From assembly GCA_009927165.1 (NCBI GenBank), contig RFNO01000038.1, positions 77,574 through 115,250 of the forward strand: DNA of 37,677 nt, read 5' to 3'. The stretch comes from Pseudomonadota bacterium (lineage in GTDB: Bacteria; Bdellovibrionota; FAC87; UBA2466). Below are positions 1-37,677 of the stretch, in pieces. The notes under the pieces were generated by a model. It ran no database searches. It was given only the letters and a program-made list of their open reading frames with translations, and was not told the DNA's origin. The translations under genes and the position numbers were made by a program. Numbering within the stretch: position 1 is the first letter of the stretch; every line of letters begins with the position of its first letter.

Positions 1-555
1 AACCTTTCAAAGAGTCATCCGAAGGTTGTCGAAGAAGCGATTGGTACAAATGCATTTAATTTGGGTTCAGTGTTGAAAGTGTGCAAGGGCCTTTTAAAAG
101 AACAAGTTCCCATCCGTGACCTTCGTACGATTCTTGAGACCCTTGCTAATTACGCGGCTACCACGAAGGACACTGATCAGTTAGTCGAATTCGTGCGCAC
201 TGCTTTGGCACGGACGATAACGAATCGATTGAGCGGGGGAACTGGTGCTCTTGAAGTGATGACGATGTCTCCTGCCACCGAGGAACAGATTATTCGCGCC
301 TATCAAAGGCAGGACAACGGCAGCCCAACTCTTAATATGGAGCCAGGCTATTTCGAAAGATTGGTTAAGTCTTTGAATAAAACTCTTGAAAGCACAGTAT
401 TTAATTCAGGAACTCCAGTTCTTTTATGTCGTCCCATGATTCGTGGACTTTTAAAGAAAGCAATTGAACGTTTTGTCCCCAATCTTCAGATCGTTTCCGC
501 AAACGATATTTCTCCGGATGCCAGCGTTAAAATAATTGCCACGGTGGAGGCATAA
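1..555 (+). CDS. flhA: Flagellar export apparatus protein FlhA, C-terminal part (5' end outside window)
   Basis: This is the C-terminal cytoplasmic domain of FlhA, the membrane export-gate protein of the flagellar type III secretion system; the domain docks chaperone-substrate complexes. The frame is open from base 1 to TAA at 553-555, giving 184 residues without a start, so the gene enters from the left. The opening residues (NLSKSHPKVVEEAI) and the stretch PIRDLRTILETLANYA match the conserved FlhA C-terminal region seen across the family. The membrane-spanning half lies upstream of the window. flhF follows one base after the stop codon, so the two are surely co-transcribed. The assignment rests on recognised family motifs and on the flhA-flhF-flhG-fliA order, which is standard for polar flagella. 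Confidence 0.95.
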   Translation, partial: NLSKSHPKVVEEAIGTNAFNLGSVLKVCKGLLKEQVPIRDLRTILETLANYAATTKDTDQLVEFVRTALARTITNRLSGGTGALEVMTMSPATEEQIIRAYQRQDNGSPTLNMEPGYFERLVKSLNKTLESTVFNSGTPVLLCRPMIRGLLKKAIERFVPNLQIVSANDISPDASVKIIATVEA

Positions 556-556
556 T

Positions 557-1633
557 ATGTTTGTTAAAAAATTCGAAGCTGAAAGTCTCGAACAAGGTCT
601 TAAAACTATTCGACAAGAGCTGGGGCCAGACACCTTAATTCTGGGCACTCAAAAAAAGAAGACTGGTCTGCTGGGAAAATCTGTTGTCGAAATTACAGCA
701 GCTTATCAAAAGAAACAAGAATTAGAGACGAAATCCGTTGATGATGCAGTATTAATGAAGATTTTTCCCCATCGAAAATATGGGTCCTACAAAAAGAATG
801 CCGAAGAAACTCCGAGTTCATCTCAAGCAGTAAAACGCTACATGGATATTCAGGACGACAAGAGACAGAGTCCAAAAAAAGTTAGCAAGTCAAATAAGTT
901 TGAGGAACGATTAAGTGCCATGGGTTTTTCCCCAGAAAGCGCAAGGGAATTAGCACTGAAGTTGTCTTTTGATTTTTCTCCTGAAGAAACCAGTGAGCCG
1001 ATCCAAGTCGATAAGATCTTGGTAAGGCTTCTTATGAACTCATTAAGAGTGATGGACTCTTCCGAGTTCATGGATAAAAAAACATGGGCAGTAGTGGGAA
1101 CTTCTGGTTCGGGAAAAACGTCTGCAGTTATTAAATTGGCGGTGTTACTGAGAGCCCACGGAAAATCAGTTTCTCTTTCTTCATTTGACAACCGAAAAGT
1201 TACGAGCGTTGCAGAGATGACTTCCTACTCTCGTTTACTTCGGATGCCTCTGAAAAATCCTGAGCCTTTTTCTGGGCCAGGAGTTCAGCTAGTCGACACT
1301 CCAAGCTTGGAAATCTCGGCTGAAAGTCTTAATGCCGAATTGAGTAAAAAGATTGAGATCCTAGGTGCCTCAGTGCTTGTTACACTTGATGGGGGGATGA
1401 GGCTAACAGAAATGCTTCGAATCATAGATGCAGCTCGACTGAACTTTCCGATACAAGCTATTTTGTTAACTAAGATGGATATAGCTTCTCAACGAGCTGT
1501 CATTCACGACTTGAGTAAGAGAGTAAAAATACCTTTGCTAAGTATTAGTGAATCTCAATCATTAAAAAATACATTGAAGTTTTTAAGACAACGAGAGTTG
1601 GCTCAGTACATTATTAGAAGGGGAGAGTTATGA
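557..1633 (+). CDS. flhF: FlhF, SRP-type GTPase of flagellar placement (divergent G motifs)
   Basis: FlhF is a signal-recognition-particle family GTPase that sets the site and number of polar flagella, working with FlhG. I start it at ATG 557 (358 residues), which has GGAGG at 545-549; an in-frame upstream start at 536 would run into flhA. The N-terminus (FVKKFEAESLEQGLKTIRQE) is the typical FlhF B domain, followed by a charged linker to about residue 115, an N-type helical domain and the G domain. The P-loop GTSGSGKT is at residues 181-188 and the TKMD guanine-specificity motif is present. The usual DTAGR motif is replaced by DTPSL, and the DTYR-like switch element is not recognisable, so GTP hydrolysis may be weak or absent. 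The stop codon overlaps the flhG start as ATGA. Confidence 0.92.
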   Translation: MFVKKFEAESLEQGLKTIRQELGPDTLILGTQKKKTGLLGKSVVEITAAYQKKQELETKSVDDAVLMKIFPHRKYGSYKKNAEETPSSSQAVKRYMDIQDDKRQSPKKVSKSNKFEERLSAMGFSPESARELALKLSFDFSPEETSEPIQVDKILVRLLMNSLRVMDSSEFMDKKTWAVVGTSGSGKTSAVIKLAVLLRAHGKSVSLSSFDNRKVTSVAEMTSYSRLLRMPLKNPEPFSGPGVQLVDTPSLEISAESLNAELSKKIEILGASVLVTLDGGMRLTEMLRIIDAARLNFPIQAILLTKMDIASQRAVIHDLSKRVKIPLLSISESQSLKNTLKFLRQRELAQYIIRRGEL

Positions 1634-2448
1634 ATTCCGATTCGATGATGGGTACGCGGGTACTCAGCTTTTCAAGTGGAAAAGGTGGAGTAGGTAAAAC
1701 CAGTTTAGTTACCAATCTGGGGGCACTTTGGTCAAAAGCAGGAAAAAAGACATTATTAATTGATGGTGATTGGTCCCTGGGAAAGTTAGGAATAGCGATG
1801 GGAGTTAGACCCAAATGGACCATTGAGAAAGTGCTTTCCGGAGAAATCGATTTGCTCAGCGCTGTTCAGGAAGTTTATCCCAATCTTTATTTGTTAGCTT
1901 CTCCTTCCGGAGTTCTGGGTTTTGAAGAATTAGACGAAACGAGTCGAAATCAACTGTTTTTTGAAATCGAAGCTTTGAAAAACCAATTTCATCTTATTCT
2001 TTTTGATCACTCCTCAGGTGTGCACAGCGGCGTAACTCCTTTTGCGGCTGCAGCGCATCAGCAAATAGTGGTCACGACATCTGAACCCACAAGTTATACG
2101 GATGCCTATGCTATAATGAAGATACTTTCTCAGAAGTATTCCATTCGAGAGTTTTGGCTGATGGTAACGATGAGCCACAGTCACAACGAGAGCGATAGAA
2201 TCATCGATCGTTTTATGGATGTGGTAAGAAGTCAGCTGGAAGTTAAAATTAGGCTTTTGGATATCTTTCCATGGGAACCCAGATTGGGGGAAGCATTGAG
2301 ACGACAAAAGCCTTTTGTGGAAATTTACCCGAGCGATCAATTTACTCAGAAGCTGTCGGAGGTTTGTCGTAGATTGGAGCAAAGTCCGTTGACTCAGAAT
2401 CATGGTCTTCGGTTTTTTTATGGTGCGGAATCTGAACCACGAGCCTAA
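1630..2448 (+). CDS. flhG: FlhG (FleN/MinD-like ATPase controlling flagellar number)
   Basis: FlhG is a MinD/ParA-type ATPase that limits flagellar number, partly by stimulating FlhF. The protein has 272 residues. A deviant Walker A motif GKGGVGKT is at residues 17-24, followed by the expected IDGDWSLGKLGIAMG switch segment and a DHSSG segment where MinD proteins have D-x-x-x-G. The start ATG 1630 overlaps the flhF stop as ATGA and is preceded by AGGGGAGA, a good ribosome site. An in-frame ATG five codons later is possible but less well placed. A C-terminal amphipathic helix for membrane binding was not clearly visible to me. The pairing with flhF makes the assignment firm. Confidence 0.92.
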   Translation: MNSDSMMGTRVLSFSSGKGGVGKTSLVTNLGALWSKAGKKTLLIDGDWSLGKLGIAMGVRPKWTIEKVLSGEIDLLSAVQEVYPNLYLLASPSGVLGFEELDETSRNQLFFEIEALKNQFHLILFDHSSGVHSGVTPFAAAAHQQIVVTTSEPTSYTDAYAIMKILSQKYSIREFWLMVTMSHSHNESDRIIDRFMDVVRSQLEVKIRLLDIFPWEPRLGEALRRQKPFVEIYPSDQFTQKLSEVCRRLEQSPLTQNHGLRFFYGAESEPRA

Positions 2449-2473
2449 TCCTTTAACCTGAAGAGAGATAATC

Positions 2474-3247
2474 ATGGCAACAGCGTTGGCAAAGAAATTC
2501 AAAGAAGGCACAAAGAAAGTTGATAAAAGGACCAAAGAGAAACTCATTATTGAGTATTCTCCTTTAATCAAGTTTATTGCTCAAAAGATTGCTGTACGGT
2601 TGCCTTCCAATATCGAATTTGATGATCTGGTGTCTAGTGGAGTGATTGGACTCATGGATGCCATCGACAAGTATGACCCCACCCGTGATAACAAATTTAA
2701 AACCTATGCGGAATTTAGAATTCGAGGAGCTATTTTAGATGAATTACGAGCTCAAGACTGGGTTCCTCGTTCTGTCAGAGAAAAAGCCAAGCAACTAGAA
2801 AGGGCTCATGTAAGACTTGAGCAAAAGTTAGGTCGAGTGCCGACGGAAGAAGAAGTTACTGCTGAATTACAGATTCCTAAAGAAGAGTATTACGATCTCC
2901 TCAATCAAGTTAAGTCAGTATCTATTCTCAGTTTAGATGAAGCTGGTAGCTTCAACAGTAGTGACCGAAAAAGCATTCTCAACCTATTAGAAAGCTGTAA
3001 GATTCCTAGTCCAATCTCTCAGTTGAGCATTAAAGGGGTAAAAGAAGTGGTCACAAAGGCCATTGAAAGCCTGCCGGAAAAGCAGAGATTAGTTTTGAGT
3101 CTCTATTATTATGAAGACCTGAATTTGAAAGAAATCGGAGAAGTTCTCGATGTTACCGAGAGCCGAGTTTCTCAATTGCACACACAAGCCATTATGTGGC
3201 TAAGAAGAAAATTGAAGAACCACTTTGAAAATGATAGAGATGAGTGA
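2474..3247 (+). CDS. fliA: Flagellar sigma factor FliA (sigma-28)
   Basis: This 257-residue protein is a sigma-70-family factor of the FliA/SigD/WhiG class, which directs transcription of late flagellar and chemotaxis genes. Region 2 is clear: EFDDLVSSGVIGLMDAIDKY, then a YAEFRIRGAILDELR segment and WVPRSVREK, all characteristic of FliA. Region 3 follows (LGRVPTEEEV) and region 4 ends with a helix-turn-helix around LKEIGEVLDVTESRVSQLH. Length is normal for the family. A purine-rich GAAGAGAGA lies upstream of the ATG at 2474, 25 bases after flhG. The TGA at 3245-3247 is followed at once by the GTG of the recombinase gene. An anti-sigma partner (FlgM) is not in the window. Confidence 0.95.
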   Translation: MATALAKKFKEGTKKVDKRTKEKLIIEYSPLIKFIAQKIAVRLPSNIEFDDLVSSGVIGLMDAIDKYDPTRDNKFKTYAEFRIRGAILDELRAQDWVPRSVREKAKQLERAHVRLEQKLGRVPTEEEVTAELQIPKEEYYDLLNQVKSVSILSLDEAGSFNSSDRKSILNLLESCKIPSPISQLSIKGVKEVVTKAIESLPEKQRLVLSLYYYEDLNLKEIGEVLDVTESRVSQLHTQAIMWLRRKLKNHFENDRDE

Positions 3248-4141
3248 GTGATCTCTCCAGAAATAAACGAATTTTTAGCTTGTATCTCTACTGAAAAAGG
3301 GCTTTCCCTAAACACTCGGCACGCCTATCAGCAGGACCTGACCCAACTAGAAGAGTTTTGTGCTTCTAAAAAACTTTCTCTATTAAATCTTGATTTGTCT
3401 GATTTACGAAGTTTTATAGCTTTCCTTCGTCGGCAGGACTTTTCTTCAAGAACTTTGGCTCGTAAGTGCTCTTCCGTTCGGCAATTCTATAAATTTCTCT
3501 TGCGTGAAAAAAAAATTAACAAAGATCCTTCTGAATTGCTGTTGGTCCAAGTAAAAGCAAAACGATTGCCCAAACATTTAACAATCGAAGAAATGTTTCG
3601 AGTAATCGCTACTGCTCAAGGGGGAAGTGATGAAGAAATAAGAGACCGGGCATTGCTCGAGCTCTGGTACGCAACGGGTACCCGAATTTCTGAAATTGCC
3701 AACGTCAAGATATCGGATATCGAATTCACCGAAGGGGTTTTGAAAGTTATTGGAAAGGGTAATAGAGAAAGGCTAATCCCAGTAGGCGCTGAAGCCATTC
3801 GCTGGTGCAAAAAGTACAAACATATTCGCCATGAATGGGTGAGACAAAGCAATTTAAAGGAAACTAACCTTTTTTTCCTCACACGAATTGGGAAACCGAT
3901 GAGTCGTCAGGCTATTTGGAAGACTCTTAAAAAATATTCCAAGTTGGCTGGAATTTCGAAAAATGTTTGGCCTCACATGGTGAGGCATTCCTTTGCCACA
4001 CACATTCTTAGAAACGGAGCCGATCTTCGAGCTGTACAGGAAATGTTGGGGCACCGTTCGATCAGTACGACAGAAATTTACACTCACTTAGATATTGAAA
4101 ATTTGAAGCTGATGCAAAGTAAATATCATCCACGCGGGTGA
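3248..4141 (+). CDS. xerD: XerC/XerD-type tyrosine recombinase
   Basis: This is a 297-residue tyrosine recombinase of the XerC/XerD group, which resolves chromosome dimers at dif sites near the terminus. It has the N-terminal SAM-like core-binding domain (about residues 1-90) and a catalytic domain with the complete active site: R146, K170, H243, R246, H269 and nucleophile Y278. Spacing and length are those of a housekeeping Xer protein, not a phage integrase. The first possible start is GTG 3248, directly after the fliA stop, with an in-frame stop just upstream, so translation is probably coupled to fliA. The choice between XerC and XerD cannot be settled from this alone; XerD is slightly favoured by the HMVRHSFATH segment. 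Confidence 0.85.
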   Translation: MISPEINEFLACISTEKGLSLNTRHAYQQDLTQLEEFCASKKLSLLNLDLSDLRSFIAFLRRQDFSSRTLARKCSSVRQFYKFLLREKKINKDPSELLLVQVKAKRLPKHLTIEEMFRVIATAQGGSDEEIRDRALLELWYATGTRISEIANVKISDIEFTEGVLKVIGKGNRERLIPVGAEAIRWCKKYKHIRHEWVRQSNLKETNLFFLTRIGKPMSRQAIWKTLKKYSKLAGISKNVWPHMVRHSFATHILRNGADLRAVQEMLGHRSISTTEIYTHLDIENLKLMQSKYHPRG

Positions 4142-4158
4142 TTAAAAAAGGGGGCACT

Positions 4159-5046
4159 ATGAGATATGAATTAGTCTTTTCCCTAGGCCTATTATTGGGA
4201 ATTACAGGGTGTGTTCTAGATGGAAAGGAAAAACCCCCCCAGAAACAGAATGCTTCCTATGCTGGAGTTGTAAATCTCACTGATATATCCACTGTGGCGA
4301 GTGATAATGGAATGGCTTACCAAGCGGATATTTCCGCTCGATTTCAGGCAGACCCTCTCCTTGCCCCTCGTCGGGGTATGCGAAGGTTTCCAGTTGCTTT
4401 TTCTCGAGAAAAAAAAGGATTTCAGTGTCAGCTTGTTACTAATTCGGCAAAACAAGCACGAGATACTTCGAGTTGGGTTCCCGTTTCTGTAGGGAAATTA
4501 GTACTGGGTACGATGACCTCTTCTAAGCAGATCGAGATCATTGAGGGAGATAATCATTCCTATTTCAAAGAATTAATGCCGAGGTTTGCACCCGGGCTTT
4601 ATTTCATTGCCGCTGAAGGAAAGGGCAAGTTGAAACCATTTCAAGTGGAATTTGTGATGCCAGAGGAGCTACGCGGTCCACGAGTGAATGAGCATCATTT
4701 GGAAGAAGGGCCCGCAATTATTCAAAAAAGCAGTCCTTTAGTGGTGGAGTGGGATGCACCCACAGCTCCCAATGATATGAACCTAGTGGAACTCTATATC
4801 GTCACGCGCCAGGGGCAAGAAGAGCGAACCTTAGCGTGTGGAGTAGTGGAGAGCCAACTTGAGGCTGTTGGCGGTAAAGTCAGGGTTGAAATTCCAGCTC
4901 CTCAAATGAGCGGACTATTCGCCACTCCTGAAGGCGTAGTTGAATTATTGAGGGTTAATGAGTTAGCTGGAACCGTCACGAATGGCCCCAGTTTACGTCT
5001 GGATGGGGTTAGAGCTTGGGTATGGCCTGGCTTAGTTGCTGAATAA
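4159..5046 (+). CDS. Predicted lipoprotein of unknown function
   Basis: I do not recognise a family. Starting at ATG 4159 the protein has 295 residues and begins with a lipoprotein signal peptide ending in the lipobox LLGITGC, so it should be lipidated and held in the inner or outer membrane facing the periplasm. The ATG is preceded by AAGGGGG at a good distance; a GTG at 4138 overlapping the xerD stop is also in frame but adds a charged extension before the signal peptide. The mature part contains few cysteines and reads as mostly beta-rich segments (for example LVVEWDAPTAPNDMNLVELYI), suggesting an immunoglobulin-like fold, which is inference. It is the last gene of the flagellar-xerD run. 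A run of seven C at 4234-4240 lies in its 5' part. Confidence 0.75.
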   Translation: MRYELVFSLGLLLGITGCVLDGKEKPPQKQNASYAGVVNLTDISTVASDNGMAYQADISARFQADPLLAPRRGMRRFPVAFSREKKGFQCQLVTNSAKQARDTSSWVPVSVGKLVLGTMTSSKQIEIIEGDNHSYFKELMPRFAPGLYFIAAEGKGKLKPFQVEFVMPEELRGPRVNEHHLEEGPAIIQKSSPLVVEWDAPTAPNDMNLVELYIVTRQGQEERTLACGVVESQLEAVGGKVRVEIPAPQMSGLFATPEGVVELLRVNELAGTVTNGPSLRLDGVRAWVWPGLVAE

Positions 5047-5065
5047 GAAGCCCTCAGAAATTGGT

Positions 5066-5605
5066 TCAAATTTTTCCGTGTTCCAATTCGGTGCCAGTTT
5101 CAACTGCTTGCGGAATTACTCGTCCAGGGATTCCAACGACAGTGCAGCAGGGAGGAACATGGTCAATGACAACCGAGTTGGCCCCAACTCGCGAGTGGTG
5201 ACCAATGGTAATATTGCCTAAAATTTTTGCGCCCGCGCCAACTACCACCCCTGTTTCCAAAGTAGGATGTCGTTTTTGTTTTTGGGTGCTAGTGCCTCCC
5301 AACGTAACTCCTTGGTAAAGAATAACGAAATCTCCGACGATAGCTGTCTCGCCGATAACAGTACCCATTCCATGATCAATAATGACATTTTTACCAATTT
5401 GGGCTCCAGGGTGTATTTCTATGCCAGTAAAAAACCGACTGAGTTCCGAGATCATTCGCGGCAAAAATGGGATTCGCCAGTCATAGAGCTGGTGAGCAAG
5501 GCGATGAGCAAAAACAGCTTTTACTCCGGGATAGAGAAAAAAAACTTCCCATTTGCTTCTTGCTGCGGGGTCATACCGCATGTAGGTGTCAAGAAGACCA
5601 AACAT
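5066..5605 (-). CDS. cysE: Serine O-acetyltransferase, short form
   Basis: The product (179 residues) makes O-acetylserine from serine and acetyl-CoA, the first committed step of cysteine synthesis. It has a shortened N-terminal helical part (to about residue 60) and then the left-handed beta-helix of hexapeptide repeats: [18 protein letters not shown], with the catalytic-type histidine in IDHGMG, then [18 protein letters not shown] and a C-terminal [11 protein letters not shown] turn. It is much shorter than the E. coli enzyme (273 residues) and resembles the compact CysE/EpsC class; it lacks most of the N-terminal trimer-dimerising helices. It lies 24 bases downstream of the ppiD-like gene on the same strand, so they may share a transcript. 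No strong ribosome site precedes the ATG. Confidence 0.92.
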
Positions 5606-5629
5606 ACAGAGTCGGGGAGCTACTGCTCG

Positions 5630-7138
5630 TTAGAGCGTCGTGGATCCCGGTCCTTTCTTGGTAGAAAATGTTTCATCTAGCTTGATTGAAGCTTGCTTTT
5701 CCAAGCTAGAAACCCAGTCTTTAAAAATTTCTCCTTGGAGAACATTGACCAAGGTTTTTTCTGCTTGATCTCTGTTTTTTGTCAGCTCTTCACTTTTGGG
5801 TGGCGTAACGGAAGCAAGCTTCAAATAATAATATTTGTCTTGATAGAAAAAGAGCCGTTTGGCTGTCGGACTTTGGGGAGACATTTCAAAAATAGCATCC
5901 ATCATAGAATCAACAGCACCGATAGTAGGGATGCTTCCTTGATCAAGAGGAAAAGGCCCTGTTTTTTTTACGGAAACTTTGTTTTTCCGTAATTCGTCAT
6001 CTAAAGATTGTCCTTTCGCTAGAAGGTCTTCCCAGGCTTTCTTCTTTGCTTCAACAAACTTACTTTGTTCCTGTTCACGAACAAAAACGTTAGCAAGTTC
6101 AGCGCGCACGGTTTCGAAAGGTTTTACTTGTTGGGCTTGTTTCTCCATCAGCTGAACCACAAAAAATCCTGCTGGGGTTTCAATGATGTCCGAAAGCTGA
6201 TTGGCAGATAACTTTTGCAGCGCAAGCTCAATCGCTTTATCCAAACTTCCTTCGCTGATCCAGCCTCGATCTCCTCCCTTTTTGGCGAATTCGTCATCCG
6301 ATTGTGTCTTAGCGGTAGCTTCAAAGTTCGCAGCCGTGAGTGAAGCTTTGATGAGATTCATCTTTTCTTGGGCTTTTTTCTTGGTGTCGGCAGAAGCTTG
6401 AAAAGGAACCCCCACTCGAATTTGTCTGAAGTGGTAACGGGCTTTATCGGTAAAATCCCCTTTACGCATTTCGTATTGGTTTTTCAGAACCGTCTCATTC
6501 TTTAGTGCTTCCCCTACTGCTTGGGCAGAGGGCTCTTGTCGAGGGGCCAAAGCTTTAAAATCAATCACTGCTACTTGCAAATCCACTTTTGTCCCTGTGA
6601 TCGTTTGGGAATCCTGCACTTCGGAAGGCAAGGCCTTAATGCGGTTAGCCATATAAGCTTGCAGTCGTGAAGTGACCATTTGCTCGCGTTGTTTTCGCTC
6701 CTCTAACCCGCGGTTGGGAATTTTGGAATACGATTCCAAATCAAATTTTCCATCTTTCTGAAAATAAGGGAGGGCCCGTATCGTGTCAGCTAGCTCTTGA
6801 TCTGAAACGAAAAACCCCATTTTTTCAGCCTGTTGGGTTAATAACTTCAACTGGACCATTCGATCTAATGTGCGTTGGGGAATTCGCAAAGAGGCGAGGA
6901 GTTTTTCATCGTATTGAGCGCCCAAAACCGAACGATACTGAGAAAGTGTAAATTCTAATTCTCGGTAAAAGTCACGCTGCGAAATGGTTTCTCCGTTAAC
7001 CCAAGCCACGGGAGAACCTGGATTGCGTTGGTCTCCGGAAAATTTAGATACCCCAAAAAAGGCCATTACTCCCACTACGGCCAAGACAATCATAACGGAA
7101 ATCCAGTGTTCTTTTCTTTTTCGGATGGAATCTAACAT
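5630..7138 (-). CDS. ppiD: PpiD/SurA-type membrane-anchored peptidyl-prolyl isomerase
   Basis: This 502-residue protein is a periplasmic folding factor with one N-terminal membrane anchor (ISVMIVLAVVGVMAFFGV, about residues 13-30), a SurA-like N-terminal chaperone domain to about residue 200, and a parvulin (PPIC) domain around residues 230-340 that includes KKGGDRGWISEGSLDKAI and TPAGFFVVQLME. A second, degenerate C-terminal segment follows. The layout matches PpiD, although the E. coli protein is longer (623 residues). The ATG at 7138 is preceded by GAAAGGG on its strand, a good ribosome site. It lies divergent to mreC with an 89-base shared promoter region and upstream of cysE. It probably helps fold outer membrane or exported proteins; substrates are not inferable. 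Confidence 0.88.
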   Translation of the reverse strand: MLDSIRKRKEHWISVMIVLAVVGVMAFFGVSKFSGDQRNPGSPVAWVNGETISQRDFYRELEFTLSQYRSVLGAQYDEKLLASLRIPQRTLDRMVQLKLLTQQAEKMGFFVSDQELADTIRALPYFQKDGKFDLESYSKIPNRGLEERKQREQMVTSRLQAYMANRIKALPSEVQDSQTITGTKVDLQVAVIDFKALAPRQEPSAQAVGEALKNETVLKNQYEMRKGDFTDKARYHFRQIRVGVPFQASADTKKKAQEKMNLIKASLTAANFEATAKTQSDDEFAKKGGDRGWISEGSLDKAIELALQKLSANQLSDIIETPAGFFVVQLMEKQAQQVKPFETVRAELANVFVREQEQSKFVEAKKKAWEDLLAKGQSLDDELRKNKVSVKKTGPFPLDQGSIPTIGAVDSMMDAIFEMSPQSPTAKRLFFYQDKYYYLKLASVTPPKSEELTKNRDQAEKTLVNVLQGEIFKDWVSSLEKQASIKLDETFSTKKGPGSTTL

Positions 7139-7169
7139 GATGCCCTTTCAAAAAAATAGATAAGGTTAC

Positions 7170-7198
7170 CTGACAAGTGGCAAACGCTGTGATAAAAA
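7170..7198 (+). promoter_or_regulatory. Putative sigma-70 promoter for mreC
   Basis: A -35 hexamer CTGACA (7170-7175) and an extended -10 element TGATAAAAA (7190-7198) are separated by 17 bases. The predicted transcript start near 7205 leaves a leader of about 23 bases before the TTG start of mreC. This fits well but is by eye only. Confidence 0.5.
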
Positions 7199-7223
7199 TA
7201 CGGTGATTTATTTTTAAAATCAA
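7195..7223 (-). promoter_or_regulatory. Putative promoter for ppiD-cysE, overlapping the mreC promoter
   Basis: On the minus strand, TTGATT (7218-7223) and TATTTT (7195-7200) are 17 bases apart, with transcription toward ppiD. Its -10 box overlaps the -10 box of the proposed mreC promoter on the other strand, so the two directions would compete for polymerase. Match quality is moderate. Confidence 0.35.
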
Positions 7224-7227
7224 GGCA

Positions 7228-8064
7228 TTGGTCTCATCAGATAAAAAATATGTTTTTTTCGCTTTTAGTACACTAACTGTGTGCTTCCTTGCGCTTTATA
7301 TTCACCAGCATCGGCAGGGCCGAACAGGTCGTGTAGATGGCGCGGTGACGTCATTGTCGGGAAATTTGCAGGAAAACTCCAGTTATCTGGGCAATGGAGT
7401 CCGGTCTCTTTTTAATCATTACGTTTTTTTGATGAATGCTGCCAGACGTAATGAATCCCTCGAAAAAGAAGTTGCTGAATTGAAACAGCGATTAGTTCTT
7501 CTACAAGAAATGGAAGCTGAAAATCGTCGAATGAGTACTGCCTTGGATTTTAAAAGCGCAGTATCCATTAAAACTCTAGCCGCTAAAGTAGTGGCGCAAG
7601 ACGTTTCAACTGATTTTGTTGGGATTCGAATCGATAGGGGCTCTCGAGATGGGATTGAAGTTGGAATGGGAGTCATACATCCCGGGGGCGTTGTGGGAAC
7701 GATCTACCGTGTTTCAGAGCACTTCTCTGAAGTGCTCACTTTGGCTGATCCCGCCAGTAATATCGACGCTGTTGTTCAGCGAAGCCGTGCCCGCGGAATA
7801 GTGTCTGGAGAATCCAAAACGCTGAACTGTAAGCTCAAATACATGGATAAGTTAGAGGATGTAAGTCAAGACGATGCCATCGTCTCGACTAATTTTGGAG
7901 GGATTTTTCCCTCAGGACTTCTTATCGGTCACGTTTCCGAAGTGAGTTCAACGGCTAATGGAATTCTTCAAAACATTACGGTAAAGACGGCAGTCGATCT
8001 CTATCGTTTAGAAGAGGTGCTTGTTGTTATATCCCCAATCAAATCAGCAAAAACTACTTCGTAG
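7228..8064 (+). CDS. mreC: Rod shape-determining protein MreC
   Basis: MreC is a periplasmic protein of the elongasome that links the MreB cytoskeleton to PBP2 and RodA. The 278-residue product has one N-terminal membrane helix (about residues 8-25), a coiled coil near residues 72-105 rich in E, K and L, and then the two beta-barrel domains; SRDGIEVGMGVIHPGGVVG and ADPASNIDAVVQRSRARG are typical MreC segments. The start is taken as TTG 7228, because an in-frame stop lies at 7204-7206 and no ATG occurs near it; AAGG sits close upstream. mreB is not adjacent, unlike in many genomes. mreD begins inside the 3' end of this gene. Confidence 0.93.
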   Translation: MVSSDKKYVFFAFSTLTVCFLALYIHQHRQGRTGRVDGAVTSLSGNLQENSSYLGNGVRSLFNHYVFLMNAARRNESLEKEVAELKQRLVLLQEMEAENRRMSTALDFKSAVSIKTLAAKVVAQDVSTDFVGIRIDRGSRDGIEVGMGVIHPGGVVGTIYRVSEHFSEVLTLADPASNIDAVVQRSRARGIVSGESKTLNCKLKYMDKLEDVSQDDAIVSTNFGGIFPSGLLIGHVSEVSSTANGILQNITVKTAVDLYRLEEVLVVISPIKSAKTTS

Positions 8065-8587
8065 TTTGAATCCTGTTTTTATGGTGGGATTCTTTTTGGT
8101 TCTGATGCTGGTCAAGACAACAGCCTATTGGCTTTCCCCTTGGTTTCTAGGTCATTGGGATATTTTGTTGCCTTTTATGGTTTATTTTGGCCAGAGAAGA
8201 CCAGTATTTGAAGGATTGCTTCTTTGGTTCATTCTCGCGCATCTTTATACTTTGCAAAGCGCAGCGCCCATTGGAGTATTCGTAATCTACTATTTGCTCT
8301 TTTTTGGGCTGGCTCGCCTACTGAGCGAAACTTTTTATGCAACTACTTCTTTGAGTGTTCTAGGCCTGATGGCTGTTTTGTCAGTGTTATCCCGTGTCGT
8401 ATTACCTTTTATTGCGAACTCCTTTGAAAGCGGATGGCCATTAATGAGTTGGAGAAATCTTCACATCGGATTTCTTCTGTGCAACACGTTTGCCGGTTGG
8501 ATATGTTACTTGGTTATTTCTGCGCTGGACAAGATAACTTACAAAGCAGATCGATTGAATATTGAATTAGGTGAGGTATCTCTGTGA
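8021..8587 (+). CDS. mreD: Rod shape-determining protein MreD
   Basis: MreD is a small polytopic inner membrane protein of the rod-shape complex. The product is 188 residues from TTG 8021, or 187 from the adjacent TTG 8024; GAGG at 8014-8017 supports one of these and implies a 44-base overlap with mreC. ATG 8081 is the first ATG but has no ribosome site. Around five to six hydrophobic helices are visible, with the typical pattern of FLGHWDILLPFMVYFGQRRP followed by ILAHLYTLQSAAPIGVFV. Sequence conservation in this family is poor, so the call relies on size, topology and position between mreC and mrdA. Confidence 0.88.
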   Translation: MLLYPQSNQQKLLRSLNPVFMVGFFLVLMLVKTTAYWLSPWFLGHWDILLPFMVYFGQRRPVFEGLLLWFILAHLYTLQSAAPIGVFVIYYLLFFGLARLLSETFYATTSLSVLGLMAVLSVLSRVVLPFIANSFESGWPLMSWRNLHIGFLLCNTFAGWICYLVISALDKITYKADRLNIELGEVSL

Positions 8588-10518
8588 TTGGTCGTGAAGA
8601 AGAGGTTAGAGACTATCGAAGTCGTATTCAACTTTTTCAGTTGCCCGTTGTGTTGGGTTTTTTGGTTTTGATTTTTAGACTCTTTTACCTCCAAGTTATC
8701 AAAGGGGAGGAGCTTAGGCGATTTTCTGAAGCAAACCGCTTAAAAAAAGAGAAAGTGATCGCTGCGAGAGGGAAAATTTATGATCGCAACGGGAAAGTGA
8801 TCATCGATAATCGTGCTGCTTTTGATGTGGTGTTAGTATCACAGTATTATTCTTACGAAGACAAAGACAATGAACGCTTAGCCAATGCTCTTCGAATAAC
8901 CCCGAAAGAGTTTGGAAAAAGGTTGGCTAAAGTCAATCGAGGTCCCAGTTATGCACCCGGACTTCTGAAAGCGGATGTCAGCAAGGATCTCATTGCTTCC
9001 ATTGAAACATCGAAAGTTGGTTTCCCTGGTGTTGATATAGAAAACAATGTCCAAAGAAGATATCCCTTTGGTGAAGTGGGAGCTCAACTTCTTGGGTACG
9101 TAAGTGAAGTCGAAAAAAAAGATATCGCTGCTAATCCCGTGCTTCAATTAGGCGACTACATTGGACGAACTGGACTAGAGCGTCTCTATGATAATGATCT
9201 GCGCGGACTGGATGGAGTGGGATATGTGGAAGTGGATGCTCGGGGACGCAGAAGAAAAGCCGAGGGAAGTGACAAGATCTTTGGTTATTTTTCTCAAACT
9301 GATCCTAGTCCTGGTAATAGTCTGTATTTAACGATTGATATGGATCTTTCTCAGAAAGCAAATGAATCCATGCGTTCTCACTCGTTTAATGGAACAGTGA
9401 TTGCCATGGATCCTCGTACTGGGGAAATTCTTGCTTTGGTCAATCAGCCCTCTTACGATCCGGGAAAAATTTCGGGACGAGAAGTTGACCCGGATGTTTG
9501 GAGTCAGCTCCAACGAAACCCTGAGAAGCCCCTTCGCAATCGCGCCGTTCAAGATATTTATATGCCAGGTTCTACTTTCAAGGCAATTGTCGGAATTGCG
9601 GCCCTAGCAGAGGGAGTCGCAAAGAGTTCTCGCGGAATGGATTGTCATGGGTTTCTTAAAACAGGAAGCCATAAGCTGAATTGTTGGAAGACTCATGGCT
9701 GGACTGATTTTACTAAAGCCCTTCGAGAATCTTGTAATGTGTACTTTGCAAATCTTGGGACGGAGCTCGGGGTTGATCGGATTGCGAAATATGCCCGAAT
9801 GTTTGGTTTTGGTGAGCGAACAGGAGTATTAGCAAAAGGCGAGCAAAAGGGACTGATTCCCGATTCGGATTGGAAACTCAAAGCTCTTAAAGAAGAGTGG
9901 CAACCCGGAGAAACATTAAGTGTGGCTATTGGACAGGGGTTTGTTACGGTAACTCCCATTCAGTTGGTCAATGCATACGCCACTATTGCTAACGGGGGAA
10001 CTCGGTACAGACCTTATCTGGTCAGGCGGGTTGAAAAACTAAACGGTGAATTAGTCACTGAAGTTAAACCCGAGGTACAGAGTAAGTTGGATCTTCCGGA
10101 AAACGTTTGGAAAGCTGTGAAGGAAGGGCTTTTTGAGGTTGCTAATCGGCCGGGTGGAACGGCTATTGTGAGTGGCCATAGTAAAAAGACGATAATCTCG
10201 GGAAAAACGGGTACAGCCCAGGTTCGGGGCTTCAGTGATATATCAAAAGTAAAAAACTGTATGGCTCTTCCGGTAAGAGATCGGCACCATGGATGGTTTG
10301 TCGGCTATGCTCCGAAGGATGAGCCTGAGATCGCAGTTGTAGCGTTGGCCGAACATTCTTGTCATGGCGCCTCGGCTGCTCCGATTGTTCGTGACGTGAT
10401 TGAAGCTTACGTCGACAAACAAAATCTCGAAAAAGGAATTCTTCCCCAAGATGAAAAGAAGGAAGTTCCTAAAGTTAAAAAAGGACATCAACTCCCCTTC
10501 GAAGAAATGGATGAATAA
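8584..10518 (+). CDS. mrdA: Penicillin-binding protein 2 (elongation transpeptidase)
   Basis: PBP2 is the class B transpeptidase that crosslinks peptidoglycan during cylinder growth. The 644-residue protein has a short cytoplasmic N-terminus, a single membrane helix (LPVVLGFLVLIFRLFYLQVI), a pedestal dimerisation domain and a C-terminal transpeptidase domain. All three active-site motifs are present: S330-T-F-K333, S383-C-N385 and K541-T-G543. The opening of the pedestal, KKEKVIAARGKIYDRNG, is typical. The start is GTG 8584, overlapping the mreD TGA, with AGGTGAGG upstream. The C-terminus is lysine-rich and charged. The gene ends in TAATG shared with rodA. Confidence 0.96.
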   Translation: MIGREEEVRDYRSRIQLFQLPVVLGFLVLIFRLFYLQVIKGEELRRFSEANRLKKEKVIAARGKIYDRNGKVIIDNRAAFDVVLVSQYYSYEDKDNERLANALRITPKEFGKRLAKVNRGPSYAPGLLKADVSKDLIASIETSKVGFPGVDIENNVQRRYPFGEVGAQLLGYVSEVEKKDIAANPVLQLGDYIGRTGLERLYDNDLRGLDGVGYVEVDARGRRRKAEGSDKIFGYFSQTDPSPGNSLYLTIDMDLSQKANESMRSHSFNGTVIAMDPRTGEILALVNQPSYDPGKISGREVDPDVWSQLQRNPEKPLRNRAVQDIYMPGSTFKAIVGIAALAEGVAKSSRGMDCHGFLKTGSHKLNCWKTHGWTDFTKALRESCNVYFANLGTELGVDRIAKYARMFGFGERTGVLAKGEQKGLIPDSDWKLKALKEEWQPGETLSVAIGQGFVTVTPIQLVNAYATIANGGTRYRPYLVRRVEKLNGELVTEVKPEVQSKLDLPENVWKAVKEGLFEVANRPGGTAIVSGHSKKTIISGKTGTAQVRGFSDISKVKNCMALPVRDRHHGWFVGYAPKDEPEIAVVALAEHSCHGASAAPIVRDVIEAYVDKQNLEKGILPQDEKKEVPKVKKGHQLPFEEMDE

Positions 10519-11621
10519 TGCTCAAAACTGATTCGCCTAATGTAATCCGAAGCTTCAATATGGGACTGGCTGTCAGCACTTTGCTGATATTTTTAACTGG
10601 GTTAGTCACCCTTTATAGCGCAAGCCGTGGTCCTGGCTTGCAGTCTCTCGCTAAGCTTCAGGGGATTTATTTTATCGCAGGGTGCATTATCACTCTCATG
10701 ATCGTCTTCATTGATTCCGATTTTTGGAGAAAATTGGCCTATCCTACCTATGTTGTTTGCTTGGGTCTTCTGACGTTGGTACTGTTGGTGGGCCACGTGG
10801 GAAATGGAAGTCAGAGATGGATTAGCTTAGGCTTTTTTAAACTACAGCCTTCAGAATTTGCGAAAATTGCTATCGTTCTGGCACTTGCAAAGTATTTTTC
10901 TGAGGATAAAGCGGGAGCGCCGTATACTCTCAAGCGACTGCTGGGTCCCGCTTTAATGATTATTCCTTATTTTATTTTAATTAAGCGGCAACCAGACATG
11001 GGGACTGCCGGGATTGTGTTTCTAACCGCGGCTTCCATGATCATGTTTATCGGTGTGGAATGGAAATCCATCTTTTTAGTTCTCGTGGTTGCCCTGATCA
11101 GTCTTCCTTTGGCCTACAAATATGTGCTTCACGATTATCAACGAAACCGAGTTCGTACTTTTCTGGATCCTTCTTCTGACCCGCGAGCGACTGGTTACAA
11201 CGCCCTCCAATGTAGAATTGCAGTAGGCTCAGGTAAGTTTTTGGGGAAAGGATATATGGAGGGGACCCAAGCGCAGCTTAATTTTATTCCGGAGCAGCAC
11301 ACGGACTTTATTTTTTCGGTTTTCGCAGAAGAGCGCGGATTTTTAGGAGCGTTAGTATTACTAGGCTTTTATGCGAGTTATTTAGTTTATTCATTCCGGA
11401 CAGTGTTGAGGGCTAGAGATAAATTTGAAATGTTAGTAGCGTTTGGTCTTAATGCAGTAATGTTTTGGCATATATTTATCAATATCGGGATGGTCATTGG
11501 CGTACTTCCGATTGTGGGTGTGACGCTTCCCCTGTTTAGTTATGGGGGTTCTTCCATGATGATGTTTATGATCTGTACGGCTCTTTTACTAAACATTAGT
11601 AGAAAGAAGTACATTTTCTAG
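10518..11621 (+). CDS. rodA: RodA, SEDS peptidoglycan glycosyltransferase
   Basis: RodA polymerises lipid II into glycan strands as partner of PBP2. The 367-residue protein has about ten membrane helices and the conserved SEDS features: GNGSQRWISLGFFKLQPSEF, KRQPDMGTAGIV, and the late loop FIPEQHTDFIFSVFAEERG, with GMVIGVLPIVGVTLPLFSYG near the C-terminus. Length is normal. Its ATG shares a base with the PBP2 stop codon, so the two are translationally coupled. It is the last gene of the mre operon; the mutase gene on the other strand ends nine bases away. I saw no convincing hairpin terminator in that gap. Confidence 0.96.
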   Translation: MLKTDSPNVIRSFNMGLAVSTLLIFLTGLVTLYSASRGPGLQSLAKLQGIYFIAGCIITLMIVFIDSDFWRKLAYPTYVVCLGLLTLVLLVGHVGNGSQRWISLGFFKLQPSEFAKIAIVLALAKYFSEDKAGAPYTLKRLLGPALMIIPYFILIKRQPDMGTAGIVFLTAASMIMFIGVEWKSIFLVLVVALISLPLAYKYVLHDYQRNRVRTFLDPSSDPRATGYNALQCRIAVGSGKFLGKGYMEGTQAQLNFIPEQHTDFIFSVFAEERGFLGALVLLGFYASYLVYSFRTVLRARDKFEMLVAFGLNAVMFWHIFINIGMVIGVLPIVGVTLPLFSYGGSSMMMFMICTALLLNISRKKYIF

Positions 11622-11630
11622 AAACGCTGC

Positions 11631-14600
11631 TTACATACTCCGACGATATTGGCCGCCAATTTCATAAAGGGCGCGACTAATTTGGCCAAGAGAGCATACG
11701 CGTGCGGCACTCATGAGAGATTCAAAAATATTACCGCCATTAGAAGCTGCTCTTTTTACTTCTTTCAGAGCTATTTCAGCCTCGTTTCGATTTCGATTCT
11801 GAAATTCTCGGAGTCGGGAAATTTGTTCGGTTTTCTCTTCGTAAGTAGCGCGGGTCAGAGGAGAACTGTAACTTTCTGCAAAAGCGCTGGAAGAAGGATT
11901 TAAATAAGTGTTTACCCCTACTATCGGGAGGGTTCCATCATGCTTCTGAGTTTCATAATGGAGTGATTCTTCTTGGATTTTCGAGCGCTGATAATGAGAT
12001 TCCATCGCTCCCAAAACGCCGCCTCGCATCGACAAACGCTCAAACTCAGCAAGCACAGCTTCTTCCACTAAGTCGGTCAATTCCTCAATAAAAAAACTGC
12101 CCTGGAGGGGATTCTCATTTTTAGCCCATCCTAATTCCTTAGTGATAATGAGCTGAATAGCCATAGCTCGTCGCACACTCTCTTCGGTAGGGGTAGTTAA
12201 TGCTTCATCATAAGCATTGGTATGTAGGGAATTACAATTATCAAAAATAGCTATCAGAGCTTGAAGAGTGGTGCGAATATCATTGAAGCTCATTTCTTGA
12301 GCGTGAAGCGAGCGCCCAGAAGTTTGGATATGATATTTAAGTTTTTGGCTCCGCTCATTAGCACCATAAAGCCGCTTCATAGCAACAGCCCATATCCGAC
12401 GAGCGACTCTTCCGATTACAGTATATTCCGGGTCTAACCCATTGCTGAAAAAGAAACTGAAGTTGGGAGCGAAATCATCAATCTTCATGCCCCGAGCGCG
12501 GTAATACTCTACATAAGTAAAACCGTTCGCTAAAGTAAAAGCAAGCTGGCTGATGGGATTGGCGCCTGCTTCCGCAATGTGATAACCGCTGATGCTAACT
12601 GAGTAGTAATTGCGAATTTGATTCTGAATGAAATAGCTTTGAATATCGCCCATCATTCGGAGCGCAAACTCTGTTGAAAAAATACAGGTGTTTTGGGCTT
12701 GATCCTCTTTCAAAATATCAGCTTGTACGGTTCCTCGGACTTGCCGAAGTGTTTGGGCTTTTAAGTCTAAATATTCAGTATCAGTTGGCGAACGTTTTTG
12801 AGCAGCTTTAAATTTGTCGACTTGTTGGTCAATGGCGGCATTAAAGTAGAAAGCTAACAGAATGGGCGCAGGCCCATTTATGGTCATGGAAACGCTTGTG
12901 GAAGGATCGCAAAGATCAAATCCAGAATAAAGAATTTTTGCATCCTCAAGAGTACAAACACTTACGCCGCTTTCGCCTATTTTACCGAAAATATCAGGGC
13001 GCTCTGCGGGGTCTTCACCGTACAGGGTAACACTGTCAAAAGCGGTGGATAATCGCTTAGCTTTCTCTCCGTCGCACAGCAAATGAAAGCGACGATTGGT
13101 GCGGGCAGGAGTTCCTTCCCCTGCAAATTGTCGTTTTGGATCCTCTTCAGTGCGTTTGAACGGAAATACTCCGGCTGTAAAAGGGAAGTGTCCTGGCAAA
13201 TTTTCAAGCAGTAGAAAGCGAGCAAGCTCAGATTTGGAGTGAAATTTAGGCAGAGATATTTTACGAATATTTTGGTGACTCAAGCTTTTATTAACTAGGG
13301 GAGCGGAGAAAGTTTGGTTTCGTACTTGGTAATCGAAAGCGTCTTTCTCATATTCTTTTCTGAGCGACTGGTAAGCTTCTAAAGTCGATTGAACTTCATT
13401 GGGAATTGTCTCCCGGGTTCGTTCCAACACCTCTTGAACTTCCGATTTTGCCGACGGCGAGAGTGGCGACGAGGAAGTAACAAGCTGCTCTAGGGCTTCT
13501 TGTTGTTTTAGTGCATCCTCAACAACCATTACTTGTTTTTTATAGTCTCTGATGGATTTGGAAATTTCCGCCAAGTATTGAGTTCGTTCTTTTGGAACAA
13601 TGGAAAACTGATGCGGGGGAGGGATTTGAAAATCCTGATCCAACGGTAGGCGTTTGTTGGTGGCCCGCCGAATTTTTTGTAAATGGTGAAATACCTGGTT
13701 GACACCAGAGTCATTAAAACGAGAGGCAATTGTACCGAAAATAGGATATCGGTTGACTGGGACATTCTCAAATTCTCTGTGATTTCGTCTGAATTGTTTC
13801 CGCACTTCGGTCAAAGCGTCAACAGCACCAGCTTTTTCAAATTTATTGAGGACAACTAAGTGAGCAAAGTCGAGCATCCCTATTTTTTCCAGCTGAGTGG
13901 GGGCACCAAACTCACTGGTCATTACGTAAAGGTTCAGGTCAACTAAATCGGTTATAGAAGTATCTGCTTGGCCAATTCCACCAGTCTCTACAAATACCCA
14001 ATCGAATCGGGCCGCTTTCAAAAACGAGATAGAATCTTGAGTAGCGCGGCTAATTGAAACATGCGCCTCTCGAGTAGCGAGTGACCTCATGTAACAGCGG
14101 GGATTGGCCAAACTGTTCATGCGCAACCGGTCGCCCAGCAAGGCCCCGCCGGTTTTTCTTCTGGTAGGGTCAATCGCCAGAATGGCAACTCGAGCTTTGG
14201 GATCAGTTTCTAAAATTCGCAGGACCAGTTCATCGGTAAGGCTCGACTTTCCTGCTCCTCCCGTTCCCGTCATTCCCACGACAATCGAATGCGATTGAGC
14301 ACAGCGAGCTGCTTCAAGGTGACTGAGAAAGCCGGCGAATTGTTTTTCGAGTTTTAGGGAATAGAAAGCTTCTTCCCCTAGTTCCGCACAAGTGAGTATT
14401 TCCCCCAGCGACTGGTACTGTTCAGGAAAGTGCGAAAGGGCAGCCCAGTGTTTGTTCTGCAGGGGATGATGTTTTATTTGGGCAAGCATGTGGCGAATAA
14501 TCCCCTGAAGCCCTAATTGACGCCCATCCTCTGGGGAATAAATTTTGGCGACTCCGTAATCTTCTAAGAGTTTGCTCTCTTGCGGGGTAATAGTTCCACC

Positions 14601-14900
14601 GCCTCCGCCAAAGACAAGGATGTGTTCAGCGTTCTTGTTCTTCAATAAGTCTATAATATACTTAAAGAATTCAACGTGCCCTCCTTGATAACTACTGAGA
14701 GCGATAGCTTGAGCATCTTCTTGAATGGCCGCTTCGACAATCTCCTGGGCTGAGCGATTGTGGCCTAAGTGAATGACTTCAGCGCCTTCCGAAAGAAGGA
14801 CTCTTCGCATGATGTTGATGGCAGCATCGTGCCCATCAAATAGGGAAGCAGCTGTGATAAATCGAGGTTGAACGGTATGGGAAATGTTAGGGGACGACAT
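11631..14900 (-). CDS. icmF: Fused isobutyryl-CoA mutase IcmF (B12-dependent)
   Basis: IcmF interconverts isobutyryl-CoA and butyryl-CoA using adenosylcobalamin and carries its own G-protein chaperone. The 1089-residue chain shows the full order: a B12-binding domain (residues 1-150) with DGHD at 22-25, H24 being the expected lower cobalt ligand, and a FGGGGGTI loop; a MeaI-type GTPase with P-loop ending in GAGKSS (K218); a linker; and the large mutase barrel from about residue 560, including QFAGEGTPARTNRRF, KRLSTAFDSVTLYG and SVSMTINGPAPILLAFYF. Length agrees with characterised IcmF proteins (about 1080-1095). It would serve valine or branched-acyl-CoA metabolism. Related pivalyl-CoA mutase specificity is not excluded. 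No strong ribosome site precedes the ATG. Confidence 0.95.
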   Translation of the reverse strand: MSSPNISHTVQPRFITAASLFDGHDAAINIMRRVLLSEGAEVIHLGHNRSAQEIVEAAIQEDAQAIALSSYQGGHVEFFKYIIDLLKNKNAEHILVFGGGGGTITPQESKLLEDYGVAKIYSPEDGRQLGLQGIIRHMLAQIKHHPLQNKHWAALSHFPEQYQSLGEILTCAELGEEAFYSLKLEKQFAGFLSHLEAARCAQSHSIVVGMTGTGGAGKSSLTDELVLRILETDPKARVAILAIDPTRRKTGGALLGDRLRMNSLANPRCYMRSLATREAHVSISRATQDSISFLKAARFDWVFVETGGIGQADTSITDLVDLNLYVMTSEFGAPTQLEKIGMLDFAHLVVLNKFEKAGAVDALTEVRKQFRRNHREFENVPVNRYPIFGTIASRFNDSGVNQVFHHLQKIRRATNKRLPLDQDFQIPPPHQFSIVPKERTQYLAEISKSIRDYKKQVMVVEDALKQQEALEQLVTSSSPLSPSAKSEVQEVLERTRETIPNEVQSTLEAYQSLRKEYEKDAFDYQVRNQTFSAPLVNKSLSHQNIRKISLPKFHSKSELARFLLLENLPGHFPFTAGVFPFKRTEEDPKRQFAGEGTPARTNRRFHLLCDGEKAKRLSTAFDSVTLYGEDPAERPDIFGKIGESGVSVCTLEDAKILYSGFDLCDPSTSVSMTINGPAPILLAFYFNAAIDQQVDKFKAAQKRSPTDTEYLDLKAQTLRQVRGTVQADILKEDQAQNTCIFSTEFALRMMGDIQSYFIQNQIRNYYSVSISGYHIAEAGANPISQLAFTLANGFTYVEYYRARGMKIDDFAPNFSFFFSNGLDPEYTVIGRVARRIWAVAMKRLYGANERSQKLKYHIQTSGRSLHAQEMSFNDIRTTLQALIAIFDNCNSLHTNAYDEALTTPTEESVRRAMAIQLIITKELGWAKNENPLQGSFFIEELTDLVEEAVLAEFERLSMRGGVLGAMESHYQRSKIQEESLHYETQKHDGTLPIVGVNTYLNPSSSAFAESYSSPLTRATYEEKTEQISRLREFQNRNRNEAEIALKEVKRAASNGGNIFESLMSAARVCSLGQISRALYEIGGQYRRSM

Positions 14901-14939
14901 GGTCTTACTGGATTCTTCCTTTTTTCATTTAAGAAACAC

Positions 14940-14968
14940 TATATAATCCGGTATTTGAAGAACAGCAA
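14940..14968 (-). promoter_or_regulatory. Putative promoter for icmF
   Basis: On the minus strand TTGCTG (14963-14968) and TATATA (14940-14945) are 17 bases apart, giving a leader of about 30 bases before the icmF ATG. The same AT-rich stretch contains TATAAT at 14942-14947 on the plus strand, which could serve RNase D but lacks a recognisable -35 box. Confidence 0.4.
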
Positions 14969-15015
14969 TAAACTGAAGGGAAATAAGAATATAAATTATA
15001 CGACACTCTAGGGAT

Positions 15016-16197
15016 ATGAAGCGCGCACGACCACAACTTTTAACGACGGTTGACCAAGTTTTGCAGGCCAGCCGGGCAATTCAGCAAGCTTCGGTTATCG
15101 GGGTCGATACCGAATTTATTCGAGAAACCAGTTTTTATCCACGGATTGCGCTCATTCAGGTTGCCACTGAGAATGAGGTGTGGCTTTTTGATCCCACTAT
15201 TTTGACCAAAAATGAACTAGAGCCGCTCTTAAAAATTTTTGTCGATTCAAATTGCCTAAAAATTTTTCATGCCAGTCAAGCCGATCAGGAGTGTCTTTTT
15301 TGGACCTATGGCGTTCTGGCTTCGCCTGTTCTGGATACATCAGTCGCCGCGGGACTTTGTGGAATGGGAGATAGTATTGGGTTGCAAAAGCTCTTAAGAG
15401 AAACATTAGACATTCATGTTCCCAAAGGGCGCGCTCGAGCTAAATGGCTGTCACGGCCACTTTCAGACGAATTACTTCATTATGCGGAAGAGGATGTCGC
15501 CCACTTAGTACGGTTAACCAAAAAACTGAAAAGCAAATTGGTGTCTTTAGATCGATGGGACTGGGCTTTAGAAGAGAGTAGGGTAGACGCTAAAGTATTT
15601 GATGTTTCGCCTGATGATCTTACCCAAAAAATTGCAAAAGGAGCTCACTTAGAACGTGAACAACCCATTTTGGCAGAATTGATTCGTTGGAGAGAAAAGA
15701 GAGCCAGAGATGCCAATTTACCGAGAGGTTGGATTGCCGATAATGAAGTGCTTATTTCGATGGCTCGTGTGCAACCCAAGACTCTCGATGAACTAAAAAC
15801 TTTTCGCGGCATCCATGCTAAGGAAATTGAGAAGAGTGGAAAAGTTATTTTGGATGCCATTGCCTTAGGAAGAGAAAAAAGTCTAAACTGGAAACCTGAA
15901 CCACGACTTGAACTTCCCCGGATCGATTCCCATGCAGTGGACCTTATTCAGACTTACATTGCATTTTTGGCAAGTGAGTTGGAAATCATGCCTAGGTATT
16001 TAATGAATTCTCATCAATCGACCCAAATTCTCTACTATTTGGATAAAACTAAAGAGGAATGGGTTCAGTGCGGAATCCTTTCCCCTCAAGCAGCTAAACT
16101 CATCGGTGAGGACCTGAAAGCGTTATTTGGGGGTGAGAGAGCCCTGAGAATTAAAAATAAAAAGCTCGGCGTGATCGATTTAAGTCAGAAAGCTTGA
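15016..16197 (+). CDS. rnd: Ribonuclease D
   Basis: RNase D is a 3'-5' exoribonuclease used in tRNA and small RNA maturation. The 393-residue protein has the DEDDy exonuclease fold: GVDTEF (D31, E33) in Exo I, FHASQADQECLF in Exo II, and YAEEDVAHL in Exo III, where tyrosine and aspartate complete the metal site. An HRDC domain follows (about residues 215-290, including LPRGWIADNEVLISMA), and a third helical C-terminal part is present, as in the E. coli enzyme (375 residues). The ATG has TAGGGAT directly upstream. It is divergent from icmF with 115 bases between the starts. Confidence 0.94.
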   Translation: MKRARPQLLTTVDQVLQASRAIQQASVIGVDTEFIRETSFYPRIALIQVATENEVWLFDPTILTKNELEPLLKIFVDSNCLKIFHASQADQECLFWTYGVLASPVLDTSVAAGLCGMGDSIGLQKLLRETLDIHVPKGRARAKWLSRPLSDELLHYAEEDVAHLVRLTKKLKSKLVSLDRWDWALEESRVDAKVFDVSPDDLTQKIAKGAHLEREQPILAELIRWREKRARDANLPRGWIADNEVLISMARVQPKTLDELKTFRGIHAKEIEKSGKVILDAIALGREKSLNWKPEPRLELPRIDSHAVDLIQTYIAFLASELEIMPRYLMNSHQSTQILYYLDKTKEEWVQCGILSPQAAKLIGEDLKALFGGERALRIKNKKLGVIDLSQKA

Positions 16198-16205
16198 GAG
16201 ATATC

Positions 16206-16439
16206 TTAAACCGATTGATTGCAGTAATCAGAGCAATCCAACGGGTCCACTACTTCGTCGAGACACATCTCCAAGCAGCTTTTTTGTTGGCAGCCTGATT
16301 CTGGCGAAGGGCAAACTTGCACAGCTTCGAGCGTTTCGGAGAGCATATCATCCCCAAGAGCGCGAATGCTCTGGGGTGCAAGTAAGCAACAGAGGCCTAT
16401 GAACATCCCCCTGCCTATATATTTCAAAAGAACACGCAC
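16206..16439 (-). CDS. Small exported cysteine-rich protein, twin CX3C motif
   Basis: No family is recognised. The 77-residue product begins with a signal peptide (about residues 1-27, ending SIRA before LGDD) and the short mature part holds six cysteines at 43, 50, 55, 59, 69 and 73. The last four form CX3C-X9-CX3C, a twin CX3C arrangement that commonly closes a helical hairpin with two disulfides. The mature peptide is acidic. The GTG start is supported by GAGGAGGAG five bases upstream, one of the best ribosome sites in the window; an internal ATG at codon 12 is a weaker alternative. The gene ends eight bases from the RNase D stop on the opposite strand. It is probably a periplasmic or secreted disulfide-rich peptide. 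Confidence 0.65.
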   Translation of the reverse strand: MRVLLKYIGRGMFIGLCCLLAPQSIRALGDDMLSETLEAVQVCPSPESGCQQKSCLEMCLDEVVDPLDCSDYCNQSV

Positions 16440-16539
16440 CGCTCCTCCTCAGGTGAATACACTCACCCTCAGATTATCAATGAATTATGAAGGAAATATG
16501 GTGATCTGACGCAGAGCCCTCATAATCTCATGAAATTGT

Positions 16540-16547
16540 GTCGATAG
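16540..16547 (+). promoter_or_regulatory. Possible FliA-type -10 element
   Basis: GTCGATAG matches the sigma-28 -10 consensus GCCGATAA at six of eight positions, and CATAATCT (16521-16528) lies the usual 11 bases upstream but matches TAAAGTTT poorly. It would start transcription almost at the ATG 16555. Confidence 0.2.
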
Positions 16548-16554
16548 CTTCATT

Positions 16555-17022
16555 ATGAGAAGGATTCTAGTTATTTTAGGGATTTTGACGGTTAGGGTAG
16601 GCTTGTCTGGTGAAGTTTTACCTGCACGTTCTAACCTGATGGATCTAGGGGAAGGAGGGGCGCCATCCTCCCTAACAACTTCCGTTGAGAACGATTTTGA
16701 AAACGAAGAAAGGGAAATCCAGCATACGGAAAAAAACCCTCTAACGAGTTTGGACGCTGATGGTTTTCCAGAGTTGAGCACAACGGCCACTTCTGAAGGA
16801 TATTTGACCGCGGACGAATGGGAAATGGGGCCTTCTTCTCGAAGTGGAGAGGATTGGAGTGCTTTGCGTGAGGTGCTCTCCGAACCCGGAGAAAGTCCGT
16901 TATCTCCTTTGGGTTCTGAGGGGACTATTCAAGAAGACGATGCTCCTGCTCAGATTGATTGGAAAACATCCGGGATAGGGACCAGTCAAGAATCTTCCGA
17001 CACTACATCTGAAAAGTACTGA
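16555..17022 (+). CDS. Small acidic exported protein of unknown function
   Basis: The 155-residue product has a short signal peptide (MRRILVILGILTVRVGLSG, cleavage probably near residue 19) and then a strongly acidic, serine- and threonine-rich sequence with no cysteine and no recognisable fold; it is likely disordered. Examples of its composition are ENDFENEEREIQ and LSEPGESPLSPLGSEGT. There is no ribosome site before the ATG, so either translation is leaderless or expression is low. It is divergent from the small cysteine-rich protein, with 115 bases between, and its 3' end overlaps the xthA 3' end by 20 bases. Coding status rests on the clear signal peptide and the long open frame; no homology is known to me. 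Confidence 0.55.
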   Translation: MRRILVILGILTVRVGLSGEVLPARSNLMDLGEGGAPSSLTTSVENDFENEEREIQHTEKNPLTSLDADGFPELSTTATSEGYLTADEWEMGPSSRSGEDWSALREVLSEPGESPLSPLGSEGTIQEDDAPAQIDWKTSGIGTSQESSDTTSEKY

Positions 17023-17794
17023 TGACTGGAGCGTGATCAGAAGGCTGGACTCCTTTGCGCTCGTTTCGATCTACGTAGGAGTCTTTTAGGTGTTCAATCA
17101 TGGGCTCTGAACCTAAGATGAAATCAATTCTTAACCCCAAGTCTTTCGGAAACGATAGGTTACGATAATCCCACCAAGTGTATGATTTCTGCTTTGGAAA
17201 AAGGGTTCTGAAAGTATCCACTAAGCCCAGATTCATTAATTCGGTGAGCGCCAGTTTTTCTGGATCAGAGAAAAGAATCTTTCCTTCCCAAGCTTTGGGG
17301 TCATAGACATCTTGATCCTCCGGGGCAATGTTAAAATCCCCGCAAACAACGAAGGGGTTTTTGGAATTAAAGTGGTTTTTGAGGAAAGATTTGAATCGAG
17401 CCAACCATTTTAGTTTGTATTGATATTTCTCTGATCCCACTTCTTGTCCATTGGGCACGTAAACGCAAATTACGGTTATACCATCAAACGTTCCGGCAAT
17501 CAGTCGGGCAGCGGGGTCATCAACTTCATCATTCATGCCTTTCCACACTTGGCTGGGTTTGATTTTTGAAAGCAGAGCAACTCCATTATAAGTTTTTTGA
17601 CCATACACAGCCGCTTGATAGCCTGCCGCTTTCAACTCCTCAAAAGGAAACTGTCCCTCTACACATTTTAGTTCCTGTAAACAGACAATATCGGGATCTT
17701 CTCTTTCCAAAAAATTGAGGAGTCTTGGAAGCCGAACCTTGATGGAATTTACATTCCAAGTTGCAACTTTAAGGAGCTTTTTAGAGCGTTTCAT
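17003..17794 (-). CDS. xthA: Exodeoxyribonuclease III
   Basis: This is the ExoIII/AP endonuclease that cleaves at abasic sites and degrades DNA from 3' ends. From ATG 17794 it has 263 residues and all family signatures: KVATWNVNSIKVRL at the N-terminus, the metal-binding glutamate in CLQELKC, VCVYVPNG, the GDFNIAPEDQDVYDP loop and a C-terminal SDHAPVI with the catalytic histidine. The frame extends upstream to 17836, but that would overlap cutA; ATG 17794 has AAAAAGG at a fair distance and gives the typical N-terminus, so I prefer it. The gene is divergent from cutA with 33 bases between the starts. Confidence 0.95.
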   Translation of the reverse strand: MKRSKKLLKVATWNVNSIKVRLPRLLNFLEREDPDIVCLQELKCVEGQFPFEELKAAGYQAAVYGQKTYNGVALLSKIKPSQVWKGMNDEVDDPAARLIAGTFDGITVICVYVPNGQEVGSEKYQYKLKWLARFKSFLKNHFNSKNPFVVCGDFNIAPEDQDVYDPKAWEGKILFSDPEKLALTELMNLGLVDTFRTLFPKQKSYTWWDYRNLSFPKDLGLRIDFILGSEPMIEHLKDSYVDRNERKGVQPSDHAPVISTFQM

Positions 17795-17810
17795 GGTGTT
17801 GACCTTTTTG

Positions 17811-17819
17811 TGATAAAAT
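17811..17819 (+). promoter_or_regulatory. Extended -10 promoter at cutA, probably leaderless
   Basis: TGATAAAAT is an extended -10 box (TGnTAtAAT type). Transcription would start about 17826, two bases before the ATG of cutA at 17828, and that ATG has no ribosome site. The -35 region is not convincing. Confidence 0.4.
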
Positions 17820-17827
17820 ACCCAAGA

Positions 17828-18154
17828 ATGAAACACGTCTTAGCGTACATTACAACCAAAGACAAAGAAGAAGCAGAAAAAATTGCCGAGCTGCTTCTCA
17901 ACAATAATTTGGTGGCCTGTGTCAATATCGGGGGACAGGTTCAGTCTCTTTTCAACTGGAAGGGAAAGTTAGAACGAGCATCGGAAGTGTGGTTGTTAGC
18001 CAAATCTGAAAAGAGCAAAGAGGCGGCAATACTGGATTGTGTGGCAAAAAATCACAGTTATGAGTGTCCATGTGTCATCTTTCTTCCGATTCACGGTGGT
18101 CACTCAGGCTATCTTAATTGGATTTCAACAACACTTAACTCGCTAAGGAGCTAA
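17828..18154 (+). CDS. cutA: CutA1 family protein
   Basis: CutA1 proteins are small trimeric cytoplasmic proteins once linked to divalent metal tolerance; their exact role is unsettled. The product is 108 residues from ATG 17828 and shows the family signatures: an N-terminal AYITTKDKEEAEKIAELLL, then LVACVNIGG, the LFNWKGKLERASEVWLLAKS block and a C-terminal HSYECPCVIFLPIHGG segment. A GTG at 17810 in the same frame would add six residues but would include the promoter-like element. The acyl-CoA dehydrogenase gene follows six bases after the stop codon, so the two probably form an operon. Confidence 0.93.
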   Translation: MKHVLAYITTKDKEEAEKIAELLLNNNLVACVNIGGQVQSLFNWKGKLERASEVWLLAKSEKSKEAAILDCVAKNHSYECPCVIFLPIHGGHSGYLNWISTTLNSLRS

Positions 18155-18160
18155 TCTGCT

Positions 18161-19891
18161 ATGAGCAAGCCAAACGAAAGTTTTATGCGGTCACTGTGTA
18201 TGGGGAAAATAGCGGAGGATATTATTTTCCCATTTCCTAAAATGAAAGCAGAAGAGCAAGAAACGTTGAAAACAGTTTTCTCATCTTTTTCATCTTGGCT
18301 AAAAGGAAGAGACACTGAATTCAGACTTTGGGACAAAAAAGGTGAGCTTCCAAAAGAGTTCATTCAGGAAATGAAAGACTTTGGTCTGTTCAGCTTTATT
18401 ATTCCAGAAGAGCATGGCGGACTTGGGTTGAGTGCAACTGCTTATTCTCGAATTTTACAAGAGTTGAGTCGTTATGATTCTTCGATGGCCATTACTGCAG
18501 GTGCACACAGTTCCATCGGCATGAAAGGTCTTCTGTTGTTCGGTACTGTTGAGCAAAAGGAAAAATATCTGCCCAAATTATCCAGCGGCGAAATGATAGC
18601 ATGTTTTTGTCTTACAGAGCCTAGCGCTGGTTCCGATGCTGCTGGCATTAAAAGCAAAGCGGTGAAAGAGGGAGATGCGTGGGTACTCAATGGTGAAAAA
18701 ATTTGGATTACCAATGGGGGACTTGCCGATTTTTTCACTGTGTTTGCTCGAACCGACACGCCCGAGGGCCAAATTACAGCCTTTATTGTGACTCGAGATA
18801 TGGCGGGAGTGAGTACCGGACCTCATGAAGACAAAATGGGTTTGAGGGCGAGTTCGACAGTAACAGTGAGTTTTGAAAATGTGCGCATTCCTGCTGAAAA
18901 TGTTTTGGGAGAAGTGGGGAAGGGCTTCAAAATAGCCATGAAAATCCTGAACAGCGGAAGAAGCGGTTTGGGGGGGGGATGCATTGGCGGCATGAAAAAA
19001 GCAATTGCTTTGAGTACGCAGCAAGCAAAAAGTCGAAGCCAATTCGGTAAAACCATTTCGGAGTTTGGCCTTATCAAACAGAAACTGGGTCACATGGTGG
19101 TGGATTGCTACGCCACTGAAGCTGTGGTGAGCATAGTAGCGGGTTTGGTCGATCAAGGCAGTGAAGATTATGCTGTGGAAGCCGCCATCAGCAAAGTGTT
19201 TGCTACGGAATGCCTCTGGCGAACACTCGATGAAGCATTACAAATAGCCGGAGGTGGCGGCTATATGACCGAGCTTCCCTATGAAAGAATGGTTCGAGAT
19301 TCCAGAATCAATCGTATTTACGAAGGAACTAATGACATTTTACGGCTGTTTATCGCTTTAACAGCGATGCATGATGTTGGGGCTCAGCTTAAAGAACTGG
19401 CGGCGACCGTGGGGAGTGTTTTTCAAGAGCCCATCAAAGGGTTTGGTATTTTTTCAGACTATGCGAAAAAACAAATGAGTCTTACTACGGGTATTGGAAA
19501 AGCTACTTTCACAAAAGCCCACCCCTCTCTGAAGAAAGAGACGGCAGTGTTTGAAGAGTGTGCCAAAGGGTTGGCGGTGTTTGCCGATCGCCTTTTAAGA
19601 AAACATGGAAAAAAGATAGTCGAACTACAATTCCCGACAAGAAGATTGGCAGACGCCATGATCGATCTTTTTGCTCTTGCTTGTGTTATTTCCAGGGTGA
19701 CTTCCGCGATTGATGAAAAAGGCTTAGAAAAAACTGTCAAGGAAAGAGAAATTCTTCACGTGTTTTCAGGACAAGTCGGACGCAGAGTGAGAAGTAATTT
19801 TGGTAAAATTGACGACAACGACGACCAGGAAATTATTTCTTTAGCAAATCACGCTCTCGAATTGGAAGGCTTTGCTTGGGACAATTTATAA
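18161..19891 (+). CDS. Acyl-CoA dehydrogenase family protein
   Basis: This FAD enzyme family oxidises acyl-CoA thioesters to trans-2-enoyl-CoA in beta-oxidation. The 576-residue protein has the N-terminal helical domain, a central beta domain with CLTEPSAGSDAAGIKS and EKIWITNGG (FAD and substrate contacts), and a C-terminal helical domain with the catalytic glutamate E388 in YEGTNDILRLF. It is longer than medium-chain enzymes (about 380-400) because of a C-terminal extension of about 170 residues, the layout of very-long-chain (ACADVL/ACAD9-like) members. AAGGAG lies about 12 bases before the ATG at 18161, which is long for a ribosome site. The gene contains a run of nine G at 18970-18978. 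It may act with IcmF in branched or long acyl-CoA use, which is inference. Confidence 0.92.
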   Translation: MSKPNESFMRSLCMGKIAEDIIFPFPKMKAEEQETLKTVFSSFSSWLKGRDTEFRLWDKKGELPKEFIQEMKDFGLFSFIIPEEHGGLGLSATAYSRILQELSRYDSSMAITAGAHSSIGMKGLLLFGTVEQKEKYLPKLSSGEMIACFCLTEPSAGSDAAGIKSKAVKEGDAWVLNGEKIWITNGGLADFFTVFARTDTPEGQITAFIVTRDMAGVSTGPHEDKMGLRASSTVTVSFENVRIPAENVLGEVGKGFKIAMKILNSGRSGLGGGCIGGMKKAIALSTQQAKSRSQFGKTISEFGLIKQKLGHMVVDCYATEAVVSIVAGLVDQGSEDYAVEAAISKVFATECLWRTLDEALQIAGGGGYMTELPYERMVRDSRINRIYEGTNDILRLFIALTAMHDVGAQLKELAATVGSVFQEPIKGFGIFSDYAKKQMSLTTGIGKATFTKAHPSLKKETAVFEECAKGLAVFADRLLRKHGKKIVELQFPTRRLADAMIDLFALACVISRVTSAIDEKGLEKTVKEREILHVFSGQVGRRVRSNFGKIDDNDDQEIISLANHALELEGFAWDNL

Positions 19892-19892
19892 T

Positions 19893-21515
19893 TTATACAT
19901 TTTTTGGTAAGACTTCTTCAGGATGGTCTGAATAGAGTTTTCTGTACCAGTAATAATAACCAAGAACATAGGTAGTATAATCTCGAGTTTCTCTGTAGGG
20001 AATCAAATCGATGAATAGGACTGGATCCGAAACCGGATACCGCTTTACCCAAGAGGAGACTGCCTCTTCACCAGCATTATAAGCAGCGATGGCGTGAGAA
20101 AGCCTATTATCAAATCGCGATAAATCTTCGTTTAAGTGACGAGCGGCTAAAGAAATACTGAGTGAAGGATCAAAAAGGTTTTCTGAGTCGCTTCCCAGCA
20201 TTTTTTGCGCAGTTTGCGGATTGATTTGCATTAGTCCTTGAGCATTAGCTGAAGATACCGCGTTGGGATTAAATCGACTTTCCTTTCGAGCAATCGCTAA
20301 AAGCAAATAGGGGTCGAGCCCCCGATTGTTCCTTAGAAACACTTCATAGAAAGGTCTTGGAAACATCCACTGCATGACTGCCTTGCTGGATAAGTGAGGC
20401 TGAGAAATAAGAACGCCAGGAATTTGAACAATTGCGGTCGGTGGGGAGCTTAGCGATGCGAGGTGCAATCGCAAATCCCCCTCTAAGTGGGAAAAATTAT
20501 CAAAGACCCAATCAGTGATAATTGAAGCAGAAAAATCGAAACCATATCTTTTTAAGATTTCGGCTTCGGACACAAAGGGATTTACGCTCGGAGAGCGGGT
20601 GCTCCTGGTTTTATCGATCTTGCGGTCAACTAGCCAGTTTGCGAGGGGATCTGACGAGAGCGGTTGACTTGCCAAAAGTGAATGAAAAGCAAGCGGGTGC
20701 CGAGCTAAAAGCCTAGTGAAAGTAAGTTCAGAAGCGTTGCGATCCCCTGACTCACGTTGAGCAATAGCTAACCAATAAAGTGCCCTCCCCGAAAACGCAT
20801 CCATCGGGTTTACTTTTTTAAGGAAGCTTACTGCTTTTTTATAATTCTTTTTCCAAATTAAAAAAAGGCCTGCTCGAGTGAGATAATGTTCTTTGTCCAC
20901 AAGCTCTCGACGGGCGCACTTCGCTCCTTGCAAGTAGAGATCTGCAATTAATTCTTGTTGGTTGTTATCGGGAAGATAATCTTCAAGAGTCGCAGCTGCC
21001 GCAACTACTGCGTGATTGGGGCATTTGGTTTCCTTTTTCAAAAGTTGAGAAACAGCTACCAGTTCAGTTTCAGATATGCTTGAGAACGTTTTCAAAAGAC
21101 TTTCGATGCTGCTTTTCCGGAGCTTAGCACTGTTAAGTAGTTGCCCGTTTTTGAATTGGAGTTCGGCGGGAGTGATTTCCTTAGGACTCGAAGGGCGTGA
21201 AGCTTTAGATTTTTGATCAACGATTTTAAGAAAACTGCGGACTTTGGAAATCCCGGGACAGAATGGATTAGTTTTTCCAGTATGATGGCAATCCTTTTTG
21301 AGCTGCTCTACTTCATCAATGGAAAGCTTGGAACGAAGGAGGCGATCAAATTGCTGAGCTTGTTGAAAAAGAACACTACCGTCTCCTGAAATTGAATCTG
21401 GGGGGCGATCTGAAAAGAAGTCAGTGGTCATCTCCGACGTGTGGTTGGTGGGAGACGAGCAAGTAGCGCAGAAAACCAAACACCAACTAAGTAAGCTTAA
21501 AAGGAAAAAAGATTG
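19893..21515 (-). CDS. slt: Soluble lytic transglycosylase (Slt-type)
   Basis: This exported enzyme cleaves peptidoglycan between MurNAc and GlcNAc with anhydro ring formation. The C-terminal catalytic domain is clear: LLLAIARKESRFNPNAVS with the catalytic glutamate, SANAQGLMQINPQTA, AAYNAGEEAV and the terminal RETRDYTTYVLGYYYWYRKLY. A long helical superhelix-like N-terminal part precedes it, as in Slt70, with tetratricopeptide-like hairpins. I place the start at GTG 21515 (540 residues), which puts a hydrophobic signal sequence (SFFLLSLLSWCLVFC) at the very N-terminus and avoids overlap with the ATPase gene; a GTG at 21578 would give 561 residues with a 35-base overlap. Neither start has a good ribosome site. 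CATC in the signal region is a poor lipobox. Confidence 0.9.
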   Translation of the reverse strand, partial: QSFFLLSLLSWCLVFCATCSSPTNHTSEMTTDFFSDRPPDSISGDGSVLFQQAQQFDRLLRSKLSIDEVEQLKKDCHHTGKTNPFCPGISKVRSFLKIVDQKSKASRPSSPKEITPAELQFKNGQLLNSAKLRKSSIESLLKTFSSISETELVAVSQLLKKETKCPNHAVVAAAATLEDYLPDNNQQELIADLYLQGAKCARRELVDKEHYLTRAGLFLIWKKNYKKAVSFLKKVNPMDAFSGRALYWLAIAQRESGDRNASELTFTRLLARHPLAFHSLLASQPLSSDPLANWLVDRKIDKTRSTRSPSVNPFVSEAEILKRYGFDFSASIITDWVFDNFSHLEGDLRLHLASLSSPPTAIVQIPGVLISQPHLSSKAVMQWMFPRPFYEVFLRNNRGLDPYLLLAIARKESRFNPNAVSSANAQGLMQINPQTAQKMLGSDSENLFDPSLSISLAARHLNEDLSRFDNRLSHAIAAYNAGEEAVSSWVKRYPVSDPVLFIDLIPYRETRDYTTYVLGYYYWYRKLYSDHPEEVLPKNV

Positions 21516-21543
21516 CACGGGTCCGTCACTCTTAGGTCTTATT

Positions 21544-24087
21544 CTAGCACAAGGGATGGGAACTAACGGTAATTTCACGTGGGGTAGGTTGCCAAATAGC
21601 TCCAGCTAATAAACCCCCAGCAAAAAAAAGGAAAAGGGAAAGAAAGGGGGCGGAAGAAAAGTGAAAAACGCCTCTGAAATTAGGGACGCCTATACTGATG
21701 CCCAACAACGACAGGGAACCCAACCATACCCAAAAAGTTAAATTGTTGAAGCGAAACAGGCTACCAAAACTATGAAAGGATGAAAAACTGGTTTTTAGAA
21801 GTCCCCACTGAGCGCCTAAAAGGGCAGTAAAAACTAAAGTGCGGCTCTGATCCGTGGGAATGTGGAAGAAAAGAAGTACCCCGTATGAAACCAAGAGAAG
21901 GAGCGCAGTGAATCCACCTCGCTGGAGGCTTGATTTTATTAAAGTACGGTCAAAAAGGGGAGCAGTAACATCTCGAGGAGGTCGGCTCAAAAGCGTGTTG
22001 TTGTCTTTCTCAGATTCGATCGCAAATGAGCAAACCGGATAAATAACTAGCTGGAGAAAGACTAAATGAATCGGGTGAAACAACAAGGGCCATTTAAAAA
22101 GTACGGGTAATAGGGTTAGAGCACCCACGGGGATATGAACACTTAGTATGTATTTTAGGCTAACAAGAATATTATCAAAAATCCTTCGGCCAAAATAAAT
22201 GGCGCGCACCAAGACGTGAAAATCAGGCTCTAGTAAAATGAGGTCGGATGCTTCACGTGCAACGTCGGTTGCATGATCCCCTAAGGCGATCCCAACATCA
22301 GCCTGTTTCAGACTGGAGGCATCGTTTACTCCGTCTCCAGTCATGGCAACCACGTGATTCTGTTTCTGCAGCACTTGAACAATTCGAAGCTTTTGCTCGT
22401 GAGTGATTCGGGCGAAACTTACAGGTAATTTAACTGACTCAGATAAATCAGAATCTGTCATGTGCGATAGCTCTTTACCAGAAATGATTGTTAGAGATGA
22501 CGAAAAACCAGCCTCAATGGCAATTTGGCGAGCGGTTTCTGGATAGTCGCCCGTGATCATTAGGACCCGGATTCCGGCTTTTGTACACTCTTTCAAAGCT
22601 TCTTTAACACCCGCACGAAGAGGGTCATGCATTCCAATGAGTCCTTGAAAAGTGAATTCATAGTCATGAGGGTTGTCTGGCAATGTCTGTGAGGGTGCCC
22701 ATGAAGCAGAGGCGACACCCAGAATCCGGAGCCCCTGACCCGCAAGTGTGGCTACTTGGGCTAAAGTGCGTTCAGATTCTGAAGGTGAAAGATGGCATAA
22801 TTCAATAATCGCTTCAGGAGCTCCTTTTGTAGCAATAATTACTTGATGATTGGATTGGTCTTTCCAAACGGCGCTCACTGCTAACAACTGATGGGTGAGA
22901 GGATATTCTCTCAAAAGCGTCCAATGGGGATGAAAGTGTTCCGTTTGCTTAAGTGCCGTGTTCACCACTTCTCGGATCGCTTTGTCCATGGGATCATAGG
23001 GGTCTTGGTGGCTGGCAAGCCACGCGTGCTCAACCAAAGAATGAAAACTCTCTGGGATGGCCGAAGTAGTCGGGTTCCATTGCCACTGTTCCATCGGAGT
23101 AGACAAACTACGAACGGTCATTTTGTTTTCTGTTAAAGTCCCGGTTTTATCCACACAGAGAATCGTAATAGCTCCCAAGTTTTCTAGTGCCGAAAACCTG
23201 CGGATTAATACTTTGAGTTTTGATAAGCGCAAAGCTCCTAGCGCCAAAAAAAGATTCAAAATTAACAACAATTCCTCCGGTAGCATGGCCATGGCGGCTG
23301 CAAGTCCAGCAAGGAGAGCTTCCAGTACGTTTCCCATCAACAACCAGTAAGAGAAAAAGACCAGAAAACAGAAGATGACACCAAAACGCAGAAAGATCCG
23401 CAGCAGCTTTCCCAACTCTCGTTGAAGACGCGTTGTTTTTTCTACTTGAGAAGATAGGGCAGTACCTATTTTCCCCAGCTCGGTATTAAGCCCAATCGCA
23501 CTCACTCGAATAAGACCGTTTCCCCGAGTCACTAAGGTTCCCGACCAAACTTGGTTACAGTTAGTTTGCGTCAATTTTGACAGGGGGGCCGATTCACCAC
23601 TAAAAAGACTTTCATCTACTTGCAGAGAATGGTTTTCAATCACGGTTCCATCCGCCGGAATTCGCATTCCCTCATTTAGAATAACGAGGTCATCTGGAAC
23701 TACATCTTTAGACGATATCAATTGTTTGATGCCGTCTCGAAAAACTTCCGTCTGAGGCAGATGATAACTTTTGAGAGATTCAAGGGCTTTTTCTGTCCGA
23801 AATCTTTGAACAAATGTCATTAAGGCAACGGTTAACCCAGAAACAGTGAGTAAAAGTCCCTCGGTACGATCCCCAATGATGACATAAATAAGACTGCAGA
23901 GAAGTAAGATAATCGTTAAGGGATCCAAAAGAGCTTGGGCAGCGAAATGAATCCATGAAGTTTGTGACGGGCTAGTAAAAGTGTTAGAGCCCCAAATATT
24001 TTTGCGTTGGGCAACTTCTGAAGCACTCAATCCAAAGTGTCCGAGTTCGAGGCTCTGGTTAACAAAATTAGATTTCGTCTCCTTCAT
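21544..24087 (-). CDS. P2-type cation-transporting ATPase with altered ion-site residues
   Basis: This polytopic protein is a P-type ATPase of the calcium-pump-like group. From ATG 24087 it has 847 residues; an in-frame ATG at 24183 would extend it deep into the upstream gene. Present are the actuator loop VDESLFSGESAPLSK, the phosphorylation motif DKTGTLT (D313), the nucleotide-domain KGAPEAII, and the hinge TGDGVNDASSLKQADVGIALG. In helix M4 the usual PEGLP is PEELLL, known from a bacterial subgroup with PEEFP. In M6 the expected ion ligands (an E and a D in FLELIIDPACS of that subgroup, N and D in SERCA) are replaced: the sequence is FLQLVIYPVCS. The transported ion is therefore uncertain. 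Its start overlaps the upstream gene by 20 bases. Confidence 0.9.
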   Translation of the reverse strand: MKETKSNFVNQSLELGHFGLSASEVAQRKNIWGSNTFTSPSQTSWIHFAAQALLDPLTIILLLCSLIYVIIGDRTEGLLLTVSGLTVALMTFVQRFRTEKALESLKSYHLPQTEVFRDGIKQLISSKDVVPDDLVILNEGMRIPADGTVIENHSLQVDESLFSGESAPLSKLTQTNCNQVWSGTLVTRGNGLIRVSAIGLNTELGKIGTALSSQVEKTTRLQRELGKLLRIFLRFGVIFCFLVFFSYWLLMGNVLEALLAGLAAAMAMLPEELLLILNLFLALGALRLSKLKVLIRRFSALENLGAITILCVDKTGTLTENKMTVRSLSTPMEQWQWNPTTSAIPESFHSLVEHAWLASHQDPYDPMDKAIREVVNTALKQTEHFHPHWTLLREYPLTHQLLAVSAVWKDQSNHQVIIATKGAPEAIIELCHLSPSESERTLAQVATLAGQGLRILGVASASWAPSQTLPDNPHDYEFTFQGLIGMHDPLRAGVKEALKECTKAGIRVLMITGDYPETARQIAIEAGFSSSLTIISGKELSHMTDSDLSESVKLPVSFARITHEQKLRIVQVLQKQNHVVAMTGDGVNDASSLKQADVGIALGDHATDVAREASDLILLEPDFHVLVRAIYFGRRIFDNILVSLKYILSVHIPVGALTLLPVLFKWPLLFHPIHLVFLQLVIYPVCSFAIESEKDNNTLLSRPPRDVTAPLFDRTLIKSSLQRGGFTALLLLVSYGVLLFFHIPTDQSRTLVFTALLGAQWGLLKTSFSSFHSFGSLFRFNNLTFWVWLGSLSLLGISIGVPNFRGVFHFSSAPFLSLFLFFAGGLLAGAIWQPTPREITVSSHPLC

Positions 24088-24577
24088 CAGGAGAGTCCTC
24101 TTGCTCTGCGGGTTCATCTCTGGTTTCTGCAGGGGCAGATTGAACGCTATCTCTGATTTCAGTGTGTCGGATAGGGCCTCCACGGCTTGCAGTCAAAAGC
24201 AGCACAACCGAAGTAACCAGGCCAAGTAAACCTGCCGAACGTTTTAAAAATAAAGCGACCTGGGCTTTTTGAATCAATATACCGAGCAATCCAGTTAAAA
24301 CTAATGCGATTGACGAGATGAGAGCTACTTTGGCCATCCCCTCATGGCTTTCAATAAATGACTCGGTACCCGACGGAAAATTATAGGCTTCTTCAGCAGG
24401 TTCTCCGGTCAAGTAAACCGGTATTACTAAAAGTGCCGAAGCTATCAAGAAACCGGTCGCAATCTTTTCCCACCCTTCATTTTTCTTTTTCCACGCTATA
24501 AAAAAAAGAATGATGGAAAAGGGCAATCCAACGACAGGGAGATGATTCAAATAAAGATGAGCATGTGAGAGTGTCAT
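24068..24577 (-). CDS. Four-helix membrane protein with conserved histidines (DUF2231-like)
   Basis: The 169-residue product has about four hydrophobic helices and an acidic soluble tail (AETRDEPAEQEDSPDEG). The N-terminus, HAHLYLNHLPVVGLPFS, with VIPVYLTGEPAEEA and ESHEGMAKVALIS, matches a recurrent family of small bacterial membrane proteins that I associate with the DUF2231-type group; function is not established. Histidines at 5, 7, 12 and about 78 and 137 lie near helix ends and could bind heme or metal, which is inference. The ATPase gene downstream overlaps its 3' end by 20 bases, so the two are probably coupled, and a shared ion or redox role is possible. The ATG has no ribosome site. 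Confidence 0.72.
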   Translation of the reverse strand: MTLSHAHLYLNHLPVVGLPFSIILFFIAWKKKNEGWEKIATGFLIASALLVIPVYLTGEPAEEAYNFPSGTESFIESHEGMAKVALISSIALVLTGLLGILIQKAQVALFLKRSAGLLGLVTSVVLLLTASRGGPIRHTEIRDSVQSAPAETRDEPAEQEDSPDEGDEI

Positions 24578-24583
24578 AGATAA

Positions 24584-24613
24584 AAAGTATCACTTGAGCT
24601 CTGGGGTTGTAAA
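24584..24613 (-). promoter_or_regulatory. Putative promoter for the DUF2231-like gene, probably leaderless
   Basis: On the minus strand TTTACA (24608-24613) and an extended -10 TGATACTTT (box 24584-24589) are 18 bases apart. Transcription would begin near 24577, at the ATG itself. The -10 hexamer matches only moderately. Confidence 0.35.
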
Positions 24614-24651
24614 CCCTTAAAATCATGATTAAATGTCCCTGTACTGGTTGG

Positions 24652-24667
24652 TTTTCCCCCCTTTTTT
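24652..24667 (+). repeat. Homopolymer tract T4-C6-T6 upstream of crtY
   Basis: Four T, six C and six T in a row sit about 60 bases before crtY in the 147-base divergent region. This region also holds a 10-base palindrome AATCATGATT (24621-24630) and a short inverted repeat GGGTT/AACCC (24604-24616). No coding potential is seen. The tracts could be slippage-prone or protein-binding; there is no direct evidence. Confidence 0.4.
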
Positions 24668-24724
24668 ACTTCAGAAAAAGATTCTGGAAGGTGAGTTGCC
24701 AGGAACGGTGACGTTTTGTAGGGT

Positions 24725-25957
24725 ATGGTGCAGAGAAAGTATCTAAAAATAGAGATGATAAACTTGAACCAACACGCGCAAATTCCCGACTCGTTTGACA
24801 TTTTATTAGTGGGCGGAGGACTCGTGAATTGCCTTTTGGCTTGGCAATTGAAGCGAGTTAAGCCTTGGGTCCGATTTCATCTTTTGGAACAAGGGAACAG
24901 TTTGGGGGGGCGGCACACTTGGTCTTTTCATGAGGCCGACATTTCCGCGGAAGCGCTTCGTTGGTTGGCTCCCGTTATATCAGCGTCTTGGCCCTATTAC
25001 CGAGTCCAATTTCCACAGTATGAAAGAAAAATTGATAGTCGATACTTCTCCATTCGTTCAAAAAAACTACACGATGTTTTAAGTCGCACTCTTTCTCCAG
25101 ATCAATTTGGTCTCAATGAAGAAGTGGTTGAGTTGGAACTACATGCAGTGAGGTTAAAAAGCGGTAGGCAATTGAAAGCCTCATTGATCATTGACGGTAG
25201 AGGGCCGGAACCTGTTGAGGAAAAAACCAGTGGGTTTCAGAAGTTTCTAGGGCTGGAACTCCAATTTGCGGAACCGCATGGCCTGAAAGGGCCCTTGTTA
25301 ATGGATGCCACCGTTGAACAGAAAGATGGGTATCGATTTATTTATTGTTTGCCCTGGTCTGAGAACCGGATGCTGGTTGAGGACACTCGTTACAGTACCA
25401 ATCCGGAAATTCAGCAAGAAGATTATCGCCAGGAGATACTTAGCTACTGTTCAAAAAACGGGTGGCAAGTGAACGAAGTTTTTGATGAAGAAGTCGGGTG
25501 TTTGCCTCTGCCCCTTCAGGATACGTTTTTTAAACACTTTATTTCGCCTGTTCAAAAAATAAAAAGACATTCAGGAATAGAAGTCGGAATGAAAGCAGGA
25601 CTTTTTCATTCCACTACAGGGTACAGCGTTCCTGTTGCGGTTCAAACAGTAGAGAAGCTGATTTCTATACACGCCCACGATGAGTGGCCTGCTGCTGTAG
25701 AACAGCTGGTTCTCGACAATGAGCGGAGACAGAAGCTATTTAGAATTCTCAATCGAATTTTATTTAATGCGATACCTGAGGAAGAGCGTTATCAATTTCT
25801 GCAGCATTTTTATCGACTTCCAGAAGACCTGATTGAAAAATTTTATGCTGGGGAAATGAAAAAACGAGATCTGTTTCGATTCTTCCTTCGCACTCCGCCT
25901 GTCTCTTTTGGCGCGGCAATGAAAACGTGGAAAAGGGAAACAATCAATGGAATTTAA
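24725..25957 (+). CDS. crtY: Lycopene beta-cyclase (CrtY type)
   Basis: CrtY closes the ends of lycopene to beta rings, giving gamma- and beta-carotene. The 410-residue protein has an N-terminal dinucleotide-binding motif (FDILLVGGGLVNCLLAW), then LGGRHTWSFHE, which is typical of bacterial CrtY, an internal DGRG motif (IIDGRGPEP), and a C-terminal GLFHSTTGYSVPVAV segment. These place it with the CrtY/lycopene cyclase class and not with the heterodimeric CrtYcYd type. The start is uncertain: AGGG at 24720-24723 suits GTG 24728 better than ATG 24725, and ATG 24755 gives a more compact N-terminus. A run of seven G at 24904-24910 lies in the gene. Its end overlaps crtE by 11 bases. Confidence 0.92.
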   Translation: MVQRKYLKIEMINLNQHAQIPDSFDILLVGGGLVNCLLAWQLKRVKPWVRFHLLEQGNSLGGRHTWSFHEADISAEALRWLAPVISASWPYYRVQFPQYERKIDSRYFSIRSKKLHDVLSRTLSPDQFGLNEEVVELELHAVRLKSGRQLKASLIIDGRGPEPVEEKTSGFQKFLGLELQFAEPHGLKGPLLMDATVEQKDGYRFIYCLPWSENRMLVEDTRYSTNPEIQQEDYRQEILSYCSKNGWQVNEVFDEEVGCLPLPLQDTFFKHFISPVQKIKRHSGIEVGMKAGLFHSTTGYSVPVAVQTVEKLISIHAHDEWPAAVEQLVLDNERRQKLFRILNRILFNAIPEEERYQFLQHFYRLPEDLIEKFYAGEMKKRDLFRFFLRTPPVSFGAAMKTWKRETINGI

Positions 25958-26948
25958 GGACACCTTTCTGCCCACCGCTGAAAAATTGGAAACTTGGCTT
26001 GAGCTACAAGAGGGTGGCCCGATTACCGATTTGATTGAGCATTCACTTTTGGCTCCGCTCAATGAGTTTTTAAGTCGACCTGGAAAGAGCCTCCGAGGGA
26101 AGTTAGTCGAACTTGGGTTCCAATTGGTCAATCGAGAATCTGAAGGCAAAAAATGTCTGGCGGCCGCAGCACAGGTTTTGGAAACCATTCACGCAGCTTC
26201 TTTGGTAGTCGATGATATTCAAGATAATAGCGAATGGCGTCGGGGACAACCGACCCTCCATCGGACCCATGGAATCGCAGTAGCTTTGAATAGCGCTAAT
26301 TGGCTCTATTTTTGGCCCTTCGAGAAAATCCAGAGCTGGAAGATTGGAGCTGAGGAGAAAGCTCGTCTTAATTCTGCATGTAATCGAGCTCTGATCAAAG
26401 CCCATTCAGGGCAAGCATTAGATGTTGGAACTCCCATTCATAAACTAGAAAAGCCAAGGATTTATTCGGTCTGTCTCGCCTCTCTTGAACTCAAAACTGG
26501 TGCTCTTACTGCGTTGGCTCTCGAGCTCGGCGCAATCCTTGCGGGGGCTACTGAAAGTCAAATTCAATCTCTCTCCCGATTTGGACTTGAGTTTGGAATT
26601 GCACTTCAAATGTTTGATGATTTGGGGAATGTTGGACAAAAAAACCCTCCGGACTCAAAACGATTTGAGGATTTGAAATTGGGCCGTCCTTCCTGGATCT
26701 GGGCCACTGCTAGTCAAATACTGTCAGATAAAGAGTTTGAGGAGTTTTTGGAACTCGTCGCGATATTACCTGAAGAACGGGAGTTAAGTGCCTATTTTAA
26801 TAATGTGAAGTGGGTACAAGAATCCAAAGCTGGAGCCAGTGAATATTTAGATCGAGCTGTTTCTAAACTAACTAAGGAAAGTTGGAGTCAAACTGCATTG
26901 AATGATCTTTGTGCTTTAGTTGACCAACTTAAAAAAGCGTATGATTGA
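25947..26948 (+). CDS. crtE: Geranylgeranyl diphosphate synthase
   Basis: This trans-prenyltransferase would supply the C20 diphosphate for phytoene. The 333-residue protein has the first aspartate-rich motif DDIQD (residues 89-93) followed by NSEWRRGQPTLHRTHG, and LRGKLVELGFQL near residues 49-60. The second motif is DDLGN (224-228) where most enzymes have DDxxD, so the last aspartate is asparagine, and the nearby KLGRPSWIW replaces the usual EGKxT-like stretch. The DDIxDNSxxRRGxP pattern resembles GGPP synthases of the eukaryotic/fungal class as well as those of some deltaproteobacterial-type pigment clusters. Chain length cannot be read with certainty from this. It starts inside crtY and ends inside the next gene. 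Confidence 0.88.
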   Translation: MEFKDTFLPTAEKLETWLELQEGGPITDLIEHSLLAPLNEFLSRPGKSLRGKLVELGFQLVNRESEGKKCLAAAAQVLETIHAASLVVDDIQDNSEWRRGQPTLHRTHGIAVALNSANWLYFWPFEKIQSWKIGAEEKARLNSACNRALIKAHSGQALDVGTPIHKLEKPRIYSVCLASLELKTGALTALALELGAILAGATESQIQSLSRFGLEFGIALQMFDDLGNVGQKNPPDSKRFEDLKLGRPSWIWATASQILSDKEFEEFLELVAILPEERELSAYFNNVKWVQESKAGASEYLDRAVSKLTKESWSQTALNDLCALVDQLKKAYD

Positions 26949-29424
26949 TAAAAGTGCTGTTTTAATTGGTAGTGGATTTGGTGGTCTTGCCTGTGCCATC
27001 CGTCTTCAGTCGGCAGGAATCAAAGTTACATTGGTAGAGAAAAGGGATAAGCCCGGGGGCAGAGCATATGTTTATCAAGACCAAGGGTTTACGTTTGATG
27101 CTGGGCCTACGGTAATCACGGCTCCTCCTTGTCTCGAAGAGTTGTTCGAAATTTCCGGGAGAAATATCAAAGATTATGTTGAGCTACTTCCAGTCACTCC
27201 TTTGTACCGTCTTTTTTGGGAGGATGGAGTGGTGTTTGATTACACCAACGATTTGGAGAAGACTGTAGAACAAATAAAAAAGTTAAGGCCCCAAGATATT
27301 CAAGGCTATGAAGAGTTTTTGAAGTATACAGAAGAAGTATTTGAGGAAGGCTACACGAAATTGGCGCATGTTCCCTTTTTGGATTGGTGGTCCATGATTC
27401 GGGTAGCGCCACAGCTGATTCGACTGGAAGCCTATCGAACGGTCTACAGCATGGTTTCCAAGTTTATCAAGGAGCCGCATCTTAGACAGGCATTTAGTTT
27501 TCATTCACTCTTGGTAGGGGGAAATCCCTTCAGTACATCAAGCATCTATACGCTCATTCATTTTTTGGAGCGAAAATGGGGGGTTTATTTTCCTAGAGGA
27601 GGAACTGGAGCTTTAATTAAAGGACTAATTAATTTGTTCCAGGAGTTGGGCGGACACATACGGTACGATTCCGAGGTAAAAGAAATCCTAACGGAGAACG
27701 GACTCGCTCAAGGGGTACTGCTCTCAACGGGAGAAAAGATATTTTCCGACTTAGTGGTCAGCAATGCAGATGTTCATCACACTTATCATTCGCTGCTTAA
27801 ACGAGAACCACTGGCAGAGAGTAACCGCAAAAAGCTAGACCGAAGTCGCTACAGCATGTCGCTATTTGTGATTTATTTTGGCACCAATCGGAAGTTCCCT
27901 CAGTTTGAACATCACAATGTGGTTTTTGGGCCACGTTACAAAGAGCACTTGGCAGATATTTTTCAAAAGAGTCATTTAGCTGACGATTTCTCGTTGTATG
28001 TGCATCGGCCGACGGTCACTGATCCTTCTCTAGCACCTGAGGGCTGTGATGCGTTTTACGCTTTGTCTCCGGTTCCCCACCTCAGAGAGTCCACAGTAGA
28101 TTGGAAAATCGAAGGGCCTCGGTATGGCAAAAAGATTCTCGATTACCTGGAGAGTCGGTATTTGCCGGGGCTTAATGAATCAATCGTCACCCAAAGAATT
28201 TTTACTCCGCTTGATTTTCAGAAGGAGCTGAATGCTGCATGGGGGTCCGCATTTTCGCTTGAGCCCGTTTTGCATCAGAGCGCTTATTTTAGAACCCACA
28301 ATCGCGATGATAAGTTCTCAAATCTCTATTTTGTGGGAGCGGGCACTCATCCCGGAGCCGGAATTCCCGGTGTCGTGGGATCTGCGAAAGCAACTGCCCA
28401 ATTAATTCTTGATGATATAGCAGTGCGAGCAAAGAGCCTTCAAACCAATAACTCATCTTCAGTAACGGCTTCGAACGAAGCCAAGCCAGATACGGGGACC
28501 TTGGCTCAAAGTTGCCACGCCATCATTCAGAACGGGTCTAAAAGTTTTTCGTTGGCTAGCCGACTTTTTGAACCAGAAATTCGAGATGCTGCCTGTCTTC
28601 TGTATGGGTGGTGTCGTTATGTCGACGACGCAATTGATGAAAGCTCCGAAGGTAAAAAAGAGAGTTTAGTGCTTAATGAAATTAAACAAGAAACTGAGCT
28701 AGCGTTTCAGGGACGCCCCAGTCAGAAATTGGTATTTCAAGCATTAGCTGAAGTGGCAGCACAGCATCAGATCCCATCCTACTATGCGATGGAGCTACTC
28801 GAAGGCATGAAAATGGATTGTGAGGGAAAACGCTATCAAAGTTTTGAGGAGCTAAGTCTTTATTGCTATCGAGTTGCTAGCTGTGTAGGGCTCATGATGA
28901 GTCATGTCATGGGATTGTCCGATGAAGGGGCATTAAAGAACGCTTCTGATTTGGGAATGGCAATGCAGTTGACCAATATTGCCAGAGACATTGTTACGGA
29001 TGCCCAGAATGATCGGGTCTATTTGCCCCTGTCCTGGTTGGAAGAAGTGGCCATGAGTCCCGAGGATGTTCTAAATCCTGCGTATCGTTCTCAGGTGGCT
29101 TTTTTGGTCAAGCGGCTATTGAAACAGGCAGATCGCTATTACCAATCCGGAGTGAGAGGGTTGGTCTTCTTGCCATGGCGATCTTCTTGGGCAGTAGCTC
29201 TTGCCGCTTGTGTGTATCGACAAATTGGTCGGGAAGTAAAACGGCGTGGCGCTAGAGCTTGGGACTCTCGAACGGTGGTATCGGGGTGTCAAAAGTTTCA
29301 ATGCGCTTTAGAAGCGGCAGTGCTAGTTGTACGGACCCTTCCGTATCGACTTGTTAAGCCTTGGAGAAGAGTGAATCGTTTACAAATATGGAGACATCAG
29401 TGGATACCAGCCGAACTTTCTTAG
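26941..29424 (+). CDS. crtI-crtB: Phytoene desaturase-phytoene synthase fusion (CrtI-CrtB)
   Basis: A single 827-residue chain holds two successive carotenoid enzymes. The N-terminal part (about 1-495) is a CrtI-type desaturase with the FAD motif IGSGFGGLACA (G10, G12, G15) and the C-terminal CrtI signature VGAGTHPGAGIPGVVGSAKA. After a polar linker rich in S, T, N and A (about 496-519), a phytoene synthase domain begins: SFSLASRLF, the metal motif VDDAIDES (D562, D563, D566) and NIARDIVTDA (679-688) with RVYLP. It would condense two GGPP to phytoene and desaturate it to lycopene. The start is ATG 26941, overlapping crtE by 8 bases; a TTG at 26920 is in frame but unlikely. The orientation is unlike the fungal cyclase-synthase fusion. 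Confidence 0.93.
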   Translation: MIDKSAVLIGSGFGGLACAIRLQSAGIKVTLVEKRDKPGGRAYVYQDQGFTFDAGPTVITAPPCLEELFEISGRNIKDYVELLPVTPLYRLFWEDGVVFDYTNDLEKTVEQIKKLRPQDIQGYEEFLKYTEEVFEEGYTKLAHVPFLDWWSMIRVAPQLIRLEAYRTVYSMVSKFIKEPHLRQAFSFHSLLVGGNPFSTSSIYTLIHFLERKWGVYFPRGGTGALIKGLINLFQELGGHIRYDSEVKEILTENGLAQGVLLSTGEKIFSDLVVSNADVHHTYHSLLKREPLAESNRKKLDRSRYSMSLFVIYFGTNRKFPQFEHHNVVFGPRYKEHLADIFQKSHLADDFSLYVHRPTVTDPSLAPEGCDAFYALSPVPHLRESTVDWKIEGPRYGKKILDYLESRYLPGLNESIVTQRIFTPLDFQKELNAAWGSAFSLEPVLHQSAYFRTHNRDDKFSNLYFVGAGTHPGAGIPGVVGSAKATAQLILDDIAVRAKSLQTNNSSSVTASNEAKPDTGTLAQSCHAIIQNGSKSFSLASRLFEPEIRDAACLLYGWCRYVDDAIDESSEGKKESLVLNEIKQETELAFQGRPSQKLVFQALAEVAAQHQIPSYYAMELLEGMKMDCEGKRYQSFEELSLYCYRVASCVGLMMSHVMGLSDEGALKNASDLGMAMQLTNIARDIVTDAQNDRVYLPLSWLEEVAMSPEDVLNPAYRSQVAFLVKRLLKQADRYYQSGVRGLVFLPWRSSWAVALAACVYRQIGREVKRRGARAWDSRTVVSGCQKFQCALEAAVLVVRTLPYRLVKPWRRVNRLQIWRHQWIPAELS

Positions 29425-29984
29425 GGGATACCGTACATTACGCAAGTCGCATGCGGCTTTTCAATCGTACCGATTGGAAAGTTTATTTTGCGTGGGTCGG
29501 GCTCATGCTGGGACTCTTGGGAGCCGTGACGAGCTTTGTGATTTTTGGTTGGCTAAACGGGGTTTCCTTTCCGGCCTATGTCTGGAATGTCCCGATTGGA
29601 ATTTTTATATTTGTAGGGGCGATAGCATTTGACACTATTGGGCATCGAACTGCCTACAAGCAGGCTCTTAAAAACGGTGAGGATCTCGTTCATCACATTA
29701 CTATTTTTGCTGGAATTACGAGCGTGTTTGCTTTGTGTCTTGCTTATTCTCATCGGGATTTTTTACGCATTCCTGCTTTGGTACTGACTGTGCTTTCCGT
29801 TTTTTACAGTGTTATTGATGAGGCCATGCATTGGCGACGCTATATGGCAGGCAATTCGGATAGAATTGAAATGTGGAGTCACTTTTTTATTTTTGTTGGT
29901 CATTTGATTATGGTGATGAGCTGGTGGCATTGGTTTGAAATGGGCTATCCAGGTGTGTCTGAAACGCTCAAGCTACTCCCCTAG
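29388..29984 (+). CDS. Histidine-rich five-helix membrane protein in the carotenoid operon
   Basis: I do not recognise a family. From ATG 29388 the product has 198 residues and five likely helices (about 32-56, 63-82, 104-121, 128-147 and 164-183). Nine histidines are present (17, 86, 102, 103, 122, 148, 165, 172, 181), with acidic partners D82 and D144-E145; many lie near helix ends on what may be one face. The motifs DTIGHR, EDLVHHI, DEAMHWRRY and SHFFIFVGH do not match CrtZ, CrtW, CrtR or Blh as I know them. The gene overlaps the fusion gene by 37 bases, so it belongs to the operon. A metal-dependent pigment modification, or a cytochrome-like or sensor role, is possible. TTG 29361 is an alternative start. 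Confidence 0.7.
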   Translation: METSVDTSRTFLGDTVHYASRMRLFNRTDWKVYFAWVGLMLGLLGAVTSFVIFGWLNGVSFPAYVWNVPIGIFIFVGAIAFDTIGHRTAYKQALKNGEDLVHHITIFAGITSVFALCLAYSHRDFLRIPALVLTVLSVFYSVIDEAMHWRRYMAGNSDRIEMWSHFFIFVGHLIMVMSWWHWFEMGYPGVSETLKLLP

Positions 29985-30018
29985 AAGTGTCACTCTCAAG
30001 GACGCTTTCAAAGAAATC

Positions 30019-30027
30019 TGCTAAAAT
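30019..30027 (+). promoter_or_regulatory. Extended -10 promoter at the AsmA-family gene, probably leaderless
   Basis: TGCTAAAAT lies eight bases before the ATG at 30036, the same spacing as at cutA, and no ribosome site precedes that ATG. Transcription would start about 30034. No good -35 element is seen, as is common for extended -10 promoters. Confidence 0.4.
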
Positions 30028-30035
30028 AATGGCCT

Positions 30036-32546
30036 ATGAAAACTCAGATCGGTCCTTTTTGGAAGAAAATGGGGTTGGTAACGGCTGGATTGTTAGTGTT
30101 TCTTTTTGTCGGAGCGGGCTTACTTCCCTCTGTTATTGATGTAGACAAATACCGTCCTGAAATTCTGGAAAAAATTAATTCGGAAATAAATGGTTCACTT
30201 ACTTTGGGTAAGCTCAAACTATCACTTTGGGGAACTATTTCGGTTAAGGCAGAAGGAGCCGAGCTGCTCGATGCTTCTAACAAGAGTGTCTTATCAGTGA
30301 GTGATGTAAAACTCACGGTACCGGTTTTTTCACTTGTGAAATTGAGTCCTCTTGTAAAAATAGAAATGAAAACTCCTACAGTAAACATTGTAAGGAGCAA
30401 GACCGGCAGTTGGAATGTTACACAGCTCTTGAAACAGAACTCGCTAAGAGAACCAAAGAGTAATAAGGAAATAAATCGAGCGGAAAATCCACCGCAGTCA
30501 GAATCAAGTTCAAAACAAAGTTCAACCCCAGCTCAAAGCTTGGTGTCGCAATCAACGCCAAATTCTTCGTCGGAAGCTTTACCAGCGTGGATTCACAATG
30601 CAAGCGTTGGGTTAGACATTGCTGATGCGACCATTAATGTCACCGATGAAAAAATGGACCACCATTATTCCATGAGGAAAATTTATGTATTGGTGGATTC
30701 CCTTTCCTTGAGTCGACCGTCAGCATTCAAAGTGGCAGCCCAAATCGATAACCAGTTTGGTCCACAACAGAGTGTACGGGGCCCTTTTGAAGTTAAGGGA
30801 AATCTGAAGGGAAATGATCTCGAAGTGGAAGCCAACGGGGATAAACTAAACATTACTTGGGGACAATCCTTTCAAAAAAACGAATCCATGAAGGCTGAGC
30901 TTACTTTTAAAATGAATTGGTATCCGAACCAAATTAACCTGGATCGCGGTAAATTTCGTATTCATCAAGCCGTCGTTGATTGGCAGGGCAGATTTCAAGA
31001 ATTATTCCAGCCGGAAGGGCCGAAGTTCAACTTTGAAATAAAAGCGCACGACATTGATCTGAAAGGGATATCTGAATTAATTCCAATGGCTCGGGATTAC
31101 CAAGTAGCGGGGGGAGCATACTTAGTCGGTATGGCCTCTGGAACCGTGCTTCAGCCCCAGGCAAAGTTTCAGCTCGGTCTTAAAAAGGGACAGATCGGCG
31201 CCGAAACATTTAAACAGAAAGTAGATCTGAACGGTGAATTATACGCCACACTAGAAAGAGTAGAAAAATCATGGCTTCAATTGGCAACTTCAGGTTTTGA
31301 TATTCGGGCCGATTTAAGAGTGGAATCCCTTTTGAGTCCGCGTTTCCAATTAGACATCCAATCCAAAGAAATGGATCTGGACCAGCTTGTGGACTGGGAA
31401 AAACGAAAGAAAATCACGCAATCAAATCGAGTTGAAAAAACCAATTATGAAGTAAAAAACACTGAAAAGAATGGAAAAGTAGAAGTGCGGACTGAGCAAA
31501 AAGAGGAAGGACGAGCAGTTCCTGTTCCTGATTTTGATGCACCCTTAGCGCTCTTGAGAGAAAGTACTATTGCTCAGAAGACATCGGGGAATTTCACTTT
31601 TGATTTCAAAAGTATTAAGTCTCACGGCGTGGCCATTGAAAAAGTAAAAGGCAAAGGGGGACTTAAGAATCTTAAATTGGATGTATTGCTGACAGATGCC
31701 AGCCTTTTTGACGGAAAAGTAAAAGGGGATATGCAATTTGATTTATCTGCTCGGAGACCCGAGTACTCCTTTAAGGTATCCACTACCCAGCTAGACCTTC
31801 AAAAAGCTGTCTCGTCGCAGTGGGCGTTGTTTAAAAATACAATGACGGGTGTATTAACGGGTGAGTTTAATGGAACAGGAACAAGCTTCGATCCAGTATT
31901 GGCTAGGAAAAATCTCAATAGCTCAGGAAAAATGAAAGTCGAAAAAGCGGTTTTGAGTACTGTGGATATCAATCCCTTTTTGACGGAGAGTGTGAATCAG
32001 GGAATAAACAAAATTGCTGAAAAAATTCCTTCTTTACGTGGCAAAACCGTAAAAGTTGATAAAGTCAGCGGTGAGTTTCAGCAAGTCACATCATCATTTT
32101 CAATTAAGGACGGAGTCTTTAGAAGCCCTGACTTTTTTGCCCAAGCAGTTCCAGGCAAGGGAGTTGATCTCAAAGGAGAAACTGAAGTGGGATTGATTGA
32201 TTATGCTTTTAGAGCAGATTGGGAACTGGTGGATACTTACAATTTAACTAAGTTGAAGGACCTCTCCGTAGAGGAAGCTGGGGTAAGAGTAGAATCCCTT
32301 TTGGTTGAAAGAGGGCAACCTTTGAAAATCCCGATTAAGATTCGAGGTACGCTGTTAAGTCCCCAATATGAGTATGCGTTCGTTCCGGAATATTTGGGGC
32401 GCATCGCTCTCGCTAATATTAGCAGAGCGGTACAGGAACGGGCTAAAACTGAAGCTACAAAAAAAGCACAGGAAGAATTGAAAAAAGTAACGGACCAGGG
32501 CGCTCAGAAAGTGAAGGACGCTTTAAAAGGACTATTTGGACATTAA
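30036..32546 (+). CDS. AsmA-family protein
   Basis: AsmA-like proteins are inner-membrane-anchored periplasmic proteins of the bridge-forming group thought to move phospholipid toward the outer membrane. The 836-residue product has an N-terminal membrane helix (GLVTAGLLVFLFVGAGLLP) followed by VIDVDKYRPEILEKINSEI, LTLGKLKLSLWGTISVKAEG and further beta repeats, the standard AsmA opening. A low-complexity S, Q and P linker lies around residues 140-180, and a basic, acidic segment around 465-495. The C-terminal part (FSIKDGVFRSPDFFAQAVPGKG, PIKIRGTLLSPQYE) matches AsmA C-terminal repeats, and the protein ends in a charged helix. Length is intermediate between E. coli AsmA (617) and larger paralogues. 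It is likely monocistronic. Confidence 0.88.
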   Translation: MKTQIGPFWKKMGLVTAGLLVFLFVGAGLLPSVIDVDKYRPEILEKINSEINGSLTLGKLKLSLWGTISVKAEGAELLDASNKSVLSVSDVKLTVPVFSLVKLSPLVKIEMKTPTVNIVRSKTGSWNVTQLLKQNSLREPKSNKEINRAENPPQSESSSKQSSTPAQSLVSQSTPNSSSEALPAWIHNASVGLDIADATINVTDEKMDHHYSMRKIYVLVDSLSLSRPSAFKVAAQIDNQFGPQQSVRGPFEVKGNLKGNDLEVEANGDKLNITWGQSFQKNESMKAELTFKMNWYPNQINLDRGKFRIHQAVVDWQGRFQELFQPEGPKFNFEIKAHDIDLKGISELIPMARDYQVAGGAYLVGMASGTVLQPQAKFQLGLKKGQIGAETFKQKVDLNGELYATLERVEKSWLQLATSGFDIRADLRVESLLSPRFQLDIQSKEMDLDQLVDWEKRKKITQSNRVEKTNYEVKNTEKNGKVEVRTEQKEEGRAVPVPDFDAPLALLRESTIAQKTSGNFTFDFKSIKSHGVAIEKVKGKGGLKNLKLDVLLTDASLFDGKVKGDMQFDLSARRPEYSFKVSTTQLDLQKAVSSQWALFKNTMTGVLTGEFNGTGTSFDPVLARKNLNSSGKMKVEKAVLSTVDINPFLTESVNQGINKIAEKIPSLRGKTVKVDKVSGEFQQVTSSFSIKDGVFRSPDFFAQAVPGKGVDLKGETEVGLIDYAFRADWELVDTYNLTKLKDLSVEEAGVRVESLLVERGQPLKIPIKIRGTLLSPQYEYAFVPEYLGRIALANISRAVQERAKTEATKKAQEELKKVTDQGAQKVKDALKGLFGH

Positions 32547-32625
32547 AAGGTAGTGAGATTGCTGGGGCCTACAGGATTGTGACGATCATGAAAAAATCTT
32601 CATAGTTGGGGGAATTGCATAATGA

Positions 32626-32654
32626 TTTAGAAATTTGTTAAACTGAGCATAGTT
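32626..32654 (+). promoter_or_regulatory. Putative promoter of the pilin-Hint cluster
   Basis: TTTAGA (32626-32631) and CATAGT (32649-32654) each match four of six consensus positions and are 17 bases apart, in the 161-base gap after the AsmA gene. The transcript would have a leader of about 45 bases. The rest of the gap shows no reading frame and no strong hairpin. Confidence 0.3.
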
Positions 32655-32707
32655 TGGTACGTGAGTGGGAAGGCGTCACTTTAAACAGTACGTTGATAGG
32701 AGCCTTT

Positions 32708-34441
32708 ATGAAGTTGTTCCCACTTAACCAAACGGGCAGCGCTCTCGTTCTTGGCGTTATGGCCGGCTTAGTCGGAGTAATGGGTTCAGTCGGAGCAGCC
32801 CTCCTCTTAAAATCTTATCTACGCCAGAATAGTCAAACCGGACAAGCCGTGCAGGCGAGCGGTAGTGATCTAGTGGGTTTGGATTATCTATCGGGTAAAT
32901 TTAAATTTAAAAAATCTGGAGATGGCTCACGTGTTATTGGAAAGCCCAGCTGGTTTATTGATCCTTACCCTTCAGCTCAGACGCTGATTCAATCCTCTGT
33001 CCAACCTGGCCCTGGAATAATTAAAATACCGGGTCGAGTGGTGGCTTTTGACGTGGCAAGTGCAACCCAGGAATTGGTTCCCAAGTGGTCCATACCGGGC
33101 GTGAAAAAGGGAATGAAATGTCTTCCGCTAGACAAACCTGAAATTTCGTTCGCAAAAAAGCTACCCACCGAGGCGTGCGCCCCTGATAAAAATCATCCGA
33201 TTCTTGAGTACGTAATCGATGAGGGAAATCTGGATTCTGTGGAAAAAAACTCTGGAACTACAGCGTTTGTTAATACAAAAAATCTCATGAAAATGAGTCA
33301 GGACAAAACCGTATTAAAAAGTCTTTTAAATGGAGGAGGGGTTCCGGTTCAGGTCGAATCCATGGCCGCTGGGGCAGTTCAGTTTCGGGCGCTTCATGCA
33401 CACAAAAGATATCCGCAGGCTTTGGGAACCGTTGAAGTTCAAATGGGCAACACTATCGCTGAAATACCAGTAGAGCTTCCTCCGAATCCGAAGTGTCAGA
33501 TACGGTTACTTTCTCCCATTCCGCGACAAGTGGGAATTGATCCCAGTTTTGAACCCGGAACCGATGTGCTCTTCGCTTTAAGCACGGATAGCATCGCTTT
33601 GAGTGCCCAAAGTTCAGCTGATGGAGGGGTTCACATACAAACAGTGAACGTGTCTTCGCAACAGAGCGTGGGCAACTTTGGAAGGTTTCAGCAGATTGCG
33701 ACCTTTTCACTTAAAGCCCCTGATCGACCGCTACCGATTTTGCGTCGTTCGGACACAACAGTGGCCTGGTTTCCCAAAGTTTTTGTCCAAGGGGTGACAG
33801 GAAATGCTACCTCAAACTGTACCTTGGAAGTTCCAGTTCATGCTCCGCCTCCTCCGATTTGTACACTTTCCCCGGAGAATGCTCAGATTCTAAGAGGACA
33901 GAGCACAAACATGATTTTGGATTGCACTAATCCCAATGGTGGGGCGGTCGTCTCAGCGACTATTGCTGGACAAGCAGTACCAGCTAATTTTCCGATAACC
34001 AAAAAAGCGCAGCTCCCATACACACGTACTGAAGTGCGAAACAAAGAAAAAATCGTGGCTGTGGTTCAGGGGATTCTCGATACGATTGAAGTGGTTGCAT
34101 GGCTTGGGGAGGTTTGTCCATTCAACGATCCTAACTACTCTGCGCAATTATTGAAAGCCCGACAGTGGCTCAATATCCGGAATATTGTCACTGAAGAAAA
34201 AGACCTTGTAACCCCCTTCAAGAATGCGGATCCCCTTTTTTTCACTCGTAGTCCGACTGCCAAGGTAGTGTCCATGTCTAGCTTGGAAGTTCCTCTGGAA
34301 TTCATAACAGAAGGAGTGAGCCTGACCAAGGATCCAGGATTGAAGCGATTTGGAATTGAGCCGCGAGGGGGCGGAATCAATTGTCGATGGACTGTTGAGT
34401 TTGATCCGACGAACGCCAATCTAACGCGATATAATTTGTAA
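32708..34441 (+). CDS. Large exported protein with prepilin-like N-terminus, unknown function
   Basis: I take ATG 32708, which has AGGAG at an ideal distance; an upstream GTG at 32654 adds 18 residues of no clear character. The 577-residue product begins MKLFPLNQTG then a hydrophobic helix starting SALVLGVMAGLVGVMG, the layout of PilX-type or class III prepilins: a G before the helix but no glutamate at position 5. The long remainder (from about residue 45) has many segments of beta type, an internal C-x-L segment repeated as CQIRLLSP, CTLEVPV and CTLSPE, and an end at TRYNL. It stops at TAA 34439-34441 with the next gene's ATG directly after, in the same frame, so this may be the first half of one interrupted protein. 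Confidence 0.65.
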   Translation: MKLFPLNQTGSALVLGVMAGLVGVMGSVGAALLLKSYLRQNSQTGQAVQASGSDLVGLDYLSGKFKFKKSGDGSRVIGKPSWFIDPYPSAQTLIQSSVQPGPGIIKIPGRVVAFDVASATQELVPKWSIPGVKKGMKCLPLDKPEISFAKKLPTEACAPDKNHPILEYVIDEGNLDSVEKNSGTTAFVNTKNLMKMSQDKTVLKSLLNGGGVPVQVESMAAGAVQFRALHAHKRYPQALGTVEVQMGNTIAEIPVELPPNPKCQIRLLSPIPRQVGIDPSFEPGTDVLFALSTDSIALSAQSSADGGVHIQTVNVSSQQSVGNFGRFQQIATFSLKAPDRPLPILRRSDTTVAWFPKVFVQGVTGNATSNCTLEVPVHAPPPPICTLSPENAQILRGQSTNMILDCTNPNGGAVVSATIAGQAVPANFPITKKAQLPYTRTEVRNKEKIVAVVQGILDTIEVVAWLGEVCPFNDPNYSAQLLKARQWLNIRNIVTEEKDLVTPFKNADPLFFTRSPTAKVVSMSSLEVPLEFITEGVSLTKDPGLKRFGIEPRGGGINCRWTVEFDPTNANLTRYNL

Positions 34442-35617
34442 ATGAATGCATATGCTCAATTAAATAGAACCTCAACTGTTTTAAATAGCGGTGGCAGAAG
34501 ATCTCCGTTTCGGTTACCCAGCAATACGGCCGTTAATCAATACCGGGAGTTGAGTCGCCTCTATGATCTGCAAGTGAGTAAGGAAACTGGAAAAGTGGTG
34601 GTTACGGAACAAGTTAGATATCAAAAGTTAAAAAAGGAAAATCAAACAGTACAGCTCGGAAACACGTCTCGAACGGTATCTGTTTGGGTTGAGGATGGAG
34701 ATCCCCTCATTAATACGCAGGACTTTTGGGTCTGGGGGAGTGCCAAGAATCCCAACATGCCTGAAACTCGTTCACTCGTTCTATCTGGGACAGGAGAAGT
34801 GTATCTGTGGAGTTCACTGGGAATCCGTCAACTCTTGATTGGAGCGAAACGGGGATGTTCAGATCCACCCAATGAACGTTACTACGCCGGATCTGAAACA
34901 GTGTTCAATACTGGAAACCTAGCCCTCGGAGAAATGGATAGAAGCAGTGGATCTTGCAAACCGAATCGTTTTTGTATGTATACCGGACAATATCAGCGAG
35001 CCACATTACCGACGGGCGATCAGCATCGAATTAATCCCGGATGGACTTATCAGAATCAAACTTATGATTACGCGTTGGATGTTATTTATGGAGGAGAAGG
35101 TTACTGGGTGGAAGTGGGACCCGCCACTGAAAAAACGTGCAGTATCCAGCGAGCAAGGCTTCGGCAGGGGGGATGTTTCAGTGCAGACACCCCTATTTTA
35201 ATGGCGGACGGTAGCCAGAAAAAAGTGTCTTTGATTGCCGAGAATGATTATGTATACAACCCGCATTACCAGACGGGTGTGAGAGTCAAATCATTAGTAA
35301 AGGGACCGGAAAAGAAATCGCTCTTCGAAGTATGGCTGGGGACGCAACAAGTGAAAGTCACAGAAGATCATCCGTTCTTTACCAACAGGGGATGGCTACA
35401 GGCACAGGAATTAAAAGAGGGGGATGTTCTTTTAGGTGAAGGCAGTGGAAAACTGGTTCAACAAGTAAGAAAACTTAGTTATGAAGGCCCCCAAGATGTT
35501 TGGAATTTTGAGCTCGATACCGAGGATCCCTTGGCGCATCTTGTTGTTGCGAATGGAATTCCCACAGGCGATCTGACGACTCAGCTCAAGCTCAAAAAAC
35601 AACGTGCTTTGCCATGA
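34442..35617 (+). CDS. Protein with C-terminal Hint (hedgehog/intein) domain
   Basis: The 391-residue product has an N-terminal part without recognisable domain (1-244), containing several cysteines, and a Hint domain from C245 to about 375. Hint features are the nucleophile C245 in GGCFSADTPIL, the T307-x-x-H310 block (TEDHPFF), WLQAQELKEGDV, and a C-terminal VVANGIP strand. The final HN of inteins is absent: the chain reads NGIPTGDL, and no extein continues far. N-terminal cleavage at C245, as in hedgehog or bacterial intein-like proteins, is therefore more likely than splicing. No ribosome site precedes the ATG, which follows the previous gene's TAA without a gap; translation may depend on reinitiation or read-through. 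The stop overlaps the next ATG as ATGA. Confidence 0.8.
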   Translation: MNAYAQLNRTSTVLNSGGRRSPFRLPSNTAVNQYRELSRLYDLQVSKETGKVVVTEQVRYQKLKKENQTVQLGNTSRTVSVWVEDGDPLINTQDFWVWGSAKNPNMPETRSLVLSGTGEVYLWSSLGIRQLLIGAKRGCSDPPNERYYAGSETVFNTGNLALGEMDRSSGSCKPNRFCMYTGQYQRATLPTGDQHRINPGWTYQNQTYDYALDVIYGGEGYWVEVGPATEKTCSIQRARLRQGGCFSADTPILMADGSQKKVSLIAENDYVYNPHYQTGVRVKSLVKGPEKKSLFEVWLGTQQVKVTEDHPFFTNRGWLQAQELKEGDVLLGEGSGKLVQQVRKLSYEGPQDVWNFELDTEDPLAHLVVANGIPTGDLTTQLKLKKQRALP

Positions 35618-36504
35618 AGCTACTGAATATCACAATCATTGTTGCTTTGTGTGCCATTTTTATTTTCTTTTGGGTAAAAACGGATAGTTTCGCTCCCCCC
35701 AAGCTGGGAGCAATGGTGGAAGAGGAACAGGTGCGAATTTTATCTCCCGAGGAAGCCAAACGAAACCAATCTCATTCAGTTATGCATTCCAGTCGCCAGA
35801 TGGAAGCAGTTCAATGGGATAACACTCAGAGAAGCCTGGGACTTGCTACGTTTGCCATCCCGGTCACCAATCAGGTGGCTTCTATCCAATTGGAAATAAC
35901 GACACAAGGGTACTGTTTTCCCGGAGATGCAAATGCCATTGCCATGGAACTTTCAAATTTTCCATCCCACAAAGTGATTGCCACTTTGGAACCCCTCTCC
36001 GGTAAGAGCCCGTCTGGCTATTGGGTTTTGCCGAAAAGCTTTTTTACCCAAGGAAGAGCCGAACATCGATTTGAACTACCCGTCTCCCACGAACCCGTTC
36101 AATACGGATTTTATTTGTGTACTACAGAGGGAAGCGATCAAAGTTGTCGTCAGAAAAAAGTGGTTGATCTGAATGATGTTTTTACAGAGCACATTCAAAA
36201 ACTACCTCAGGCCGGCAAAGAATTGAGAACACTTTTTTTTCAATATTTGTTTTTGGACGATCGCGGGTTTACCACCTTTGTTGATATTCCGCTGGGGGAG
36301 CAAAAGTTTCAGCAGCTGAAAAGCTATTTAAAACAACGCAGTACTTCGAAAAATGATTTGGATAATGCAGTGGACATGAGTCAAAGCAACATAAAGACCC
36401 TGCAGTCGCTGCCGTTTCAGTTTGATGGAACGACTATTAAGGTTGCATTGCCAGAATACCAACCCCAAATGTGTGGAAACTCTCATCAGAGGGAAGGGAA
36501 ATGA
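35614..36504 (+). CDS. Membrane-anchored protein of unknown function in the pilin-Hint cluster
   Basis: The 296-residue product has a short basic start and one N-terminal helix (ITIIVALCAIFIFFWV, about residues 6-21) followed by a polar exported domain. No family is recognised. Cysteines are few, with C in LEITTQGYCF, YLCTTEG and CRQKK that could pair. The sequence SIQLEITTQGYCFPGDA and ELPVSHEPVQYGFYLCT suggest a beta sandwich, which is inference. The ATG overlaps the Hint gene stop as ATGA, so it is co-translated with it, and the next gene begins six bases after its stop. It may be a pilus assembly partner or an anchor for the Hint protein's released domain. Confidence 0.68.
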   Translation: MKLLNITIIVALCAIFIFFWVKTDSFAPPKLGAMVEEEQVRILSPEEAKRNQSHSVMHSSRQMEAVQWDNTQRSLGLATFAIPVTNQVASIQLEITTQGYCFPGDANAIAMELSNFPSHKVIATLEPLSGKSPSGYWVLPKSFFTQGRAEHRFELPVSHEPVQYGFYLCTTEGSDQSCRQKKVVDLNDVFTEHIQKLPQAGKELRTLFFQYLFLDDRGFTTFVDIPLGEQKFQQLKSYLKQRSTSKNDLDNAVDMSQSNIKTLQSLPFQFDGTTIKVALPEYQPQMCGNSHQREGK

Positions 36505-36510
36505 GAACCC

Positions 36511-37305
36511 ATGAAGTTAAGAAACGGTCAGCTTAATTCCGTCGGCTTCTCCCTGGTGGAACTATCAGTAGTTACTCTCGTGCTGGCAATTGTCGGGGTA
36601 GGGAGTAGCACTGTTTTCATCAATATTTTGAAGAACAAGGTCAGTTCAGAGGCTAAATTGGGGGTGATTTATTACCAAGATGCGGTAGTCGAGACACTCG
36701 CCCGAGAAGTTACCCAATTGGCGAAACTGCCTGATCCCGTGGCACTATCTTCAAGTGTCATCCAGCCCATTTATGATACGAGAGTGTGGTCAGGTTTGTT
36801 TGCTAATCCGAGTCTTCCAGGAGGAACTGGAAAAGTTGAACTGATTGTTAGGACACTCCCCGCAAATCTGGCTGCATTCAGGAATAAGCTGGACCTTAAC
36901 GTGAGCGAGCAGAGTAGTTTTAACCAGGCTCTAGGGGATTGTTTAATGGGTAAGCCAGTAATTCCTAGAGATGATACCGACCAAGGCAACTACATGTTCT
37001 GTGTGACGGTTAGCCGATCGGGAAAAATCGGAGCTGCGGTTGATTTTTTAAATTCGGAAGCAAATCTTATCGAAGTGAGGGCTTCTCTTTTAAGTAAAAT
37101 ATTAGATCATCGAACTAAAATCTTTGGTCCGTTTCTGACTGTGCCGGCATTTTGGTCAGCCGGAATAGATTTCCAGCAAATAGACCTCACTTATCGGATT
37201 TTATGGAAAACTGGGAATGAGCTTGCGCCTAGTGGAAAATTTAAAAATAGTGGGTTTTACGAATTAACAGGCGAAAAAATGGTGAACATTAATGAAATGC
37301 GTTGA
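36511..37305 (+). CDS. Type IV prepilin-like protein
   Basis: The 264-residue product carries a classical prepilin peptidase site: a 12-residue leader ending in G12, then FSLVELSVV with the conserved glutamate five residues after the cut (E17), and a hydrophobic helix to about residue 35. It would be processed by a PilD-type peptidase and insert in a pilus or pseudopilus. The C-terminal globular domain is large for a major pilin, suggesting a minor pilin. Two cysteines in the C-terminal half (DCLMGKP and MFCVTVS) could form a disulfide loop. Purines GGGAAGGGAAA lie upstream but at long spacing. The next prepilin begins inside its last codons. Confidence 0.88.
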   Translation: MKLRNGQLNSVGFSLVELSVVTLVLAIVGVGSSTVFINILKNKVSSEAKLGVIYYQDAVVETLAREVTQLAKLPDPVALSSSVIQPIYDTRVWSGLFANPSLPGGTGKVELIVRTLPANLAAFRNKLDLNVSEQSSFNQALGDCLMGKPVIPRDDTDQGNYMFCVTVSRSGKIGAAVDFLNSEANLIEVRASLLSKILDHRTKIFGPFLTVPAFWSAGIDFQQIDLTYRILWKTGNELAPSGKFKNSGFYELTGEKMVNINEMR

Positions 37306-37677
37306 TTCTTTTTTTTCTCGAAAGGGGGTCACTCTCGTTGAGCTCATGATTTCAGTTGCCGTCATCGGTATTGTTGTTTTGACCGCTGGGCATTATTTCA
37401 GCGAAAGCCAAATGCCTAACTTAAGAATCAGCAACGTGGTGAGCGGGGATGCCTTGGCTCGTGAGTTTTTTAACCTTCAAAAAAAACGATTGTTATCGAG
37501 CACAGATATGGTTCCGACAGTTTTCAGCAATCCCGTTAATGCGACTACTTTTTCAGGAGCGACCATTAGTTTTAATAACGTGGCAGGCACTGGGGTTGGG
37601 AGAGTCAGCACAACTTGTGTGGATCTGCCTGGGGGAATTGCACCCTTAGAAGATAATGCCCTCAATGAGATAAATGC
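37292..37677 (+). CDS. Second type IV prepilin-like protein (3' end outside window)
   Basis: The frame opens at ATG 37292 and stays open to the window end, giving 128 residues of a longer protein. The leader is 12 residues (MKCVDSFFSRKG), then VTLVELMIS with the glutamate five residues after the cut, and a helix continuing VAVIGIVVLTAGHYF. The following residues include a long helix extension and then SGATISFNNVAGTGVG, as in pilin heads. It overlaps the previous prepilin gene by 14 bases, so the operon continues to the right of the window. Confidence 0.85.
   Translation, partial: MKCVDSFFSRKGVTLVELMISVAVIGIVVLTAGHYFSESQMPNLRISNVVSGDALAREFFNLQKKRLLSSTDMVPTVFSNPVNATTFSGATISFNNVAGTGVGRVSTTCVDLPGGIAPLEDNALNEIN

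Follow-up and report, generated by a model that had tools for sequence, protein, structure and literature searches.

The gene cluster located at positions 32708–37677 of the window, by which we mean the whole analyzed stretch of 37,677 nucleotides, encodes, as read from sequence, a single large pilin precursor whose C-terminus is formed by a Hint domain, together with a membrane-anchored partner and two small prepilins. The gene anatomy and the co-conservation of this set are well supported. As for its role, we lean toward a scenario in which the cassette is a stand-alone and exchangeable minor-pilin tip module, whose large subunit would be C-terminally auto-processed by its own Hint domain, a cleavage that, like its purpose, we infer.

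All genes of the cluster run in the same direction on the forward strand (ORF listing), and the window itself forms the 37,677-base end of a contig from a 2.47-Mb draft genome of the Bdellovibrionota-like group. Between adjacent genes there are overlaps of 4 and 14 nt and one gap of 6 nt; a promoter/terminator scan and a repeat search returned nothing above chance expectation. The precursor (N-terminal part, 32708–34441; C-terminal part, 34442–35617) is followed by the transmembrane (TM) partner (296 aa, one N-terminal TM helix; 35614–36504), minor pilin A (264 aa; 36511–37305), and minor pilin B (37292–37677), which is cut off at the contig end; this is also the end of the window, and downstream sequence is absent for this genome. 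The initial annotation had described five co-directional genes that overlap or nearly touch. Its account of direction, spacing, prepilin-like N-terminus, Hint domain, TM protein, and two prepilins stands, but its division of the large protein and the Hint protein into two genes, with Hint as a separate component, has to be replaced by one gene whose predicted product ends in Hint.

A single codon, TAA (34439–34441), stands between the two parts of the precursor, which are read in the same frame. The ATG at 32708 is preceded, 5 nt upstream, by a Shine-Dalgarno-like AGGAG (32698–32702), and the protein begins with the leader MKLFPLNQTG followed by SALVLGVMAGLVGVMGSVGAALLL, a prepilin motif that lacks Glu5, resembles those of GspK/PilX, and is not detected by Pfam. 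By using the Hint part as a query against 97 related genomes, we found open frames of about 600–1100 aa within the same family; in the extracted loci both halves form one uninterrupted ORF (about 620–1100 aa), in the order prepilin-like N-terminal helix, variable beta-rich head, and C-terminal Hint. We identified 12 large Hint-pilin genes, distributed in seven genomes. A separate Hint protein, produced by re-initiation at 34442 and acting in trans on the pilins, is conceivable because an ATG directly follows the TAA and both halves are otherwise open. We nevertheless regard it as improbable: nearly all relatives have a single ORF, the stops of homologs lie at other places, the sequence upstream of 34442 reads without any Shine-Dalgarno-like element, and the Hint half contains neither signal peptide nor TM helix, so that it would remain in the cytoplasm.

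The in-frame TAA itself deserves attention. Three of the 12 large genes (those of the window and of loci L032 and L036) carry exactly one TAA in an otherwise intact frame, and in two of these three the homologous sequence goes on in frame after it. That of the window sits within a head insertion missing from its relatives. At L033, a further TAA lies directly ahead of the prepilin motif. Single stops in intact frames could be taken as regulatory, with termination giving a short product that lacks Hint and read-through giving one that includes it. Such regulation of the large gene by read-through is possible but unsupported, and we give it little credence, because the three positions are unrelated (about residue 127, 535, and 577), their flanks share no common context, and TAA is an ordinary terminator, ending 11 of the 27 neighboring window genes. 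This last observation also led us to reject a reassignment of the stop codon, and the differing positions led us to reject programmed read-through at a conserved site. We read the three stops as nonsense alleles of a fast-evolving surface gene or as metagenome-assembly errors. Likewise, the window allele is probably interrupted by a nonsense mutation or a sequence error and, unless the latter applies, probably makes no full precursor.

The Hint domain extends from 35174 to 35575, as delimited by alignments, Pfam, and the Hint fold of a homolog model. Its first residue, Cys1 (35174–35176), directly follows Gly-Gly; a TEDH block provides Thr (35360–35362) and His (35369–35371), and a later His is found at 35537–35539. 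Alignments show that Cys1, TxxH, and the later His are conserved, Cys1 and TxxH being retained by every full member, in two taxonomic families. By its fold, its profile match, and the Cys1 and TxxH needed for an N-S acyl shift, the domain is a member of the HINT superfamily. On the other side of the domain, Gly-Asp (35567–35572) replaces His-Asn, as judged from its alignment with the His-Asn in which certain Hint proteins elsewhere in the phylum end; in agreement, NCBIfam recognized the N-terminal intein motif of the domain and not the C-terminal one. The model of the L038 homolog contains a Hint fold matching BIL and intein structures with TM-scores of 0.7–0.85 of the target (0.78 for Tetrahymena BIL2 and 0.84 for Clostridium BIL), and it also matches the Hedgehog structure 6tyy. 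Moreover, the Hint domains of the window and of G002 differ by an excess of third-position changes, which indicates purifying selection.

Because His-Asn is replaced by Gly-Asp, splicing is not expected, and the motifs lead us instead to expect cleavage or transfer at the Gly-Gly/Cys1 junction (GG/C). This combination recalls B-type BIL domains, which possess the intein motifs except the C-terminal one (reviewed in PMC7765530). Here too, the N-terminal motifs are kept, the C-terminal one is lost, N-terminal cleavage would be expected, and the host protein is variable, but the host in the present case is a pilin accompanied by dedicated partners that are pilins as well. The present Hint thus appears, from its motifs, to fit the B-type BIL definition, and it lacks the C-terminal His-Asn that serves as a criterion for inteins and A-type BIL domains. 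The Hog domain of Hedgehog proteins performs only the N-S acyl shift, by which the N-terminal domain is passed to a nucleophile (PMC7664689). By analogy with this C-terminal Hint, an N-S acyl shift alone could suffice in the present protein, which differs from Hog in lacking a sterol-recognition region and in having a tail of only 13–20 aa.

This tail is also informative about two other explanations. In the window it consists of 13 aa (35576–35614) and ends, like most relatives, with Leu-Pro; among all members 13–20 residues follow Hint, with a conserved GDLxTQ...LP. A polymorphic-toxin arrangement, in which Hint would release a C-terminal toxin, is brought to mind by the best Pfam match of the Hint part, the pretoxin Hint family PT-HINT (33.0 bits for a cut-off of 27.7). 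It is nonetheless very hard to sustain: such a short extension leaves no toxin to be released, the His-Asn required for C-terminal release is Gly-Asp here, and the next genes encode the TM protein and prepilins and nothing immunity-like. We take more seriously, while still considering it unlikely, a catalytically silent Hint that is kept at the pilus tip for a structural role or for binding. The loss of the C-terminal splice residues fits this explanation, as does the conserved tail, which suggests that the C-terminus could matter in the mature protein; on the other hand, the retention of Cys1 and TxxH by all full members of two families argues against it.

Upstream of Hint, the L038 model (mean pLDDT 75) displays a 53-residue N-terminal helix (residues 15–67, where pLDDT is low, about 45–83) and then a chain of beta-rich domains leading to Hint. 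Long-range Foldseek matches of this model to complement proteins came with very large rmsd values and point only to repeated beta-sandwiches; in the G002 protein, the head matched a bulb lectin below the threshold. Pilin-like helix, beta-rich head, Hint fold, and weak lectin match fit the proposal of the initial annotation that the cluster makes an exported tip or adhesin with a self-processing Hint. Its further suggestion that self-cleavage releases the head is not supported by the domain order: as the large pilin itself ends in Hint, the predicted cut at GG/C would remove Hint and leave the head on the pilus, or hand the C-terminus of the pilin to a nucleophile.

The head is the variable part of the precursor, with pairwise identities mostly of 21–45% and a maximum of 62% between two copies of one genome, against mostly 50–70% for Hint. 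In G007 (loci L039, L040, L041, and L042), a run of 141 bases where the Hint region begins is identical between two large genes whose heads clearly differ, and it is here that the assembly broke. This identical stretch suggests an exchange or shuffling of heads, or gene conversion of the 3' end. The head is probably one of a diverse repertoire present in several copies, and its likely targets are surfaces or other cells.

In relatives, the large gene is followed by genes for a single-TM protein of ~295 aa, pilin A, and the classical prepilin B, in this order. In the model of the TM partner (pLDDT 80), the TM helix is accompanied by a coiled-coil helix and by a beta-sandwich-like domain bearing conserved cysteines; a structure search with this model found no significant match in the PDB. 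Pilin A of the window has the motif GFSLVELSVV, whose score falls just below the cut-off (15.7 vs 16.3), and its counterparts in most relatives start with GN-A/I, lack Glu5, and are not found by Pfam. The motif of pilin B (GVTLVELMIS) is recognized by Pfam N_methyl (27.3, cut-off 21.2) and also exceeds the NCBIfam cut-off.

We addressed the distribution of the cassette by searching 369 genomes of the phylum with one profile for the TM protein and another for Hint, Hint matches above 90 bits being considered strong. The TM-protein family was present in seven genomes, and strong Hint matches occurred in the identical seven (hypergeometric probability 6e-15, a value that ignores shared ancestry and is too optimistic because six of the seven genomes belong to one family). 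The seventh, G146, belongs to another family and contains all four genes, with a divergent large gene and the same layout as L035. Wherever the locus is complete, prepilins adjoin the TM and Hint genes. The cassette often occurs in several copies per genome, with neighbors that differ between loci. Exceptions to the complete set are L036 and L042, where the large gene stands alone, and G002, where the partners are found on other short contigs than the large gene. The names of samples, such as Lanier and Offshore, lead us to read the group as a freshwater one.

These data answer the two checks proposed with the initial annotation. Conserved synteny is borne out by the joint presence of TM protein and strong Hint in the same seven genomes, with prepilins alongside in complete loci. 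As for further genes downstream, the extracted loci of relatives show no pilus-assembly genes after the cassette, whose neighbors vary from locus to locus. The cassette also lies outside any known pilus or secretion operon.

The survey also revealed other Hint loci. A second conserved Hint cassette occurs in Bdellovibrionota (L043, L044, L061, L064, L065, L069, and L110), encoding a ~300-aa Hint protein that is secreted, a ~630–714-aa lipoprotein resembling subtilases, a ~220-aa TM protein, and a ~940-aa LRR/Kelch protein. Many of the other GD-type Hint proteins of the phylum that we inspected belong to this second cassette, and its Hint aligns with the window-type Hint across the whole domain. 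We found no support for homology between the TM partner and the TM protein of the second cassette (hhalign probability 3.4%, and 0.3% for G041). A regular-expression scan revealed only one clear case of a prepilin gene near these other Hint loci, and it is non-adjacent: at L066 (G041), a Hint gene and a small TM gene lie ~1.3 kb from a divergent pilin-like pair, with an unrelated gene in between. At L104 (G141), three genes for different Hint proteins stand in tandem within 6 kb of one contig. Elsewhere in the window, an ORF of 834 aa (26920–29424) is a fusion of a CrtI-like phytoene desaturase (amine oxidoreductase family) and a CrtB-like phytoene synthase, and adjoins genes for a lycopene cyclase and a polyprenyl synthase.

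The source genome carries PilB-PilT-PilC genes on one contig and, on another, a full operon for a type II secretion system (T2SS) that includes a G–K set of pseudopilins (genes named from ORF sequences and the T2SSE profile), so that the cassette can serve an existing machine as an accessory set. In combining small prepilins with a large K-like pilin, it resembles both the minor pilin/PilY1 tips of type IVa pili and the GspH-I-J-K tip of T2SS. It differs from the latter in lying outside the T2SS operon of the source genome, and from the former in that no PilY1 match was obtained in 20 relatives, a result to be read with the fact that control genomes gave no match either. Another parallel is provided by the Kil Tips KilL, KilM, and KilN of Myxococcus xanthus, minor-pilin clusters proposed to act as exchangeable fiber tips (Nat Commun 2025, PMC12075869). 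These are likewise paralogous and scattered clusters with one large pilin bearing a variable distal domain, in a predator. However, they are TadE/F/G-like whereas Pfam scans of the present proteins gave no TadE/TadG match, the text of PMC12075869 mentions neither Hint nor intein, and the TM partner is an additional component of the present cassette.

The scenario that we favor, an exchangeable tip with an auto-processed large subunit, may proceed as follows. Prepilin peptidase would process the large pilin along with both small prepilins, which together would prime or cap the fiber of an existing type IV pilus, Tad-like, or T2SS machinery. After export, Hint would perform the N-S acyl shift at GG/C, the thioester would be resolved by water or another nucleophile, and Hint would depart; the C-terminus of the head would thereby be freed or covalently joined to something. 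The TM partner would act in this step as a periplasmic chaperone, an anchor, or an acceptor. A bolder and rather doubtful version is a self-ligating tip, in which the C-terminal Hint would, in a Hedgehog-like manner, make a thioester and couple the adhesin covalently to an acceptor; we read the TM partner, a neighboring pilin, the envelope, and the target cell as candidate acceptors.

Hint domains are well known, as are minor-pilin tip complexes, and the phylum includes predators that use pili against prey. Our searches of the open literature on Hint in connection with pilins, prepilins, and Bdellovibrio brought to light no account of a pilin carrying a fused Hint domain. With its few, conserved genes and its conserved Cys1, the proposed tip module is directly testable and, if its Hint domain is active, it would represent a new way for a fiber tip to mature or to be fixed covalently.
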